IMG/VR virus record: IMGVR_UViG_3300049259_000204
Location: 1 to 48,978 of that record
DNA length: 48,978 bases
Strand: one strand, 5' to 3'
Source of the DNA: a virus
Shown here: positions 1 through 48,978 of the stretch, piece by piece
How the letters are laid out: every line of letters begins with the position of its first letter
How positions within the stretch are numbered: the first letter of the stretch is position 1
Notes under the pieces: model-generated
Seen by the model: the letters and a program-made list of their open reading frames with translations, nothing else
Databases searched by the model: none
Told to the model about the DNA's origin: nothing
Program-made: the position numbers and the translations under genes

Positions 1-485
1 GGTTCATCTCGCATTCGAGACACATCGGTACTGGGCTCGCGACTGGCATCGTTCCAGACCGTGAACAGATACCCCCGATCGGTCGCACCGGTCTCCTTCG
101 TGACGAGTTCGATCATGGTCCACGTCAGGATGTGGATGCGCACCACGCGCGCCTTCGCGTCGGGGTCAGCCAGGTAATTGAAAGCTTCCTCGAAGACCAA
201 CACACCCTTATCGGTCCGGGGCAGGCCGGACTGCTCAAAGCTGATGTTGTCGTCGAGCGCGTCCATCCGCTCGCGCAGCTCCGGCATGGCCGAGGCGCGC
301 ATCCGGTACGTTGGCGCCTCCAGGACGTCCTTGTGCAGGTGCAGGGCGGCGGCGGTGGGCTTGTCCAGGCCGAGCGACCATGTGGCCACGCGTGAGACGT
401 AGCGCTGCACGTCGCGGTTGCCGGTAACGATCGCGAGCTTGGTGTGGATGTCCAGCGCCTCAGCGCGGCTGAGCCCAGTCACCAT
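1..485 (-). CDS. hypothetical protein, partial (3' end outside window)
   Basis: Open reading frame starting at the ATG complementary to 483-485 and running off the left edge (about 161 residues visible). It begins MVTGLSRAEALDIHTKL and is not recognised. It is mostly charged and helical, without visible zinc or membrane motifs. A GAAGGTG ribosome-binding site lies just upstream, and the start overlaps the stop of the 34-residue gene upstream (TGATG). It is the last visible gene of the operon driven by the promoter at 1230-1258. Confidence 0.75.
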   Translation of the reverse strand, partial: MVTGLSRAEALDIHTKLAIVTGNRDVQRYVSRVATWSLGLDKPTAAALHLHKDVLEAPTYRMRASAMPELRERMDALDDNISFEQSGLPRTDKGVLVFEEAFNYLADPDAKARVVRIHILTWTMIELVTKETGATDRGYLFTVWNDASREPSTDVSRMRDE

Positions 486-589
486 CAGCGCACCTTCGCG
501 AAGAGGATGCCGCCCACAATGAACAGCAGGGCTCCGAGGACCCACATCAGCGTCCAGAAGCCGTCGTCACTCAGCTCGATCGCGTACAT
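485..589 (-). CDS. small single-span membrane protein (34 aa)
   Basis: A 34-residue ORF. It starts at the ATG at 589 behind an AGGAGATCC ribosome-binding site and stops in a TGATG overlap with the next gene. The sequence is one hydrophobic helix (about residues 12-30, WTLMWVLGALLFIVGGILF) with a short acidic N-terminus and a basic C-terminus (AKVR), suggesting an inner-membrane peptide with the C-terminus inside. Function unknown. The tight overlap on both sides supports it as a real gene. Confidence 0.6.
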   Translation of the reverse strand: MYAIELSDDGFWTLMWVLGALLFIVGGILFAKVR

Positions 590-672
590 CAGTGGATCTC
601 CTGTCGGACCCAGAGCCACATGAGCGCGTAACGCTTCCACATCTCCGCGTAGAAGCCGGGCAACGGTTCCAT
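589..672 (-). CDS. micro-protein (27 aa), aromatic-rich
   Basis: A 27-residue ORF (MEPLPGFYAEMWKRYAL...) with an AGGAAGGAA ribosome-binding site 5' of the ATG at 672. It starts 2 bases after the stop of the upstream gene and ends in a TGATG overlap with the downstream membrane peptide. It may be a peripheral membrane peptide given its Trp/Met/Tyr content; function unknown. Support is its spacing and ribosome-binding site only. Confidence 0.5.
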   Translation of the reverse strand: MEPLPGFYAEMWKRYALMWLWVRQEIH

Positions 673-674
673 GA

Positions 675-869
675 TCAGTTATTCCTTCCTCGGCCCAGGC
701 CGAATCCCGAGAGCCAGGCGAGCGGCACGGCAGCGCAGACCAGGTACATCGTCGTGGTCTGCGGCGCCCCCTGCACCGAGTTCGAGATCATCACCATGAG
801 GATCAGGATCAGCCCGGCGGTGGCTCCGAGGCCGACCGCGAACCACAGTGCGCGCTTGTCCACACCCAT
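675..869 (-). CDS. two-span membrane protein (64 aa)
   Basis: Starts MGVDKRALWFAVGLG behind a GGGGAGAG ribosome-binding site. Two hydrophobic segments (about residues 8-29 and 40-58) are joined by a short polar loop with QGAPQTT, and the tail is basic (GRGRNN). No family recognised. With its two downstream neighbours it forms a string of small membrane-type peptides at the end of one operon. Confidence 0.75.
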   Translation of the reverse strand: MGVDKRALWFAVGLGATAGLILILMVMISNSVQGAPQTTTMYLVCAAVPLAWLSGFGLGRGRNN

Positions 870-871
870 GA

Positions 872-1192
872 TCAGCTCTCCCCGCCGTAGATGACGACCA
901 GCGACGACTCGTCACGGACCTCGTAGACGAAGCCCTGTTCGGCGGCCAGCGACTGACCCGCCTCGCTCAGGGTGTACTTCAGCGGCCAGCAGTCCATGGC
1001 GTACCAGACGACCTCGACGCGGCCCTTGGGCAGCTGCGCGACCTCGTGGCCGTTCGAGTTGAACTCGCGGACGTTGACGTCGAAGTGCTTCGCGGCGTCG
1101 ATGGCCACGGTGGCGGCCACGGCGGCTTCGAGCGAGGTCCCCACCCCGCACCACGCCGGGCCGAGGATGTAGCTGGACGAGTGGGCTCCCAT
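872..1192 (-). CDS. hypothetical protein (106 aa), first gene of operon
   Basis: The start was placed at the internal ATG at 1192 because it follows the leader CCGCACCGGAGG with good spacing. The longer frame would begin inside the promoter at 1230-1258. The protein begins MGAHSSSYILGPAWCGVG and ends SSLVVIYGGES. It looks like a small alpha/beta domain of unknown family. It is the promoter-proximal gene of the operon that runs to the left edge. Confidence 0.8.
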   Translation of the reverse strand: MGAHSSSYILGPAWCGVGTSLEAAVAATVAIDAAKHFDVNVREFNSNGHEVAQLPKGRVEVVWYAMDCWPLKYTLSEAGQSLAAEQGFVYEVRDESSLVVIYGGES

Positions 1193-1229
1193 GTTGACCT
1201 CCGGTGCGGTCCTTGAACTGACAAAACCC

Positions 1230-1258
1230 ACACTACCCGTTCAGGTAGTATGAGTCAA
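1230..1258 (-). promoter_or_regulatory. promoter/operator copy 1
   Basis: Read on the minus strand: -35 TTGACT, 17-bp spacer, -10 TAGTGT. The palindrome CTACCTGAACGGGTAG (1233-1248) fills the spacer and runs into the -10. The leader contains TTGTCAG and then CCGCACCGGAGG before the ATG at 1192. Member of the 21-copy family. Confidence 0.85.
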
Positions 1259-1271
1259 GTCGGCGGAGTGA

Positions 1272-1571
1272 TCAGCTGATCTCCTTGATGGTCAACGCGA
1301 TCGCGCGGCCGCACCCTGCTTCTTCCTCGGCCCGATAGCCGTAAGCGAACTGGATGTTGAAGAGACTCTTGTGCATGATCATTTCGGGGATGCCGTTGTT
1401 GCGCAGGTGACCCTCGCGATCGTCGAGCCAGCCGAGGTAGTTGCCCTCGGGATCCTCGATCACCTCAACCGGCACGGGCTCGGCGCAGCCATGCATCTTG
1501 ACCGTGCGACGGTCGCTGATCACGAGCCACTCGCAGTCGCCCTTGGGGTAGCCGAACATCTCCCAGCTCAT
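1272..1571 (-). CDS. hypothetical protein (99 aa)
   Basis: Begins MSWEMFGYPKGDCEWLVISD and ends IALTIKEIS. It is a small beta-rich domain with three cysteines that do not form a recognised zinc motif. The start overlaps the upstream 39-residue gene by ATGA. It is the last gene of the 11-gene operon that starts at the promoter at 4734-4762. Function unknown. Confidence 0.8.
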   Translation of the reverse strand: MSWEMFGYPKGDCEWLVISDRRTVKMHGCAEPVPVEVIEDPEGNYLGWLDDREGHLRNNGIPEMIMHKSLFNIQFAYGYRAEEEAGCGRAIALTIKEIS

Positions 1572-1687
1572 TCGTCGACCACCTGCTGGAACTCGTAAAG
1601 GCGCGGGCCGCGCTCGTGCTCGACAATGATCGAGCCGCGCAGCGCCGCCTCGGCCTCTTCCTCGGTTTCGTACGCACGCGGGCTCAT
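1568..1687 (-). CDS. small acidic hypothetical protein (39 aa)
   Basis: The ORF MSPRAYETEEEAEAALRGSI...QQVVDE overlaps both neighbours by ATGA (start at 1687 with the upstream gene stop, stop with the ATG at 1571). The N-terminal EEEAEAAL stretch is helical and acidic. No family recognised. The precise double overlap, typical of this operon, is the main evidence. Confidence 0.6.
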   Translation of the reverse strand: MSPRAYETEEEAEAALRGSIIVEHERGPRLYEFQQVVDE

Positions 1688-1764
1688 GATCCGCTTCGAG
1701 TCGAGAGGTCGGTGGTGCCCCTGATGACGCGCGCCAGCGCGCCTCGCTTCATCGGTTCGGTCAC
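1684..1764 (-). CDS. basic micro-protein (26 aa)
   Basis: The GTG at 1764 overlaps the upstream stop (GTGA) and the ORF stop overlaps the next ATG (ATGA). It encodes a basic peptide beginning MTEPMKRGALARVIRG and ending STRSGS. Too short to classify. It may serve mainly to couple translation between its neighbours. Confidence 0.45.
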   Translation of the reverse strand: MTEPMKRGALARVIRGTTDLSTRSGS

Positions 1765-2093
1765 GTCTGCTCCTCGGGTTTCTTGATCTCGGCCAGGATG
1801 GGCACGAGCAGCTTGCGAACTCGGTCGAGGCTCTCGATGGCGTCGTTCCACTCGAAGTACTCGGTGCTGTTGGCCAGCACCTCCTCCACGCGCTTGCGGA
1901 AGGCGCGCAGCTGATACACCTCGTTCATCACCTCGAAGACCGGCGTGCCCGCGTAGTACTCCTGCTCGGGGCTCGCCAGGAGCCCGAGCATGATCTGGGC
2001 GTCCCGCAGCTCTCGCCGCACCTTCTTCAACTCGTCGGCGACCACGGGAGACACCTTGTGCCACTGGTCACCGATCTTGATCAGCACGCTCAC
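1761..2093 (-). CDS. hypothetical helical protein (110 aa)
   Basis: The GTG start at 2093 gives a GTGA overlap with the metallophosphoesterase gene and was preferred over a longer upstream frame. The protein (MSVLIKIGDQWHKVSPVVAD...) has a short beta start and then long amphipathic helices rich in Lys/Glu/Arg, probably coiled-coil. Unknown function. Confidence 0.8.
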   Translation of the reverse strand: MSVLIKIGDQWHKVSPVVADELKKVRRELRDAQIMLGLLASPEQEYYAGTPVFEVMNEVYQLRAFRKRVEEVLANSTEYFEWNDAIESLDRVRKLLVPILAEIKKPEEQT

Positions 2094-2911
2094 CCGTGCA
2101 GCTCCTCTTCCCACTGCCACAGCGGCCGGACCTCGATCAGGTCGCGGGTGTCCAGCAGCGTGTAGTTGCCCTGCTCGCCGTCCATGTCCAAGCCGATCAC
2201 CTTGGTCCCGTACGGCTCGATGGTCTGGCGGATGTCGCGGTGGTAGTGCCCGTGGATCAGCGCCTCGGGCTGGATCTTGTCCACGACGTCTTGGAGCTGC
2301 TCGCGATGCGCGTCACTGCGCGCGAGATCCATCACGTCCCACAGGCGCGACGGCTGGCCGAAGCTCATCCGCACCGCGCTGGGTGAGTCGTGGGTGAGCA
2401 TCACGTGCACCTTGCCCGATCGCATGGCGTGCTTGAGCTGCTCGCCGGTGAAGGTCTCCTCCGGCCACCAGCCGAGCTTCTGCTCCTCCCGGATGACCTT
2501 GTCGACTGACACGGCGCCGCCCAGACCCATCCAGGTCTTGTGGTGCCAGGTCCAGCGGTGCCCGCGCGGGATCCAGAAGATCGACGCCTCCGGCCCGGGG
2601 CGGTCGATCGGGACGAGCCCGTGGTTTCCGTGGCTCAGCTCCTCCTCGCGCAGCGCGATCAGCTCGGGGTGCCACTCGTGGTTGCCGTCCACGAACCACA
2701 GCTCGATGTCGGCGAGCTGGAGCGAGAACGAGATGTCGTCCAGGAACTGGCGCCCGGCCGCGCCCGGCCAGACACCGAAGTCGCCCGCGTGCAGGATGAT
2801 CTTGCGCTTCTCGCGACGAAGCAGCTCGGCGGCCTTGCCGATGACATGGCGACCCCAGCCTTGGTTGCCATGCCAATCGCCCGCGAGCACCACGGCGCCG
2901 GGATCCGTCAT
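2090..2911 (-). CDS. calcineurin-like metallophosphoesterase
   Basis: A 273-residue protein with the metallophosphoesterase signature in order: GDWHGN (residues 11-16), HAGDFG (41-46), DGNHEW (75-80), LTHD (172-175) and HGHYH (220-224). These supply the two-metal site that hydrolyses phosphomono- or diesters. The real substrate (nucleic-acid ends, cyclic nucleotides or a small signalling molecule) cannot be told from sequence. The start at 2911 is in an ATGA overlap with the upstream gene. It sits in the middle of an operon of unknown small proteins. Confidence 0.9.
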   Translation of the reverse strand: MTDPGAVVLAGDWHGNQGWGRHVIGKAAELLRREKRKIILHAGDFGVWPGAAGRQFLDDISFSLQLADIELWFVDGNHEWHPELIALREEELSHGNHGLVPIDRPGPEASIFWIPRGHRWTWHHKTWMGLGGAVSVDKVIREEQKLGWWPEETFTGEQLKHAMRSGKVHVMLTHDSPSAVRMSFGQPSRLWDVMDLARSDAHREQLQDVVDKIQPEALIHGHYHRDIRQTIEPYGTKVIGLDMDGEQGNYTLLDTRDLIEVRPLWQWEEELHG

Positions 2912-3156
2912 CGGTTCCTCGCGTTCATCTTCAGCGCGTAGGCCTTCAGGCCATCGATCGCCGGACCGGCCAGGGTCTCCACGCTGACCACCCGGCCGTC
3001 GTCGAGCACCATGCCGTCGAGGCGGTCCCAGACGTCTTCCCAGTCGACCCGGATGGCCTGGTACCAGCCGTCCACGATGTCGTCCACTGCGCGCTTGACC
3101 TCGTCCGGAATCTCCTCGAAGGAAGTCCGCGAGGTGATCTCCAGGTAGTCGCTCAT
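2908..3156 (-). CDS. acidic hypothetical protein (82 aa)
   Basis: Begins MSDYLEITSRTSFEEIPDEV. It is acidic in the first half (DDIVDGWYQAIRVDWEDVWD) with a short basic tail (MNARNR). ATGA overlaps at both ends tie it to the metallophosphoesterase gene downstream and the 116-residue gene upstream. No family recognised. Confidence 0.8.
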   Translation of the reverse strand: MSDYLEITSRTSFEEIPDEVKRAVDDIVDGWYQAIRVDWEDVWDRLDGMVLDDGRVVSVETLAGPAIDGLKAYALKMNARNR

Positions 3157-3503
3157 CGGTTCTTCTTCCTCTCACTCTTCTCCCAGCGCTCCAGCGCGGC
3201 CGCGCCTTTGTCGTTGAACAGCAGGGAGGTCGGCCGGTCCAGCAGCTCGTACTTCCGGCCGTCGGCCCGGGACAGATACTGCGAGGCGCGCAGCTCGCGC
3301 AGCGTGTCGACCATGTCCGGGTCCACCAGCTCGATGTCACCCAGCTTCGGCTCGTACATGAACGAACCCATCGCGGTCGGGATGTCCGGGACGAAGAACA
3401 GCTCGTGCTGAGCGGCCAGGCGCAGGGCGTTCAGGCGCTTCTGCGTCTTGACCAGCCCGACGGGATCGTCCACGTACGGGCGCTTCTTCGGGTCGAGTGC
3501 CAT
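3153..3503 (-). CDS. hypothetical protein (116 aa), possible winged-helix fold
   Basis: The start at the ATG at 3503 (MALDPKKRPYVDD) overlaps the upstream stop as TGATG. The C-terminal half (LRELRASQYLSR...YELLDRPTSLLFNDKGAAALERWEK) has the helix-strand-strand look of a winged helix, ending in a basic tail ERKKNR. DNA binding is only suggested. It lies in the operon from the promoter at 4734-4762. Confidence 0.75.
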   Translation of the reverse strand: MALDPKKRPYVDDPVGLVKTQKRLNALRLAAQHELFFVPDIPTAMGSFMYEPKLGDIELVDPDMVDTLRELRASQYLSRADGRKYELLDRPTSLLFNDKGAAALERWEKSERKKNR

Positions 3504-3769
3504 CACACGCCCTCCGGCTGGCTCGGGAACTCGTCTGGCCACCCGGTCGCCTTGACCTTGAGGTAGTTCTCGAAGGCCTGGTGCTGGGCGTTGTCCCAGT
3601 GCTGGGCCGCATCGCGCAGCACGGTCAGCAGGCTGGCAACCTGGTCGACCGCCTCGCAGGTAATGGCCTCTTCGAGCAAGCTCAGGGCTCGGTCGGCCTG
3701 CTGGGCGGTCAGCGCCGCCACGCCGCGCTCCCTCATCCGCTCGATGAGCACTTCGGTGGTGCTGTCCAT
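3503..3769 (-). CDS. helical hypothetical protein (88 aa)
   Basis: Starts at the ATG at 3769 (MDSTTEVLIERMRERGVAAL) behind GGAAGGAAG. An alternative GTG at 3841 in the same frame would overlap the upstream stop by GTGA and add 24 basic residues, so the start is uncertain. The body is alpha-helical (QQADRALSLLEEAITCEAV, then VASLLTVLRDAAQHW). Unknown function. Confidence 0.75.
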   Translation of the reverse strand: MDSTTEVLIERMRERGVAALTAQQADRALSLLEEAITCEAVDQVASLLTVLRDAAQHWDNAQHQAFENYLKVKATGWPDEFPSQPEGV

Positions 3770-3837
3770 CGGGTCTTCCTTCCGTCGGTGCTTCACGACT
3801 TCCCTTCGCTCTCGTGGCGGGTGCTCGACCGGCGTGG

Positions 3838-4035
3838 TCACGACTCCATCGCTTCGCGCAGGACGTACAGGCCCTCCGAGGTGATGTTGCACTTCCAGAC
3901 CCGGTCCTCGTCCGCTAGCTCGGCGGTGATCAAGCCGCGCCGAACGAGAGCGTTGAGCGTCCGGACGTAGGTCGACCTCGCCAGGAAGGTGACGTCTGGG
4001 CCGCGCCAGTCGATCTCGGAAAGCACCCGGTGCAT
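3838..4035 (-). CDS. small winged-helix-like protein (65 aa)
   Basis: Begins MHRVLSEIDWRGPDV. The run STYVRTLNALVRRGLITAEL followed by a beta pair WKCNITSEGLYVLREAM matches the recognition helix plus wing of MarR/PadR-type winged-helix proteins. It is only about half the usual length and has no obvious dimerisation arm. An in-frame stop just upstream fixes the ATG at 4035. Candidate phage transcription regulator. Fold moderately confident, target unknown. Confidence 0.75.
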   Translation of the reverse strand: MHRVLSEIDWRGPDVTFLARSTYVRTLNALVRRGLITAELADEDRVWKCNITSEGLYVLREAMES

Positions 4036-4056
4036 GGTCTTGCTTGAGCCTCATGA

Positions 4057-4296
4057 TCACCACTCCTCGTCGTCGTAGACAGCCTGAAGCTGGTGCTGGC
4101 TGGGGGCGACGATCTGGCTCCCCGGGCACTCTTCCTCGGAGTGGCGCTGGCGCATGGTCTTGCAGCGCTCGGGCGCGTGCTGCGGGCAGCCGGGGGCGGT
4201 CTGGTCTTCCAGCACCAGGCCGCACGGCGCCTTCGGGCAGGGGCACTCGTCTTCCAGCGGGCTGCCCGACCAGCTGCGGCCGATGTGGTGGGTCAT
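4057..4296 (-). CDS. Cys/His-rich small protein, probable zinc binding (79 aa)
   Basis: Begins MTHHIGRSWSGSPLEDECPCP. It carries CPCPKAPCG, then GCPQHAPERC and EEECPG, with interspersed His: seven cysteines in about 45 residues, a pattern suggesting one or two zinc sites. Acidic C-terminus (YDDEEW). It lies 4 bases after the upstream gene. Family not recognised. Confidence 0.8.
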   Translation of the reverse strand: MTHHIGRSWSGSPLEDECPCPKAPCGLVLEDQTAPGCPQHAPERCKTMRQRHSEEECPGSQIVAPSQHQLQAVYDDEEW

Positions 4297-4300
4297 CGCT

Positions 4301-4696
4301 CTACCGGCCCATCAGTGCATCGGCGGAACGGCGGGAGACAGCCAGCTCGGCCTCGCGGACCCGCTGGCGGCTCTTGATCTCCTGGCTCTCGCGATAGGCC
4401 AGCTCGGCCAGCGCCATCTCGCCGTAGCCGTGGAAGTCGATCTCGGCGACTCGCCAGAGCATCTGGTCCAGGGAGCGGCTGAAGTCGCGCACCGGTGCTC
4501 CCAGCACATCGATCACGCGGACCAGGACGTTGGCCACGCGCTCGCCCTCGGCGGTGAGCAGGGTGACCGGGACCAGGGTGTCGACGCCCAGGCCGTTGAG
4601 GTTCGGGCGCTGCACCAGCCAGCCAGTGATCTGCTCGCGCAGGCCGTAGGCCTTGTACTTCTCGCCGGTGACGAGCTTCGGGGCGATGTGGGTCAT
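4301..4696 (-). CDS. hypothetical protein (131 aa), first gene of operon
   Basis: Starts MTHIAPKLVTGEKYKAYGLR directly behind the leader CCGCACCGGAGGCTCCC. The C-terminal half is a long charged helix (MALAELAYRESQEIKSRQRV and on), likely coiled-coil. Promoter-proximal gene of an 11-gene operon ending at 1272. Function unknown. Confidence 0.85.
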   Translation of the reverse strand: MTHIAPKLVTGEKYKAYGLREQITGWLVQRPNLNGLGVDTLVPVTLLTAEGERVANVLVRVIDVLGAPVRDFSRSLDQMLWRVAEIDFHGYGEMALAELAYRESQEIKSRQRVREAELAVSRRSADALMGR

Positions 4697-4733
4697 GGGA
4701 GCCTCCGGTGCGGCTGGTTGCGCTGACTCCCTG

Positions 4734-4762
4734 ATACTACCCGAACGGGTAGTATCTGTCTA
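4734..4762 (-). promoter_or_regulatory. promoter/operator copy 2
   Basis: Minus strand: -35 TAGACA, 17-bp spacer, -10 TAGTAT. Perfect palindrome CTACCCGTTCGGGTAG at 4737-4752. The TAG of the -35 is the stop codon of the upstream gene (4760-4762), which explains the departure from TTGACA. Confidence 0.85.
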
Positions 4763-5047
4763 CCCGCGCCGGGCGCGCCACTTCGCCAGCAGGTCGGCGC
4801 CCTTCGAGGTGACCCGCAGTCGGCGGCGACCCTGGTGCCCGACCATGATGTGCTCGCCGTGCACGATGGCCTCGGCCGCGAGCAGCAGCAGCACGGGATG
4901 CCGGTCCTCCGGCCTGTGGACGAACACCTCGCGGCGGATGTAGCTGACGCCCAGGCCGCCCGGATTAAAGGAATGCAGATCGCCGTTCTCGGCTGCGGTG
5001 AGCGTCTCCTGACGCTCGGGCGTCCATGCGATCTCGCGGTCGCTCAT
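4760..5047 (-). CDS. hypothetical protein (95 aa) with winged-helix-like C-terminus
   Basis: Begins MSDREIAWTPERQETLTAAE. Ends GRRRLRVTSKGADLLAKWRARRG, which resembles the wing and last helix of winged-helix DNA-binding proteins. It stands alone between two promoter/operator copies (5092-5120 upstream, 4734-4762 downstream, the latter sharing its stop codon). Leader is CACTGGAGGTCAGG. Possible regulator. Confidence 0.8.
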   Translation of the reverse strand: MSDREIAWTPERQETLTAAENGDLHSFNPGGLGVSYIRREVFVHRPEDRHPVLLLLAAEAIVHGEHIMVGHQGRRRLRVTSKGADLLAKWRARRG

Positions 5048-5091
5048 CCTGACCTCCAGTGTGGTCCTGCATGTGCAGATGGATGAGCATC

Positions 5092-5120
5092 AAGCTACCC
5101 GAACGGGTAGATCGGCTCAA
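5092..5120 (-). promoter_or_regulatory. promoter/operator copy 3
   Basis: Minus strand: -35 TTGAGC, 17-bp spacer, -10 TAGCTT. Perfect palindrome CTACCCGTTCGGGTAG at 5095-5110. Drives the single gene at 4760-5047. Confidence 0.8.
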
Positions 5121-5190
5121 GGGGCCAACCGGATGATCACAGGTCAGCCAGGCTGTAGGCCGTCGCTTGAGGGTATTTCTGCTGTCATGA

Positions 5191-5228
5191 CACGGGCCCC
5201 GTCCGGCCGAAGCCAGGCGGGGCCCGTG
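5191..5228 (-). terminator. hairpin terminator
   Basis: Perfect 11-bp stem CACGGGCCCCG / CGGGGCCCGTG (5191-5201 with 5218-5228), 16-base loop, just after the stop at 5239. No U-tract follows, as is common in actinobacterial terminators. It closes the operon that starts at the promoter at 8658-8686. Confidence 0.75.
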
Positions 5229-5238
5229 GTGCTCTCGA

Positions 5239-5544
5239 TTAGGCAGAGACGTCGAACAGGTCGACGATCTTGCCGCCGTACAGCTCACCCTCGACCTGCT
5301 CGGCGTTGGTCCAGCCCGGCACGGTGAGCGTGCCCACGAGCATGTCCACGTCGGGGTCGTCGAGGTAGCCCTCCACGGTCGCCTCGTCGGCCAGGTCGTC
5401 GAGCAGCCGGACCGGCTCGTCCTCGGGGATGGCGTAGTTGAGCCAGCTCAGCTTCTCGGCGAGGTCGGCCAGCGCCGTCTCGTTGCCGTCCACCTGGAGC
5501 CAGAACGTGCCCTCGACGCTGTCGAGGTACTTGCGGAACTGCAC
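5239..5544 (-). CDS. FWLQVDGNE-family hypothetical protein A (101 aa)
   Basis: Starts at the GTG at 5544 behind GGAGATCAC. Paralogue of the gene at 5834-6214: both share the block FWLQVDGNE near the N-terminus and end in a V-P-W strand motif (LTVPGW here, LRVPDW there) followed by an acidic tail. The family is not recognised. The pattern of strands and acidic loops suggests a small alpha/beta domain. Last gene before the terminator at 5191-5228. Confidence 0.8.
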   Translation of the reverse strand: MQFRKYLDSVEGTFWLQVDGNETALADLAEKLSWLNYAIPEDEPVRLLDDLADEATVEGYLDDPDVDMLVGTLTVPGWTNAEQVEGELYGGKIVDLFDVSA

Positions 5545-5552
5545 GTGATCTC

Positions 5553-5837
5553 CTACTCGTCGTCTTCGTCCGTGGCCAGCGTGCGCATCGCCTCGCCGTA
5601 CCACTCCCAGTTGTCCACGCCCGCCTGCTCCAGGGCGTTGAGCTTGTCCTGGTCCTCGATCAGGCGCTTGTACCTATTGCGGCCGACCACCTTGCCCCGG
5701 GACAGGTAATCGGCGATCCGGCGCAGGTCCTGCTGCACCTCGTCGCTGGAGCCGCTACGCGCCGCGTCCTGCTTGTCGAACCAGTCGGCCAGGAAGCGCA
5801 GCTTGCTCGCGTCGTCGTCGTAGACGGCCGTGCTCAC
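5553..5837 (-). CDS. hypothetical helical protein (94 aa)
   Basis: The GTG at 5837 overlaps the upstream stop (GTGA). The protein (MSTAVYDDDASKLRFLADWF...ATDEDDE) is helical and charged with an acidic tail. It sits between the two FWLQVDGNE paralogues. No family recognised. Confidence 0.75.
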   Translation of the reverse strand: MSTAVYDDDASKLRFLADWFDKQDAARSGSSDEVQQDLRRIADYLSRGKVVGRNRYKRLIEDQDKLNALEQAGVDNWEWYGEAMRTLATDEDDE

Positions 5838-6214
5838 GCGGGCGCCGTCTCCTGGAACAGTTCGCAGACGCCGCCCTTGTTCAGGTCCTGCTCGATGCGG
5901 CCGCCGAAGTCGGTGGGCGCGGGCCAGTCCGGCACCCGCAGCACGCCGGTGACCTTGTGGTCGCTGGCCATGTAGCCGCCCTCCTCCTCGTCGGCCTGCT
6001 CGATCAGGACGTCCACGTAGGACTCGTCCTTGGCGTGGTCGATCGAGTCGAGCACGAAGGGAGAGCCGGGCTCCCCGTCGCGGTAGAGCGCCGCGAGCGC
6101 GTCCAGCGCGACGTGCAGGCGCAGCAGCGCGTCCTCGTTGCCGTCGACCTGGAGCCAGAAGCGCCAGGTCTCGCCTTCCCACTCGTTCTCCTCGGTGAGC
6201 TTCACGAACTTCAT
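5834..6214 (-). CDS. FWLQVDGNE-family hypothetical protein B (126 aa)
   Basis: Begins MKFVKLTEENEWEGETW behind GGGAGATCATC. It has the FWLQVDGNE block (12 of 16 positions identical to the paralogue at 5239-5544 over TFWLQVDGNETALADL versus RFWLQVDGNEDALLRL) and the C-terminal LRVPDW strand. It carries an extra acidic insertion (EQADEEEGG). Probably a duplication followed by divergence. Function unknown. Confidence 0.85.
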   Translation of the reverse strand: MKFVKLTEENEWEGETWRFWLQVDGNEDALLRLHVALDALAALYRDGEPGSPFVLDSIDHAKDESYVDVLIEQADEEEGGYMASDHKVTGVLRVPDWPAPTDFGGRIEQDLNKGGVCELFQETAPA

Positions 6215-6225
6215 GATGATCTCCC

Positions 6226-6501
6226 TCAGGGGTTCTTGATCTCGATCCGCATGCGGCGAGCCTTCTCCGGGACCTCCGCCACCCAGACCGAGCCCACAGC
6301 GAGGTCGAAGAAGCTCGCCAGGGCGCGCGTGAGGTGGAAGATGCCGTCGACCGTCTGGCCCGGTGTCAGCTCCACGATGAGCCCGTCACCGTCCTCGTCG
6401 AGCGGCCGCGAGCCGATGAGCGGGGTGAGCCGATTCGGGCAGGTCTCCTTGTTGGAGAGAGTCTCCCACTGCTCGCGCAGGGTCTTGATGTCGTTGGACA
6501 T
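6226..6501 (-). CDS. free-standing paralogue of the FtsK/TraB N-terminal domain (91 aa)
   Basis: A 91-residue protein beginning MSNDIKTLREQWETLSNKET. It aligns along nearly its whole length with residues 176-262 of the DNA translocase at 27,517-29,577: KETCPNRLTPLIGS versus KTTCPPRLAPLVGS (10 of 14 identical) and GQTVDGIFHLTRALASFF versus GHTVDSVSHLRDALASFF. The ATPase part is absent. Leader is CACCGAAGGAGATCACC. Inferred role: partner, decoy or regulator of the translocase. The homology is visible in sequence; the role is not. Confidence 0.9.
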   Translation of the reverse strand: MSNDIKTLREQWETLSNKETCPNRLTPLIGSRPLDEDGDGLIVELTPGQTVDGIFHLTRALASFFDLAVGSVWVAEVPEKARRMRIEIKNP

Positions 6502-6621
6502 GGTGATCTCCTTCGGTGTGGTGGAAGGGCGGCCACCGCAGGCAGAACAGGTGGCTCCGCGCCCAACCAGCCCGACGCGCTATCCTGCGGTTGTTCTGTG
6601 GCTGTCCACGCCGCCCTTGAT

Positions 6622-6930
6622 CTAGATCTTTTCGACGTCGAGCAGCTTCCCGTGCTGATCCGGCGGTCCGTCCTCGGGATCGCGTGGGTGGCCGAAGTTC
6701 ATGGCCTCCCAGACCTCGTCCGGCGCGGGGACGTAGACGACTGGCCAGCCCACCACGTCCACGTCCGTCTCGGTCTCCATCGGCCCCCAGAGGTCGACGA
6801 TGTGCCACTTGGCGTCTTGGCCCTCCTGGTCCAGCAAGATCGCGTGCGCGAAGCCCTCGGGGGACCGCCGGACAGTGCCGTGCGGCAGCCTGTTCGCGTC
6901 GTCCACCGTGATGGTCGAGTTGGTGATCAC
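6622..6930 (-). CDS. hypothetical protein (102 aa)
   Basis: The GTG start at 6930 (MITNSTITVDDANRLPHGTV) overlaps the upstream stop by GTGA. Beta-rich N-terminal half and acidic/proline loop (DPEDGPPDQHG). No family recognised. Followed by a 120-base gap before the translocase-domain paralogue. That gap holds a possible weak promoter (TGGACA ... GATAGC on the minus strand, around 6580-6615) without the operator palindrome. Confidence 0.8.
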   Translation of the reverse strand: MITNSTITVDDANRLPHGTVRRSPEGFAHAILLDQEGQDAKWHIVDLWGPMETETDVDVVGWPVVYVPAPDEVWEAMNFGHPRDPEDGPPDQHGKLLDVEKI

Positions 6931-7157
6931 AAGTCCTCCGGCGGGGTCAGGAACGGCACCATGCCCATCTCGCGCTCGATCGGCGCGTCATCGCGCGGGG
7001 GACGGTCGACGATGATCTCCAGGCCGCCCCACGGGTCGAACACGATCCAGCGCTGCGCGAGCGCAGGGTCAGGGTGCTCGGGGTGCTGATCCGGCCAGAA
7101 CAGTGCAGCCGCGCCGCCCACGTCGTAGAACATACCGGGGATCCACTCACCGCTCAT
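6927..7157 (-). CDS. hypothetical protein (76 aa)
   Basis: Starts at the ATG at 7157 (MSGEWIPGMFYDVGGAAAL), overlapping the upstream stop by ATGA; the longer frame is rejected. It contains a Trp/Pro-rich centre (WPDQHPEHPDP, FDPWGGLEIIVDRPP). Function unknown. Confidence 0.8.
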   Translation of the reverse strand: MSGEWIPGMFYDVGGAAALFWPDQHPEHPDPALAQRWIVFDPWGGLEIIVDRPPRDDAPIEREMGMVPFLTPPEDL

Positions 7158-7585
7158 GCGCACTCCTCCTCGTCGATCGTGATGCCGAACAGCTCCTCCG
7201 CGACGTCCAGGTAGCCGTAGATCGCCACCAGCACGTCCTGCGTGCTGCCGAGGTAGGCCAGCGCGTGCAGACGGTGGTTGCCGTCCTCCAGCATCACCGC
7301 GCCCGACGCCGTGACGTCCACCTCCAGCCGTTCCCCGGGTGGCCAGTCGTGGTGGACCAGGTAGGCAATCCGCTCGGCATGAGCTTGCGCGCTGCACGGA
7401 CCGCGCATCCAGCTCCGCTCGGGCGGCTCGGGGTTCAGCCGCCCCTCGGCCAGCGCCGAGGTGACCTGATCGCGAGTGACCCCGCCCACGCTCCAGACAT
7501 CCACCTCGAAGGGCCTGAGCAGGTCGATGAGCACCGGCGCCGAGACGGTCGCCTGGCAGTGCTGGGGCCCGGCGTCGACCCTCAT
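7154..7585 (-). CDS. ParB/sulfiredoxin-fold protein (143 aa)
   Basis: Start at the ATG at 7585 (MRVDAGPQHCQATV), ATGA overlap with the gene upstream. The motif MLEDGNHRLHAL (residues 98-109) is the D-G-x-H-R signature of ParB N-terminal / sulfiredoxin-like folds, which bind or hydrolyse nucleotides (CTP in ParB). It lacks the ParB HTH domain, so partitioning is unlikely. One gene away lies a second ParB-fold protein (7809-8618) with DGQHR. Possibly both act in DNA modification or a toxin-like nucleotide reaction. Confidence 0.75.
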   Translation of the reverse strand: MRVDAGPQHCQATVSAPVLIDLLRPFEVDVWSVGGVTRDQVTSALAEGRLNPEPPERSWMRGPCSAQAHAERIAYLVHHDWPPGERLEVDVTASGAVMLEDGNHRLHALAYLGSTQDVLVAIYGYLDVAEELFGITIDEEECA

Positions 7586-7809
7586 CCCTGCTCTTCCTTC
7601 GCGGAGTTGATCATGTTCTTGTACGCCTCGTTCACGTCCTGGCTTTCGACGTTCGCGTACGCCAGCGCGAGCGCCATGAGCAAGGCGTCGGACTGGTTCA
7701 CCCGGCGGCGGAGCTTGTGCTGCACGTATAGCTGCCACTGGGTCAACGTGGCTCGCGCGTCGCTCTTGAGCGAGATGCTGGTGTAGCCGTAGCGGTTGTC
7801 GTCGGCCAT
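7582..7809 (-). CDS. small ribbon-helix-helix-like protein (75 aa)
   Basis: ATG at 7809 (a GTG at 7812 is also possible). After a short beta stretch (YGYTSISLKSDARATL) come two helices (LTQWQLYVQHKL and QSDALLMALALAY), the order expected of a ribbon-helix-helix DNA-binding protein. Its position between two ParB-fold genes fits a DNA-binding partner role. Fold assignment tentative. Confidence 0.7.
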   Translation of the reverse strand: MADDNRYGYTSISLKSDARATLTQWQLYVQHKLRRRVNQSDALLMALALAYANVESQDVNEAYKNMINSAKEEQG

Positions 7810-8618
7810 CACGCCAGCTTGAAGTGGTCGTCGGTCAGCTCGGTCAGGCCCTTGAGCGCGAGGACCTTGATCTTCTTCCCCTCGCGCTTAGCGTTCCAGG
7901 CCTTGGCCCCGGCGGCCAGGAACGGCTTCACCGGCTTCTCGCCGCCCTTCTGCGCGGAGCGGATGATCAACGCCCGCAGGGCCAGCTCGGGGTCCCCAGC
8001 GTGTAGCCCCTCGCCGTTGCGCACGCCCTCCCAGAACTCCAGGGCCGTGGCCGCGTCGATCCGGAAGGTGAGGAAGTACAGGCAGCCGAAGGCGGCCGGG
8101 AGGGCGCCGATCTCGTTGCGCAGGCCCATGCCGTAGCGCACGGCCTGGCCCATTGCGTCGCGGTTCTGGATGACGTAGTCGACGATCTCGGCGTCGGTGG
8201 GCTTGTAGACCTCACCCCGGACCTCTTCGACCTCCCACAGCAGCACAAGCCGGGTGACGGCCTGGGCCGACTTCGCCGACGGGATGCCGTGGCCCATGGT
8301 CAGCTCGTCGGAGGCAGACCGGCGCCGGTTCTTGTCCATCTTGAACCGGTCTTCGCGAGCGATGTTCTCGACGATGATGAATTCGAGCGTCACGCCCGCA
8401 TCGATCAGCGCGCTCAGCCGGTGCTGGCCGTCGATCAGGTGGCCCTCGGTGTCGAACTTGATCGTCTCGCCGATGTTGGGGAACTGGCCGTTGCGCATGT
8501 CGCGGGCGAGCTTGCTAACCCAGGTCGGCGAGATCTTCCGGTTCTCGTTGTTCGTCGCCAGCCACTTCTTCGCCAGCTGGGGCGTCACCGGGATCTTGCG
8601 GTGCTTGATATCGCTCAA
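7809..8618 (-). CDS. ParB/DndB-like domain protein (269 aa)
   Basis: Uses a TTG start at 8618 with GGAGA 7 bases upstream, in the leader of the promoter at 8658-8686. Residues 15-90 carry the ParB-like core: NRKISPTWVSKLARDM, then LIDGQHRLSAL (61-71) and VTLEFIIVENI. This arrangement is common in phage proteins annotated as ParB-like or DndB-like. The C-terminal 180 residues are helical and lack a recognised catalytic motif. The rare start codon may keep expression low. Function uncertain. Confidence 0.85.
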   Translation of the reverse strand: MSDIKHRKIPVTPQLAKKWLATNNENRKISPTWVSKLARDMRNGQFPNIGETIKFDTEGHLIDGQHRLSALIDAGVTLEFIIVENIAREDRFKMDKNRRRSASDELTMGHGIPSAKSAQAVTRLVLLWEVEEVRGEVYKPTDAEIVDYVIQNRDAMGQAVRYGMGLRNEIGALPAAFGCLYFLTFRIDAATALEFWEGVRNGEGLHAGDPELALRALIIRSAQKGGEKPVKPFLAAGAKAWNAKREGKKIKVLALKGLTELTDDHFKLA

Positions 8619-8657
8619 GACGGGGTCTCCATTCCCTCCGGTGCGGGGTACCCGATC

Positions 8658-8686
8658 AGACTACCCGATCAGGTAGGTTCTGACCA
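8658..8686 (-). promoter_or_regulatory. promoter/operator copy 4
   Basis: Minus strand: -35 TGGTCA, 17-bp spacer, -10 TAGTCT. Palindrome CTACCTGATCGGGTAG at 8661-8676. An extra direct half-copy (TACCCGATCAG, 8649-8659) sits immediately downstream. Drives the ParB-fold operon down to the terminator at 5191-5228. Confidence 0.75.
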
Positions 8687-8770
8687 GAGAATCTCCGCTT
8701 TCCCAGCATAAAACGCATCGTGGCTACAGAATGTCACATAGCCCTTGAGCTGCGGAAAGTGTCGGGTCTC

Positions 8771-8797
8771 CTCCAGGGTCTACCTCGGCACCTGGAG
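8771..8797 (-). terminator. probable hairpin terminator
   Basis: CTCCAGG / CCTGGAG (8771-8777 with 8791-8797) about 25 bases downstream of the stop at 8822. The 145-base gap between this operon and promoter copy 4 holds nothing else that I can identify. Confidence 0.5.
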
Positions 8798-8821
8798 ATC
8801 AATTACTACTCTCTGTGATTT

Positions 8822-9166
8822 CTACAAGAAACGCTCGATCGTGCCGTCGGGAAGCACCAGCTTCGTGTAGTGCTCGCGGGCCACTCGGCACAGCTTGGGC
8901 TTGCGCAGATGCAGTCGGGCGGCCGCGCGCGCCTCGTTGAGCGAGTGCCCGAAGAACTCGCATTCGCTCTCCACCTCGATGTGCGGGAAGAAGCCCACCG
9001 GCAGCCGGACCACGCACGGCACGATGACCCTGATCGTGCCCTCTGACCAGGTGCGCGGCGGGGCGATGGTCGGCCAGGCCTTGGGGTCGTTGTCCCGGTT
9101 CAGGCGCCAGCAGATGCCGCACTCGCAGGAGGGCGGATCGAGGAAGATGTCCGGGGCCGCCGTCAC
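8822..9166 (-). CDS. hypothetical protein with CxCxxC motif (114 aa)
   Basis: GTG start at 9166, GTGA overlap with the upstream gene. The N-terminus MTAAPDIFLDPPSCECGICW has CxCxxC (residues 14-19), a likely metal site. The middle is beta-rich (TIRVIVPCVVRLPVGFF) and the C-terminus basic. Last gene of the lipoprotein operon. Function unknown. Confidence 0.8.
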   Translation of the reverse strand: MTAAPDIFLDPPSCECGICWRLNRDNDPKAWPTIAPPRTWSEGTIRVIVPCVVRLPVGFFPHIEVESECEFFGHSLNEARAAARLHLRKPKLCRVAREHYTKLVLPDGTIERFL

Positions 9167-9372
9167 TCCGGGTGCCGCTCGAACCAGGCGTTGAGCGCTT
9201 CGCGTAGCGCGTCCAGTTCCGATGCAGCGTCACCGGCGCGGTCGATGATCTCCTGGGCGTCCGGCCAATTCGCGGCGACCTCCTTGATCTCCTCGACGTC
9301 GATGGCCGCGAGCAGAACATGATCCACGTCCTCCTCCAGTGGGCCGCTCTTGCGCAGCTCCTCGCGGCTCAC
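9163..9372 (-). CDS. acidic helical protein (69 aa)
   Basis: GTG start at 9372 in a GTGA overlap, stop in a GTGA overlap. Acidic helix (LEEDVDHVLLAAIDVEEIKE) and a second amphipathic helix (ASELDALREALNAWFERH). No family recognised. Confidence 0.75.
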   Translation of the reverse strand: MSREELRKSGPLEEDVDHVLLAAIDVEEIKEVAANWPDAQEIIDRAGDAASELDALREALNAWFERHPE

Positions 9373-9635
9373 CGACGCTCACCGGCCAGCTTGCGGATGG
9401 TCAGCCGGTTGCGCATCTCCTCGGCGAACTCGTGGTACTGCGGGTCGAAGCTGGCCAGCACGTTGACGTGCTCATCGCACACGCTCAGCCTGCCGTCGAA
9501 CTCGACCTCGACGGTGAACGGCTCGCCGACCGGCCTCGGCTCCGGCCGATAGTCGTGCACGGTGACGGGCTCACGAGAGCCGATCGCGGTGAAGGAGTAG
9601 TCCGAGCGTGTGGGGCGCAGCGGTTCGGAGATCAT
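9369..9635 (-). CDS. hypothetical protein (88 aa)
   Basis: Start at the ATG at 9635 (MISEPLRPTRSDYSFTAIG), ATGA overlap upstream. Beta-rich centre (EPFTVEVEFDGRLSVC) and basic C-terminus (RLTIRKLAGERR). Function unknown. Confidence 0.75.
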   Translation of the reverse strand: MISEPLRPTRSDYSFTAIGSREPVTVHDYRPEPRPVGEPFTVEVEFDGRLSVCDEHVNVLASFDPQYHEFAEEMRNRLTIRKLAGERR

Positions 9636-9844
9636 GCTGGTCCCGATCCCTTCGGCGCGCGGCCGTGCGCCAGCTCGTTGTTGACCCAGCTCGTCATGGC
9701 CTGGTTCGGCCCGGCGAAGTTCGCGTGGTCGATGCAGACGAGGTAGCCGTTGACCACGGTCAGTGCGGCATCCAGCCAGGCCGCCGGGCGCTCTCCGGGT
9801 TCGAGGAAGAGGCACACGCTGCATCGCAGCGGCTGGCCCTTCAC
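9632..9844 (-). CDS. small Cys-containing protein (70 aa)
   Basis: The GTG at 9844 overlaps the upstream zinc-ribbon gene by GTGA. The N-terminus MKGQPLRCSVCLFLEPGE has CxxC, and C37-H40 (LVCIDHANF) may complete a Cys3His zinc site. Unknown function. Confidence 0.75.
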   Translation of the reverse strand: MKGQPLRCSVCLFLEPGERPAAWLDAALTVVNGYLVCIDHANFAGPNQAMTSWVNNELAHGRAPKGSGPA

Positions 9845-10098
9845 GCCGACGCTCCGAGGATGGCTCGGGCGAAGGCGAGAGCCTGCGGGCCGACGTCGAA
9901 CGACGTGGTCAGCTCGGCGGTGGCCGCAGCGTGATCGGCTCGGATCGCCTCGTTGCGGTGCCGGGAGGGGATGAGCACACCCCGAGTGCCGCCGCAGCGG
10001 TGGCAGGTGTGCTTCCAGGTCAGGCTGGCGCCGTGGCGCTTCCACCCGCACTGGGCGCACACCCACGTACCGCACACGGGGCACTCGGGGATGGTCAT
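9841..10098 (-). CDS. double zinc-ribbon protein (85 aa)
   Basis: Begins MTIPECPVCGTWVCAQCGWK. The cysteine pairs CPVC, CAQC and CHRC in the first 36 residues are typical zinc knuckles; the remainder is helical and Ala-rich. Likely nucleic-acid or protein binding. Overlaps the lipoprotein gene as TGATG. Confidence 0.8.
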   Translation of the reverse strand: MTIPECPVCGTWVCAQCGWKRHGASLTWKHTCHRCGGTRGVLIPSRHRNEAIRADHAAATAELTTSFDVGPQALAFARAILGASA

Positions 10099-10400
10099 CA
10101 GCGAGAGCAGCGCGGGTCGGCGAGCTTGACCAGCGTGACGGTGGAGGTCAGGCCGCCGCCGTTCTGGCCACCGGCGGTGTCCGAGCCTCGCGAGGTGACG
10201 GCGAGCGAGTCGCCTGCGGTGTTGCAGAACTCGATGACGTTGCGGAAGCCGTCCGGCAGCTGGTAGGCGCCGACGATCTTCGGCGGCTTGACGTTGGCCG
10301 GGAGCGGGTCCGGACCGGACTGCTGGGACAGACCGGCGCAGCCACTCAGGGCGAACAACGCGCCGATGGCGCTGGCGCCGATGGCGATCTTCTTGTTCAT
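10098..10400 (-). CDS. lipoprotein (100 aa)
   Basis: An N-terminal signal of lipoprotein type: basic start MNKK, hydrophobic core, and lipobox LSGC with the cysteine at residue 21. The mature part is Pro/Gly-rich and ends TLVKLADPRCSR with a second conserved-looking Cys pair (FCN ... RC). It would be exported and anchored in the outer face of the membrane. Phage lipoproteins of this kind often block superinfection or adsorption; that role is inferred. It is the first gene after the promoter at 10440-10468, with leader CCGCATCGGAGGAGC. Confidence 0.85.
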   Translation of the reverse strand: MNKKIAIGASAIGALFALSGCAGLSQQSGPDPLPANVKPPKIVGAYQLPDGFRNVIEFCNTAGDSLAVTSRGSDTAGGQNGGGLTSTVTLVKLADPRCSR

Positions 10401-10439
10401 GGGGTGCTCCTCCGATGCGGGGCAGGTAGATATGGGTAG

Positions 10440-10468
10440 ACCCTACCCGAGTGGGTAGGGTCGGTCAA
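10440..10468 (-). promoter_or_regulatory. promoter/operator copy 5
   Basis: Minus strand: -35 TTGACC, 17-bp spacer, -10 TAGGGT. Palindrome CTACCCACTCGGGTAG at 10443-10458. Drives the lipoprotein operon. Confidence 0.85.
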
Positions 10469-10476
10469 GCGGTGGT

Positions 10477-10767
10477 TCAGCTCAGCGCCTTCAGGATCGC
10501 GGCCTCGATGTCGTCGATGAGAATCAGCGCGGTGTCGGAAGCGGGATCACCCTCCCAGGGCTTGTGCCCCGCACGCTGCTCCTCCAACACCGTGAGCGCG
10601 GCCTGGACAGCCTCGAAGGCCTTGCCCCCGACTTCGCCCCGGACCACGGAGATACTCGCGTCCGGGGGCAGCTGAGAGCCCCAACCGGTGGCGCTCAGGT
10701 TGACGTACTCCTGCTCGCGGGCGTAGTCGCGCAGCCGCTGCCGCGCCATGCTGATGCCGTCGGTCAT
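10477..10767 (-). CDS. hypothetical helical protein (96 aa)
   Basis: Begins MTDGISMARQRLRDYAREQE, ATGA overlap upstream. Helical with an acidic C-terminal helix (TALILIDDIEAAILKALS). Last gene of the three-gene operon starting at 11800. Unknown function. Confidence 0.75.
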   Translation of the reverse strand: MTDGISMARQRLRDYAREQEYVNLSATGWGSQLPPDASISVVRGEVGGKAFEAVQAALTVLEEQRAGHKPWEGDPASDTALILIDDIEAAILKALS

Positions 10768-11024
10768 CCCTGCATCTCCCTCTTGATCACTTTGAGTAGT
10801 CGCCGGGCGAGGTTCTGCTGGCCCACCACGAGCCCGTGTGCGAAGTCGTTGGGCGCGTCCTCGGCGCGCAGCATGGCGACCTCGCCGAGGATGTCCAGCG
10901 CAGCCCCCATCGCGTCCATCTGCCGGTCGGCGACGGCCTTCACCTCACCCAGCTCCAGCACGTCCATCAGCGACTGGGCGGAGGCCACGATCTCGTCGTG
11001 GTCCGGGTGCCGGGGCGCGCTCAC
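10764..11024 (-). CDS. helical hypothetical protein (86 aa)
   Basis: The GTG at 11024 overlaps the upstream stop by GTGA. The protein (MSAPRHPDHDEIVASAQSLM...) is all-helical and resembles four-helix or coiled-coil adaptors. No family recognised. Longer frames into the upstream gene are shadows. Confidence 0.75.
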   Translation of the reverse strand: MSAPRHPDHDEIVASAQSLMDVLELGEVKAVADRQMDAMGAALDILGEVAMLRAEDAPNDFAHGLVVGQQNLARRLLKVIKREMQG

Positions 11025-11800
11025 TTGACCGGAGCCCTGCGGTAGAGCGCCACCATGCGCGCGGTCTCGTCTCGGGCGTCGTACTCGGGAAGCGTGCGCA
11101 CGAGGGTGTAGTTCACGACTGCTCCGGAGGCATTGACCACGCGGATGTCCGGGTGGACCTGGTCGGACTTGGCCAGTTCTCCGCGATCCTCGTCGAGCAG
11201 CGTGTACATCGGCTCGGGCACCGGCGGCTTGGGCTTCTCTTGCTCGGCGACGTCCTCTACGTTGCGGTAGCAGGTGCGGCTGGTGATGCCGTAGGCACCC
11301 GGGCCGAACTCGGAGACCGGGAGACCCTCGCGCTGGTAGCGCCGCGACGAGCCGTCCGCGCCGACGTAGTCGAAGAACTTCAGGTTGAACGGCTCGGTGC
11401 CGCTCCACAGCACCTCGGCCGTCTCGGCGTCGAGCAGCTCGTACCGGTGCATCTCGGGCTCGGGCTCGACCGGCAGGAAGGCGCGGGCGATGCTCTCGCG
11501 CACGTCCTCGGGCAGTTCCAGCATCACCGCGTCCACGACCAGGTTCGGCGCGTAGTTGCGGGTCAGCTCGTGCACGGCGCCGCGCAGCTTCTGCGGCAGG
11601 CCGGTGCCGTCCTGGATGACATCCCAGTCGGGCTTCAGCACTCCGGTGGGGAGTGCAGACAAGGTCACGCCGTCGTCGATCAGGTGCTGGAGTACCTTGC
11701 GGCGCTCCTCGGGCTCCAGGCGCTTGATGGACTCGATGGCCACCGTCCTGCCGGTGAACAGCCGATGCAGGGTCTCCAGGCTGGCGATCAATTCGGTCAC
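11021..11800 (-). CDS. hypothetical protein (259 aa)
   Basis: GTG start at 11800 behind CCGCATTGGAGGCCCACAA. The N-terminal third is helical (LETLHRLFTGRTVAIES ... PEERRKVLQHLID). The rest is beta-rich with Pro/Glu linkers. Unrecognised. It is one of few genes with the CCGCAYYGGAGG leader but without an operator copy. The 105 bases upstream hold the terminator at 11882-11900 and a TTGCGC that could be a -35, so it may have a constitutive promoter. Confidence 0.8.
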   Translation of the reverse strand: MTELIASLETLHRLFTGRTVAIESIKRLEPEERRKVLQHLIDDGVTLSALPTGVLKPDWDVIQDGTGLPQKLRGAVHELTRNYAPNLVVDAVMLELPEDVRESIARAFLPVEPEPEMHRYELLDAETAEVLWSGTEPFNLKFFDYVGADGSSRRYQREGLPVSEFGPGAYGITSRTCYRNVEDVAEQEKPKPPVPEPMYTLLDEDRGELAKSDQVHPDIRVVNASGAVVNYTLVRTLPEYDARDETARMVALYRRAPVK

Positions 11801-11881
11801 TTGTGGGCCTCCAATGCGGCGTTAATGCGGGGATGAAGTCATCTTCTTTGTAAGACTTTGTGGTGCGCAATGTAGCAAGAA

Positions 11882-11900
11882 GTCCCTGCGAATGCAGGAC
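11882..11900 (-). terminator. hairpin terminator with T-run
   Basis: GTCCTGC ATTC GCAGGGAC on the minus strand (one bulged base), followed by TTCTT, starting 6 bases after the stop at 11906. Closes the operon from the promoter at 13762-13791. Confidence 0.65.
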
Positions 11901-11905
11901 GCCTC

Positions 11906-12454
11906 TTAGATGATTTCCTTGAGGTCCGTCATGACCTCGTACAGCTCCTCGCGGCTTTTCTCCATCTCGGCCGCTAGGTGCCCCTCGGTGTCCTGCGTCC
12001 TCCCCTTGATCACGGCCAGCTCGGTGAGCGTCGAGACCGTGCTGTAGAGGGCGATGCGGGCCGCCAGCGTGACCCGGCCGTCGTCAGTGGACAGCGAGGT
12101 GATGCCGTCCTCCCTGCACGCGTCCACTATGTTCATCGCGCTGTTGAGCGCGTGCTGGACCGGAGTGGGCTTCTCGGGCTCGACCAAACCGGCCTTGACC
12201 AGCCAGCTGTCCAGCTCGCGCTCGGCATGCGCCTGAGCATCGGCCAGCCTCATCAGCTTCAGGGTCTCCTGCTTGCCATCCACCGTGTGGTAGGTCAGCG
12301 CGTAGGGCAGCTCGTAGTACTCGATCTTCACGCCGTCGTAAGCCCTGGGGTCGCGCGCGGTAAGTCGCAGGGTGAAGAACTTGACCCGGCCGCGCACGCC
12401 CACCCAGGCGTGCTCGCCCTCCAGCTTGCGCCAGCCGATCTTGGGTTCACTCAT
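11906..12454 (-). CDS. hypothetical protein (182 aa)
   Basis: Begins MSEPKIGWRKLEGEHAWVGV. The first ~75 residues are beta-rich (VKFFTLRLTARDPRAYDG, YYELPYALTYHTVDG); the rest is helical, ending in a charged helix. No family recognised. ATGA overlap with the gene upstream. Confidence 0.8.
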   Translation of the reverse strand: MSEPKIGWRKLEGEHAWVGVRGRVKFFTLRLTARDPRAYDGVKIEYYELPYALTYHTVDGKQETLKLMRLADAQAHAERELDSWLVKAGLVEPEKPTPVQHALNSAMNIVDACREDGITSLSTDDGRVTLAARIALYSTVSTLTELAVIKGRTQDTEGHLAAEMEKSREELYEVMTDLKEII

Positions 12455-12795
12455 GATCGAACCTTCTCTTCCAGGTAGACGTTGCCCTCCCAGGTCGTGC
12501 CGATGCCGTACCGGCCCAGCTCGATCCGCTGGTCTTCGGTCAGGCCGGGGAAACGGGTCAGGTCACGCGCGCTGTTGCGTAGCGCGATGCGGGTGCGCTC
12601 CGTCGCCGCGTCGATGTGCCGGTCGGCGCCCTGGCGGATGCTGGCATTGAAGCCCCGGTCGAAGAAGCTCAGGAAGCGGCCGAACTTGTTCCGCTCGTAG
12701 TTCGCCTCAAAGCCAGCCAGGGCTCGGGCGAGGATGTCCTGCTGAGCCTGCTCGTTCTCGTTGCGCAGGCGCAGCAGCTCGCGGTAGTCGCTCAT
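12451..12795 (-). CDS. charged helical protein (114 aa)
   Basis: Begins MSDYRELLRLRNENEQAQQD. Strongly helical and charged over its first 90 residues, likely coiled-coil. The C-terminal segment is GRYGIGTTWEGNVYLEEK. It starts 2 bases after the upstream stop (TGATCATG). Unknown function. Confidence 0.8.
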   Translation of the reverse strand: MSDYRELLRLRNENEQAQQDILARALAGFEANYERNKFGRFLSFFDRGFNASIRQGADRHIDAATERTRIALRNSARDLTRFPGLTEDQRIELGRYGIGTTWEGNVYLEEKVRS

Positions 12796-12797
12796 GA

Positions 12798-13304
12798 TCA
12801 GTTCACCTCTCGCTCGACCTCGACGCCGAGGTCCTCCTGAGCCTGCTGGACGATGTCGATCATCGTGTCCAGGAGGTTGAGCGCTCTGTAGTACTCGGGG
12901 TCCTTGCCCATCTGCTCCAGGGACTTGAGCTGGGCCTTCAGGAACTCGCCGAAGACCATCAGGGCCTGAGTGGCCACGTACCCGGCGCGCTGCTCGTCGG
13001 TCTCGCCGTCCTTGAACCAGCGCACCTCGCTCCGAAGACGCTCAACCAGCTCCTGCGCGAGGGTGTTCTCTTCCTCGTGCTCCTCGGGCAGCGCGAGGCC
13101 CGTCTGCTCCGCGAATTCGGCCAGCACCTTCTCGGCGATCGCGCGCGACTTCGTAACGTTGCCGCAAGTGTGCATCGCACCGGTCCAGATGAACTTGAGG
13201 CTCCAGTCGGAGCTGTTCGGGGTGGCCAGGAAGGCACTTCGGGTCCCGACCTTGCCGAGCCAGCCGAGCGCGGCGCTCTGGTACTCCCAGATGATGCGTC
13301 CCAT
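12798..13304 (-). CDS. hypothetical protein (168 aa)
   Basis: Begins MGRIIWEYQSAALGWLGKVG. Beta start, then helices with acidic blocks (LPEEHEEENTLAQELVERL). Contains H-T-C (AMHTCGNVTK). No family recognised. Spaced 2 bases from both neighbours by TGATCATG junctions. Confidence 0.8.
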   Translation of the reverse strand: MGRIIWEYQSAALGWLGKVGTRSAFLATPNSSDWSLKFIWTGAMHTCGNVTKSRAIAEKVLAEFAEQTGLALPEEHEEENTLAQELVERLRSEVRWFKDGETDEQRAGYVATQALMVFGEFLKAQLKSLEQMGKDPEYYRALNLLDTMIDIVQQAQEDLGVEVEREVN

Positions 13305-13306
13305 GA

Positions 13307-13726
13307 TCAGATCTCCTCGGGGGTGTAGGTGACCTGGTAGGTCTTCTGGTCGTAGTCGCTGGTGCCGATGTGCACCCAGGTGCGCGCCGGGATGTGCTGT
13401 TCCGTGCGGCCGTTGACCAGGTACTTCGGCGAGTCGGTCCAGACGGCGTAGCGCTTGTCCCCGCTCGGCGAGGCCACGATCATGCCCGGGAAGGCCAGCA
13501 GGCCACCCTGCACGCGCAGCGCGGTCAGATACGGGTCGCCGTCCTTGGCCAGCTGGATGCTGCGCTGGTTGACGTACATGTGCGCCTCATCGGCCAGCGC
13601 CAGGGCCTGGGCTTTGTTCTCGGCCGAGATGTAGTAGCCACCCTGGGAGAAGCGCAGGCCGAACATGGTGCCGATCACGTGGGGCAACGGGTCGTTGCTC
13701 TCGCGGGAGCGAAAGATCTTGGTCAT
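13307..13726 (-). CDS. hypothetical protein (139 aa), first gene of operon
   Basis: Begins MTKIFRSRESNDPLPHVIG behind CCGCACCGGAGGTCGCA. Alternating strands and one helix (KAQALALADEAHMYVNQRS) suggest a compact alpha/beta domain. Unrecognised. First of four genes ending at the terminator 11882-11900. Confidence 0.8.
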   Translation of the reverse strand: MTKIFRSRESNDPLPHVIGTMFGLRFSQGGYYISAENKAQALALADEAHMYVNQRSIQLAKDGDPYLTALRVQGGLLAFPGMIVASPSGDKRYAVWTDSPKYLVNGRTEQHIPARTWVHIGTSDYDQKTYQVTYTPEEI

Positions 13727-13761
13727 TGCGACCTCCGGTGCGGTCTCGAACTGATACGCCC

Positions 13762-13791
13762 ACCCTACCTGAATGGGTAGGGTGGGCGCAA
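13762..13791 (-). promoter_or_regulatory. promoter/operator copy 6
   Basis: Minus strand: -35 TTGCGC, 18-bp spacer, -10 TAGGGT. Palindrome CTACCCATTCAGGTAG at 13765-13780. This is the only copy with the mismatch in the -10-proximal half. Confidence 0.75.
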
Positions 13792-13795
13792 GGGC

Positions 13796-13999
13796 TCAGC
13801 TACGCGGGAAGGCGCTGATGTACTGCACGGCCACCGCGTCGGTGTCCGGCTGCTCGTCGAGGTCGATGAACGAACTGGTGACCACGTAGAAGTGGCCGCC
13901 GGTCCGGAAGACCGTGCCCTCGGGGAGCAGCGGGTACAGCTCGTGGCGCTCGTCGAAGCCGCCGCCGGGGGTCTCGATGCTGATGTAGGTGTCGAACAT
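13796..13999 (-). CDS. hypothetical protein (67 aa)
   Basis: Begins MFDTYISIETPGGGFDERHE behind GAGGAGGCCACC. Beta-rich (GTVFRTGGHFYVVTSSFIDL). Second gene after the promoter at 14280-14308. Unknown function. Confidence 0.75.
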   Translation of the reverse strand: MFDTYISIETPGGGFDERHELYPLLPEGTVFRTGGHFYVVTSSFIDLDEQPDTDAVAVQYISAFPRS

Positions 14000-14009
14000 G
14001 GTGGCCTCC

Positions 14010-14243
14010 TCAGGCGTCGATGCGCAGGTGCTTGTTGGCGGCGTCGTGGGCCGGGCCCACCGGGATCTCGATCTGGGCGCCGTAGTCGTAGTGCTCGCCG
14101 GGGTCGATGACCATCATGATCACGATCGCCGCACCCTGCTCCTGCACGACCTCCTGCACCTCGAAGCAGGCGTGCAACTCGACGTCGATGACGCTGTGGC
14201 CCACCAGGTCGGCGGTGGCGGTCTCGGCGGTGAGCATCTGCAT
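14010..14243 (-). CDS. hypothetical protein (77 aa)
   Basis: Begins MQMLTAETATADLVGHSV behind CCGCACCGGAGGCCAAG. Hydrophobic central strand AAIVIMMVID and several His. First gene after promoter copy 7. Unknown function. Confidence 0.75.
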   Translation of the reverse strand: MQMLTAETATADLVGHSVIDVELHACFEVQEVVQEQGAAIVIMMVIDPGEHYDYGAQIEIPVGPAHDAANKHLRIDA

Positions 14244-14279
14244 CTTGGCCTCCGGTGCGGCTTGGCTGGTGATACCTGA

Positions 14280-14308
14280 ACCCTACCCGTTCGGGTAGTG
14301 TGCGTCAA
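14280..14308 (-). promoter_or_regulatory. promoter/operator copy 7
   Basis: Minus strand: -35 TTGACG, 17-bp spacer, -10 TAGGGT. Perfect palindrome CTACCCGAACGGGTAG at 14283-14298. It lies entirely inside the 3' end of the upstream gene, whose TAG stop is the first half of the -10. Confidence 0.8.
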
Positions 14309-14756
14309 GCCAGGCAGCAGAAACGGGCGACGGCATCAGCTGCCTGAAGTAGCCGATCGACGGCTTCTTCAGGCCCTGGAACTGGAACTTGTCCATCAGC
14401 GCCAGCCCCTCGTTCTGCCGCCAGTGCCACAACAGGGTGCGCACGGCCGGGGGCAGGGCACGCCACTCGGTGGTGCCGTGGCGCTCGTAGAAGCGCCACG
14501 TCCACGCGTTGTGCTCCAGCAGCGAGCGCTCACGCAGGGCCAGCAGCACCTCCAGTTCGACCTCATCCGGCGGCGTGGCGATGCGGTGCTCTGCGGCGCG
14601 GCGGAAGTTCTCGTTGGCCTCCTGGGCCGCCTGAGCGGCCGATGCGGCGTCGAGGTGCTTGCACTTCCAGTGGCCCGTCCACAGGTCACGCACACCCGCC
14701 TCGGTGGGCGTGCGCACGCCGCGCAGGACGTCGAGGTAGCGGTCTTCGATGATCAC
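14283..14756 (-). CDS. hypothetical protein (157 aa) ending inside the next promoter
   Basis: The start was placed at the GTG at 14756 behind GGGAGAGACCC. An upstream ATG at 14792 lies in the hairpin 14779-14807 and is unlikely. Helical and Arg/Trp-rich (AWTWRFYERHGTTEWRALP). Its last eight codons (DAHYPNG and stop) are read from the operator palindrome of promoter copy 7, so that promoter doubles as coding sequence. It follows a hairpin rather than a promoter. Unknown function. Confidence 0.7.
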   Translation of the reverse strand: MIIEDRYLDVLRGVRTPTEAGVRDLWTGHWKCKHLDAASAAQAAQEANENFRRAAEHRIATPPDEVELEVLLALRERSLLEHNAWTWRFYERHGTTEWRALPPAVRTLLWHWRQNEGLALMDKFQFQGLKKPSIGYFRQLMPSPVSAAWLDAHYPNG

Positions 14757-14778
14757 GGGTCTCTCCCATGCAGCAGAG

Positions 14779-14807
14779 GGCCGGGGCGCCATGGGGACGC
14801 CCCGGCC
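14779..14807 (-). terminator. intercistronic hairpin
   Basis: Perfect 10-bp GC stem GGCCGGGGCG / CGCCCCGGCC between the gene at 14816-15367 and the gene at 14283-14756, which has no promoter of its own. Probably a partial terminator or an RNA stabiliser/processing site. Confidence 0.75.
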
Positions 14808-14815
14808 GAGGTGGA

Positions 14816-15367
14816 TCAGGCGTTCAGGTCGGCCAGCATCGCCCGGCCGAGGTCGGTCAGGATGACCTGCTGGTAGGTGTGCGTGGTGGCGTGGACGTTG
14901 GCCGGGCGGACGTCGAGCGTGACGGCCTTGAGGTTCGTCAGCTTGCGCAGGGCCTCGCGACGCTCCGTCGAGATCGTGATGGGCATGCGGCCGATCACCT
15001 CGTAGAAGCTGTCCGCCAGCGCGCCGGTGCGATGCACCGTGGTGGTCGCCACCACCGAGCGCAGCGCCCAGGCGAACTCGTAGCTGTTGCGCTCGCTGAT
15101 GTGGTTCAGGATGTCCTGGGCCTTGGCCTCGGCGTCGAGCGCGTCAACGACCTCGTCGGCGTCCACGCCGTGCTCGTCGAGCAGCTCGCGGGCGGTGAGC
15201 GAAACGAGCTTCGCGTACTTGAGCACCTCGGCGTGGCCCGACCCGAGAGCGGAGACCAGCTCCTCCAGCTTGTTGCGCTGGACGCGATAGAGATTGATCA
15301 GGTCCTGCGCGTCCTCGCTCAGCTCGGCGGTCTCGGGCGTGGTGTCGGTGTCGAAGTCGTTCAGCAT
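14816..15367 (-). CDS. hypothetical protein (183 aa) with possible DNA-binding C-terminus
   Basis: Starts at the ATG at 15367 (MLNDFDTDTTPETAELSEDA) behind CCGCACCGGAGGCCAAG; upstream frame extensions run into the promoter. It has long helices, then a C-terminal block ending TYQQVILTDLGRAMLADLNA that looks like a winged-helix wing and last helix. Unrecognised. First gene after promoter copy 8. Confidence 0.8.
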   Translation of the reverse strand: MLNDFDTDTTPETAELSEDAQDLINLYRVQRNKLEELVSALGSGHAEVLKYAKLVSLTARELLDEHGVDADEVVDALDAEAKAQDILNHISERNSYEFAWALRSVVATTTVHRTGALADSFYEVIGRMPITISTERREALRKLTNLKAVTLDVRPANVHATTHTYQQVILTDLGRAMLADLNA

Positions 15368-15404
15368 CTTGGCCTCCGGTGCGGCGTTCAGCGGGTATGA
15401 CACG

Positions 15405-15433
15405 ACCCTACCCGTTTGGGTAGGGTCGGTCAA
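15405..15433 (-). promoter_or_regulatory. promoter/operator copy 8
   Basis: Minus strand: -35 TTGACC, 17-bp spacer, -10 TAGGGT. Palindrome CTACCCAAACGGGTAG at 15408-15423. Confidence 0.85.
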
Positions 15434-15436
15434 GGG

Positions 15437-15682
15437 TCAGGAGTGGCCGAGTTGCGCGGCCAGGAACGGCGCCCGCTCGTCTTCGGGCAAGCAGGTGATC
15501 AGGTCACCGATCAGCTTGGGCAGGTCCTCGCGGCTCACGCGCGAGGTCAGCTCGACCTCATGCGCCTCCGTGGTCAAGCGAACTCGTACGTCCGCCGTGC
15601 CGGGGTCGCCCACCTGCGCTGCCACGCTGGTGGTCACTTCGCTCCGGGCGTGGCGCTCTGTGCGGTCGAAGTAGCTGTCCAT
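15437..15682 (-). CDS. hypothetical protein (81 aa)
   Basis: Starts at the ATG at 15682 (MDSYFDRTERHARSEVTTSV) behind GAGGAGACGATC. Beta strands in the middle (ADVRVRLTTEAHEVELTSRV) and a C-terminal helix. Third gene after the promoter at 16504-16532. Unknown function. Confidence 0.75.
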   Translation of the reverse strand: MDSYFDRTERHARSEVTTSVAAQVGDPGTADVRVRLTTEAHEVELTSRVSREDLPKLIGDLITCLPEDERAPFLAAQLGHS

Positions 15683-15692
15683 GATCGTCTCC

Positions 15693-16133
15693 TCAGACCA
15701 GGTTGACGACGACGGCGCCGTACTTCGTGCCGTCCCACTCGACCTCGAAGCCCTCACCCCGGAAGACCTCCACGAGCGTCTGCGCGGCCGTCAGGTCCGG
15801 GCCGCCGTGGTTGAAGTAGACGACGTGCGCGCACCGCTCCTCGCGCTTCTGGTGGCGACGGCTGCCGGAGAAGCCGTCCTCGTCCTCGTCGCCATCGCTC
15901 CACGGCTCATCGCGGTAGAAGGGCTGGCCGTTGCGCCACACCAACTCGTTGTCCTGGCCGCCGTAGTGGAAGGCGTTCGGCGTGGTCTTCGCAGCCTCGT
16001 CGCTGGGCAGGCCGACGTCCAGGCCGGTGGTGCAGCTGCGGCAGCAGGTCATGACGTTGACCGCCAGGTGGACGCCACGGGCCCGGACGCCGTTCACGGC
16101 GGCCTCGAACTTGGTCTCGACGTTGGTGAGCAT
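15693..16133 (-). CDS. DUF6891-like protein (146 aa)
   Basis: Begins MLTNVETKFEAAVNGVRARG. It carries CCRSCT near residue 30, an acidic linker and C-terminal VVYFNHGGPDLTAAQTLVEV then EVEWDGTKYGAVVV. This order (Cys pair, then a His/Asp strand, then a W-D-G strand) is how I remember the actinobacterial DUF6891 family, whose function is unknown. Assignment from memory of the pattern only. Second gene of its operon. Confidence 0.7.
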   Translation of the reverse strand: MLTNVETKFEAAVNGVRARGVHLAVNVMTCCRSCTTGLDVGLPSDEAAKTTPNAFHYGGQDNELVWRNGQPFYRDEPWSDGDEDEDGFSGSRRHQKREERCAHVVYFNHGGPDLTAAQTLVEVFRGEGFEVEWDGTKYGAVVVNLV

Positions 16134-16135
16134 GA

Positions 16136-16465
16136 TCAGATTCCCATCTCCGCGCGAAGCGCGGCAGTCTGGCGGCTGTAGACGTTGGCGTAAGCCGTCT
16201 GGAGCTGGTAGCGGGCGTTGTCGGCGCTCACCGGGCCGAAGTCGACGAACTCCTGAACGATCTGCTTGGCGTCGCGCAGGGTGTCGGCGATGTCGGTGCT
16301 GGCGATGATCGGCTGACCGACCGCGTGCGTCACGTCCGCCGTGGTCTTCAGCTCACGGACGAGGATGTGCCAGCTCTTGCCGTCCTGGTAGATCGTGAAC
16401 TGGTGCGTGTCGCTGCGGGCGAAGTAGGTGCCGGACCAGTCCTGGCGCTTGTAGGTGATCTCCAC
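16136..16465 (-). CDS. hypothetical protein (109 aa)
   Basis: The start is best placed at the GTG at 16465 with GGAGG six bases upstream; the longer frame begins inside the promoter. Beta-rich N-terminal half (VEITYKRQDWSGTYFARSDT), helical C-terminus (NARYQLQTAYANVYSRQTAA). First gene after promoter copy 9. Unknown function. Confidence 0.75.
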   Translation of the reverse strand: MEITYKRQDWSGTYFARSDTHQFTIYQDGKSWHILVRELKTTADVTHAVGQPIIASTDIADTLRDAKQIVQEFVDFGPVSADNARYQLQTAYANVYSRQTAALRAEMGI

Positions 16466-16503
16466 GACGACCTCCGATGCGGTCTCTGTAACTGACAAGA
16501 CCC

Positions 16504-16532
16504 ACACTACCCGTTCAGGTAGTGTGGGTCAA
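16504..16532 (-). promoter_or_regulatory. promoter/operator copy 9
   Basis: Minus strand: -35 TTGACC, 17-bp spacer, -10 TAGTGT. Palindrome CTACCTGAACGGGTAG at 16507-16522. Leader has CTTGTCAG and then CCGCATCGGAGG. Confidence 0.85.
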
Positions 16533-16773
16533 GTGCCGTGCTCAGGTCAGTGCCGTGGTGACGCTCTCGTCGTCGATCATGGATCCGATGTGCAGGTGCG
16601 GTGAGCAGGCCGCCAGATACAGGAAAGTTGGGGGCGGGCGCACACGCCCAGCGCCGCCCGCCGACCTGGACTGTCCAGGTAATCGGCAAGGTACGGCGAC
16701 AAGGGCCCTGAAGGCCTCTCATTTCGCCGTAGAGAGTGCGGAGAGGCTCGGCGCCCCACGAGTCCCTCCGCGT
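16533..16773. other. non-coding segment with palindromes
   Basis: A 241-base stretch between promoter copy 9 and the terminator at 16774-16792 without a supported gene: the ORFs crossing it have no ribosome-binding site. It contains a perfect 15-bp palindrome CCTGGACTGTCCAGG (16665-16679) and a GC stem GGCGGGC / GCCCGCC nearby. It could encode a small RNA or hold a protein-binding site. Confidence 0.5.
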
Positions 16774-16792
16774 CCCCAGGCACGTCCTGGGG
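16774..16792 (-). terminator. hairpin terminator
   Basis: CCCCAGG ACGTG CCTGGGG on the minus strand, about 12 bases after the stop at 16805. Confidence 0.65.
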
Positions 16793-16804
16793 AGCTTGTT
16801 CGCC

Positions 16805-17014
16805 CTACTTGGGCCGGGTGTAGGGCACCTCGTCGTCGGCGTCGAAGTAGCGCGGGGCGTGCCCGCCATCGGCGTGACGCACGCCGACGTAGACCTGGAG
16901 CTTGCCGTTGACGGGGTTGACGCCCTCGGACACGGCGTCGGTCAGGATGGTGATCAAGACGTTTCCGTCGGCGTCGCGGTACTCGTCGCCCGCCTGGAGT
17001 TCCTTCGCGAGCAT
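16805..17014 (-). CDS. hypothetical protein (69 aa), downstream of a hairpin
   Basis: Begins MLAKELQAGDEYRDADGNVL behind GAAGGGAGCGAGCC. It has the look of a small beta-barrel (VLITILTDAVSEG, LQVYVGVRHADG). It has no promoter of its own: the hairpin 17038-17062 separates it from the large gene upstream, so it depends on read-through or processing. Unknown function. Confidence 0.8.
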   Translation of the reverse strand: MLAKELQAGDEYRDADGNVLITILTDAVSEGVNPVNGKLQVYVGVRHADGGHAPRYFDADDEVPYTRPK

Positions 17015-17037
17015 GGCTCGCTCCCTTCGTGAGGAGA

Positions 17038-17062
17038 GGCCGGGGGCGCGAGACCCCCGGCC
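17038..17062 (-). terminator. intercistronic hairpin
   Basis: Perfect 9-bp stem GGCCGGGGG / CCCCCGGCC with a 7-base loop, 6 bases after the stop at 17069 and 23 bases before the next ATG. Confidence 0.8.
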
Positions 17063-17068
17063 GGTGGA

Positions 17069-17962
17069 CTACTTGACGGCGTACCACTCGCGGGCGGTCT
17101 TGCCCGCCGCCTTGCGGGCGGCCTCGTCCCGGCGAGCCGGGGCCAGCTTCTTGTCCGCCTTGGTGGCGATCTCGTCGAGCACCTCGGCCAGCGGGCGGTC
17201 TTGCTTGACCGCGATGGCCTTGATCAGCCGCTGCGCGTAGAGCCGCTCGCGCTTGGACATCTCGATCAGCTGCGCCGCGTGGCTCTCGGTCTCGGCCTGG
17301 TCGGCGTAGATGTCGTCGAGGCCGGACTGCTCCAGCGCGTCCACGGCCTTGATCTGCGCGGCGCGCAGGGTCTTGATCGTGTAGCCGTCGTCGTCCTTGA
17401 GCGGCGTGCCGTCCACGTCAGTGATGCCGTTCGCGGCGGCCTTGGCCTGCTTCACGGCGGCGGCGGTCTGGCGAGCCTCACGCTCGGCGATGCGAGCCGG
17501 GGTGTCCACGCGGGCGTCGCGCTTGGCCTGCATGACCTCGACGGGCAGATTCGGGAAGCAGCGGGCGCAGGCGTCCATCCCGGAGAGCGTGCCCATCTCG
17601 TCGTGGTCGGTGCCCGAGAACTGAGTCAACCAGCCGAAGTCGGTGTCGGCGAAGCAGGTGTCGCAACTGGTCGAGGTGTGCACGTGGCCGTTGCTGTTGA
17701 GGACCAGGTAGTAACGGTTCCAGCCGCCACGGCCTCGGTATTCGTCGTCCAGCTCGCCCAGCTCGGTGACCAGCAGCTCCATCTCGGCGTGGAAAGTCTT
17801 GATCTCGGCCTTGGCCTTGGCGATGGAGTCGTCGCTGTAGTTGCACTTCATCACATAGTCGGCACGCATCAGGCCGTGCTTGATCTCGCCCCGACGGATC
17901 ATGATGGCGGCGATGCGGGTGTCGATCTCGGCGGGCGAAGCGGTGGCGAGGTTGGCGATCAT
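17069..17962 (-). CDS. zinc-binding hypothetical protein (297 aa)
   Basis: Begins MIANLATASPAEIDTRIAAI. Helical N-terminal 80 residues; then a probable Cys4 zinc site made by CDTC (100-103) and CARC (132-135), with TSTS and HVHT around it; then long Ala/Lys/Glu helices to the end (REWYAVK). The layout recalls phage and plasmid proteins that bind nucleic acid, but I do not recognise the family. First gene after promoter copy 10, which is of the second geometry. Confidence 0.8.
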   Translation of the reverse strand: MIANLATASPAEIDTRIAAIMIRRGEIKHGLMRADYVMKCNYSDDSIAKAKAEIKTFHAEMELLVTELGELDDEYRGRGGWNRYYLVLNSNGHVHTSTSCDTCFADTDFGWLTQFSGTDHDEMGTLSGMDACARCFPNLPVEVMQAKRDARVDTPARIAEREARQTAAAVKQAKAAANGITDVDGTPLKDDDGYTIKTLRAAQIKAVDALEQSGLDDIYADQAETESHAAQLIEMSKRERLYAQRLIKAIAVKQDRPLAEVLDEIATKADKKLAPARRDEAARKAAGKTAREWYAVK

Positions 17963-18001
17963 CTGGGCCTCCGGTGCGGCTCATTCTTGCTGACAAGAAC
18001 G

Positions 18002-18031
18002 ACATTACCCTACCCATTCGGGTAGTGTCAA
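18002..18031 (-). promoter_or_regulatory. promoter/operator copy 10
   Basis: Minus strand: -35 TTGACA, 18-bp spacer, -10 TAATGT. Here the palindrome CTACCCGAATGGGTAG (18010-18025) abuts the -35 and lies wholly between the two hexamers. The TGA in the -35 is the stop codon of the upstream gene. The leader forms TTCTTG TCAG CAAGAA (17984-17999). Confidence 0.85.
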
Positions 18032-18342
18032 CCGCTGGGCTGCACCGACATGTGCGTGTAGGTCACGCCACCGATCTCGACCCCCTCGTCCAGCTCGCGC
18101 CACGGCGCGCCCTGAGCGGCCTCGTGCAAGCTCAGAACGCCCTGCTGCTGGCGGTCATTGCCGGGGAACCAGAAGGGCACCACAAAGCCGTTCAGCTCGC
18201 GCAAGAGCGGGTTCAGCCGGTGCGGCTCCACGTTGCTCAGGTGCAGGCGAATGTCCGCCAGCGACTGCGGATTGCCCAGGGCCGGAGTGAGGAACTGGTA
18301 GGCGGCCATGAGGCGCTCGGTCAGCTCGGCGTCCATGGTCAT
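18028..18342 (-). CDS. hypothetical protein (104 aa)
   Basis: Starts at the ATG at 18342 (MTMDAELTERLMAAYQFL), ATGA overlap upstream. Helical, with a FVVPFWFPG hydrophobic strand in the middle. Its TGA stop lies within the -35 of promoter copy 10. Last gene of the unit from promoter copy 11. Unknown function. Confidence 0.75.
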   Translation of the reverse strand: MTMDAELTERLMAAYQFLTPALGNPQSLADIRLHLSNVEPHRLNPLLRELNGFVVPFWFPGNDRQQQGVLSLHEAAQGAPWRELDEGVEIGGVTYTHMSVQPSG

Positions 18343-18647
18343 TCGCCCGCTTTCGCGGCACGGCGGGCGGCGATGCCGTTGTCGTCCTTGAGGGTCACCA
18401 GCGCCCGGCCGCCGAGCTGACCCAGCAGGTGGGCCACGTCGTGGAACGCACCAGTCTCGGAGGAGCACGAGGACCACGGGCTGCCGTTGACCGTGACGCT
18501 CCACATCATGCTGCCGAACCTGCGCGAGACCGTGATCTCCGGCGTCTGCTCGGCGGTCGCCGCCTCGTCGAGGATGTCGAGCGGATCGATCTCGTGCCGG
18601 TATGTGTGCGCGGCCGGGTCCCACTCACCCCAGATTGCGTCGCTCAT
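18339..18647 (-). CDS. hypothetical protein (102 aa)
   Basis: Begins MSDAIWGEWDPAAHTYRHEI. Beta segment FGSMMWSVTVNGSPWSSC, then a helix and a basic Ala-rich tail. TGATG overlap upstream. No family recognised. Confidence 0.75.
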   Translation of the reverse strand: MSDAIWGEWDPAAHTYRHEIDPLDILDEAATAEQTPEITVSRRFGSMMWSVTVNGSPWSSCSSETGAFHDVAHLLGQLGGRALVTLKDDNGIAARRAAKAGE

Positions 18648-18835
18648 CAGAAGTCACCGGCCTGGCTGTGGCCGCCCGCCCAGGCTTCCGGCAGGAAGCC
18701 GTTGCCGGAGAGCCAGTTGTCGAGGCCCTCGACCAGCTCGATGAGGCGCGCGGTGTTCCCCGCGCTCAGCTCGCCGTAGTTGGCGTGGTCCTCGGTCAGC
18801 CTGCGGATCTCGGCCAGTGCAGCGTTGGGGTCCAT
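18647..18835 (-). CDS. small helical protein (62 aa)
   Basis: Start at the ATG at 18835 (MDPNAALAEIRRLTEDHANY) behind GAGGAGC. Two helices and a C-terminal FLPEAWAGGHSQAGDF. Unknown function. Confidence 0.7.
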   Translation of the reverse strand: MDPNAALAEIRRLTEDHANYGELSAGNTARLIELVEGLDNWLSGNGFLPEAWAGGHSQAGDF

Positions 18836-18836
18836 G

Positions 18837-19061
18837 TCAAAGCTCCTCGGTCTCGTTGCGGACCTCCTGGACACCTATGGCGATGAGGTAGGAGGCGAAG
18901 TTCTGCCAGTCGCGCGCGATGGCGCGGCCCTTGACGTTGTAGATCCAGCCGTCCGCGTGGACGGTGTAGCCGTGCTCCTGGCCGTACTGCTTCGCGGCGG
19001 CGATCTGCACCGGTGTCGGGTCTTCCTGGGGCGGGAAGGGCCGGATGGCCTCGTTGCTCAC
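18837..19061 (-). CDS. small protein with Lsr2-tail-like segment (74 aa)
   Basis: GTG start at 19061 behind AAAGGGGCC, after the hairpin 19077-19104. The stretch VQIAAAKQYGQEHGYTVHAD with following GWIYNVKGRAI resembles the helix-loop-helix C-terminal DNA-binding part of Lsr2 (compare VRAWAAQQGMRVSSRGKIPA in the Lsr2-like gene at 36671). It lacks the N-terminal oligomerisation domain. Resemblance is weak; it could be unrelated. Confidence 0.7.
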   Translation of the reverse strand: MSNEAIRPFPPQEDPTPVQIAAAKQYGQEHGYTVHADGWIYNVKGRAIARDWQNFASYLIAIGVQEVRNETEEL

Positions 19062-19076
19062 GTCAGGCCCCTTTCT

Positions 19077-19104
19077 GGCGGGGGCTCCACCGGGAGCCCC
19101 CGCC
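19077..19104 (-). terminator. intercistronic hairpin
   Basis: Perfect 12-bp stem GGCGGGGGCTCC / GGAGCCCCCGCC with a 4-base loop, 8 bases after the stop at 19112. Four genes follow without a new promoter. Confidence 0.8.
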
Positions 19105-19111
19105 GGTTGTC

Positions 19112-20008
19112 TCAGCGGATGATGCTGGCCTTGGCGGGCCGCTTCAGGTAGGCAAAGGTCTCGTCGTCGGAGGCCTGCTCGAAGGTGGCGGTGAAGGCCA
19201 CCCGGGTGCCCTGCTCGACGTCGGCGATCGCGGCCGGGACGGTGCCCCAGACCCGGGCACCGTTGTCCAGGGTCACGGTCATCACCATGCGGACGCCGCC
19301 GGTGAAGTCGTTGTCCCGGGTGTCCAGCTTGGTCACGGTGCCCTCGATCGCCACGCGACCCTCGGGGGCCGGACCGGCGTCGTTCTTGACGGCCGCGATC
19401 TCCGCGTTGCGCTGCTCCTGCTCGGCGAAGCGCTCGTCGAGCTGGGTCAGGATCCGGCTGACGAAGGCCAGCTGCTTCGCGGAGACGTCGCCGCCATACT
19501 GGCGGGCCTTGCGGGCGATGTCGGCGAGCGGACCAACGCCCCAGATGTCCGCACCGGCGGGAGCGGCCGCCTCGATGTTCCAGGCGTAGGTGGCGTAGGC
19601 GAGGTCCTGGTGGGCATCGCAGGCGGCCAGGAAACCGTCCAGCAGCTTGTGCGCCTCGCGGGCGGCCTTGGCCTCGGCCATCATCCGCTTGACCTCGTCC
19701 TTGGCCATCGCGAAGCGACCAGCCAGGCAGTCCGGGCCGACCTCGACCAGCGCGGCCGACGGGTGGTGGAAGAGGACCGCGACGTAGCGCAGGTGCTGGC
19801 CGCAGGCGTCGCACTGGTGGTGCGGGTGGACGAGCACGTAGGGGAAGCCCTCGGTCTCCATCGCGCGGACCGCCTTGCGGCCCCGGCTGTCGTCGGCGCG
19901 GAACGGGCTGGTGTCGGTGTCCAGCACGCCGATGAACTTGTAGTCGGCCGGGTCGAAGTTGTCGTGGTTGGCGGAGTGGATGTCGTGGCGAGCGATCGTG
20001 CTGGTCAT
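19112..20008 (-). CDS. zinc-finger plus OB-fold-like protein (298 aa)
   Basis: Begins MTSTIARHDIHSANHDNFDP. A Cys/His site CDACGQH (66-72) with GPDC (91-94) resembles the small zinc module also seen in the DUF6011-like gene at 37186. A helical middle (about 95-210) is followed by a C-terminal beta domain (IEGTVTKLDTRDNDF ... RMVMTVTLDNGARVWG) that looks like an OB fold. A single-strand nucleic-acid-binding role is inferred. First gene after promoter copy 11. Confidence 0.8.
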   Translation of the reverse strand: MTSTIARHDIHSANHDNFDPADYKFIGVLDTDTSPFRADDSRGRKAVRAMETEGFPYVLVHPHHQCDACGQHLRYVAVLFHHPSAALVEVGPDCLAGRFAMAKDEVKRMMAEAKAAREAHKLLDGFLAACDAHQDLAYATYAWNIEAAAPAGADIWGVGPLADIARKARQYGGDVSAKQLAFVSRILTQLDERFAEQEQRNAEIAAVKNDAGPAPEGRVAIEGTVTKLDTRDNDFTGGVRMVMTVTLDNGARVWGTVPAAIADVEQGTRVAFTATFEQASDDETFAYLKRPAKASIIR

Positions 20009-20048
20009 CGTGGCCTCCGGTGCGGCTCGTTCCGTGCTGACAGGAAGA

Positions 20049-20078
20049 ACTCTACACTACCCATCTGGGTAGTGTCCA
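20049..20078 (-). promoter_or_regulatory. promoter/operator copy 11
   Basis: Minus strand: -35 TGGACA, 18-bp spacer, -10 TAGAGT. Palindrome CTACCCAGATGGGTAG at 20057-20072, between the hexamers (second geometry). The leader has a TTCC...GGAA stem closing on a GTCAGC loop (20030-20046). Confidence 0.8.
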
Positions 20079-20116
20079 TACCCTCTGACCTGCGTCTTTC
20101 GAACGCTCGCCTGGCG

Positions 20117-20434
20117 CTACACTTCCCGGTAGACGCGCGGGCGCCGCTCCGGACCCACCAGGTCGCCGCAGTCGACGATCCAGACGGGGCCCTCGGCGGT
20201 GCCCGGCCGGATGATGCCCCAGCCGAGGCCGTAAGGGTCGTCCTTCATCACGTGGGTGAGGAAGCGCGCGGCGAGGTAGGGCGCGTCGTCGTAACGCGTG
20301 TCGGACCCGGCGGCCTCGTTGGCCTGGAAAAACTTGATCATGACCTTGCTGACTTCGCTGCCGTAGTAATGCGTGTAGATCGCGGCCTCGACGCGGTCGA
20401 ATTCCTTGAAGTGGATCATGCCCCGATCGCCCAT
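20117..20434 (-). CDS. hypothetical protein (105 aa), downstream of a hairpin
   Basis: Begins MGDRGMIHFKEFDRVEAAIY behind GAAGGGAGTCCATC. Alpha/beta with an aromatic-rich N-terminus (IYTHYYGSEVSKVMIKFF). It depends on transcription through the hairpin 20477-20507. Unknown function. Confidence 0.8.
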   Translation of the reverse strand: MGDRGMIHFKEFDRVEAAIYTHYYGSEVSKVMIKFFQANEAAGSDTRYDDAPYLAARFLTHVMKDDPYGLGWGIIRPGTAEGPVWIVDCGDLVGPERRPRVYREV

Positions 20435-20476
20435 GATGGACTCCCTTCGTTGTGGGTGTTTCCGGTGGTGGGTAGA

Positions 20477-20507
20477 CGGCCCCGCCCCACCGGAGTGACG
20501 GGGGCCG
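20477..20507 (-). terminator. intercistronic hairpin
   Basis: CGGCCCCG pairs with CGGGGGCCG (one unpaired G), between the genes at 20542-21183 and 20117-20434. Confidence 0.7.
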
Positions 20508-20541
20508 CCGGTCTGTGGTTACAGCTGAGTCAACCCCTGGG

Positions 20542-21183
20542 TCACTCGCCGTTTTCGATCGTCGTTCGGATGGCGGGCAGCGCCTTGAGCGCGAACCACT
20601 CGGCCGGGCCACTCTCGCTCATGTGATACGAGCCGAAGTCCACCAGGCCCTCACGGCCGTCGTGCCACTCGCCGGTGTACTCGTTCTTCCACTTCCACTC
20701 GCAGCCTCGCTGGTCCAGCCAGAGGCCCAGCTCGTGCACGAAGCGCGCGTGCCGGTCCGAGCACGACTCGCCGCGCTCGTTCATGAAGCTGTAGCCGGTA
20801 TCGATCGAGACCTCGACGGTGGCCCAGCCGTTCTCCGTGGGGTCACTGGCGACCCACTCCTCGTGCTCGCGCACGTCCTCGGCCGTGACCTTGTAACGCT
20901 TCTTCGGCAGGTCCCACTTCGCCCAACCGACCTCGGTCTCGCAGGAGTCGGTGTGCACGTGGGTCATCGGGCCATCGGCGCCGTAGTACATGATCAGCCA
21001 ACCGTCGAGATCAATGCCGGGCTCGTGCCACAGGCTCTTCTGGCCCTTGCGATTGCCCTTCTCGACCTCGTCCCGGATCGAAACGTGGTCCGGGGTGTCG
21101 AGCAGCGTCCGGCAGTACAAGAAGATCTCGCGTGCACTCACGGGAGCGACGGCGCGGATCGCGATGCGGGTGTCGAGAGTCAT
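20542..21183 (-). CDS. hypothetical protein (213 aa)
   Basis: Start at the ATG at 21183 (MTLDTRIAIRAVAPVSAREI); the TTG at 21189 is too close to GGAGG. Alpha/beta protein with WLIMYYGADGPM, SCETEVGWAKWDLP and SCSDRHARFVHELGLWLDQR. Several conserved-looking His/Trp but no recognised active site. Second gene after promoter copy 12. Confidence 0.8.
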   Translation of the reverse strand: MTLDTRIAIRAVAPVSAREIFLYCRTLLDTPDHVSIRDEVEKGNRKGQKSLWHEPGIDLDGWLIMYYGADGPMTHVHTDSCETEVGWAKWDLPKKRYKVTAEDVREHEEWVASDPTENGWATVEVSIDTGYSFMNERGESCSDRHARFVHELGLWLDQRGCEWKWKNEYTGEWHDGREGLVDFGSYHMSESGPAEWFALKALPAIRTTIENGE

Positions 21184-21204
21184 GATCAATCCTCCAGTGT
21201 GGGA

Positions 21205-21453
21205 TCAGGACAGGGCGAAGTTGATCCGACTTTCGGTGACCTCGTACTCGGCCAGCTGCTCCAGCAGCATCTCGCGGAAGTCCGCATCCGAAGCGGTGTC
21301 GACGACCTGACCGTTTTCGATGCCCTGCCACTCGTCACCTTTGCGGATCCAGGCGCACCCCTTGGTCGCGGTCCAGCCGGTCATCTCCCGAGCCGGAGTG
21401 AAGCGGAAGGCGGCCTTGAGCAGGTGTTCGGTGCGGAAGGTGTCGAGCGACAT
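21205..21453 (-). CDS. hypothetical protein (82 aa)
   Basis: Begins MSLDTFRTEHLLKAAFRFTP behind CACACCGGAGGTCGC. Acidic C-terminal helix (DADFREMLLEQLAEYEV). First gene after promoter copy 12. Unknown function. Confidence 0.8.
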   Translation of the reverse strand: MSLDTFRTEHLLKAAFRFTPAREMTGWTATKGCAWIRKGDEWQGIENGQVVDTASDADFREMLLEQLAEYEVTESRINFALS

Positions 21454-21489
21454 TGCGACCTCCGGTGTGGTCCTTGACTGACAAGACCC

Positions 21490-21518
21490 ACACTACCCGT
21501 TTAGGTAGTGTGGGTCAA
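21490..21518 (-). promoter_or_regulatory. promoter/operator copy 12
   Basis: Minus strand: -35 TTGACC, 17-bp spacer, -10 TAGTGT. Palindrome CTACCTAAACGGGTAG at 21493-21508. Leader stem CTTG TCAGT CAAG (21473-21485). Confidence 0.85.
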
Positions 21519-21528
21519 GCTCCGCCGC

Positions 21529-21900
21529 TCAGGCGTCCTGCGCGGCACGGTCCATGGCCTCGGCGAGCATCCGCTGGCGCGGCGCGTCGTCCCAGGTGTG
21601 CGGGCCGGTCAGGGCCTTGATCGCCGAGGCGATGGCGCCCTGGCCGTGCGTGTACGTGTCGTCCTGCATCAGCACGTCGCCCGCCGGGCCGCTGTCGGTG
21701 GCGGGACGGCCGCACACGAAGAACTGGGTCATGTGCATGTACTGGCCCTCGCCGGTGCGGGTGAAGCCCTCCTCGGTGACCGCGTACAGCTCGGTGCCGG
21801 GCACCTGGGCCTGCCAGTAGCGCAGCATCGTGTGCTCATCCGAGATGAAGCTGGGCTGCTCGGGGCTGGTCAGCTCGACGTGGTCCAGGGCGATGGCCAT
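21529..21900 (-). CDS. hypothetical protein (123 aa)
   Basis: Begins MAIALDHVELTSPEQPSFIS behind GACACCGGAGGAACCG. Beta-rich first 70 residues (TELYAVTEEGFTRTGEGQYM, TQFFVCGRPA), helical C-terminus. Single gene after promoter copy 13. Unknown function. Confidence 0.8.
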   Translation of the reverse strand: MAIALDHVELTSPEQPSFISDEHTMLRYWQAQVPGTELYAVTEEGFTRTGEGQYMHMTQFFVCGRPATDSGPAGDVLMQDDTYTHGQGAIASAIKALTGPHTWDDAPRQRMLAEAMDRAAQDA

Positions 21901-21929
21901 CGGTTCCTCCGGTGTCGGTTGGTGATGAC

Positions 21930-21957
21930 CTTATACTACCCGATCGGGTAGGGTCAA
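21930..21957 (-). promoter_or_regulatory. promoter/operator copy 13
   Basis: Minus strand: -35 TTGACC, 16-bp spacer that is exactly the perfect palindrome CTACCCGATCGGGTAG (21936-21951), then -10 TATAAG. Second geometry. Confidence 0.85.
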
Positions 21958-21978
21958 GACTGGACAGAAGGTGGACAG

Positions 21979-22143
21979 TTACCGGCGGTCGTCCAAGATG
22001 TCCAGCTCATCCCAGACCTCCGGCGGCTCTTCGAGCGAGACCTGCTCGCGGCAGGTCTCCGTGTCAACGGTGGTGACTGTGCCGTCGTCCTGCATGTACG
22101 CAATCTCCAGGCGATCCGGCGAAAGCCAGACATGGGTGATCAT
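21979..22143 (-). CDS. acidic small protein (54 aa), downstream of a hairpin
   Basis: Begins MITHVWLSPDRLEIAYMQDD behind GGAGGAACAGC and ends WDELDILDDRR. Short beta hairpin followed by an acidic tail. It follows the 13-bp hairpin 22167-22203 after the ArdC-like gene and has no promoter of its own. An anti-restriction partner or DNA mimic role is conceivable from acidity and position only. Confidence 0.7.
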   Translation of the reverse strand: MITHVWLSPDRLEIAYMQDDGTVTTVDTETCREQVSLEEPPEVWDELDILDDRR

Positions 22144-22166
22144 GCTGTTCCTCCAGGGGAGGTAGG

Positions 22167-22203
22167 CCGGACGGGGCGGGAAGAGAATTGCCGCCCCGTC
22201 CGG
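22167..22203 (-). terminator. intercistronic hairpin
   Basis: Perfect 13-bp stem CCGGACGGGGCGG / CCGCCCCGTCCGG with an 11-base loop, 5 bases after the stop of the ArdC-like gene. Confidence 0.85.
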
Positions 22204-22208
22204 GGCTC

Positions 22209-23147
22209 TCAGGCGGCCGTGGTGGCCTTGTCGTCCTCGGTCTCCTCCTTGGCCACGGCGCGGCCCAAAACCATGTCAGCGGCCTTCTGGGCCTTCCCGG
22301 CGGCCACGATGACCGCGCGCGGGTCCTCCTTGATCGTCTTGATCCAGGAGGCCAGGTAGGCGGCCGAGTTCTTCTGGGTGCTCTCGATGCCGGTCTCGGC
22401 GCAGAGGAACGCGGCGCCCATCTCGGCGATCAGCTCCTCGCGGCCGTAGGCGTGGCTGCCGAAGGCGTTGTTGCGGCTCTCCGCGCGGTTCAGGCGGTGC
22501 TCGGCGGCGGTCGAGTGGGTCAGCTCGTGGAACAGCGTCGCGTGGTACTCGTCCAGGCCGTGGAAGCTCTCCTTCAGCGGCATGGTCAGCTCGTCGGTGG
22601 CCCAGGTGAAGTGCGCCGAGTCGCCGCCGTGCTTGATGACCGGCTTGGCCTCCCAGGCGTCCACCACGGCCTGCGCGGCCGCGTGGCGCTCCTCGGGGCT
22701 GGGGACCGGACGGGCCACCGGGAAGGCGTCCTTCGGCAGTTTCTCGATGCCCTCGGTCTGGTCCAGGTTGAACACGTAGAAGTGCTTGAGCAGCGGGATC
22801 ATCTTCTTCTTGCCGGTCGCCTCGTCCTCGATCGGCAGCAGCTTCCAGAAGGTGACCAGGGTGCCCTTCTGCGAGCCCTTCTCGCCCTTCAGGTGACCGC
22901 CCAGCTTGGCCATCTGGTTGAAGGTCAACCAGTACGCGCTGCGGTAACCCTTCTCGGCCTGCTCCAGGCCCAGCAGGAAGGCGTTGACGCCCCGGTAGGC
23001 CTTGCCCGAGGAGAGCGACTTCGGCGCGCCGGTGACGCTGTCCCACGGCTTGTTCCACGGCGCGGTGCCGTTCTCCAGCGCGGTCAGGATCTTGGTGGTG
23101 ACGACGTCGTAGACATCGACCTTGGGCTTGCGGGCGGTGGTGGCCAT
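22209..23147 (-). CDS. ArdC-like antirestriction protein with zincin domain (312 aa)
   Basis: N-terminal domain (about 10-130) matches the ArdC/DUF1738 ssDNA-binding family: VYDVVTTKILTALENGTAPW, the WNKPW box, SGKAYRGVN and W-L-T-F-N-Q. The C-terminal domain is a metallopeptidase-type zincin with HELTH (207-211), REELIAE (236-242) supplying the third ligand, and GAAFLCAETG. ArdC proteins of plasmids protect incoming DNA from restriction; here it would shield phage or transferred DNA after entry. Length is normal for the family. First gene after promoter copy 14. Confidence 0.9.
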   Translation of the reverse strand: MATTARKPKVDVYDVVTTKILTALENGTAPWNKPWDSVTGAPKSLSSGKAYRGVNAFLLGLEQAEKGYRSAYWLTFNQMAKLGGHLKGEKGSQKGTLVTFWKLLPIEDEATGKKKMIPLLKHFYVFNLDQTEGIEKLPKDAFPVARPVPSPEERHAAAQAVVDAWEAKPVIKHGGDSAHFTWATDELTMPLKESFHGLDEYHATLFHELTHSTAAEHRLNRAESRNNAFGSHAYGREELIAEMGAAFLCAETGIESTQKNSAAYLASWIKTIKEDPRAVIVAAGKAQKAADMVLGRAVAKEETEDDKATTAA

Positions 23148-23189
23148 GTTGTCCTCCGGTGCGGACGGTGTTCTTTGCTGACAAGAAGG

Positions 23190-23218
23190 ACACTACCCGT
23201 TTAGGTAGTGTCCGTCAA
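23190..23218 (-). promoter_or_regulatory. promoter/operator copy 14
   Basis: Minus strand: -35 TTGACG, 17-bp spacer, -10 TAGTGT. Palindrome CTACCTAAACGGGTAG at 23193-23208. Leader stem-loop TTCTTGTCAGCAAAGAA (23171-23187). Confidence 0.85.
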
Positions 23219-23233
23219 GCCCCTTCGGCGACA

Positions 23234-23518
23234 TCAGTCCAGCGGATCTTCGCCGGGTTCGAGGATCATCCAGGGACTGCCACCCGCATCGACCAGTACA
23301 CGGGTGCCCGGGTGATCGAACAATTCCAGCAGCACCTGGCCCTCGGGCATGTTCTCGGGCGTGAAGCCCACGAAAATCATCGAAGGGACCGGCCAGGCCA
23401 TTGGGTGCGGCTCGACGCTGGTCACCCGCACGACGGGGTACAGGGACCGTTCCCGGGTGCAGAACAGCCGGGAGCCGACCAGATCAGGCGTAGTGGATTC
23501 CAGGGTCAGGGGACGCAT
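23234..23518 (-). CDS. hypothetical protein (94 aa)
   Basis: Begins MRPLTLESTTPDLVGSRLFC. Beta-rich throughout, Pro-rich, acidic C-terminus (EPGEDPLD). It starts 4 bases after the upstream stop. Last gene of the unit from promoter copy 15. Unknown function. Confidence 0.75.
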   Translation of the reverse strand: MRPLTLESTTPDLVGSRLFCTRERSLYPVVRVTSVEPHPMAWPVPSMIFVGFTPENMPEGQVLLELFDHPGTRVLVDAGGSPWMILEPGEDPLD

Positions 23519-23522
23519 GCGA

Positions 23523-23750
23523 TCAGCCCGCGTTGAAATTCTCGTGCACGACGCCCTGCTTCACGCGGGGTCCTGCCGTGCCGAGCTTCTGGAGCTTCGC
23601 CTTCCCGTGCGCCCAGACGTCCGGCGACTGGTCACCACGCGTGCCCTTCGCCAGCTCGCGAGCGAGCTTCGGCGTGGCCGCCGCGACCACGAGCGACTCC
23701 ATCTCGTCGTAGCCGCAGTCCGGGCGTTCGATCAGGTAGAGGTTCAGCAT
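23523..23750 (-). CDS. hypothetical protein (75 aa), downstream of a hairpin
   Basis: Begins MLNLYLIERPDCGYDEMESL behind GAAGGGAACCGGCC. The pattern of a strand, an acidic loop, then a helix (VVAAATPKLARELAKG) is like small phage proteins that follow hairpins elsewhere in the window. Unknown function. Confidence 0.8.
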   Translation of the reverse strand: MLNLYLIERPDCGYDEMESLVVAAATPKLARELAKGTRGDQSPDVWAHGKAKLQKLGTAGPRVKQGVVHENFNAG

Positions 23751-23772
23751 GGCCGGTTCCCTTCGTGGAAGT

Positions 23773-23799
23773 GGCGGAGCGCCGGTGTGGCGCCCCGCC
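23773..23799 (-). terminator. intercistronic hairpin
   Basis: GGCGGAGCGCC / GGCGCCCCGCC, 11 bp with one non-Watson-Crick pair, 10 bases after the stop at 23809. Confidence 0.75.
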
Positions 23800-23808
23800 G
23801 GGGTGGAG

Positions 23809-24153
23809 TCAGTAGGTGATCGAGCCGCCGTCCATGCCGACCGGCATGACTCCGGCCTTGGCCAGCGCGCAGGCCTCGTCGGCGTCTTCGGCGTACTCCC
23901 AGCCCTCGTCGGCCCGGTTCTGCGCCCAGACGTGCTCGTGACCGGCTTCGCAGACGAACGCCCGGCCGTCGTCCCACGCCAGCGCGTCGCAGTTGAGGAC
24001 GATCCGACCGCCGTCCTCGTCGGTCAGGTAACCCCAGCGGTCACGCGCGTAGGACTGCCAGCTGCACGGGCCAGCCTGCCCGGCGTAGCAGCGGCGGACC
24101 CCTTCGACGGTGAGATGGGTGCCCTTGCAGTTCCCGCAGGTGATGCTCGACAT
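23809..24153 (-). CDS. zinc-ribbon protein (114 aa)
   Basis: Begins MSSITCGNCKGTHLTVEGVR. CGNC at 6-9, RRCYAG and PCSW suggest a zinc ribbon in the first 35 residues. The middle has C and H (NCDALAWDDGRAFVCEAGHE). The C-terminal half is a helix with ADEACALAKAG. First gene after promoter copy 15. Function unknown. Confidence 0.8.
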   Translation of the reverse strand: MSSITCGNCKGTHLTVEGVRRCYAGQAGPCSWQSYARDRWGYLTDEDGGRIVLNCDALAWDDGRAFVCEAGHEHVWAQNRADEGWEYAEDADEACALAKAGVMPVGMDGGSITY

Positions 24154-24195
24154 TCTGGCCTCCGGTGCGGCGCTCGCTTCGTGCTGACAAGAGGA

Positions 24196-24225
24196 ACGCT
24201 ACACTACCCATCCGGGTAGTGTCAA
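24196..24225 (-). promoter_or_regulatory. promoter/operator copy 15
   Basis: Minus strand: -35 TTGACA, 18-bp spacer, -10 TAGCGT. Palindrome CTACCCGGATGGGTAG at 24204-24219 (second geometry). The leader carries CTTGTCAGCACGAAG. Confidence 0.85.
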
Positions 24226-24420
24226 CTACCAAGGTGCCCGGGGGCGGTGGATGACGCGCAGGCCCTGGCGCAGGATTCCCGGCGGAAGTGGCTCGATGGT
24301 CATCAGCCACATCGTCAGAACGGTGAGGATCCAGGCCAGCTGGCGAGCCAACCGGAGCAGCATCAGGACGCTCCAGCCGACCCACCGCAGGAAGTAGAAC
24401 GTGACCAAGTCGTCGTACAC
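24226..24420 (-). CDS. membrane protein (64 aa)
   Basis: GTG start at 24420 (MYDDLVTFYFLRWVGWSVLM), 2 bases after the upstream stop. One long or two short hydrophobic helices (about 5-22 and 27-43), then a basic C-terminus (RQGLRVIHRPRAPW). Its stop abuts the -35 of promoter copy 15. Unknown function. Confidence 0.75.
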   Translation of the reverse strand: MYDDLVTFYFLRWVGWSVLMLLRLARQLAWILTVLTMWLMTIEPLPPGILRQGLRVIHRPRAPW

Positions 24421-24422
24421 GA

Positions 24423-24644
24423 TCAGACCTGCGTGGCGGCGGCGACGAGGATTGTGGGTGCTGTCGGGTGGGCGCGGAGAAGCCCCGCCATGATCCGGGC
24501 CTGGCTCTTGCCGCTGGACAGCGTGACCGTCCAGTCGCCGTGCTCGTCGCGGATGAAGATCATGTGTCGAATGTCCGAACGGGAGCTGGAGAGCGTGACT
24601 CGGCGTCCCAGGGAGTTCTTGGCGGTGTAGGCGATCTTCGACAT
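24423..24644 (-). CDS. hypothetical protein (73 aa)
   Basis: Begins MSKIAYTAKNSLGRRVTLSS behind CCGCACCGGAGGCCCAG. Beta-rich (RRVTLSSSRSD, GDWTVTLSSGKS), then a helix ending TILVAAATQV. First gene after promoter copy 16. Unknown function. Confidence 0.8.
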   Translation of the reverse strand: MSKIAYTAKNSLGRRVTLSSSRSDIRHMIFIRDEHGDWTVTLSSGKSQARIMAGLLRAHPTAPTILVAAATQV

Positions 24645-24681
24645 CTGGGCCTCCGGTGCGGCTCGGTGCTTGATGGGTTTA

Positions 24682-24711
24682 ACGGTACACTACCCGAGTG
24701 GGTAGTGTCAA
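24682..24711 (-). promoter_or_regulatory. promoter/operator copy 16
   Basis: Minus strand: -35 TTGACA, 18-bp spacer, -10 TACCGT. Palindrome CTACCCACTCGGGTAG at 24690-24705 (second geometry). The TGA in the -35 is the stop codon of the gene at 24708-24887. Confidence 0.8.
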
Positions 24712-24887
24712 GCCATCTCCTCCAGCGAGTCGTACTCCACCGCCACCCGCTTACCGTCCACGAAGAGCACGGCGAGCGCGAGGGCATGGCGGCCGCCGGA
24801 GAGGCTGCCCAGGTAGGTGCCTTCCACCTGGTCGCCGGTCTCCGGCACGACGCCAGTCACCTCGGTGCCGATGTCCGGTTCACGCAT
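24708..24887 (-). CDS. hypothetical protein (59 aa)
   Basis: Begins MREPDIGTEVTGVVPETGDQ and ends EYDSLEEMA. Beta-rich small barrel-like sequence (VEGTYLGSLSGG, LAVLFVDGKRVAV). The stop TGA is inside the -35 of promoter copy 16. Weak ribosome-binding site (GGGG). Three TTCACG repeats lie just upstream (24889-24932), meaning unknown. Confidence 0.6.
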   Translation of the reverse strand: MREPDIGTEVTGVVPETGDQVEGTYLGSLSGGRHALALAVLFVDGKRVAVEYDSLEEMA

Positions 24888-24926
24888 CAGCTGCCCCGTT
24901 CACGTTTCACGCGTCCTCGGGCCAAT

Positions 24927-25505
24927 TCACGCACCACGGCTGGCCGCCCAGGAGTCCAAGGCGTCCCACAAGGCGTGTTCGCGGCGCCAGACGACATCGA
25001 TGACCACGAGATCTGCCGCGTCAGCGATGGCTCGGGACGCGGCGCCGGAGACGTACCGGATGGAATCGTCGTAACGCGGCTTCCCTCGGCCGCCCACCTC
25101 GCCCCACTCGGAGTAGCGCACCAGCGGCTCGTCGTGAACGAGGCTGTCCAGCACGAGCATGCCCGCGCTTTCCATGACGGCCCGGAAGGTGTGCAGCTTG
25201 GCCCGATCCAGGAAGCCCTCGACGAAGGCCCGGGTTTCCACCAGCTGCTCGTCTTCGCTGAAGGTGCCGCCGGGCTGGCTCTGATAGGTGAAGAACCCGG
25301 CGGCGTTCGCCCGCGCGAGCACGGGCAACAGGGGTTCCGTCTCCGCGTCCGGCACGTCATAACCGCCCGGGTGCGCACCCAGTTCGCCTCGGGCCCACTG
25401 GGCTCCGCACTGGCCCAGCTCGTCGACACTCTTGGCCTCGCGCCACTGGCGGCGCTGTTGGCGGTAGTAGGCCCGGTCACTCCAGGCGTCCAGCAAGTTG
25501 ATCAC
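24927..25505 (-). CDS. hypothetical protein (192 aa)
   Basis: Begins MINLLDAWSDRAYYRQQRRQ. Helical, with a basic Arg/Gln-rich start and a central acidic part. Contains VVIDVVWRREHALWDALDSW near the C-terminus. No family recognised. ATGA overlap upstream; same operon as 25502 and 25927. Confidence 0.8.
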   Translation of the reverse strand: MINLLDAWSDRAYYRQQRRQWREAKSVDELGQCGAQWARGELGAHPGGYDVPDAETEPLLPVLARANAAGFFTYQSQPGGTFSEDEQLVETRAFVEGFLDRAKLHTFRAVMESAGMLVLDSLVHDEPLVRYSEWGEVGGRGKPRYDDSIRYVSGAASRAIADAADLVVIDVVWRREHALWDALDSWAASRGA

Positions 25506-25930
25506 ATGAGTCCCCTCTCGGCGTAGATGCGCAGCTGGTCCTCCAGCGCGTGGGAGACGCTGCGTCGGCTGGCCAGGATGGCCGCCTTCGCCTCGTCGTA
25601 CGGGGCGCGCGGCACGATGAAGCGCAGCCGGGCGCGGGGCGTCTTGGCGCGGAACGGCGGGCGCCGCGCGGGGTCGTAGGCGGGATCCGGCCGGGCCTCG
25701 GCGGCGGCCGCGAACAGCAGAGCGCGAGCGACGGCGGCGTAGTCCACTCCGTCGCTCTCCGCGCGCTTGCTGGCGAGCCGGTTCACCTCGGCGTCGAGCA
25801 GGATGTCCGCCTCGAAGGTGGGCTGCTCCGGGTCGATGCCGTGCTGAGCCAGGATCTTCGAGAACGTGGCCTGAATCCGGGCCACCTGCGCATAGCCGCG
25901 TGCGTACCGGCCGATGCGTTCGATCGTCAC
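25502..25930 (-). CDS. hypothetical protein (142 aa), possible DNA-binding C-terminus
   Basis: GTG start at 25930 (MTIERIGRYARGYAQVARIQ), GTGA overlap upstream. Basic Pro/Arg linker (PARRPPFRAKTPRARLRF), then FIVPRAPYDEAKAAILASRR and a last helix, in an order that could be a ribbon-helix-helix unit. Tentative. Confidence 0.75.
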   Translation of the reverse strand: MTIERIGRYARGYAQVARIQATFSKILAQHGIDPEQPTFEADILLDAEVNRLASKRAESDGVDYAAVARALLFAAAAEARPDPAYDPARRPPFRAKTPRARLRFIVPRAPYDEAKAAILASRRSVSHALEDQLRIYAERGLM

Positions 25931-26373
25931 GCCTTGGCGTCCTCGGTCAGCTCGTCCTCGACGGCCAGGCCGACCTTCTCCACCGCGACTACCTCCCAGG
26001 TCTCGGCGTACACGCCGTACAGCTTGACGACCGCGTCGTGCGCCAGGGCCACGGCTTCCACGTGATCGCGCGGCGGCCAGGTGACGAACTTGTGGACGTA
26101 ACCATCCACAAAGGTCGCTCGCCAGATCTCCTTGTCCTTCTGGGTGTGCTGGGCGGTCCAGCGCATGCCCACCGGAGTCATCGGCAGGTGATCACCGTTG
26201 CCCTGGGCCTTGGAGGTCCACTCCAGGCTCGCGCGCCGCTCCTTCGAGGGCTTCCCGCCGGTGTGCTTGGCCACCCACTCCGCCGAGCCGTCGAAGGCCT
26301 TCCCGAACGACTTGCCCGCTCGCGCGAAAAGGCCCGGCCCCTTCTTCTTCGGCCGCTTATTCGCCTTGGCCAT
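25927..26373 (-). CDS. basic N-terminus hypothetical protein (148 aa)
   Basis: Begins MAKANKRPKKKGPGLFARAG, a strongly basic start suggesting nucleic-acid binding. The middle has WTAQHTQKDKEIWRATFVDG and the C-terminus is acidic (EDELTEDAKA). Ribosome-binding site GGGAGGGATC. It diverges from the plus-strand transfer-like operon and shares its control region (26,374-26,453). Confidence 0.8.
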   Translation of the reverse strand: MAKANKRPKKKGPGLFARAGKSFGKAFDGSAEWVAKHTGGKPSKERRASLEWTSKAQGNGDHLPMTPVGMRWTAQHTQKDKEIWRATFVDGYVHKFVTWPPRDHVEAVALAHDAVVKLYGVYAETWEVVAVEKVGLAVEDELTEDAKA

Positions 26374-26419
26374 GATCCCTCCCGGGTTGGTTCAGGATTG
26401 TGTACTCGCAGGGTATGTT

Positions 26420-26438
26420 ACCCCGTAGGCTACGGGGT
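26420..26438. promoter_or_regulatory. 19-bp palindrome in the divergent control region
   Basis: ACCCCGTAG G CTACGGGGT is a perfect palindrome between the minus-strand gene starting at 26373 and the plus-strand operon starting at 26454. It differs from the 21-copy operator. A TATCCT at 26442-26447 lies 7 bases before the ATG, the right position for the -10 of a leaderless transcript. Likely binding site for a separate regulator of the transfer-like operon. Confidence 0.65.
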
Positions 26439-26453
26439 GAGTATCCTACGGTC

Positions 26454-26723
26454 ATGACTTACGACCCTGAGCGTGACGAGACCCCGAGCTACGAGGGCGA
26501 GGTGGTCGAGGAGAAGGCCCGCATGCGCCCGCGTACGAAGGTGGCACTCGGCGGGCTCGTGGGCCTCGGCGTCTCGATCGTCGCCGAGCAGTACCTGATC
26601 GCCATCGGGCTGATCTGCGCCTACGTCGCGTGGATGTTCGTCCGCACGTGGCTGGCGAAGCGGCGCCGCGACCGCGCATGGCTCGACGGCGGCGGAACGA
26701 TCGAGCGAGGAGGGATCCTGTGA
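26454..26723 (+). CDS. small membrane protein of transfer-like operon (89 aa)
   Basis: Begins MTYDPERDETPSYEGEVVEE. Acidic N-terminus, basic stretch, then one or two hydrophobic helices (about 30-62: VALGGLVGLGVSIVAEQYLI then AIGLICAYVAWMFV) and a basic tail. No ribosome-binding site is seen, so translation may be leaderless. The stop overlaps the next GTG (GTGA). Small membrane proteins of this kind sit next to spd/tra genes in actinomycete conjugative elements; that is context, not homology. Confidence 0.75.
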   Translation: MTYDPERDETPSYEGEVVEEKARMRPRTKVALGGLVGLGVSIVAEQYLIAIGLICAYVAWMFVRTWLAKRRRDRAWLDGGGTIERGGIL

Positions 26724-27520
26724 AGCTGCCCGATGGCGGCAAGCTCGTGTCCTGGACGGGCTTCATCTTCGGCACGGCGGTGTCGGTCGCCGCGAATGTG
26801 CTGGCCGCCAGGATCCCGCCCGATCACGCCGCGTCGGACTGGACCCCTCGCACGGACACCCAGTTGGGCTCGGCGGTCTGGCCGCTGGCGCTGCTGCTGT
26901 CGATCGAGGTGCTCGCACGGGTCGCCTGGCCCAAGGGCGTCTGGTGGAACGTCGCACGCTTCGGTGGCCTGAGCATCGTGGCCAGCGGTGCGTTCGTCAT
27001 CTCCTACCAGCACATCAACCACGTGCTGGCCTCGTGGGGCTACGAATGGCTGAGCCAGGGCGTCGGCCCGCTGGTGATCGACGGCTTGATGGTCATCTGC
27101 GGCGTGGCGATGCTGGCCAAGCCGGGCGCGCTGCGCAAGCTGCTCGCGGGCAAGGACGCGCCGGAGCGGAGGGACGTCATTCCCGAGGTCCCGAAGCCGA
27201 TGCTGCGGCCGCTGAACGAGCCGAACATCGGCGGCCCGAGTAAGTCCTCGTCCGTCGAGGACTCGACGGCCCCGGCTGAGCTGGAGCACGGCGTCCCGGC
27301 GCAGCGCAACGGACACCGGGTGTCGGCAGCGCTGAAGACCGGCCCGAAGCCGCGCAAGACCTCGGGCCAGAGCGACGAGGAGATCGCCACCCTGCTGCGC
27401 GGGGAGATCGAGCGGGACGAGAACCCGGACCTCACCAAGCGCGGCGTGATGACGCGATTCGGCGTCGGCGCACCGCGCTGGACCAAGATCACCGAGCTAC
27501 TGAAGAAGGAGGAGTCGTGA
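26720..27520 (+). CDS. DUF2637/SpdB-like membrane protein (266 aa)
   Basis: GTG start overlapping the upstream stop. Four predicted membrane helices (about 10-28, 48-66, 82-98, 112-134) with the family-like motifs ISYQHINHVL (94-103) and GPLVIDGLM (116-124) typical of DUF2637, a family found in actinomycete conjugative elements with plasmid-spread functions. The hydrophilic C-terminus (about 140-266) is Pro/Lys-rich and ends in an HTH-like segment (LTKRGVMTRFGVGAPRWTKI). Translationally coupled by GTGA to the translocase gene. It probably works with it at the membrane. Confidence 0.85.
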   Translation: MKLPDGGKLVSWTGFIFGTAVSVAANVLAARIPPDHAASDWTPRTDTQLGSAVWPLALLLSIEVLARVAWPKGVWWNVARFGGLSIVASGAFVISYQHINHVLASWGYEWLSQGVGPLVIDGLMVICGVAMLAKPGALRKLLAGKDAPERRDVIPEVPKPMLRPLNEPNIGGPSKSSSVEDSTAPAELEHGVPAQRNGHRVSAALKTGPKPRKTSGQSDEEIATLLRGEIERDENPDLTKRGVMTRFGVGAPRWTKITELLKKEES

Positions 27521-29577
27521 GCGGTGAGTCGAAGGGGGTCGTGAAGGAGATCCTCGGCACGGCGGGCGGCGTGCTCGTCGCCGAGGGGATCGGGCGGGGG
27601 TGGAAGCGCGGCCGCAAGCTGATGTTCCGGTGGCGGCGCGCGCTCACCCCGCTGTGGTTCGGGTTCCTGATCTTCCTGACCTGCGTCATCTGGCGCTGGC
27701 AGATCCCGCAGTGGTGGCCGATCGTGCTCACCATCCCGGTCGGCGGCGGCCTGCTGGCGGTCTTCGGGCCGAAGCTGTCGGATCGCTGGTCCCGGGTGGC
27801 GATGGCCTTCGTGCCCAGTGGGCTCGACAAGGGCAAGGACGGCGTGCTGGACCGGCTCGTGGAGCGGATCTACTTCGGCACGCTCACCACCTACATCGGC
27901 GCCTACATGGTCCTACGCATCGTGGACGGCTCCAGTTCGTTCTCCGGCTACATGTGGCAGATCGGAGTGGCTGCCTTCGGCGGCGCCTGGTGGTACCACC
28001 GCCGGGTGCGGGTGGCCGGACGGGCCGACCGCTTCGCGAAGAAGTGGCCGAAGCTCTCCGACAAGACGACCTGCCCGCCCCGGCTCGCGCCGCTGGTCGG
28101 CTCGAAGGTGGTCGACGCGCGGGCGTACGGCAAGACCTCGGTGCTGAAGATCCGGCTCGGCGAAGGCCACACTGTGGACTCCGTCTCGCACCTGCGTGAC
28201 GCGCTGGCGAGCTTCTTCGGGATGCGCCCGTCCTCGGTGTTCATCGCGCCGGACCAGGACCAGGCTCGCAACGTGGTCATGACCTTCCTGCCGAAGGACC
28301 CCTGGGACGGCAAGATCGCGCACCCGATCTTCACCGATAGCGAGATCAAGCCGGGCGAGATCAGCCTGAAGTCGATGGGCAAGCGCTTCGCCATGGGCCT
28401 GCACGCCCACGGCGAACGGATCATGTACCAGCTTCAGCACACGCTGGTGGTCGGCGCGTCCGACTCGGGCAAGTCCGGCTGGCTGCACTCGCTGATGGCG
28501 TGGCTGGTCAGCTTCTTCGACGTCGTGATCGTCGGCATCGACATGGCCGCCGGGGCGACGCTGGGCGTCTGGCGCAAGACCCTCGCGCTGCCGCTGGCCG
28601 AGGACGTGGACTCGGCGGTCGTCATCCTGGAGCGCGTCTTCGGCGTGATCCGGGACCGGGAGTCCCGGCTGGGCCTGGCCTCGGAGGACGACGACGACGC
28701 CGAGGACAGCGTCGAGCCCGACCGCAAGACCCCGTGGCTGATCCTGGTGATCGACGAGTTCCCGGACCTGCTGGCCGAGGCCAAGGCGACCACGAAGTAC
28801 AACGGAGACGGCAAGGCCGACGGCAACATGCTGAACTACGTGATCGCCCTGCTGTCGCGGATCGCGAAGAAGGCGCGCAAGTGTGGCGTGCGGATCGTCA
28901 TCGCGAGCCAGAACGGGACCAAGGCGGACCTGGGCTCGAAGGAGATGCAGGCCCAGCTGCGCGCGATCGTGGGCCTGGGCCTGGACCCGCTCCAGTCCAA
29001 GAACCTCTGGCAGAACGACATGCACCGGGGCTGGAACTCGACGGCACTACGGAACGGCCAGTTCCTCCTGAAGGACGACGAGCACGGGACTCCGGACCCG
29101 GGCAAGGGGTACTGGGTCGAGAACAAGGACCGCCGGGATCTCGTCAAGAAGGTGGCGCCGAAGGGATACCGCGAGGTCTTCCTGGAGCCCACCGCGTGGG
29201 CGATCCTCATGGGCGAGACCAAGCCGGAGACCATCGAGGGCGAGGTCATCGCGGAGGAGACCTTCGGTCCCGAGTACGCGGTCCTGGAGTACCTCCGGGT
29301 CGAGGCCCAGGACGGCGCGAAGGTGGAGACCATCTCCGACGTCCTGACCAAGGCCAAGGAGGAGACCGGCGGGTCCGGTCCCGGGACCAGCCGGGCGACG
29401 ATCTACCGGCACCTGGAGAAGCTGGAGAAGGGCGAGCTGGTCGTCCGCAACGGCGGCGGCGAGGGCTTCTGGAAGGCGGCCCCCGTCACGGCCACCACGC
29501 CAGTGCCCGAGCCCCGCACGGAGACGGACGGGCCGGTGGTCATCGCCAGCATCCAGGGCGAGGCAGTGTCGAAGTAG
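27517..29577 (+). CDS. FtsK/SpoIIIE/TraB-type DNA translocase (686 aa)
   Basis: GTG start in a GTGA overlap. Order of parts: basic N-terminus; up to four membrane helices (about 45-60, 65-85, 118-135, 145-160); a soluble domain (176-262) that is the paralogue of the small protein at 6226-6501; RecA-type motor with Walker A GASDSGKS (313-320) and Walker B ILVIDEF (409-415); C-terminal winged helix (about 587-655, TSRATIYRHLEKLEKGELVV). This is the build of TraB of Streptomyces conjugative plasmids, a membrane hexamer moving double-stranded DNA after recognising short repeats through its winged helix. In a phage it may pump DNA between mycelial compartments or cells. Confidence 0.9.
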   Translation: MSGESKGVVKEILGTAGGVLVAEGIGRGWKRGRKLMFRWRRALTPLWFGFLIFLTCVIWRWQIPQWWPIVLTIPVGGGLLAVFGPKLSDRWSRVAMAFVPSGLDKGKDGVLDRLVERIYFGTLTTYIGAYMVLRIVDGSSSFSGYMWQIGVAAFGGAWWYHRRVRVAGRADRFAKKWPKLSDKTTCPPRLAPLVGSKVVDARAYGKTSVLKIRLGEGHTVDSVSHLRDALASFFGMRPSSVFIAPDQDQARNVVMTFLPKDPWDGKIAHPIFTDSEIKPGEISLKSMGKRFAMGLHAHGERIMYQLQHTLVVGASDSGKSGWLHSLMAWLVSFFDVVIVGIDMAAGATLGVWRKTLALPLAEDVDSAVVILERVFGVIRDRESRLGLASEDDDDAEDSVEPDRKTPWLILVIDEFPDLLAEAKATTKYNGDGKADGNMLNYVIALLSRIAKKARKCGVRIVIASQNGTKADLGSKEMQAQLRAIVGLGLDPLQSKNLWQNDMHRGWNSTALRNGQFLLKDDEHGTPDPGKGYWVENKDRRDLVKKVAPKGYREVFLEPTAWAILMGETKPETIEGEVIAEETFGPEYAVLEYLRVEAQDGAKVETISDVLTKAKEETGGSGPGTSRATIYRHLEKLEKGELVVRNGGGEGFWKAAPVTATTPVPEPRTETDGPVVIASIQGEAVSK

Positions 29578-29636
29578 GCTTCGAGTAGGGCCGTTTGCGC
29601 AGGTCAGCGACCCTACGAGCGGTTTAGAGTACAGCG

Positions 29637-29669
29637 AAGCCCCCGGGTGTCCGACCACCCGGGGGCCTT
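29637..29669 (+). terminator. terminator of the translocase operon
   Basis: GCCCCCGGGTG / CACCCGGGGGC, a perfect 11-bp stem with a 6-base loop, flanked by AA...TT and followed by CTTCTGC, about 60 bases after the stop at 29577. Confidence 0.85.
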
Positions 29670-29965
29670 CTGCTGTCCCACTCCCAAGAGGAACCAGGTC
29701 AGGCTAGCACGCGTCTGACCTGCGCAAACGCGCCCCGCGCGCCTGCGAACACGTACGTACGTACTGCATGTGCACACGCTATGTGCGCGCTCGGGGGCGC
29801 TGCGCGTCTCATGTCGCACGTCTCACGTCATGCGTAACGTGCGCAGGCGCGGGGGCTGCGAGAACGCGAGATCGATCATGTTTGCCCAGGTCACTGACCT
29901 GCGGAAACTCTCAGAGGCCGTCCTGGGGGTCTCGACCCGTCTCATCCTGGGTCGCGATCATGAAC

Positions 29966-29996
29966 GAGCCCCCGGCAGGTGCTCCCGGGGGCTTTC
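29966..29996. terminator. bidirectional terminator
   Basis: AGCCCCCGG / CCGGGGGCT (29967-29975 with 29985-29993) followed by TTCATTC on the plus strand. It lies just after the stop of the convergent minus-strand gene at 30013. Confidence 0.75.
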
Positions 29997-30012
29997 ATTC
30001 GACACAGCGTGA

Positions 30013-30351
30013 CTAGTTCTGGTCGTCCCAGCGGAACAGCCAGCGGCCGTTGCCGTGGTCCTGGACGACGCCCGGGATCCCGCATCGCCGGTGGGTCTCG
30101 TTGAGGATCCGGGTCACCTCGGGACCGGCCACCTGCTCGACGAACTGATCGAGCCCATGGGCCCAGACCCAGGCGAGGATCCCAGCCGGGTCCCGGTGCG
30201 GCTCGAAGGTCACGTGGAACAGCACATCCCGCAGAGACCCGGAGTCGCTCTGGTCTCGGATGGTGTCCCGCGCGGCTCCGAGTTCCATGATGAGGTGTCC
30301 CACGCTCGGCGCGAGACCCAGGCTGGGCCCGGTCTCGGTCCCAGCACTCAC
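30013..30351 (-). CDS. hypothetical protein (112 aa)
   Basis: GTG start at 30351 in a GTGA overlap with the upstream gene. MSAGTETGPSLGLAPSVGH; the C-terminus has HRRCGIPGVVQDHGNGRWLF. Helical middle with WVWAHGLDQFVEQV. Last gene of the 12-gene operon that begins at 35004. Unknown function. Confidence 0.75.
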   Translation of the reverse strand: MSAGTETGPSLGLAPSVGHLIMELGAARDTIRDQSDSGSLRDVLFHVTFEPHRDPAGILAWVWAHGLDQFVEQVAGPEVTRILNETHRRCGIPGVVQDHGNGRWLFRWDDQN

Positions 30352-30707
30352 GGCATGGTCCCGACCCAGCGGAGCTGGAACCGCTCGGGACTCGCCTGGG
30401 TCACGGTACCGTCGAGATCCAGGTCCACCGAGGCCGTCGTGAGGACCTCCTGGGCCAGGTCCGTGTGGGCCCAGCCGTACTCGTCGGCCGGGACCGCCGC
30501 CTCGATCGCGGTCCCGTCGACCCCGGTGAGGCACAGTTCCGAGATCACCCAGTGCCGGTCCCGGTCCCGACGGTCCTGCTCGTTCAGCACGCCGTCCATC
30601 GTGACGCGCGGCTGTGGCATCACCTGGACGAGCCGATCCTTCACCGCCTGCGCTGCCGCGAGCACCTCCGCCATCGCGGGCGGCGCCTCGATCTTCGTGT
30701 TCGCCAT
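30348..30707 (-). CDS. hypothetical protein (119 aa), downstream of a hairpin
   Basis: Begins MANTKIEAPPAMAEVLAAAQ behind GAGAAGGGAGAGAG. Helical start, beta-rich acidic second half (ASVDLDLDGTVTQASPERFQ). It follows the hairpin 30721-30744. Unknown function. Confidence 0.75.
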   Translation of the reverse strand: MANTKIEAPPAMAEVLAAAQAVKDRLVQVMPQPRVTMDGVLNEQDRRDRDRHWVISELCLTGVDGTAIEAAVPADEYGWAHTDLAQEVLTTASVDLDLDGTVTQASPERFQLRWVGTMP

Positions 30708-30720
30708 CTCTCTCCCTTCT

Positions 30721-30744
30721 CAGCTCCCGGCTGTCCGGGAACTG
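30721..30744 (-). terminator. intercistronic hairpin
   Basis: CAGCTCCCGG / CCGGGAACTG, a 10-bp stem with one mismatch and a 4-base loop, immediately after the stop at 30745. Confidence 0.7.
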
Positions 30745-31449
30745 TCAATTGGTCAGAAGCTGGACGATCTCCCACCACGGCCTTCCGGCCGTCATCAGCG
30801 TGGCGGTGCCCAGCAGGCCGACCCCCACGGCCAGGCTCATCGTCACGGCGCCCTCGCCGAGATTCACCCACGACCAGCGGGACAGGGTCTTGATCCGGCC
30901 CTTCTCCCGGTGGCCGCCGACGCGGAAGCGGGCGATCTCGGGGCAGGTCCAGACCGAGAACCAGCGCTTGCCGTTGCGCTCGACGAAGGGGGCCCAGAGC
31001 GGGATCCCGCTCAGCGTGATGCTGTCGCCCCACAGGTGCGCGAAGTGGCCCAGGGTCATGGCCAGGGAGGCCCACAGGGCCCAGTCGGATGCGGGACTGG
31101 CCGAGATCCCGAAGTAGGTCCCGAGACCCACCAGGAGGCCCCAGACGGCCGTGTGGGTCAGGGTCCGGTGACCCGGGAACCGGCCCATCCGGTCCTTGCT
31201 GGTCCGGGTGGCCTCCCAGACGATGATCGAGACCTTGTTGATCAGCCAGGCCAGGCCCCAGGTGATGGGTCCCAGCAGCTTCGCGGCCTTCGCCTTCGGC
31301 ATGTCCAGGTCCGGCAGCAGGGCGCCGATCCCGACGATCCCGACGAAGACCAGGGTCACCACCGCGTTGGCGGGACCCGGGTGCGGGACCAGCGGGGCCA
31401 CGGCGAGCGCGACTGCGTACCCAGAGAGTTGGTGTCCGGTGTGTTCCAC
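30745..31449 (-). CDS. YdjM-like membrane-bound metal-dependent hydrolase (234 aa)
   Basis: GTG start at 31449 (MEHTGHQLSGYAVALAVA). Conserved His/Asp of the YdjM/DUF457 family: H6, LLPDLDMP (44-51), HRTLTHT (94-100), HFAHLWGD (135-142), between hydrophobic segments. The family is described as membrane metal-dependent hydrolase of unknown substrate. In a phage it could alter membrane lipids or the entry/lysis state; inferred only. It directly abuts the upstream gene. Confidence 0.85.
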   Translation of the reverse strand: MEHTGHQLSGYAVALAVAPLVPHPGPANAVVTLVFVGIVGIGALLPDLDMPKAKAAKLLGPITWGLAWLINKVSIIVWEATRTSKDRMGRFPGHRTLTHTAVWGLLVGLGTYFGISASPASDWALWASLAMTLGHFAHLWGDSITLSGIPLWAPFVERNGKRWFSVWTCPEIARFRVGGHREKGRIKTLSRWSWVNLGEGAVTMSLAVGVGLLGTATLMTAGRPWWEIVQLLTN

Positions 31450-31677
31450 TCAGCCCTCCCGGGTCAGTTCTTCGCGCCGGAACGGCAGGATCTGCCCGGT
31501 CTCGTCCAGCCGGACCTGGAACGGCCAGCCGAACCAGGTGATCGCCGAGTCGATCGCCACGATCTCGCCGGAACGGCGGACCTGGGTGGCGGCCAGGCTG
31601 GAGTACAGCTGCGGGTGCTGATGCTCCTCGACCCAGACCTCGACCCGGTCCCCGACGGCGGGGTGCCAGAACTCCAT
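31450..31677 (-). CDS. small beta-rich protein (75 aa)
   Basis: Start at the ATG at 31677 (MEFWHPAVGDRVEVWVEEHQ), TGATG overlap. The GDRVEVWVEE, GEIVAIDSAITWF and FQVRLDETGQILPF strands look like a small SH3/KOW-type barrel. Function unknown. Confidence 0.75.
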   Translation of the reverse strand: MEFWHPAVGDRVEVWVEEHQHPQLYSSLAATQVRRSGEIVAIDSAITWFGWPFQVRLDETGQILPFRREELTREG

Positions 31678-32078
31678 CAGCCCTCCTGGTCCATGACGGC
31701 GCGCGCCACGTCCGGGTCCATCCGGAATCGGATGGACCCCTTCCAGGCCTGACGCTCGAAGAGCCGGTCGTCCCGGATCGCCTTCCGGACTCCGCCGAGA
31801 ACCCCGGACGCCTGGCGTGAGTCGAGCCCCATGGCGTTGCGCAGCGCGGGCCAGCTGATCCACGTCGCGTCGTGAGCCAAGGTCAGTTCGGCCAGCGCTC
31901 GCAGCAACACGCGGCCCGAGGTACCGAGCTTGATCCAGGCGCGATCCACGCGATCTTCAGCGGGCTCTGGTGGCTGGTTCTGCGCGACGACTCGGGCAGT
32001 CACCTCGGCGACGTAGCGCGCCAGCTCGGGCATGACGGACTCCGGCACGGTGGCCTGGAACGAAACCCAGGTGGTCAC
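31677..32078 (-). CDS. hypothetical protein with winged-helix-like segment (133 aa)
   Basis: GTG start at 32078 (MTTWVSFQATVPESVMPELA), GTGA overlap. Residues 55-125 (RVLLRALAELTLAHDATWIS, then LRNAMGLDSRQASGVLGGVR and a basic wing) have winged-helix order. Candidate DNA-binding protein. Confidence 0.75.
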   Translation of the reverse strand: MTTWVSFQATVPESVMPELARYVAEVTARVVAQNQPPEPAEDRVDRAWIKLGTSGRVLLRALAELTLAHDATWISWPALRNAMGLDSRQASGVLGGVRKAIRDDRLFERQAWKGSIRFRMDPDVARAVMDQEG

Positions 32079-32551
32079 GATCCCTCCCGGGTCTCGCGCT
32101 GCTTCGCGGCGTCTCGCAACTCGGCGAGGTACTGCGCCACCTGACGGCAGGCCCAGGCCTCGGCGGACATGGACTTCTCGCTGCGCAGCTGATCCGCCTT
32201 GCCGTAGGTCTCGGCCGCCCGCTCGTACTTGCGCTGCGTGGCCAATACGGCGTTGCGCGCCTTGTTCAGCGCCAGGACGTGCTCCGGTCCCAGCTCGATG
32301 CTCATGAGCGCACCTTTCAACGGGCCGCAGGGGCCGAGATGCGGGTGGCCGGTGCCCTGGCAGTCCCAGCACCGCCCGCCGGTGGACTCGTCGTAGACCT
32401 CGCCGGTGCCGTCGCAACGCGGGCAGCAGCCCTCGCACGAACGGACGTGCAGCTGCACCACGCGCCGGTATCGCCAGTGCGCCAGGGTCGCGAAGAAAGC
32501 GGATCCGAGCGCCAGCAGGACCGCGATGCCGTCGAGCAGGTAGTGGATCAT
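32075..32551 (-). CDS. membrane-anchored DnaJ-type zinc-finger protein (158 aa)
   Basis: Start at the ATG at 32551 (MIHYLLDGIAVLLALGSAFF). One N-terminal membrane helix, then CEGCCPRCDGTGEV ... CWDCQGTG, two CxxCxGxG-type repeats as in DnaJ zinc fingers, then a soluble helical tail (VLALNKARNAVLATQRKYER). An internal ATG with a ribosome-binding site (MSIELGPEHV) could give a soluble short form. ATGA overlap upstream. Confidence 0.8.
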   Translation of the reverse strand: MIHYLLDGIAVLLALGSAFFATLAHWRYRRVVQLHVRSCEGCCPRCDGTGEVYDESTGGRCWDCQGTGHPHLGPCGPLKGALMSIELGPEHVLALNKARNAVLATQRKYERAAETYGKADQLRSEKSMSAEAWACRQVAQYLAELRDAAKQRETREGS

Positions 32552-32907
32552 GAGTCGTGCTCCTTCAGCTTGGCCGCGACCACGCCGGGCCGGTTGGGCT
32601 CGCGGTAGGAAGAGCTGTGCCGGAAGCAGTAGGCCCGCATGTCGCACATGCATGGCCTGCGGCCGGGGCGCCAGACCCGGTAGAGCACCCAGCGGTAGAT
32701 CCCGCTGTAGGACAGCGTCAAATTCCACAGGACGAAGGCGCCGGTGGCCATGCCCAGGTAGGCGAACAACGCCGCCCAAGTGAAATCTTTCGGCCAGATG
32801 GGCAGGAGCGAGACCGCGAGAAGCGGGCTCCAGACGCTCACGCTGAAGAAGGCGGCCGACTTCAGCGTGGCGCCGAGTCCGTCGAGGAGCAGCTTCCTGC
32901 TGATCAT
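32548..32907 (-). CDS. membrane protein (119 aa)
   Basis: Start at the ATG at 32907 (MISRKLLLDGLGATLKSAAF). Two or three hydrophobic segments (about 12-38 and 44-66), then a basic cytoplasmic tail with Cys pairs (RPCMCDMRAYCFRHSS). ATGA overlap upstream. Unknown function. Confidence 0.75.
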   Translation of the reverse strand: MISRKLLLDGLGATLKSAAFFSVSVWSPLLAVSLLPIWPKDFTWAALFAYLGMATGAFVLWNLTLSYSGIYRWVLYRVWRPGRRPCMCDMRAYCFRHSSSYREPNRPGVVAAKLKEHDS

Positions 32908-33254
32908 GAAACTTCGTCTCCGATCACGAAGACGCCGTACTGATCCAGGTGGCAGTAGAAGTCGCCCTCGCCGAGGGATTGCTGGAGCTGCATCGTGGCC
33001 GCGCGGGTCATCGGGCAGTCCCGCAGGTTCGGACGGCAGGCCAGCGGATGCTTGATCGTCCAGCTCTCCGGGGCCAGGCTGATCACGTGCTGGCCGTTGT
33101 CCTCGACCGGCATCAGCCGGACGGCGTCCTCGGGCAGCAGGTCGGGATCCTCGTTGTTCACCAGAGGGCCGTTGGTCAGCAGCCAGCAGAGCCCGGCATC
33201 GACCTTGATCAAACCGTGGGTGGGTGACCACCACAGCTCGGGCATCTCAGGCAT
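32904..33254 (-). CDS. hypothetical protein (116 aa), DUF6085-like tail
   Basis: Starts MPEMPELWWSPTHGLIKVDA (ATG 33254; a second ATG at 33245 is possible). The C-terminal stretch HVISLAPESWTIKHPLACRP with YCHLDQYGVFVIGDE resembles the pattern I associate with DUF6085 (His-Val ... T-x-x-H-P-L ... L-x-x-C-P). Weak, from memory. Unknown function. Confidence 0.7.
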   Translation of the reverse strand: MPEMPELWWSPTHGLIKVDAGLCWLLTNGPLVNNEDPDLLPEDAVRLMPVEDNGQHVISLAPESWTIKHPLACRPNLRDCPMTRAATMQLQQSLGEGDFYCHLDQYGVFVIGDEVS

Positions 33255-33636
33255 CTCGCTCCGCCTCCAGCTCGCCGATGCGCTCGCGTAGCCGCTCGTT
33301 CTCCTCGCAGACCCGCCAGAAAGCAGCCTCGGCGGAGTGCTCCTCGCTCAGCATCCCGCCCGCGACGAAGACGTCCCAGGTGCGCTCGGGGAAACTGTCG
33401 GCGAAGTCGTGAGCAGCCGTGGCGAGCATCTCGAAGAGCCTGTCCAGCTGCTCGCCGCCGAGCGCCGCCGGGACCTCGATGGTCATCTGGAAGTCCTCGA
33501 TCTCCTTGCCCGCACGCGCGGCCGACCACATGGCCGTCTCGACGGTGTTCACCAGGGCTTCCAATTCCCAGCCCTTCTCCAGACTCATGTCCTTGGGGAC
33601 GTAGATCCGGAGGAAATCCTCGAAATCCTCGCTCAT
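33247..33636 (-). CDS. hypothetical protein (129 aa) with C-terminal coiled coil
   Basis: Start at the ATG at 33636 (MSEDFEDFLRIYVPKDMSLE), ATGA overlap. Alpha/beta body and a C-terminal coiled coil (FWRVCEENERLRERIGELEA). Unknown function. Confidence 0.75.
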   Translation of the reverse strand: MSEDFEDFLRIYVPKDMSLEKGWELEALVNTVETAMWSAARAGKEIEDFQMTIEVPAALGGEQLDRLFEMLATAAHDFADSFPERTWDVFVAGGMLSEEHSAEAAFWRVCEENERLRERIGELEAERDA

Positions 33637-34412
33637 GAGAACAGGTCCAGCATCGAGAGACCGTGGCCGAAGCCGTTGCGCAGGGTTTCCGGGCTCATCG
33701 CTTCCATCCCCTTCTGCTGGCGCAGGCCAGCCATAGCCAGGTCCCAGCGCTCGTCGTCGGTGTGGTCGTCGTACCAGGCGTCCTCGTTGAGCGGCTCGCC
33801 CTCGTCGTCCCGGGGGCCGACCCACCCGGCGACGTACTGGTTCGGGAAGCCGTCGGTCACCGAGTAGGAGGTGACCACGGGGTGCTCGGCGCCGGAGCGC
33901 AGCAGCTCCTGCACCTTGTCCCAGCCCATCCCGTCGCGGCAGAGACCGGCGTCGAGACCCTGCTGGATCACGTCGGCCAGCCAGGCCCGGTCCGGGCCCT
34001 CGACCCAGGCGTGGATCTCGCACTGGGCATGCAGCCGGGCGAAGAGGCACAGCGGGTTGCTGCCGAGGGCCAACACGGTGTTGAGTTGGAGTTCGAAGTT
34101 GTCCAGCGGCTTGTCCTCGTGCTGGAAGATCTTCTCGCCGTTGATCGCGAAGCTCGTCCGCAGGTGGTCTTTGGCCAGCATGGGCCCCTGCTTGGCAAAC
34201 GTGACCGGGTCCATCGGGACGCCGTTGGGGTAGGTCTCGACCGCGAACTTCCGCCGGGCGGCCGGAGTCATCAGCGCGAACACCTCCCGGTCGCTGTAGC
34301 TCGGGATCAGGGCCGCACTCAGGTCCGAGGTCAGCAGGCCCATATGCGCCCGCTCGGAGCCCAGCACCTCCGCCTCGCCCTCGTGCTGGGTGTGGAAGTA
34401 GATGCGGCTCAT
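33633..34412 (-). CDS. hypothetical protein (259 aa)
   Basis: Begins MSRIYFHTQHEGEAEVLGSE. Mixed alpha/beta; notable segments LLTSDLSAALIPSYSDREVF, LFARLHAQCEIHAWVEGPDR and HPVVTSYSVTDGFPNQY. The phrase FARLHAQCEIHAWVEG and the His/Glu content hint at an enzyme, but no catalytic motif is recognised. Similar-length genes of unknown role occur in other actinophages. ATGA overlaps at both ends. Confidence 0.8.
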   Translation of the reverse strand: MSRIYFHTQHEGEAEVLGSERAHMGLLTSDLSAALIPSYSDREVFALMTPAARRKFAVETYPNGVPMDPVTFAKQGPMLAKDHLRTSFAINGEKIFQHEDKPLDNFELQLNTVLALGSNPLCLFARLHAQCEIHAWVEGPDRAWLADVIQQGLDAGLCRDGMGWDKVQELLRSGAEHPVVTSYSVTDGFPNQYVAGWVGPRDDEGEPLNEDAWYDDHTDDERWDLAMAGLRQQKGMEAMSPETLRNGFGHGLSMLDLFS

Positions 34413-34612
34413 CGGCCCCTCCGGAGGTCGGTCTCGGCGCAGTCGTAGCTGTCGCCGTCGGGAGTGGTGCAGTCGATGACCTCGTACCAGCGTTCACCGC
34501 CCTCGGTGGCGATCCAGGTGTCCACCGCCTGGCCATCGACCTCTTGGCCGTAGCGGTTTCGGAAGATCAGGGTGTCCTTGTAAAGCGTGAACAGCTGCGG
34601 GACGTCGCTCAT
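34409..34612 (-). CDS. hypothetical protein (67 aa)
   Basis: Begins MSDVPQLFTLYKDTLIFRNR. Beta-rich, with C48 and C58 (EVIDCTTPDGDSYDCAETDL). ATGA overlaps at both ends. Unknown function. Confidence 0.75.
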   Translation of the reverse strand: MSDVPQLFTLYKDTLIFRNRYGQEVDGQAVDTWIATEGGERWYEVIDCTTPDGDSYDCAETDLRRGR

Positions 34613-35004
34613 TGGGCTTCCTTCCGGAAACGGGTGCGTTCGATCACTTCGTCGATCTCGTCGCGCAGTTCTTGAGGGAGCTGCGGGAAGGCCTTGTCCG
34701 AGGACTGCACGTCGCGCAACAGACCCATGGCCTGATAGCGCTCGGTGATGGCTTGCTGAGCCCGGTCGACCAGGTCGGCATCGCTGCCTCCGGCCGTCAG
34801 CTCGCGGCGGTCCATCGAGGTCATCAGCAGGCGCTCCAGCCGCGCCGATTCACGCTCGGCCTGCTTGGCCCGCCTCACGGCAGCCGCAGCCTTGCGGCGC
34901 CCGTCGAAAACCTTGGAAAGACCCTCCATCAGGCCCCCGCCGAAGAGCACGCCGAAGAGCACCATCCAGAAGATGTTGTCGTTCAGGAATTGCCAGAAGG
35001 TCAT
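34609..35004 (-). CDS. membrane-anchored coiled-coil protein (131 aa)
   Basis: The start at the ATG at 35004 is preferred: the ATG at 35013 directly abuts GGAGG. One N-terminal membrane helix (NIFWMVLFGVLFGGGLMEGL), then a long basic/charged helix (RRKAAAAVRRAKQAERESAR) and an acidic C-terminus. First gene of a 12-gene operon under promoter copy 17. Unknown function. Confidence 0.8.
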   Translation of the reverse strand: MTFWQFLNDNIFWMVLFGVLFGGGLMEGLSKVFDGRRKAAAAVRRAKQAERESARLERLLMTSMDRRELTAGGSDADLVDRAQQAITERYQAMGLLRDVQSSDKAFPQLPQELRDEIDEVIERTRFRKEAQ

Positions 35005-35041
35005 GGCCTTCATCCTCCAGTGCGGATGCGTTGTGGATGGG

Positions 35042-35070
35042 ATACTACCCGATTGGGTAGGTGATCACAA
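35042..35070 (-). promoter_or_regulatory. promoter/operator copy 17
   Basis: Minus strand: -35 TTGTGA, 17-bp spacer, -10 TAGTAT. Palindrome CTACCCAATCGGGTAG at 35045-35060. The TGA in the -35 is the stop of the 36-residue gene upstream. Start of a 12-gene operon. Confidence 0.8.
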
Positions 35071-35175
35071 GCGTTTCCGGCGACGATCCTGCCGTATCGA
35101 GCGCTCGCGGTTGGACAGCTTCGCCTCGCGGACGGCATGGATGAGACGCTGCACGAGACGTGCGAAGCCGATCAC
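35065..35175 (-). CDS. basic micro-protein (36 aa)
   Basis: GTG at 35175 in a GTGA overlap. MIGFARLVQRLIHAVREAKL then RSIRQDRRRKRL: an amphipathic helix and a very basic tail. Its stop is inside the -35 of promoter copy 17. Could bind nucleic acid or membrane; existence supported by position only. Confidence 0.55.
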   Translation of the reverse strand: MIGFARLVQRLIHAVREAKLSNRERSIRQDRRRKRL

Positions 35176-35366
35176 AGCGGCCACGACCAGTTCATCGGCG
35201 CCATCTCGCGCAGCTTGGTCAGATGGGTCTCGACCGAGAACCCCGCGAGCGGGACGAACCGGCCGCGCCAGGTGAAGCCGCCCTGCTTGCTCGCGCGGTG
35301 GCGGGCGAGGGTGGGCGGGGTTCTCAGCGGCAGGCTGCACACGCGGTACAGCAGCTCCTTCAGCAT
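35172..35366 (-). CDS. hypothetical protein (64 aa), downstream of a hairpin
   Basis: Start at the ATG at 35366 (MLKELLYRVCSLPLRTPPTL) behind GGAGGAAGACATC. The upstream frame runs into the hairpin 35394-35435. Basic N-terminal half, then GFSVETHLTKLREMAPMNWS. Unknown function. Confidence 0.7.
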   Translation of the reverse strand: MLKELLYRVCSLPLRTPPTLARHRASKQGGFTWRGRFVPLAGFSVETHLTKLREMAPMNWSWPL

Positions 35367-35393
35367 GATGTCTTCCTCCAGGGCGGAGACGGG

Positions 35394-35435
35394 CCGAGCC
35401 CGGCAACTGACGGTCACACCAGTTGCCGGGCTCGG
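35394..35435 (-). terminator. strong intercistronic hairpin after whiB
   Basis: Perfect 16-bp stem CCGAGCCCGGCAACTG / CAGTTGCCGGGCTCGG with a 10-base loop, 17 bases after the WhiB stop. Two more genes follow without a new promoter. Confidence 0.85.
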
Positions 35436-35452
35436 GTTCGGGGATGAACAGC

Positions 35453-35704
35453 TCAGACGCAGGAGCGGGTGAGCTTGCGGCGCTCGTCGGGGGTCGTGCC
35501 GCCGAAGATGCCGTGGTCGAGACCCTCGTCCAGGGCGAAGCCCAGGCAGACCTCGCGGACGGGGCAGCGGGCGCAGACCGCCTTCGCCTGCGCGACCTGC
35601 CGCTCGCCTGGGCCGACCTCGGAGATCGGGAAAAACAGCTCAGGATCCTCGTCCTTGCACGCGGCGAAGTCGCTCCACGCGAACTGCTCGATGCGCTCGT
35701 TCAT
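35453..35704 (-). CDS. whiB: WhiB-family Fe-S transcription regulator (83 aa)
   Basis: Four cysteines in WhiB order: C16 (DFAACKDEDP), C44, C47 and C53 (CARCPVREVC), ligands of a [4Fe-4S] cluster. The G[VI]WGG turn appears as GIFGG (65-69), followed by the basic RRKL segment that contacts the -35 region. WhiB proteins bind region 4 of the primary sigma factor; phage copies can redirect host transcription or block cell division and superinfection. Ribosome-binding site AGGAGGCCG. Second gene after promoter copy 18, so under operator control. Confidence 0.93.
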   Translation of the reverse strand: MNERIEQFAWSDFAACKDEDPELFFPISEVGPGERQVAQAKAVCARCPVREVCLGFALDEGLDHGIFGGTTPDERRKLTRSCV

Positions 35705-35767
35705 GATCGGCCTCCTCTCAGGCCTTGGTACGAAGTGAAACGGAATGGAATGCTCTGGAACAGCGGA

Positions 35768-35941
35768 TTACCGCTGGACTTCGCCACGGTCGACGACCGC
35801 CGACATCGTGTTGAGTGCGTTCTGGGCCTCGTCGAGCAGGTCGGTCTTGCTCAGGTCCTGTCCCACCATGGCGGGGTCGAAGACGAACTTCACCGGGACG
35901 GTGATCTCGTACAGGCCATGTTCGTTCTTCGGGGCGGTCAT
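35768..35941 (-). CDS. hypothetical protein (57 aa)
   Basis: Start at the ATG at 35941 (MTAPKNEHGLYEITVPVKFV) behind CCGCACTGGAGGCCACG; the upstream frame starts in the promoter. A beta hairpin and an acidic helix (SKTDLLDEAQNALNTM). First gene after promoter copy 18 and upstream of WhiB. The 63 bases between it and whiB contain no other gene. Confidence 0.75.
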   Translation of the reverse strand: MTAPKNEHGLYEITVPVKFVFDPAMVGQDLSKTDLLDEAQNALNTMSAVVDRGEVQR

Positions 35942-35977
35942 CGTGGCCTCCAGTGCGGCGTGGCCGGTGTACTGATC

Positions 35978-36007
35978 ACAGTACCCGAATGGGTAGGGTA
36001 GGCGCAA
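35978..36007 (-). promoter_or_regulatory. promoter/operator copy 18
   Basis: Minus strand: -35 TTGCGC, 18-bp spacer, -10 TACTGT. Operator CTACCCATTCGGGTAC at 35981-35996, the only copy in which the outer base pair is broken. Drives the WhiB unit. Confidence 0.75.
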
Positions 36008-36011
36008 CCCC

Positions 36012-36128
36012 CTACTTCCGGCGGCGCTTCCGGCGCCAGCGCCGGAACAACGGCTCGAAGCCGAGCCAGAGGAATGCCACGCCCGCGACCGCAGCGCCGG
36101 ACACGCCGACGTAGCCCAGCGTGGTCAC
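36012..36128 (-). CDS. single-span membrane micro-protein (38 aa)
   Basis: GTG at 36128 in a GTGA overlap. MTTLGYVGVSGAAVAGVAFL then a basic tail LFRRWRRKRRRK: one membrane helix with a strongly positive C-terminus inside. Last gene of the Lsr2 unit. Function unknown. Confidence 0.6.
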   Translation of the reverse strand: MTTLGYVGVSGAAVAGVAFLWLGFEPLFRRWRRKRRRK

Positions 36129-36367
36129 GAGGCCAGCTCGCGCAGCTCGGTCAGCACGTCCTCGGGGATGACCTCGGTCAGGCCGAGCATGTCGGCCAGC
36201 TCCAGGTAGTCCTCCGGATCGGTGGAGAGCCGCAGGAGGTTCCTGGCCGCCTGCACCCGCTCCCCGCGCCGGTAGGCCTGCTCGGCCTCGCGCATCTCGA
36301 CGTCGGTCTTGCCGAGCCGGGTGGTCAGCGGGTTCCAGGTGCCGTTGTTGGTGATCGTGCTGCGCAT
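36125..36367 (-). CDS. hypothetical helical protein (80 aa)
   Basis: Start at the ATG at 36367 (MRSTITNNGTWNPLTTRLGK), TGATG overlap. Helical, with an acidic C-terminal half (TDPEDYLELADMLGLTEVIP). Unknown function. Confidence 0.75.
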   Translation of the reverse strand: MRSTITNNGTWNPLTTRLGKTDVEMREAEQAYRRGERVQAARNLLRLSTDPEDYLELADMLGLTEVIPEDVLTELRELAS

Positions 36368-36585
36368 CAGGCGGCCACCTCCTCGATGTCGGTGTGGATG
36401 ACCCCGGTGGCCTCGAAGCCGCCGCGCTCGTCGAAGGGCTCGCCGTGCCAGCCGCGCTGCCAGGCGCGGTAGGAGACGGTGGTCGGGTGGTAGGGGTTGT
36501 CCAGGTCGGGCTGGGCTTCCAGGTGGGCGGTGTCGCCCTGGCGCCAGGCCAGGTAGGTCTGCTCGGTACGCGGAATGGCACTCAT
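36367..36585 (-). CDS. hypothetical protein (72 aa), downstream of a hairpin
   Basis: Begins MSAIPRTEQTYLAWRQGDTA behind CACCGAAGGGAGCGGAG. Rich in Trp, Tyr, Pro and His (YHPTTVSYRAWQRGWHGEPF), so perhaps a small compact binding domain. It follows the nested hairpin 36611-36661 after the Lsr2-like gene. Unknown function. Confidence 0.75.
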   Translation of the reverse strand: MSAIPRTEQTYLAWRQGDTAHLEAQPDLDNPYHPTTVSYRAWQRGWHGEPFDERGGFEATGVIHTDIEEVAA

Positions 36586-36610
36586 CTCCGCTCCCTTCGG
36601 TGTGGGAATG

Positions 36611-36661
36611 GAGCAACCCCTACCCGGCGGCCCTAGGGCATCCGCCGGGCGGGGGTTGCTG
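36611..36661 (-). terminator. large nested intercistronic hairpin after lsr2
   Basis: Outer stem AGCAACCCC / GGGGTTGCT (36612-36620 with 36652-36660) and inner stem CCCGGCGG / CCGCCGGG (36623-36630 with 36642-36649). Confidence 0.8.
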
Positions 36662-36670
36662 GCTCTTCAT

Positions 36671-37036
36671 CTATTGACGGTGCTTGAGAGGGCCAACGGA
36701 CCGCTCGAAGGCATCCAGCACCGGCGCCGGGATCTTGCCCCGGCTGCTGACCCTCATCCCCTGCTGGGCGGCCCAGGCGCGGACGTCGGCCAGCTCGGCG
36801 CGCTTGGCCTGCGCCGGAGTCATGTCCCGGCGGGTCTCCACGTCGATCAGCGGCCGGGCCGCCGTGACGTACTCGATCAGCGCCGCGCGCAGGTCCTTCG
36901 CGTTGCGGTCGGAGAGGTCGATGACGTAGCTCGTGCCGTCGATGCCGAAGACGATCTCCTCGTCCGCCGCGACATCGAGGTTGCCGCGCTGGCGCTCCAG
37001 GTCGTCGACCCGGCGACGGATCACTTGTTCCGCCAT
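36671..37036 (-). CDS. lsr2: Lsr2-like nucleoid protein (121 aa)
   Basis: Start at the ATG at 37036 (MAEQVIRRRVDDLERQRGN) behind GGGAGGCCGTA. Full Lsr2 layout and near-normal length: N-terminal oligomerisation strand region (IVFGIDGTSYVIDLSDRNAK ... LRAALIEYVTAARPL), linker, and C-terminal AT-rich-DNA-binding domain (VRAWAAQQGMRVSSRGKIPA, 85-104) with RGK in place of the usual RGR. Lsr2 is a xenogeneic silencer of actinobacteria. A phage copy may counter host silencing or coat phage DNA. It has a promoter without the operator palindrome. Confidence 0.92.
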   Translation of the reverse strand: MAEQVIRRRVDDLERQRGNLDVAADEEIVFGIDGTSYVIDLSDRNAKDLRAALIEYVTAARPLIDVETRRDMTPAQAKRAELADVRAWAAQQGMRVSSRGKIPAPVLDAFERSVGPLKHRQ

Positions 37037-37095
37037 TACGGCCTCCCTTTCCGTCGGATTCTGCTGGACATTGCGCAGAGTTCTGAGGGTATTCA

Positions 37096-37124
37096 AGCGT
37101 ATATCACTCACCTCTTTCGATCAA
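37096..37124 (-). promoter_or_regulatory. candidate operator-free promoter of lsr2
   Basis: Minus strand: TTGATC, 17-bp spacer, TACGCT, between the terminator 37151-37178 and the lsr2 start. It lacks the CTACCC palindrome found at most neighbouring promoters. The surroundings are unusually AT-rich for the window. Confidence 0.5.
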
Positions 37125-37150
37125 TAAGTGCGAGACTTCGATACGAGAAG

Positions 37151-37178
37151 AGCCGGGAGAGCGGTGGCTCTCCCGGCT
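37151..37178 (-). terminator. hairpin terminator
   Basis: Perfect 12-bp stem AGCCGGGAGAGC / GCTCTCCCGGCT with tetraloop GGTG, 8 bases after the stop at 37186. Confidence 0.85.
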
Positions 37179-37185
37179 CTGTTGC

Positions 37186-37752
37186 TCAGAATTTGCTTGC
37201 GCAAACGGGGCCAATACCCCTGGCGCGGGACTCCTCGTTGGTCAGCGTCCGGTGGCAGACCCCGCAAACACCCAGCTCCTTGCCGTACCGGATCGCGGCG
37301 GCCTTCGGGTCCTTTTCGATCTTGGCCAGCACGCTCTTGGCGGTCGGCCAGGGCAGCTTGTGCAGCTCGTCGGAGGCCTGGAGCGAGACGGTGTAGAAGC
37401 CCTTGGGCGAGACCTCGACCTGGTAGAAGGCCAGGTGGCCTTCGTCGGTGTTGACGGCGTAGCTGCCGTCGATCACCTGGGGGCGCGGCGGGACGGGCTC
37501 GACGACCCGGGTGGCGATCGCGAGGTCGCGCAGGTGGCCACGCTCGATCTTGAGCAGGTCGATCTGAACGGAGGCGTGGGAGAAGGTGAGCAGGCCCGCG
37601 TCGTCGGCGACCCGCATCTGCTCCCACAGCTCGACGCCGCGCGAGCGGTTGTAGGCCGCGATCTGCGTGATCAGGTCCCGCAGGAACTTCAGCTGGCCCT
37701 CGGTGCGCTGGCGGGGCTGGTTGCGGGGGATGTTCGAGATCGTCGCGTTCAT
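37186..37752 (-). CDS. DUF6011-like zinc-module protein (188 aa)
   Basis: Begins MNATISNIPRNQPRQRTEGQ behind CCGCACCGGAGGCAGAG. A helical N-terminal half with QLKFLRDLITQIA is followed by a beta part (GHLAFYQVEVSPKGFYTVSL). The C-terminal zinc module GVCGVCHRTLT ... RGIGPVC (C163, C166, C184) is the signature of DUF6011, common in actinophage and plasmid replication/recombination neighbourhoods. Role unknown. Single gene after promoter copy 19. Confidence 0.8.
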   Translation of the reverse strand: MNATISNIPRNQPRQRTEGQLKFLRDLITQIAAYNRSRGVELWEQMRVADDAGLLTFSHASVQIDLLKIERGHLRDLAIATRVVEPVPPRPQVIDGSYAVNTDEGHLAFYQVEVSPKGFYTVSLQASDELHKLPWPTAKSVLAKIEKDPKAAAIRYGKELGVCGVCHRTLTNEESRARGIGPVCASKF

Positions 37753-37789
37753 CTCTGCCTCCGGTGCGGCTCTCGTGCTGACGAGATGA

Positions 37790-37819
37790 ACACTACCCGT
37801 TCGGGTAGGGTGACGTCAA
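37790..37819 (-). promoter_or_regulatory. promoter/operator copy 19
   Basis: Minus strand: -35 TTGACG, 18-bp spacer, -10 TAGTGT. Perfect palindrome CTACCCGAACGGGTAG at 37793-37808. The TGA of the -35 is the upstream stop codon. Leader stem TCTCG / CGAGA (37771-37786) closing on GTCAGCA. Confidence 0.85.
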
Positions 37820-38247
37820 CCCTCGTCCTCGGCCTCGATGATGATGATCGCGTTCGGCAGAGGCAGGAGGGCGCGGTCGATCTCCTTGATCAGGAAGCCG
37901 TCCGGCTCGATGCCCTGCTCGCGGCACACGCGGTTCTGAACGACGTCCACCCAGACCCAGAAGGCGGCCCAGTCGACGCGCTGGCGGCCGAAGGCGGCCC
38001 GGGGAAGCTGGAGCCCCGCCAGCCACGGGTGCTGCCGGTGCAGCTCCTCGCGGAGGCACTCGACCACCGGCGGCGGGTAGAAAGTTAGCGCGGGCAGCCC
38101 GATGCCCGAGATCCGCCACATCAGCGGCAGCAGGCCCTGGTTCTCGGGGATGTCCAGCCGGGCGCGCACGTGCAGGCTGAGCAGGTCGACGAAGTGGAAC
38201 CTCTCCGGGATGTCGAAGAGGCTCACTCCGCCGCCGGGCTCGCTCAT
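37816..38247 (-). CDS. hypothetical protein (143 aa)
   Basis: Begins MSEPGGGVSLFDIPERFHFV, ATGA overlap upstream. Leu/Pro/Trp-rich, with LPALTFYPPPVVECLREEL and VDWAAFWVWVDVVQNRVC. It ends in an acidic strand (NAIIIIEAEDEG), and its stop lies in the -35 of promoter copy 19. Unknown function. Confidence 0.8.
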   Translation of the reverse strand: MSEPGGGVSLFDIPERFHFVDLLSLHVRARLDIPENQGLLPLMWRISGIGLPALTFYPPPVVECLREELHRQHPWLAGLQLPRAAFGRQRVDWAAFWVWVDVVQNRVCREQGIEPDGFLIKEIDRALLPLPNAIIIIEAEDEG

Positions 38248-38612
38248 GACGCTGGCGGAGTCGCGAAATCTTCGAGGTCGATGCCCGGCGGCGGGGCGAA
38301 GCCGTTGCCGATCTCGGCGACCTTCTGCCGGAAGTTGCCCAGCAGGTCCTTGACGGTCTCACGCGCGTAGGCCTCGTCCACACCCGCCGAGATGAAGACC
38401 GTGTTGGCCAGCCGCTGGAGGCCGTTGCCGGTCGGGATCTCGGCGTAGAGCACCAGCGAGCTGACCATCCGCTCCTTCTCCGTCGGGTGCGGGAGAGTGC
38501 ACAAGCCCAGCTCCCAGCGGACGTCGAGTCCCGGGCCGTGCTCGGCGAAGGCCTCCTCGAACCACGGCTCGACGGTCGCGAACAGCCGCTGGGGGCCAGA
38601 CGTGGCGGTCAT
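38244..38612 (-). CDS. hypothetical protein (122 aa)
   Basis: Start at the ATG at 38612 (MTATSGPQRLFATVEPWFEE), ATGA overlap. Alpha/beta (WELGLCTLPHPTEKERMVSS, LVLYAEIPTGNG) with a C-terminal helix and Pro-rich tail. Unknown function. Confidence 0.8.
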   Translation of the reverse strand: MTATSGPQRLFATVEPWFEEAFAEHGPGLDVRWELGLCTLPHPTEKERMVSSLVLYAEIPTGNGLQRLANTVFISAGVDEAYARETVKDLLGNFRQKVAEIGNGFAPPPGIDLEDFATPPAS

Positions 38613-38962
38613 TCGCCCTCCTCGGGGATCAGGTCGAGCAGCTTGAACATGTCGTCGAAGGACAGCCGGACGTACCCGCGCCCGTCCTTCGTCGGCGCCA
38701 CCTTCTCCGGCGTGACGCCGAACTCCTCCAGCTCCTGCGTGAGCTGGAGGGTCTCCAGGAACATCTCGCGGTTGCGCTCGGTGTTCGGGATGTGGTTCTG
38801 CTCGAAGTCGTAGAGCATTTTCTGGTAGACGTCCGGAGGCATGTCCTCCGGGAGCTTCAGGTCCAGGAAGTCGGTCTCGGAGATCAGCCGGGCCACCTTG
38901 CGTTCGAACTGCCAGTCCCGGGCTGCGGGATCGTAGCGAGCGCTCACCTTCGAATACGGCAT
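38609..38962 (-). CDS. hypothetical protein (117 aa)
   Basis: Begins MPYSKVSARYDPAARDWQFE behind CCGCACTGGAGGAGCGAGGGAA. Mostly helical, acidic. It carries the common leader, but the 76 bases up to 39038 contain no operator palindrome and no clear promoter; it may be read from upstream. Unknown function. Confidence 0.8.
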   Translation of the reverse strand: MPYSKVSARYDPAARDWQFERKVARLISETDFLDLKLPEDMPPDVYQKMLYDFEQNHIPNTERNREMFLETLQLTQELEEFGVTPEKVAPTKDGRGYVRLSFDDMFKLLDLIPEEGE

Positions 38963-39038
38963 TTCCCTCGCTCCTCCAGTGCGGATCGGTTGGCCTCATG
39001 GTCTCATACCGTTGGCCGCCCGCCAGCATCTGTGATGA

Positions 39039-40736
39039 TCACCGGGCTGGAGCCGGGCTGTTACTCCAGTCTGCCGGAGCGGCGAGGGAACCGGGGTCTT
39101 CCGTGGCCCGGCGGTGACAGTCGAAGAGCTTTTGCATCAAGCCTTTCTGGTCTAGTGCTTTATCGATCACATTGCGTGGATCCCACCAGCCCTCGCCGTT
39201 CGGGCCGAAGGCGTCGGAGCGGTTGACGTGCACGAACTCCCAGAGGGCCGCACCGTTCTGGGTCCGGTAGGGCTCCGGCATGGCCAGGATGCCCTCGGCT
39301 GCTTCGACCATGCCCCGGACCTCCTCGGCCAGCCCCGGACCCTCGGGGAAACTGGCCATGGACCAGCCCGGCAGGTCCGGCGGCTTCACGATCCACTCGT
39401 CGCCTGCCACGTCGTAGGCCGCGTAGGGCCGGATCTCGGCGATGTCCCAACCCTGGAGGTTGCAGAACCAGGTCTCGTCAAACGTGCCCGGCACGCCGGG
39501 GAAGACGTGCTGCGGATCGTTCAGCTCGGCGTGCAGCTGCTGGGTGAACTCGGCCGCGATGATCTCGTCGGCGATCCCGTCGAAACCGGGCACGGCAGCC
39601 CGCAGCGTCGAGTAGTGGAGCCCGATCGAGAGATCGAAGTCGCCATTGCCGACGCGGGCGCGGCTGGTCCAATTGCTCGCCTCTGATCCAAAGAAAACGA
39701 TCTTCGCCCAGCTGGCCCAGCCCTTGTAGCCATGTCGGCGGCAGAAGTCATCGAACTGCGTGATGACGTCCATCCGGATCGAATCGCGCAGGCAGTCGTC
39801 CTCGTCGAAAAGCCGGGTGTCCAGGCCATAGGTCGGACCGAACAGACGGTCTCGGGGAGCGGTGTAGCGCGCCGTGATGGTGGTGCCGTCGGGTCGCTTC
39901 GGCAGACGACCGAGGTCCACCAGGTCCGAGACCGAGTAGTGTGCGAGGTCACCTTCATGGCTGATCGAGCCGTCAGCGTGTTGCCAACCGTCCTGGGGGT
40001 CGTACGCCATCGGCAGCCCGCAGGGGCAGCGAGGCTGCTCCTGGGCGGCGTACCGGGGTATCCTGGCCAGCTCGTGCTCGGGTACCTCACGCAGTACCCG
40101 GAACCCGTGCGGGCTCATCATGTCGGCGTCGTAACGAGGCTCGTTGACGTCCTCTTCCAGGGCGTGCTCTGGGCCGTTGTGCCTGACCTCGTAGACGCGC
40201 GGACGGCCGCCGGTGTCGACAGAGGACATCTCGGCATAGCTGCGCGCCATCTGCGGGTCGTGCGTCGCGTAGGCCCGGTCGGTCCGGGTCAGGCCGGTGG
40301 ACACTTCTCCCTGGCCGTGCCGATCGGCGGGCACCACGCTGGTGAGATCGCGCGAGGTTCCGTGGTAGAGCGGCCGAGCCGCCGCCCTAAAATCCAGGCG
40401 GCTCCCGAGAGTCCGGCCGCGCGAGACGGACTTGCCTCGGGTGTAGCTGTTCCACCAGGCCTGCCCCTCATCCGTCCGGTCGCCGTGGTCAATCGGCGTG
40501 CGGGGGTGGCGTTCCTGGAGGTGATCCATCATCTGGCCGCCGTAGCCGTTGCCCTGGTGCTGGGGCTCGACCTCCAGCCGATCGATCTGGATCTTGTCCT
40601 TGGAGCGGCGCGGCGTTCGGTACTTCAGGAAGCCCACTCGCTCGCCGGTCTCCGGGTGGACGCCGTGGATGGTGTGGCTGCTCGGCCACGTCGAGCCGCC
40701 GTTTTCCCGCTCTTCGTGGTGGAAGTCCAGATCCAC
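39039..40736 (-). CDS. multidomain effector: GNAT + ADP-ribosyltransferase-like + nucleotidyltransferase-like (565 aa)
   Basis: GTG start at 40736 behind GAGGAGGATTCT. Three parts can be seen. Residues about 20-80 have the GNAT acetyl-CoA loop (LEVEPQHQGNGYGGQMM). Residues about 120-215 look like an Arr/PARP-type ADP-ribosyltransferase: LYHGTS (123-128), YATHDPQMARSYAEM (156-170), VYEVR. A Cys/His stretch CPCG follows at 237-240. Residues 330-400 look like a nucleotidyltransferase: FFGS (348-351) and GDFDLSI (365-371) give GS and DxD. Possibly a host-modifying enzyme acting on RNA polymerase, translation or tRNA. The nucleotidyltransferase reading is the weakest. Confidence 0.75.
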   Translation of the reverse strand: MDLDFHHEERENGGSTWPSSHTIHGVHPETGERVGFLKYRTPRRSKDKIQIDRLEVEPQHQGNGYGGQMMDHLQERHPRTPIDHGDRTDEGQAWWNSYTRGKSVSRGRTLGSRLDFRAAARPLYHGTSRDLTSVVPADRHGQGEVSTGLTRTDRAYATHDPQMARSYAEMSSVDTGGRPRVYEVRHNGPEHALEEDVNEPRYDADMMSPHGFRVLREVPEHELARIPRYAAQEQPRCPCGLPMAYDPQDGWQHADGSISHEGDLAHYSVSDLVDLGRLPKRPDGTTITARYTAPRDRLFGPTYGLDTRLFDEDDCLRDSIRMDVITQFDDFCRRHGYKGWASWAKIVFFGSEASNWTSRARVGNGDFDLSIGLHYSTLRAAVPGFDGIADEIIAAEFTQQLHAELNDPQHVFPGVPGTFDETWFCNLQGWDIAEIRPYAAYDVAGDEWIVKPPDLPGWSMASFPEGPGLAEEVRGMVEAAEGILAMPEPYRTQNGAALWEFVHVNRSDAFGPNGEGWWDPRNVIDKALDQKGLMQKLFDCHRRATEDPGSLAAPADWSNSPAPAR

Positions 40737-40770
40737 AGAATCCTCCTCGGGTTCGCTCGTTGGGGAGCGA

Positions 40771-41379
40771 TCAGTCGCGGCTGAACAGCCAGATCAGCAG
40801 GACGGTGGCGCCCAGGGTGACCACGTTGGCGATCAAGCGCTGGCGGCGCTTGCGCTTCTCCTCGTCGGAGACGAACACGTCGAAGCGGATGTCGGTCAGC
40901 TTCTCGTAGCGCGGCAGCACCATACGGTTCAGCGCGTGCCGGTAGGCCACCACGATGAAGGGCAGCGCGACCCAGATCCAGGGGATCACGTCCGGCGCCA
41001 GCCCGAGCAGCATCAGCGAGAGGAAGGCGAACATGCCGGTGGCGTAGTGCACCCGCTTGACCGACGCTCGGCGGGCCTCACCGCGCCAGTTCGCGTGCAT
41101 GACGCGCTCGTTCTCCCGGCGGACCAGGTCGATGTCGGGCATGCCATAGAGCCGGTCGTCGCGGGTGTCGCGGTACCAGTAGACGCCGTCGCTGACGTCG
41201 ATCTGCACCAGGTACTTGCGGGCGTCGGACTCGCGCTGCGGGTAGCTCAGGGCCCAGACGTCCCAGGCCGGGCCGATCTGGTCGTCGTAGGTGACGTCGA
41301 ACTCGACGTCCTCGGCCGGGGGCTGCTCGCGGTAGTCGCGGCGGACCTCTTCCCAGCTCAGGGGCTCGAAGTCGGTCAT
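40771..41379 (-). CDS. membrane protein (202 aa)
   Basis: Begins MTDFEPLSWEEVRRDYREQP. Soluble N-terminal 110 residues (beta-rich, WDVWALSYPQRESD), then two membrane helices (about 115-150), a soluble stretch and a third near the C-terminus (IANVVTLGATVLLIWLFSRD). First gene after promoter copy 20; the leader has a GTGGTG / CACCAC hairpin before CTGGAGG. Unknown function. Confidence 0.8.
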   Translation of the reverse strand: MTDFEPLSWEEVRRDYREQPPAEDVEFDVTYDDQIGPAWDVWALSYPQRESDARKYLVQIDVSDGVYWYRDTRDDRLYGMPDIDLVRRENERVMHANWRGEARRASVKRVHYATGMFAFLSLMLLGLAPDVIPWIWVALPFIVVAYRHALNRMVLPRYEKLTDIRFDVFVSDEEKRKRRQRLIANVVTLGATVLLIWLFSRD

Positions 41380-41412
41380 GGCAGCCTCCAGGTGGTGGAC
41401 GGAACACCACTC

Positions 41413-41441
41413 ATACTACCCAAATGGGTAGGGTAAGTCAA
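41413..41441 (-). promoter_or_regulatory. promoter/operator copy 20
   Basis: Minus strand: -35 TTGACT, 17-bp spacer, -10 TAGTAT. Palindrome CTACCCATTTGGGTAG at 41416-41431. The TGA of the -35 is the stop codon of the gene at 41438. Confidence 0.85.
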
Positions 41442-41752
41442 CGAGGCATCCGGACACCGGCGCGCTGGTGCGTCCGCTCGAAGGCCGACCGGCTCATCCC
41501 GAGCTTGGTGATGATCTCCATCCGCTTCAGGCCCTGCTCGGCAAGGAAGGCGGCATCTTCGATGACCTCGGCGGCGCGGCGGTAGACCCTCGGGTACTGG
41601 TCCAGCTGGCCGAAGTGCCGGGCGTGGGCGAAGCAGCGGCGGCAGAGGTGCCGGGACTTGTGCACGACGAAGCCCGGGGGCGGTCGAGTTTCGACCGTCC
41701 CCGGGACCATCGGCCAGTCGCACCTCTTGCAAGGCGGCAGGCTGGATTTCAC
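41438..41752 (-). CDS. zinc-finger plus HTH protein (104 aa)
   Basis: GTG start at 41752, GTGA overlap. CKRC (8-11) and CRRC (37-40) make a likely Cys4 zinc site. The C-terminal half contains an HTH with recognition helix GLKRMEIITKLGMSRSAFER. Candidate phage transcription regulator, perhaps autoregulated through promoter copy 21; target unknown. Its stop codon is part of the -35 of promoter copy 20. Confidence 0.8.
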   Translation of the reverse strand: MKSSLPPCKRCDWPMVPGTVETRPPPGFVVHKSRHLCRRCFAHARHFGQLDQYPRVYRRAAEVIEDAAFLAEQGLKRMEIITKLGMSRSAFERTHQRAGVRMPR

Positions 41753-41955
41753 TCGCTCGGCGCCTCGGCCTGGACCGCGTAGCGCTCGTCGAGTGCTTCC
41801 GCCACGAGGTCGAGCAGCTCCGCACGCTGAGCCGCACGGACGGAGCGACGGCTCTTGGCCTTCACCCCGGCCGGGGCCGAGGCCAGGCAGTCGATCTTGT
41901 AGTGGCAGCTGTGGCGAGCAACGCGGTCCCGGCGCGGGGTAACGGTGACGTCCAT
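41749..41955 (-). CDS. hypothetical protein (68 aa)
   Basis: Start at the ATG at 41955 (MDVTVTPRRDRVARHSCHYK) behind CCGCACTGGAGGCAAAGTC. Basic N-terminal half, then a helix (AAQRAELLDLVAEALDERYA). Two Cys/His. First gene after promoter copy 21. Unknown function. Confidence 0.75.
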   Translation of the reverse strand: MDVTVTPRRDRVARHSCHYKIDCLASAPAGVKAKSRRSVRAAQRAELLDLVAEALDERYAVQAEAPSE

Positions 41956-41995
41956 GACTTTGCCTCCAGTGCGGCGGTGTTCCTTGACCTCTCTC

Positions 41996-42024
41996 ACACT
42001 ACCCAACCGGGTAGTGTGTGTCAA
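41996..42024 (-). promoter_or_regulatory. promoter/operator copy 21
   Basis: Minus strand: -35 TTGACA, 17-bp spacer, -10 TAGTGT. Palindrome CTACCCGGTTGGGTAG at 41999-42014. The last copy before the packaging genes. Confidence 0.85.
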
Positions 42025-42044
42025 GGCTGATCTTCATCCGCTGA

Positions 42045-42080
42045 TAGGTAGTTGAACTTACCTAGCAACACTGTTCTAAA
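42045..42080 (+). promoter_or_regulatory. promoter of the HNH gene with inverted repeat
   Basis: TTGAAC (42052-42057), 17-bp spacer, TCTAAA (42075-42080), 8 bases before the ATG, so the mRNA is nearly leaderless. The -35 sits inside an inverted repeat TAGGTA ... TACCTA (42045-42064). Confidence 0.65.
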
Positions 42081-42088
42081 CTTCTCGC

Positions 42089-42625
42089 ATGCCACGACGG
42101 ATCTTCACCGCAGAAGAGCGCTATCTTGCGAAGGTAGACAAGTCAGCTGGACCAGATAAGTGCTGGCCATGGACCGGTCACCGGCTCAAGAAGGGGTACG
42201 GGCTGTTCTGGGATGGAACGCGCAATGCCAGCGGGAACAACCACCTTGTAGTCGCAAGTAGGTGGGGTTACGAACATTTCGTCGCCCCGATCCCGGCAGG
42301 GCTCTTCGTACTGCATCGATGCGACAGCCCTCCTTGCCAGAACCCAAAGTGCTGGTTCCTTGGCACTAACCAGGACAACGTCAACGATCGAGTGATCAAA
42401 GGGCGCGGTGCCAAGGGCGAGCGCAGTGCCTTCAAGCTTCACCCCGAGCTATATCGAGGCGAGAACCACTACAAGGCGACTCTGACCGAAGACGATGTCC
42501 GCGAGATCCGTAGGCGCTACGCGGCTGGCGGGATCACCCAGCAGGCGCTAGGTGATGAATTCGGGCTCCACAACGTCACCATTTCCAAGATCATCACCAA
42601 GCAGCGCTGGGCTCACGTCGACTAA
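42089..42625 (+). CDS. HNH (homing-type) endonuclease (178 aa)
   Basis: Begins MPRRIFTAEERYLAKVDKSA. Core of the HNH fold: LHRCDSPPC (75-83), NPKCWFLGTNQDNVNDR (85-101), with cysteines for a structural zinc. The C-terminal HTH (132-172, ITQQALGDEFGLHNVTISKI) is of the type found in phage intron or free-standing homing enzymes. It has its own promoter, is opposite to its neighbours, seems less GC-rich than they are, and its stop overlaps the terminase stop tail-to-tail (42622-42625). Probably a mobile insertion next to terL. Confidence 0.9.
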   Translation: MPRRIFTAEERYLAKVDKSAGPDKCWPWTGHRLKKGYGLFWDGTRNASGNNHLVVASRWGYEHFVAPIPAGLFVLHRCDSPPCQNPKCWFLGTNQDNVNDRVIKGRGAKGERSAFKLHPELYRGENHYKATLTEDDVREIRRRYAAGGITQQALGDEFGLHNVTISKIITKQRWAHVD

Positions 42626-44595
42626 CGTCGCCGCCGGTGAGGGTTCCGTGCAGGGTTGAGCCCTCCTGCGCGGACCATCGTCCTCTTGCTCGGGGACAGT
42701 CGATTGAGCACATCCTGATCGGGTGACTCCATGTTGCGGTACGGGTTGAAGCCGCCCTGCTGGCCGGTCACGATGTTCATCTCGCGCAGCATGCCCGCCT
42801 GCCAGTTCCGGACCTGCTCGCCGAGGATGGTCCAGACCACTTCCATCATGCACTTGGCCACGTCGTCATGGACCACGGGACCGGTGTCCTGGTGCACGAC
42901 GCGGTTGGTGGTCGCGGTGGTCTTCAGCTGGAGGAACTTCAGCTCCAGTTCGGCGGTCTCGTACCAGGGCGCCTCGACCCAGCCCTGGTTGATCGCGACC
43001 TTGAAGCACTCGGCCACCTGCCAGTTGTGCTTGGCGTCGGACTTCTGCTCGAAGATCGTCATGCGCTTCGGCGCGCGATTCTGCCGGACCTTGCGGTTGA
43101 GCCGCTGGATCGGCATGGCCGAGTTGTGCTGGTCGAAGGTGAACTCGTCGATCTTGAAGCCCCAGATGATCTCCCACAGCTCGACGTCCACAACCTGGAT
43201 GTAGTCGATCGTGTGGTCGGGGAACTCGGCCGGATCCCAATGATGGAGCAGGTCGAAGCGGCAGCGGAGAAAGCCGTCCTCGTGCTCTTCGGCGTGGCCG
43301 ACGGCGAGACCGAAGTTGTCGTTGACCTTCGAGGGGTCCGCGTGTCCCTTGTAGAACGTCGTGAGGTTCTTGGCCGTGCGGGTCATTACGAGGTCGTTCT
43401 GGAAGATCGCCTCGACCTTCTTCGGGTCCAGGTAGGCATCCACCACCGACTGCCAATGCGAGCGGCGCTCGACGGAGAAGGTGTCGGGGTTGGCCCGCTC
43501 CAGCTTCTCCATCCGCTCGTCGTACTCCTGGATGGCGCCCTTGAGCCGCTGGAACTTCGGGTGCGGCCGCTCCAGGTACTCGTTCAGATCGCCGGTGAAG
43601 TCCTCCGGGAAGACGGGCAGCATGTGCGCGTCTTTCCAGTCGTAGTAGATCTCCCAGCTGGCCAGCTGGAGCATCATCATCTCGGGGTACTCGGGGTTGC
43701 CGTCCTCGTCGAAAGCCAGCGCCATCTCCCAGTTCGCGTAGAACTGGCCGATCATCTGCCAGGGACTCGACGGGTCGATGATGAAGCCGTCCATCTTGAA
43801 TTGATCAAGAGATGGAGTCGCTGAGCCATACACCTCTTCGGCGGAACGACCGGCACCCGAGGGCACCACGTGCGCCATCTCGTCGAAGCCGAGCCCGAAG
43901 GAGGCCGGGCCACGCGCGGACATCAGCGTGGCCTCCTTCGGCTGGATCGTGAAGGTGGCCATGTCCCGCGCGGTGGTGACCCCGCGCTGATTCTGCCGCC
44001 GCAACCGGACGAAGTCGTGCGGTGCGTAGATGGTCAGGTTCTCCCCGAGCGACCGGGAGATGTACTTGGCGAAGCACGGGGCGCCCTGGATGACGTTGAC
44101 GACGTCCTTCCAGAGGTTCTCCCGGGCCTGCTGCTTCTTCCCGGCGTAGATGAACATCGCCAGCTGCTTGTCGCGGTCGATCCCGTAGTACTCCTGGGGA
44201 TCACCCTTGGCCATGAAGCGCCAGAGCACGTAGGCCATGGCCAGCGCCGAGACGTAACCCTTCCCGGCGCGGCGGCCGAGGACCAGCAGGACCTCGCGGA
44301 AGTAGAAGTAGCCCTTGAGCCGGAGCGCGGCCATGCGCTGGCGGATCTTCGGCACGATGCCGTTGTTCCCGTGCCGCTCGAAGGAGGCCTCCCACTCGTC
44401 GATGACCATGTGGTCGTACTCGGTGAGGAGGTCGTTGCGCAAGAAGATGACCTTGAGCAGGGTTGCCTGACGCGGGTAGAGCTGCCCCCGGCCACACCAG
44501 CGCGGGTTGATCGCAAAGGTGATGGGGTCAGGAACCGGCAGCCCCGTGAACGCTGCGAAGTCCACGGGGCTGAAGGCCGGAGGCGAGAGGGTCAT
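42622..44595 (-). CDS. terL: terminase large subunit (657 aa)
   Basis: Start at the ATG at 44595 (MTLSPPAFSPVDFAAFTGLP) in an ATGA overlap; the longer frame is rejected. ATPase part: GRRAGKGY (107-114) is the Walker A variant of phage terminases and LGFDEMAH (235-242) the Walker B plus catalytic Glu. The C-terminal half, with acidic segments (GHAEEHEDG, QVVDVELWEI), is expected to be the RNase H-like nuclease that cuts concatemers. The motor packages DNA into the procapsid together with the small subunit and portal. The start of the late region on this strand. Confidence 0.92.
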   Translation of the reverse strand: MTLSPPAFSPVDFAAFTGLPVPDPITFAINPRWCGRGQLYPRQATLLKVIFLRNDLLTEYDHMVIDEWEASFERHGNNGIVPKIRQRMAALRLKGYFYFREVLLVLGRRAGKGYVSALAMAYVLWRFMAKGDPQEYYGIDRDKQLAMFIYAGKKQQARENLWKDVVNVIQGAPCFAKYISRSLGENLTIYAPHDFVRLRRQNQRGVTTARDMATFTIQPKEATLMSARGPASFGLGFDEMAHVVPSGAGRSAEEVYGSATPSLDQFKMDGFIIDPSSPWQMIGQFYANWEMALAFDEDGNPEYPEMMMLQLASWEIYYDWKDAHMLPVFPEDFTGDLNEYLERPHPKFQRLKGAIQEYDERMEKLERANPDTFSVERRSHWQSVVDAYLDPKKVEAIFQNDLVMTRTAKNLTTFYKGHADPSKVNDNFGLAVGHAEEHEDGFLRCRFDLLHHWDPAEFPDHTIDYIQVVDVELWEIIWGFKIDEFTFDQHNSAMPIQRLNRKVRQNRAPKRMTIFEQKSDAKHNWQVAECFKVAINQGWVEAPWYETAELELKFLQLKTTATTNRVVHQDTGPVVHDDVAKCMMEVVWTILGEQVRNWQAGMLREMNIVTGQQGGFNPYRNMESPDQDVLNRLSPSKRTMVRAGGLNPARNPHRRRR

Positions 44596-45179
44596 CCCTG
44601 GACGGTCTCGGAACCCCGGAAGCGCCGCGCGTCGTCCGGGAACCGCTCGCTGTAGGCACTGGTCGACATCCGCTCGCCCGAGGGCCACAGCTCGACCATG
44701 TCGCCGTCGTCGGTGGCCCAGCTGACGAACGCGGGCTCGTTGCCGGTCAGCTTCGCCTTCTGGAGCGCGTAGACCCGGGCCTTGTCCGGCGAGTCCTCCT
44801 CGGCGGCGACCTCGGGCAGATCGCGGTTCGTGAAGCACACGAACGCGCCGTACACAGCCATGCTCTGCTCCTTTGTGGATTTGCGGAGGATCAGGTTGTA
44901 CTCGACCCGGTCGCCCTCCGCCTTGCGTCCCCACCGGCTCGTAAGGACGTCGAACTGGTCACCGTTGACCTCCAGCGCCGAACCGACCTCGGGAAGGTCG
45001 AAGGGGAACACCCCGAAGCCGCTGATGCCGCGATAGTCGTCCTGGCTCGCGGCATGACGCCACGCGAGGAAGGCAGCACGCACGTCCAGGACGCTGGACT
45101 CCCGGGGCACAGGAAGACCGGCCACCACGCACCCGGCGAGCAGCGCGGCCAGCTCCTCGGTGGTCTTCCGCTCGCTCAC
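44592..45179 (-). CDS. hypothetical protein (195 aa)
   Basis: GTG start at 45179 (MSERKTTEELAALLAGCVVA), GTGA overlap. The N-terminal half is helical; the rest is alpha/beta with DLPEVGSALEVNGDQFDVL, RVEYNLILRKSTKEQSMAVY and DDGDMVELWPSGERMSTSAY. Next to terL, but no terminase or portal motif. Unknown function. Confidence 0.8.
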   Translation of the reverse strand: MSERKTTEELAALLAGCVVAGLPVPRESSVLDVRAAFLAWRHAASQDDYRGISGFGVFPFDLPEVGSALEVNGDQFDVLTSRWGRKAEGDRVEYNLILRKSTKEQSMAVYGAFVCFTNRDLPEVAAEEDSPDKARVYALQKAKLTGNEPAFVSWATDDGDMVELWPSGERMSTSAYSERFPDDARRFRGSETVQG

Positions 45180-45451
45180 TTGACCTCCGACGGCTCCACG
45201 GCGAAGCCCTCGTCCTTCAGGCCCTTGCTGGCCAGGAACTCGTCCCAGCTCAGTTCGGTGTCGTCGATCAGCCGGACGTGGCGGGTGTCGCCGATGTCGT
45301 AGCCGATGCCGACCGGCTCGCGTCCGGCCTTGGCGAGATTCCGGCAGACACGGTTGGCGCGCTCTCGGGCAGCCTCCACGGTCTCGGCACGCACCTCGGT
45401 GAAGACCAGGGTGCCCCTGTCGTCGTTGATCGCGGTCGCCTGCACGCTCAT
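45176..45451 (-). CDS. hypothetical protein (91 aa)
   Basis: Begins MSVQATAINDDRGTLVFTEV. A beta-alpha-beta layout (LVFTEVRAETVEAARERANR, GIGYDIGDTRHVRLIDD). ATGA overlap with the membrane protein upstream. Unknown function. Confidence 0.8.
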   Translation of the reverse strand: MSVQATAINDDRGTLVFTEVRAETVEAARERANRVCRNLAKAGREPVGIGYDIGDTRHVRLIDDTELSWDEFLASKGLKDEGFAVEPSEVK

Positions 45452-45654
45452 GCGCGCTCACCTCGTTCCTTCAGATACCACCGAACAGCGAAGTGCCAGG
45501 CCACGCCCATGGCGATGAGAACTACTCCACCGCCGACGTGATGCAGACGTTCATCCAGGCCGGAGTCGATGAAGGCTGCTTGGACCAGGAACCAGATCCC
45601 GACTGAGATGAGGAACTGCTGGCCTCGCGGTAGCAGCTTGAGAAACGTTTCCAT
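45448..45654 (-). CDS. membrane protein (68 aa)
   Basis: Begins METFLKLLPRGQQFLISVG. Two hydrophobic helices (about 13-30 and 38-57) with short polar ends. It could be holin-like by size and topology, but the position among packaging genes gives no support for lysis. TGATG overlap upstream. Confidence 0.75.
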   Translation of the reverse strand: METFLKLLPRGQQFLISVGIWFLVQAAFIDSGLDERLHHVGGGVVLIAMGVAWHFAVRWYLKERGERA

Positions 45655-46073
45655 CAGTGGCTGTGTCCCTTCGTGTACTGCTGGACGATCTCGTCGAGGT
45701 TGCGTTCGGCCTTGATCACGCTCGGGCCGTCGTTCTTCAGCCCGAGCAGGTTGGACTGGACCTCGTGCGCCATCCGGTCATGGTCGAACTCGTGCGCATC
45801 GACGCGTCCTTGGATCTCCACGTCGAAGCTCCACAGGTCCGGGACGTGCTCGACCATCGGCTCACCGGTGAGCGGATGGTGGCCCTTGACCTCGCCGGTG
45901 GCGTAGGTCTTGACGTCCACGATCAGGCCGATCTTGGCGAACTGCTCGATCACGTCGTCGACCAGGTCCTGCGGGTTGACCCGGGCGTCCTGGTACTTCT
46001 CCTGGAGCCGGAACAGCAGGTCCCGGCCAGCAGCCACCTCGCTGTCGTACGGGGTGCTGATGCTGTGCGTCAT
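45654..46073 (-). CDS. hypothetical protein (139 aa)
   Basis: Begins MTHSISTPYDSEVAAGRDLL. Helical first part (LFRLQEKYQDARV), then a beta-rich part (GLIVDVKTYATGEVKGHHPL) and a helical, His-ending tail. ATGA overlap. Unknown function. Confidence 0.8.
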   Translation of the reverse strand: MTHSISTPYDSEVAAGRDLLFRLQEKYQDARVNPQDLVDDVIEQFAKIGLIVDVKTYATGEVKGHHPLTGEPMVEHVPDLWSFDVEIQGRVDAHEFDHDRMAHEVQSNLLGLKNDGPSVIKAERNLDEIVQQYTKGHSH

Positions 46074-46771
46074 TCCGGCGCTCCTTCGGTGAACTCGGCG
46101 TCGATCGGTTCTTCCTCGGCGGCGGCGTCGATCCGCCGTTTGATCGCCCGCAGGACGGGATCAGTAGTTAGGCGCGCACCCAGCGCTTCCCACATGTCGT
46201 CGGGCATGAGGTCGCGGGTGATCTCGAAGTACCGGACGAAGGCCTCGGCCCAGATCGCCGAGTCCACGTCGCCACCGGCGTCACTCTCGAAGTCCTTGAT
46301 CAGCTTCGCGGCGGCGAGGCCGTCCTGGATCGAGGGCTGGAGAAGGCCGGTTGCGAGGCGCTCCTGGCTCCGCTGGAGCACCTGCTGGGCGAACCCGAAC
46401 CCATCGACGATCCGCTCCGTCTCCTCCTCGTAGTGCTCGCTGAGGGCTCGGGTGCGGTCGTCCAGGATCCGCCGGGCTACGGCGGCTTCCAGGGGCATGT
46501 GGTTGTTCTTGACGTGCTGGAAGATCGACATCCAGCTCAGGTCGGGGAAGGTGCGCGTTTCGCTGCCCACCTGGTACTCCGTGCCGGAGTACTGCTGGGC
46601 GATGTCGCGGTAGCTGTGCGCGCTCAGGATGCGCTTCTCGATGTCGATCCGGGCGGGGTGCATGCAGGTGTGGCAGCGCGGCTCGCGGACCGCGTCGTAG
46701 ATCTGGCCGCCGATCTCGACCTGGATCAGGGCTCCGCGCAGCTGCTCGACTTCGGTACCGGCTTCAGCCAT
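46070..46771 (-). CDS. zinc/HTH protein, candidate terminase small subunit (233 aa)
   Basis: Begins MAEAGTEVEQLRGALIQVEI. A C-H-C motif CHTCMHPARIDIEKRI (33-48) precedes a helix pair SYRDIAQQYSGTEY that looks like an HTH; long helices make the rest. Two-domain proteins of this type sit upstream of terL in phages and are plausible small subunits that recognise the packaging site. Based on order and HTH only. It overlaps 46764-47237. Confidence 0.7.
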   Translation of the reverse strand: MAEAGTEVEQLRGALIQVEIGGQIYDAVREPRCHTCMHPARIDIEKRILSAHSYRDIAQQYSGTEYQVGSETRTFPDLSWMSIFQHVKNNHMPLEAAVARRILDDRTRALSEHYEEETERIVDGFGFAQQVLQRSQERLATGLLQPSIQDGLAAAKLIKDFESDAGGDVDSAIWAEAFVRYFEITRDLMPDDMWEALGARLTTDPVLRAIKRRIDAAAEEEPIDAEFTEGAPE

Positions 46772-47237
46772 CCGCCGGGCCCGAGTCAGTGCCGGTGTGC
46801 AGCCTCAGCGCGATGGTGTGCTCGGAGCGCGCCGCCGCACGGGCAAGACCGTCCCGGCTGTTGAGGTTCGGATTGGCCCGGTTGAGGACCCGGTTGAACA
46901 TGCCCTGCCGGATGGACGGATCCGGATAGCCGCTGGCGTTGTAGACCTCGTGGCCGATCCTGTTCTTGATCTTCCAGGGAGTCAGGACGTCCGACTTCTC
47001 TTCACGCGAGGTAATGCCCCGTAGCTGACCGTAGATCAGCTCGTCGGCGGCCTCCTCCAGCGTCGGGTTCACCCCGTAGCGCACCCGGCGGCCGACCAGC
47101 GTCCCGATGCCTTCACGCCTCATCAGATGCCACTCGTCGTACTCGATCTGCTCCCAGGGCGTCAGCTGTTCGCCGTCCTGGACTTTTTCCCAGTGGGGAG
47201 GCTGATCCATGTGGAACAAGTCGCGCGTGTCGGTCAT
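46764..47237 (-). CDS. hypothetical protein (157 aa)
   Basis: Begins MTDTRDLFHMDQPPHWEKVQ, overlapping 47234-47941 by ATGA. Charged alpha/beta; LEEAADELIYGQLRGITSRE and NRIGHEVYNASGYPDPSIRQ are notable. Unknown function. Confidence 0.8.
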   Translation of the reverse strand: MTDTRDLFHMDQPPHWEKVQDGEQLTPWEQIEYDEWHLMRREGIGTLVGRRVRYGVNPTLEEAADELIYGQLRGITSREEKSDVLTPWKIKNRIGHEVYNASGYPDPSIRQGMFNRVLNRANPNLNSRDGLARAAARSEHTIALRLHTGTDSGPADG

Positions 47238-47941
47238 GCTGACCTCCTCCAGCTGATGCTTCTGCGGGCCAGGCGCGCGTGCTCGTAGTTCACGCAGGCC
47301 AGATGGCAGGCACGGTAGTCGGGCAGGCGGTACCTGTGCTGGACGGCGTAACCCATGGGCACCAGGCCGACATGAGCCACGTACATGATCTCCAGGGGGT
47401 TGACATAGAAAAATCCCGCTGCCGAAGCGCGGGATTTCAGACGGATGCGGGGGACGTGGCCACCCGGGGTCGGCACGTAGCGGAGGCAGTGGTTGACCAT
47501 GACCTCGGACTGATCCTTGATCAATCCTGCCAGCTGCTGGACGGCCCCGAGGGCCATCCGGTAGTGATCTTGAGCCCAGTCCTCGCGGCGGGAGCGGAAG
47601 CGGTCCAGGCCCCCGGCATCTACGAACTCGACCAGCTTCGAGAGCCCGAGTGCGGCGTACATGCCGATGGGGTTGGTCCGGGAGACGCCCATCAGCTCGG
47701 CGGCGTCGGCTTCCTTGTGATCTTCGACCAGGAACAGCCGGATCGCCGTGAACTGGGACTCGGTGAGCAGGCTGGCGGCCTTCTCGTAGAGGTACTCCAG
47801 ATCCCAGATGGACCAGGTCACGCCGCGCGGAGTGGTGACCTCGTCGATCCCTTCCTGCTCGTAGAGGGACCTGAACTCCTGGAGGTAGCGCAGTAGTGAC
47901 CTGAGTTCTGCCACCTCGGGAGATGCTTGTATCGACGTCAC
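47234..47941 (-). CDS. sigma-factor-like HTH protein (235 aa)
   Basis: Begins MTSIQASPEVAELRSLLRYL. An HTH resembling sigma region 4 or HTH of transcription initiators: ASLLTESQFTAIRLFLVEDH followed by KEADAAELMGVSRTNPIGMY (about residues 56-100). The C-terminal half has basic stretches (HVPRIRLKSRASAAGFF, ARLARRSISWRRSA). First gene after the attenuator-like hairpins at 47973-48017. Could be a late-transcription regulator or a small terminase subunit. Confidence 0.75.
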   Translation of the reverse strand: MTSIQASPEVAELRSLLRYLQEFRSLYEQEGIDEVTTPRGVTWSIWDLEYLYEKAASLLTESQFTAIRLFLVEDHKEADAAELMGVSRTNPIGMYAALGLSKLVEFVDAGGLDRFRSRREDWAQDHYRMALGAVQQLAGLIKDQSEVMVNHCLRYVPTPGGHVPRIRLKSRASAAGFFYVNPLEIMYVAHVGLVPMGYAVQHRYRLPDYRACHLACVNYEHARLARRSISWRRSA

Positions 47942-47972
47942 GTAGCCCGAGCCCCTATCGAACCCTTAGTGG

Positions 47973-48017
47973 CCTCGGCAAACACCGAGGCGGGCGACCT
48001 AGTGGGCCGCCCGCCTC
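47973..48017 (-). promoter_or_regulatory. overlapping hairpins (attenuator-like)
   Basis: Stem 1: CCTCGG / CCGAGG (47973-47978 with 47985-47990). Stem 2: GAGGCGGGCG / CGCCCGCCTC (47987-47996 with 48008-48017, 10 bp). They share GAGG at 47987-47990, so only one can form. Stem 2 is the likely terminator of 48095-48784; the choice could set how much transcript reaches the packaging genes downstream. The rest of the 153-base gap (47942-48094) shows no gene and no clear promoter. Confidence 0.6.
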
Positions 48018-48094
48018 ATCGTGACTCAACGTGATCCTTTTTGGCAAGGAGATCGTCCTATTAGGTCACGAGTTCGCATCTACTTTCGCGGTTA

Positions 48095-48784
48095 CTAACC
48101 CACGTGAATGTCCTTGAGTCGCTGAGCAATTCGCTCCATCGAGCGGACGAGAGCCTCCGCCTTGCGGCTGTAGTAGGTGCTCAGGATCGCGAAGAAGTGA
48201 TCTTCCCGGGCGACCAGCTTGCCGCGCGCGGTGCGGGCCTCGACGGTGTCTTTCATCGTGCCCTCAAGACGTTCGAACCCGTCGGAGAAGCTCATCTCCC
48301 AGGTGACCTTGGCGTACATCGACTCGTACCAGGCCTCGGTGGCCCGCTGTTCCCAGATCGCCAGCCGGGTCGTGAGCTGGTAGAGGAAGCGCTCTCGCTC
48401 GCGGACGTTGAGCTTGCCCCAGTCCTCGATGTATCCCCCGGACGGGGTACGTCGCCACTCCGGCATCCCGGTCATCTTGTCCCGGAGCACCTCGCCGTCG
48501 ACCCGCACCGGCTCGCGCACGAGCGACCACAGCTCGACCAGCAGAGCGAAGGCGTCGGCGAAGTTGTCGGTCAGCCGCCGCTGCACGACCAGGTGCATCT
48601 GATTCAGCTCGGAGCGCTGTTCCGGACGCCAGTCAACCCGCATCCGGGACTGCCCGGCGGTGGCGAACTTGCGCTTGCGCTCGTCCGGCAGCTCGGGCTC
48701 GATCGGCTTGTCCAGCTCGGCGCCCAGGTCGCGAGCGGTCTCCTCGGCAGCAGTCTTACCGCTCGCGCGGGTGTTGTTGGTCAT
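48095..48784 (-). CDS. hypothetical protein (229 aa), conserved upstream of packaging genes
   Basis: Start at the ATG at 48784 (MTNNTRASGKTAAEETARDL), ATGA overlap. Disordered acidic/basic N-terminus, then helices with ELWSLVREPV, MPEWRRTPSGGYIEDWGKL and RERFLYQLTTRLAIWEQRAT. I recall similar sequences near terminases in other actinophages, where their function is unknown. It may be a scaffold or packaging accessory. Confidence 0.8.
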   Translation of the reverse strand: MTNNTRASGKTAAEETARDLGAELDKPIEPELPDERKRKFATAGQSRMRVDWRPEQRSELNQMHLVVQRRLTDNFADAFALLVELWSLVREPVRVDGEVLRDKMTGMPEWRRTPSGGYIEDWGKLNVRERERFLYQLTTRLAIWEQRATEAWYESMYAKVTWEMSFSDGFERLEGTMKDTVEARTARGKLVAREDHFFAILSTYYSRKAEALVRSMERIAQRLKDIHVG

Positions 48785-48936
48785 GATCCACTCTCTTTCT
48801 GCGCGCAGACCTTGCAGCCGAACGTCGCGGTCATCCGGTCGTGGGGGAGTCGCTTGCGGGAGACGGGGCTCTTGTGGCCGCACTCCAGCCGGGCGACCAG
48901 GCGGGTGATGTCACGGCCGGTCATGGTCTGAGCCAC
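48781..48936 (-). CDS. small zinc-binding protein (51 aa)
   Basis: The start was placed at the GTG at 48936, five bases after GGAGG; the frame remains open to the right edge, so a longer protein cannot be excluded. It carries LECGHKSPVSRKRLP and GCKVCAQK: C, H, C, C, a likely single zinc site. Ends GS with an ATGA overlap into the next gene. The last 42 bases of the window show nothing further. Confidence 0.65.
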   Translation of the reverse strand: MAQTMTGRDITRLVARLECGHKSPVSRKRLPHDRMTATFGCKVCAQKESGS

Positions 48937-48978
48937 CACGACCTCCTCGAACCTCGCCACCGAGCGCCGGGGCGGCCC

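Follow-up and report, generated by a model that had tools for sequence, protein, structure and literature searches.

The window, a virus record of IMG/VR comprising 48,978 bases with a G+C content of 66.8%, carries a gene for a 91-aa protein that, by alignment, is a true stand-alone paralogue of one domain of the phage's own FtsK/TraB-like translocase, with the motor absent. The unit shared by the two proteins is the alpha-subdomain of the FtsK motor together with its linker helix, ending just before the beta motor. The domain is a known one in a new arrangement, of which one contig provides the single known example. We tentatively propose that the free alpha-subdomain modulates the motor from which its fold is known.

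Results

The window is a soil-phage contig whose large-terminase gene lies at 42622-44934. Among the relatives found, the 155-kb contig G001 (IMGVR_UViG_3300041409_000610) is the nearest; it is collinear with the window, with gaps, at a DNA identity of roughly 70-96%. G006, a 150-kb contig, is related at a greater distance than G001. G008 (IMGVR_UViG_3300044816_000098, 154 kb) is a relative by its terminase (53% identity). No FtsK-family motor was detected in G008, so the translocase may not be universal across the wider group. A ParB-like protein (phrog_5931, E 3e-63) is encoded at 7809-8618 on the minus strand, and G001 has a second ParB-like copy, 28% identical, near 136.8-137.6 kb.

The translocase (Table 1) is ordered as an N-terminal membrane part, the alpha-subdomain, a RecA-like beta motor and a C-terminal winged-helix-like part. 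Its Walker A sequence is GASDSGKSG, its motor matches PF01580 (FtsK/SpoIIIE) at E 4e-8, and the translocase of G001 is 91% identical to it. At 26630-29577 on the plus strand, a DUF2637-like protein (a weak match, below cut-off) is followed by the translocase with its C-terminal helix-turn-helix-like part; this gene pair resembles transfer modules of actinobacterial mobile elements, and the group may include phage-plasmids.

Table 1. Features of the window considered here, by position in the window
Feature	Position	Strand	Basis
91-aa stand-alone FtsK-type alpha-subdomain (linker helix and alpha fold)	6226..6501	-	sequence, alignment, Foldseek
GGAGATCACCATG, ribosome-binding site and start codon of the 91-aa gene; cassette-edge repeat	6499..6511	-	sequence
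GGAGATCATCATG, ribosome-binding site and start codon of the next gene; other cassette-edge repeat	6212..6224	-	sequence
Next operon gene, 126 aa, unknown function	5834..6214	-	
Conserved structured-RNA-like leader directly 5' of the 91-aa gene, 93 nt	6525..6617	-	conservation, folding
FtsK/TraB-like translocase, 686 aa	27517..29577	+	Pfam, PHROGs, profile and fold comparison
Alpha-subdomain (residues 176-262) in the translocase, homologous to the 91-aa protein	28042..28302	+	

The 91-aa open reading frame opens its operon, starts with an ATG behind GGAGATCACC with a strong ribosome-binding site, and ends at its own stop codon at 6226. Its G+C content at the three codon positions (0.62/0.50/0.89) gives a composition similar to that of the neighbouring genes. 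A spurious reading frame was rejected. The two genes downstream, at 5239-5604 and 5834-6214 on the minus strand, encode proteins that are distantly paralogous, at an identity of about 30%.

When aligned with residues 175-253 of the translocase, the 91-aa protein is identical at 34 of 79 positions (pairwise E 2e-17). The local alignment score of 155 compares with a mean of 31.6 and a maximum of 61 in 2000 shuffles, and chance similarity is rejected. In an all-against-all comparison of the open reading frames of the window, these two proteins are the strongest paralogous pair (3e-14). The 91-aa protein has no Walker motifs and no membrane segment, and the Walker A and B motor (PF01580) is absent from it. 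The initial annotation had reported an alignment in two blocks with 10/14 and about 12/19 identities, with the translocase 20 kb away and in the opposite orientation; this is correct, the distance being 21.5 kb. It had described the protein as a stand-alone copy of the translocase's N-terminal domain. The paralogy stands; the domain name does not, since the shared unit is the FtsK alpha-subdomain, which is part of the motor.

Identification of the shared unit as FtsK alpha follows from the agreement of three approaches, namely hhalign through the motor, a shuffle-calibrated comparison with an FtsK-alpha profile, and Foldseek; the single results are modest, and all give the same answer in the same register. 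By hhalign, a profile of seven relatives matched E. coli FtsK with a probability of 95.7 and E 8e-9. The alignment passes from beta1 of alpha straight on into the motor, in the register PG-x3-I-x2-L-x3-LA, and the E. coli stretch of 37 residues under the shared region is the alpha-subdomain. With the alpha part alone, hhalign gave E 5e-4 but a probability of only 33%, against 95.7% with the motor included. An alpha profile of ten rows scored 26.2 against a 16-sequence FtsK alpha profile, with the register as expected, and none of 200 column-shuffled controls exceeded 19.3.

The predicted structure of the 91-aa protein (pLDDT 82) is not independent of homology, as its alignment contains translocases. 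Its top PDB match in Foldseek was the FtsK alpha-beta chain 6t8g_A, with a probability of 0.99 and an E of only 0.024, over 92 columns and the whole length with a TM (query) of 0.64, and many more FtsK chains were among the top 50. The model of the translocase, which matched FtsK chains at 2e-7, is poor overall (pLDDT 48) and was used only for the order of secondary-structure elements in alpha and for a weak fold search. That order is the same in both predictions and, in keeping with the initial annotation, the predicted folds of the 91-aa protein and the translocase domain agree. The paralogous domain lies directly before the RecA-like beta motor in the translocase, and the stand-alone protein has no motor behind it. 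Hmmscan at E up to 10 returned no family, PF17854 included, for the 91-aa protein or the translocase alpha domain; Pfam and PHROGs returned nothing for the 91-aa protein, and a BFVD fold search gave no significant match.

We aligned the 91-aa protein with 12 translocase alpha-subdomains, that of the window and eleven from related viral contigs. Conserved residues of the fold type are kept in the 91-aa protein (W12, L25, G30, G40, L45, T50, L61, S63 and P91). The conserved basic positions, defined as basic in at least 11 of the 12 translocases, are eight in number over the stretch that it covers. Seven of these are lost (R or K replaced by D4, T7, E10, Q11, T14, E44 and A68), and only R32 is still basic. 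The net charge of the 91-aa protein is -3.4, and that of every translocase lies between +5.5 and +8.8, counted without the RRxR linker. In Pseudomonas FtsK, the DNA-contacting alpha residues are K377 and R380 (PMC7321959). Their counterparts, in our own numbering, are non-basic in both the translocase and the 91-aa protein; hence those exact DNA contacts are not common to the phage proteins.

The viral contigs were searched with a profile that recognises the 91-aa protein at 1e-34. Each of 11 other translocase-bearing viral contigs has exactly one alpha copy, always within the translocase frame, and nothing matched in the other records covered. As many of the viral contigs are fragments, absence from them is weak; the contigs of G001 and G006 are long. 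An alpha profile of their own likewise gave one copy in each of six Streptomyces records of about 130 kb, namely phage Gilgamesh and five plasmids. In 60 Acidobacteriota genomes, each of the 55 PF17854 matches above cut-off falls within a frame no shorter than 424 codons. A tblastn search of phages and plasmids with the 91-aa protein returned only chance-level Listeria matches (E 0.1 or worse), peptide-pattern scans of IMG/VR found no relative of it, and a three-sequence profile matched nothing in IMG/VR except the translocase of the sister contig. A scan of GTDB with the translocase profile gave a fragmentary match in an Acidobacteria MAG (E 3e-5, residues 330-383), which we did not take as a relative.

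A search for the operon elsewhere with two neighbouring genes found G001 only. No second genome with both the 91-aa protein and the translocase was found among the viral contigs and the phage and plasmid records searched; the recurrence of the pair to which the initial annotation had looked was thus not seen, with one alpha copy per genome in the records tested. The opposite pattern, the 91-aa protein in many genomes that lack a translocase, was also searched for and not seen. We found no described stand-alone FtsK alpha-subdomain in the open-access literature.

In G001, an 82% identical homologue of the 126-aa gene directly follows the leader and opens the operon, and the site of the 91-aa gene is empty. 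In the window, the extra gene sits precisely between GGAGATCACCATG and GGAGATCATCATG, the two 13-nt repeats. Such a footprint would be expected if a single-gene cassette had been gained or lost, in either direction. Because G001 has the 91% identical translocase with an empty site, the motor has been kept without the 91-aa protein. The 91-aa protein is most closely related to the translocases found in its own phage group. In a tree it groups with those of the window, G001 and G006, with support of only 73/91, and AU tests reject nothing; its branch is long (1.8 changes per column). Judged by its sequence, the 91-aa protein is long diverged from the translocase family of its own phage, and, at about 43% identity, a recent duplication of the resident translocase is ruled out.

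The phage has a palindrome, CTACCC-N4-GGGTAG, with 41 matches in the window at up to 3 mismatches (18 expected), about 20 of which have one mismatch or none; examples are at 1217-1264, 16491-16538, 21477-21524 and 23177-23224. Several overlap sequences that by eye resemble promoters (TTGACC-N17-TAGTGT), before many minus-strand genes, and related blocks occur in G001 and G006. The set looks like a repressor- or activator-controlled regulon. The initial annotation had assigned an operator to one of the two operons. For the 91-aa gene we rejected such control at its own start: from 5110 to 8661 there is no palindrome except a 2-mismatch site within a gene at 6071, and the nearest one upstream is at 8661.

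The leader in front of the 91-aa gene is conserved in two related phages, G001 and G006, in front of different genes; its positions there are L021:8568-8667 on the plus strand and L025:19211-19303 on the minus strand. It folds into a multi-branched hairpin with the closing stem GGGCGGC/GCCGCCC. There are three both-side (compensatory) changes among the three sequences, a small sample, and the shuffle control (32/500) is suggestive only. The leader has no Rfam match and was not found in 15 other records searched.

Discussion

What might a free alpha-subdomain do? Cell division, sporulation, conjugation and phage biology all involve DNA movement by FtsK-family pumps, and we know of few natural protein inhibitors of these. 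The alpha-subdomains of FtsK form a nearly rigid ring that is the DNA exit aperture, and are thought to keep the hexamer closed (PMC7321959). Since the alpha domain builds the ring in known FtsK structures, capping or poisoning of the hexamer, as the initial annotation suggested, is physically plausible. The reading that we favour, though at less than even odds, is that the 91-aa protein modulates the alpha-ring in trans, probably negatively. The target of the free alpha-subdomain would be the ring of the membrane-anchored hexamer, where it would occupy or cap alpha-alpha contacts and so keep the ring from closing, or would block the DNA exit. In this way it would restrain, during one phase of infection, the motor of its own phage, or else that of a related co-infecting phage. 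Retention of the fold with loss of the conserved basic residues would fit an inhibitory part better than a spare one.

Several observations count against a modulator. G001 retains its translocase with no 91-aa protein, no second genome has the pair, and neither position nor apparent control links the two operons. In the hexamer, a free alpha-subdomain would face competition from six that are covalently tethered. Furthermore, divergence to about 43% identity and the reversal of charge could equally mean that contact with the motor has been lost.

The alpha fold may instead have been copied long ago and have since taken on a role that has nothing to do with the motor, perhaps that of a small early protein directed at the host, similar to the further short proteins of unknown function in this operon. 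We regard this as a serious possibility; it is nearly as likely as the modulator, and the data separate the two poorly. The protein stands in an operon of small, variable, unknown proteins, its branch is long, it is dispensable in G001, and it has lost the conserved charged residues of the motor's alpha while keeping the fold core. Nonetheless, it still shares 43% identity with the resident translocase, and the blocks TCPxRLxPLxxS and HLxxALASFF are conserved, which pure fold constraint would not obviously preserve.

To return to the modulator, one form of it that we consider conceivable, if rather doubtful, is an anti-translocase: a charge-altered decoy alpha-subdomain taken from the phage's own pump, which would serve as a timer of that motor or as immunity against competitors. 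It is improbable that the protein acts purely outward, poisoning the translocase of related incoming phages or phage-plasmids and so giving immunity while the motor of its own phage either does not respond to it or is made at a different time. Conflict genes are typically patchy, and this gene is present in the window and missing from the sister, in a single-gene cassette with edge repeats and in a separate operon on the opposite strand. However, patchiness is common to many genes of the region, self-inhibition would be expected of a protein closest to the translocases of its own phage and the sister, and there is no known link from the translocase to DNA entry. An immunity role is possible, with patchiness as its sole positive sign.

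The protein might also help the motor, as an additional alpha subunit that nucleates or stabilises the ring or that brings the translocase to a partner. This would suit the retained fold core and the proposal that the alpha-ring holds the FtsK hexamer closed (PMC7321959), but is very unlikely given the loss of the conserved basic residues and the absence of the protein from the sister phage, whose motor is nearly identical. That the gene is debris, a functionless partial duplicate not yet lost, is highly improbable: it is on one contig only and missing in the sister phage, yet an identity of about 43% means long persistence with an intact frame, and the strong ribosome-binding site, the coding composition and the selectively retained fold core count against debris.

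If the modulator reading is right, it could reveal a simple route to regulators, the copying of one subdomain out of a ring motor. The free alpha-subdomain would also be a ready reagent for testing whether the alpha-ring holds the hexamer closed, as has been proposed (PMC7321959).

The closest known relative of the shared unit is the FtsK alpha-subdomain (PF17854, FtsK_alpha; 2IUS, 2IUT, 2IUU, 6T8B, 6T8G, 6T8O), which has a similar element order. As in FtsK, the alpha unit of the homologous translocase lies directly before the RecA-like motor, and the 91-aa protein matches FtsK by Foldseek over its whole length. It differs in that the Pfam model does not recognise it, in standing alone rather than fused, and in that K377 and R380 of FtsK have no basic counterpart in the phage proteins. 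Gp10 of Streptomyces phage Gilgamesh and the FtsK proteins of the ~130-kb plasmids are like the translocase of the window in having a membrane part, an alpha-subdomain, a motor and a C-terminal helix-turn-helix-like part. In all the records tested, the genomes with such translocases carry a single alpha copy, whereas the 91-aa protein is the alpha unit only. Their domains are read as FtsK alpha from alignment with the translocase of the window; hhalign of the Streptomyces plasmid alpha domains against FtsK alpha gave no signal. TcpA, the FtsK-type coupling protein of the conjugative plasmid pCW3, is a relative of the translocase by Foldseek (6o1x, E 3e-6). It differs from the 91-aa protein in having a full motor, and we know of no stand-alone subdomain paralogue of it. 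The fertility-inhibition proteins PifC and Osa target coupling proteins and, to our knowledge, neither duplicates a domain of the pump that it inhibits. We claim no membership among them for the 91-aa protein; if it is a negative regulator, it would be like them in being a small protein that blocks a DNA pump of the FtsK/HerA family.

Follow-up and report, generated by a model that had tools for sequence, protein, structure and literature searches.

Streptomyces plasmids of the TraB/Spd type (pIJ101, pJV1, pSVH1, and pWTY27) rely on a single FtsK-type dsDNA translocase with an N-terminal transmembrane part and a C-terminal winged helix, and they carry small membrane partner genes. A precedent for such genes on a phage-like genome is Streptomyces pZL12, a plasmid-phage. 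PMC3583192 describes virion genes and a three-gene tra locus together on this genome, and puts clt, the cis-site of pWTY27, at the 3' end of tra, its translocase gene. According to PMC4170104, SpdB2, a membrane protein of pSVH1, binds both DNA and TraB and has been linked to the spreading of the plasmid. In the portions of the literature searched, no TraB-type operon with a cis-site is reported from phages outside pZL12.

Here, we describe a candidate for such an operon in a 48,978-bp virus record (the window, meaning the whole stretch of DNA analyzed). The window is a large phage of soil actinobacteria; the record is classed as linear and is thus possibly a fragment. The operon shares with TraB/Spd plasmids the domain plan of the translocase and the small membrane partners, and its candidate cis-site lies 3' of the translocase gene, as clt does in pWTY27. 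It differs from them in that it resides in phages, has no GntR/Kor-type regulator among the scanned neighbors in the window, encodes no SpdB homologue by sequence, and adjoins a cis-site with a single conserved core and dyad arms rather than a dense repeat array. We give about an even chance to the reading that this operon is a TraB-type module for dsDNA transfer and spread that phages have acquired, with a clt-like site where protein C loads.

The operon and its three proteins

ORF calling places genes A, B, and C in a plus-strand operon at 26454-29577, with 4-nt overlaps (GTGA) at both the A/B and B/C junctions. The window has 104 called genes, and the plus strand otherwise carries only a doubtful 77-aa ORF at 42392-42625. 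The first-pass annotation had proposed a GTGA-coupled operon of three genes, one encoding a small membrane protein; the ORFs, their strand, and both overlaps are real, and gene A is that small protein. The features of the region, and one stand-alone protein elsewhere in the window that is similar to part of gene C, are as follows.

26418..26440, divergent promoter region: palindrome TTACCCCGTAG-G-CTACGGGGTGA, candidate operator of the operon (pattern match)
26454..26723, plus strand: gene A, 89-aa protein with one predicted transmembrane helix (ORF call)
26720..27520, plus strand: gene B, 266-aa membrane protein (DUF2637 by its homologues)
27517..29577, plus strand: gene C, 686-aa TraB/FtsK-type DNA translocase (Pfam, model, tree, and hhalign)
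29638..29671, plus strand: intrinsic-terminator-like hairpin of the operon (read from sequence)
29968..29995, minus strand: terminator-like hairpin of the convergent transcript (read from sequence)
30745..31449, minus strand: YdjM-family membrane protein, convergent neighbor downstream of the operon (PF04307, 76.8 bits)
6226..6501, minus strand: stand-alone 91-aa protein (40% identity to gene C residues 170-257)

The palindrome has one match each in the window and in two ~150-kb relatives (G001 and G006), always upstream of gene A. The YdjM-family neighbor is kept in both phage groups that carry the operon (~150 kb and ~61 kb). Gene A shows BLAST similarity to the small first gene in L003, L004, L005, L008, L045, and L046.

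Gene B had been called DUF2637/SpdB-like, and the first half of that name holds through its homologues. Its own match to DUF2637 (PF10935) is weak (17.2 bits, below the cut-off of 22.8); homologues in L046 (31.9), L008 (26.9), L045 (23.2), and Amycolatopsis exceed the cut-off, while the L005 homologue has no match. The SpdB part finds no support in the sequence: no similarity to pIJ101 SpdB was found (hhalign Prob 0.5). Gene B also has no similarity by hhalign to the DUF2637 protein of plasmid L057 and no plasmid match by tblastn. The model of protein B has four long N-terminal helices, a disordered linker, and a DNA-binding-like C-terminal end of three helices (HTH-like). Confidence is low, with a mean pLDDT of 53.9, although most of the last 45 residues reach about 75-83.

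Gene C is a TraB/FtsK-type translocase with a C-terminal winged helix, as first proposed. N-terminal membrane helices precede an FtsK motor that passes PF01580 (FtsK_SpoIIIE; 33.4 bits, cut-off 24), with Walker A near residues 313-320 and Walker B near 408-414. The model, of modest confidence (mean pLDDT 59), has the FtsK motor fold. In Foldseek it is matched best by dsDNA-bound FtsK motors (E 4e-11) and by TcpA, a coupling protein of conjugation (E 9e-9). The winged helix is modeled as an H-H-H-E-E pattern at residues 585-653 with low to medium pLDDT, and the Amycolatopsis homologue scores 27.7 bits for DprA_WH. Alignment with pIJ101 Tra by hhalign (Prob 97, E 4.6e-11) covers residues 308-644, running through both motor and winged helix. 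Identity to plasmid relatives is low, at 24-28%.

The tree places gene C among translocases of plasmids, AICEs, prophages, and phages, in a clade that takes in 26 of the 30 rows (support 100/98). FtsK-annotated gene 71c of pZL12, which has no Pfam match at 0.01, was removed for its long branch. Unlike gene C, the FtsKs of mycobacteriophage LittleE and Bacillus phage NIT1 fall outside this clade, as do E. coli FtsK and the Amycolatopsis chromosomal FtsK. FtsK-like genes of large phages, lytic or temperate (Streptomyces Jay2Jay and Gilgamesh, Bacillus Nitunavirus, and Mycobacterium Omegavirus), share the FtsK/SpoIIIE domain at about 24-31% identity; those of Jay2Jay and Gilgamesh fall in the TraB-type clade, each paired with a plasmid protein. 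None of the four large-phage FtsK neighborhoods examined holds an A-B-C set; in Gilgamesh, a "membrane protein" adjoins the FtsK gene.

A conserved noncoding site 3' of gene C

Two elements were recognized in the region downstream of gene C.

29802..29874, no strand assigned: noncoding site, conserved immediately 3' of gene C, candidate clt-like transfer start (profile search)
29593..29908, no overall strand: 15-mer GTTTGCGCAGGTCAG in four copies, at 29593 (plus), 29715 (minus), 29880 (plus), and 29894 (minus) (repeat search)

Arms of GTCTCA and GAGA stand on either side of the core of the site, CGTAACGTGCGCAGGCG (29833-29849). Newly recognized here, the site is conserved 3' of gene C in five records of the ~61-kb type as well as in G001, G006, and the window. 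A profile built from 10 other phages, all of the ~61-kb type, had matches within 895 kb only in the window, G001, and G006, once per genome and each time just 3' of gene C. The profile had no match in pZL12, plasmids, AICE-like loci, or Amycolatopsis regions. The site may be a clt-like start site.

Repeat density does not set the phage sites apart. When repeat density was tested against size-matched windows, a dense 8-mer array was absent from the phage sites (89 of 329 window controls score as high), while plasmid L057 has a repeat score of 11 that none of 158 controls reaches. In a scan of 324 windows of the record, four copies of the 15-mer are confined to the region of the operon itself. 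Three copies occur at the same place in G001, where 28 of 1033 windows have three or more and the repeat is thus not special, and G006 has one weak copy. We also counted the hexamer TGAGAC at the site; this motif was chosen after inspection, and the count carries little weight.

We prefer a DNA site to an RNA element at 29802-29874. There is no Rfam match near the gathering score, covariation is weak, and the window fold is no better than shuffles. The L045 and L049 site folds are better than most of their shuffles, and an RNA is possible in the ~61-kb group. A coding role was rejected: the 13 spans checked share no ORF, and the core has a 2-nt gap in L004, L005, and L007.

Exchange among phages and prophages, and plasmid relatives

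The three genes co-occur in related phages, a check that the first-pass annotation had named. The A-B-C unit is present in two complete ~150-kb phages (G001 and G006) and in otherwise unrelated ~61-kb phage contigs, with gene C identities of 41-91%; this recurrence excludes chance. By shared virion and replication genes, the ~150-kb relatives belong with the myoviruses that resemble Rhodococcus phage E3 and those of Mycobacterium cluster C (identities to E3: capsid, 57-59%; portal, 40%; sheath, 31-32%; DNA polymerase, 34-35%); in the comparison with this group, the window terminase is at 33-35% identity. Matches to any of five ~61-kb-type records are limited to 7 of the window's 104 genes, including A, B, C, and the YdjM neighbor.

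Phage ftsK genes are usually read as having an intracellular role. Gene C could likewise act within one cell, in phage replication, genome segregation, or packaging, or in manipulating host septation or development, which we regard as unlikely. Its place in the plasmid/AICE clade, away from chromosomal-type phage FtsKs, argues against such a role, as do the two membrane genes and conserved cis-site that accompany it, its presence on integrated prophages as well, and the failure to find a gene C relative in those cluster C, Gordonia, and Rhodococcus phages that have capsid and terminase in common with these phages. A role within the cell would suit the many large phages that carry FtsK-like genes (154 records when gene C of L046 was searched) and the two complete ~150-kb relatives, which show no lysogeny genes. 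Two studies read phage FtsKs as replication helpers (PMC11536984) and as possible manipulators of development (PMC10117723).

Genes B and C also extend to prophages. In two Amycolatopsis genomes, they lie at one end of prophages, together with a serine integrase or a cluster of tail genes; in one of these prophages, B reaches 78 bits for DUF2637, and C has a GntR-UTRA regulator close by. No att repeat of more than 13 bp was found for an Amycolatopsis prophage, and its gene C has no plasmid match at 1e-5. Among plasmid relatives, FtsK genes lie in stretches with DUF2637 genes, two of which also have a GntR regulator. AICE-like loci are distant kin: their translocases are at 32-33% identity, and they have a site-specific recombinase as well as GntR- or XRE-like regulators in the vicinity (names read from translations). 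Unlike the operon and its phages, the AICE stretches examined have no recognized virion genes and no recognized DUF2637-type partner among the predicted proteins. The affinities of gene C are with the conjugative clade rather than with chromosomal FtsK, and unit exchange, together with B and C on integrated prophages, links it to mobile elements; the outcome that the first-pass annotation had named as refuting its reading was thus not obtained.

These prophages and AICE-like kin would also fit a module that served temperate or plasmid-like ancestors as cargo or for maintenance, is kept for lysogen-to-recipient transfer as in pZL12, and is unused in lytic growth. We consider this improbable, since the ~150-kb relatives keep the operon although no tyrosine or serine recombinase (PF00589 and PF00239) or ParA (PF13614) was found in G001 or G006 at the thresholds used, and two genome scans found no close copy of the ~150-kb type in bacterial genomes. 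By contrast, pZL12 is a 90-kb circular plasmid-phage with ParA, which PF13614 detected as a positive control. The lysogen-based picture first drawn for the window phage accordingly finds no support. The proposed link to an ArdC-like antirestriction gene was rejected as well: ArdC is present in the window and G001 and absent from six other records (G002, G003, G005, G006, G008, and G009), and thus does not travel with the operon.

A possible route of virion-free spread

If the operon is an acquired dsDNA transfer module, protein C would be a membrane-anchored hexameric pump with an FtsK fold, whose winged helix would pick out the DNA for transport. A and B would be its small membrane partners, B also having a DNA-binding-like end, and the site at 29802-29874 would be the clt-like place where C loads on the phage genome. 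During infection, phage dsDNA might be pumped through a pore in a membrane or septum to the adjoining compartment or hypha, so that the phage could spread in a mycelium without virions; prophage-borne versions might pass DNA into a mating partner. It is very unlikely that the proteins instead form a membrane complex that excludes superinfecting phages or serves host takeover, with an FtsK-type ATPase that moves no phage DNA: the lone promoter, the strand opposite to the neighbors, the small membrane proteins, and the YdjM-type neighbor fit such an accessory gene set, but the conserved Walker motifs, dsDNA motor fold, winged helix, and conserved adjacent DNA site point to a DNA substrate.

More broadly, it is possible, if somewhat doubtful, that large and perhaps virulent actinophages use a TraB-type pump of their own, loaded at a dedicated site next to the pump gene, to send unpackaged DNA through septa or hyphal contacts, one infection thereby passing through a mycelium with neither lysis nor virions, by way of a cassette traded among unrelated phages and prophages. 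The conserved site makes this idea directly testable. If it is true, some phages of filamentous bacteria would own a further means of spreading that needs no virions and was taken over from conjugative plasmids, and a mycelium could be infected other than by one lysis event after another. A subset of large-phage FtsK genes would then gain a function, and the boundary between phages and conjugative elements would become less sharp.

The operon and its translocase

In the window, a virus record of 48,978 bp, almost all genes lie on the minus strand, except for a plus-strand operon of three genes (26454-29577) joined by two GTGA overlaps.

Genes of the operon
Gene A, in 26454-29577, plus strand: 89-amino acid protein with one transmembrane segment
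Gene B, in 26454-29577, plus strand: 266 amino acids, modeled as four long helices at the N terminus, a disordered linker and a three-helix C-terminal end
Gene C, in 26454-29577, plus strand: 686 amino acids, combining membrane helices with an FtsK/SpoIIIE motor and a winged-helix end

The C-terminal end of the gene B model is predicted better than the rest. With the gene C model, Foldseek matched FtsK motors on double-stranded DNA and the conjugation coupling protein TcpA.

Gene C groups with proteins of mobile elements. In a tree of 30 proteins (323 motor columns), it falls with 25 plasmid, AICE, prophage and phage proteins on one side of a branch (100/98); the other side holds FtsK of E. 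coli, a chromosomal FtsK of Amycolatopsis, and the proteins of mycobacteriophage LittleE and Bacillus phage NIT1. Eleven phage and two prophage proteins form one set (99/98) in this tree. The branching order inside the 26-protein clade is unsure because several plasmid rows have long branches. A profile of nine phage proteins aligned with pIJ101 Tra over residues 308-644, including the winged helix.

A stand-alone 91-amino acid protein (6226-6501, minus strand) is 40% identical to residues 170-257 of gene C. Its matches in G001 and G006 (large relatives of the window) and in G008 and G009 (~61-kb-type phages) fall within gene C itself. This protein could therefore be either a partial copy of gene C or a protein that regulates the pump.

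A conserved site 3' of gene C

A 435-bp noncoding stretch (29578-30012) separates gene C from a convergent minus-strand gene. It contains a 17-mer, CGTAACGTGCGCAGACG, which recurs in 10 of 13 phage regions with 0-3 mismatches; at three loci (L004, L005 and L007) it is interrupted by a 2-nt gap. An Amycolatopsis region differs from it at five positions. By eye, a prophage of a second Amycolatopsis genome, G067, has a similar sequence, CATACGCGCAGGCG, and GAGCGCTCA-type arms flank the 17-mer-like core in both Amycolatopsis regions. The stop codon of C is followed by the core at a distance of 22 to 256 nt.

For an out-of-sample test, a sequence profile was built from ten elements, all from ~61-kb-type phages. 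The target was 895 kb: the window, G001 and G006, together with the Amycolatopsis regions, E3, pZL12, plasmids, Gilgamesh and AICE-like loci. With E values up to 10 accepted, exactly three matches were returned, all 3' of gene C, and none in the Amycolatopsis regions or any sequence named after them.

Matches of the cis-site profile
Window, 29802-29874: E = 7e-9
G006: E = 1.4e-5
G001: E = 1.4e-5

Five of six ~61-kb-type records searched (G002, G003, G005, G008 and G009, which supplied part of the profile) have one match per contig. The contig of G004, which has no match, ends within gene C.

The window core sits between two terminator-like hairpins, which suggests that the site works as DNA rather than RNA. 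When folding of the site was tested, no consistent RNA structure emerged.

Other repeats occur in related elements. A Streptomyces plasmid, L057, has 11 copies of GCGGAACA (at most one mismatch) at 6444-6639, in two opposed arrays directly 3' of its FtsK gene; this is likely a clt array. Three ~61-kb phages (G008, G009 and G002) carry dispersed TACCCCCC-N5-GGGGGG palindromes, at least eight of them in G008. Palindromes of this form also occur 5' of the operon, and they look like dispersed regulator sites.

Distribution among phages, prophages and plasmids

The window belongs with large E3-like phages. Its terminase (gene at 42622-44595) shares 33-35% identity with those of Rhodococcus phage E3 and of Mycobacterium cluster C phages. 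Gene C of G001, a 155-kb record, is 91% identical to that of the window, and 83 of 104 window genes are matched there. G001 and the 150-kb record G006 have a repeated end sequence and are thus taken as complete. Both share with E3 the capsid (57-59%), portal, sheath, baseplate and DNA polymerase. Neither gave a match to a tyrosine integrase, serine recombinase or ParA, which is not proof of absence. Since tblastn of C against 50,697 phage records matched Gilgamesh only, the E3 and cluster C isolates with a shared terminase or capsid carry no detectable relative. The window also has an ArdC-like antirestriction gene (22209-23147, minus strand; ArdcN and MPTase-PolyVal domains), which, among seven other records compared, occurs in G001 only.

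Many operon-bearing loci lie on ~61-kb records or on smaller fragments that otherwise do not resemble the window. Of its 104 genes, just 7 have a match in any of five such records (G002, G003, G005, G008 and G009).

Window genes matched in ~61-kb-type records
Genes A, B and C
30745-31449: YdjM-type gene
35453-35704
3153-3503
6226-6501

B and C occur at all 13 loci with a visible upstream side (the window, L003, L008, L045, L046, L066, L067, L004, L005, L006, L049, L068 and L069), though the contig of L006 stops within C. In 12 of them, B comes after a small plus-strand gene; none was called in L049. This small gene is directly BLAST-similar to gene A in six (L003, L008, L004, L005, L045 and L046), and one additional gene separates A and B in L045 and L046. 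Taken together, the loci show an operon that moves as a unit. The YdjM-family membrane protein gene (30745-31449, minus strand) is retained 3' of it in both phage groups.

Relatives are also found in bacteria. Two genome scans yielded a single relative of good length, from Amycolatopsis sp. WAC 01376, plus two weak relatives from Acidimicrobiaceae MAGs; 80 Amycolatopsis genomes gave two matches and 390 genomes of the family seven. The WAC 01376 prophage stretch (~35 kb; comEC, threonine synthase, S20, tail and lysis named from translations) begins with a serine integrase, followed by terminase-like, portal and capsid genes and a set of tail and lysis genes. Next are Fic and a GntR-UTRA regulator, then C, B (DUF2637, 78 bits), a 152- and a 63-amino acid protein on the opposite strand. 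The stretch stops at a comEC-like gene; genes for threonine synthase and ribosomal S20 lie further out. In G067, again named from translations, B and C adjoin a cluster of portal, tail and lysis genes, and the right flank is the same. The prophages at G067:C1 4606000-4626600 and G007:C22 214300-249850 have unlike head genes (a portal-like gene of 421 amino acids versus an SPP1-type portal of 506), and share a right flank with B-C at that end. Amycolatopsis, host of these prophage versions, is filamentous.

Five weaker family matches (32-33%) have GntR- or XRE-like regulators, NUDIX-type proteins and recombinases nearby (named from translations), as is also seen in AICEs. Plasmid relatives of C are 24-28% identical and include stretches where DUF2637 and FtsK genes occur together; a GntR gene is present in two of these stretches, and one of the plasmids also has a terminase gene. 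L058 (CP109520), a circular Streptomyces plasmid of 94 kb on which DUF2637, FtsK-type and terminase genes lie near one another, is possibly a pZL12-like plasmid-phage.

Likeness to TraB systems

TraB of Streptomyces plasmids is a single FtsK-type protein that moves double-stranded DNA from a clt site, and spd genes aid plasmid spread within the recipient mycelium (PMC4170104, PMC3583192). The phage operon shares with these systems the motor, winged helix, small membrane partners and a site 3' of the pump gene. However, it differs in repeat density at the site, and has neither SpdB similarity nor an adjoining GntR gene. Weighing these matches and differences, we have moderate confidence that it would work like a TraB system.

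A tra locus on a phage genome (pZL12) and FtsK-like genes in many phages are already known. As far as our literature search shows, three findings are new: that E3-like large phages carry the operon, that it has been exchanged with unrelated phages and prophages, and that it has a single conserved cis-site. We hypothesize that these phages might use the operon for virion-free spread in mycelium.
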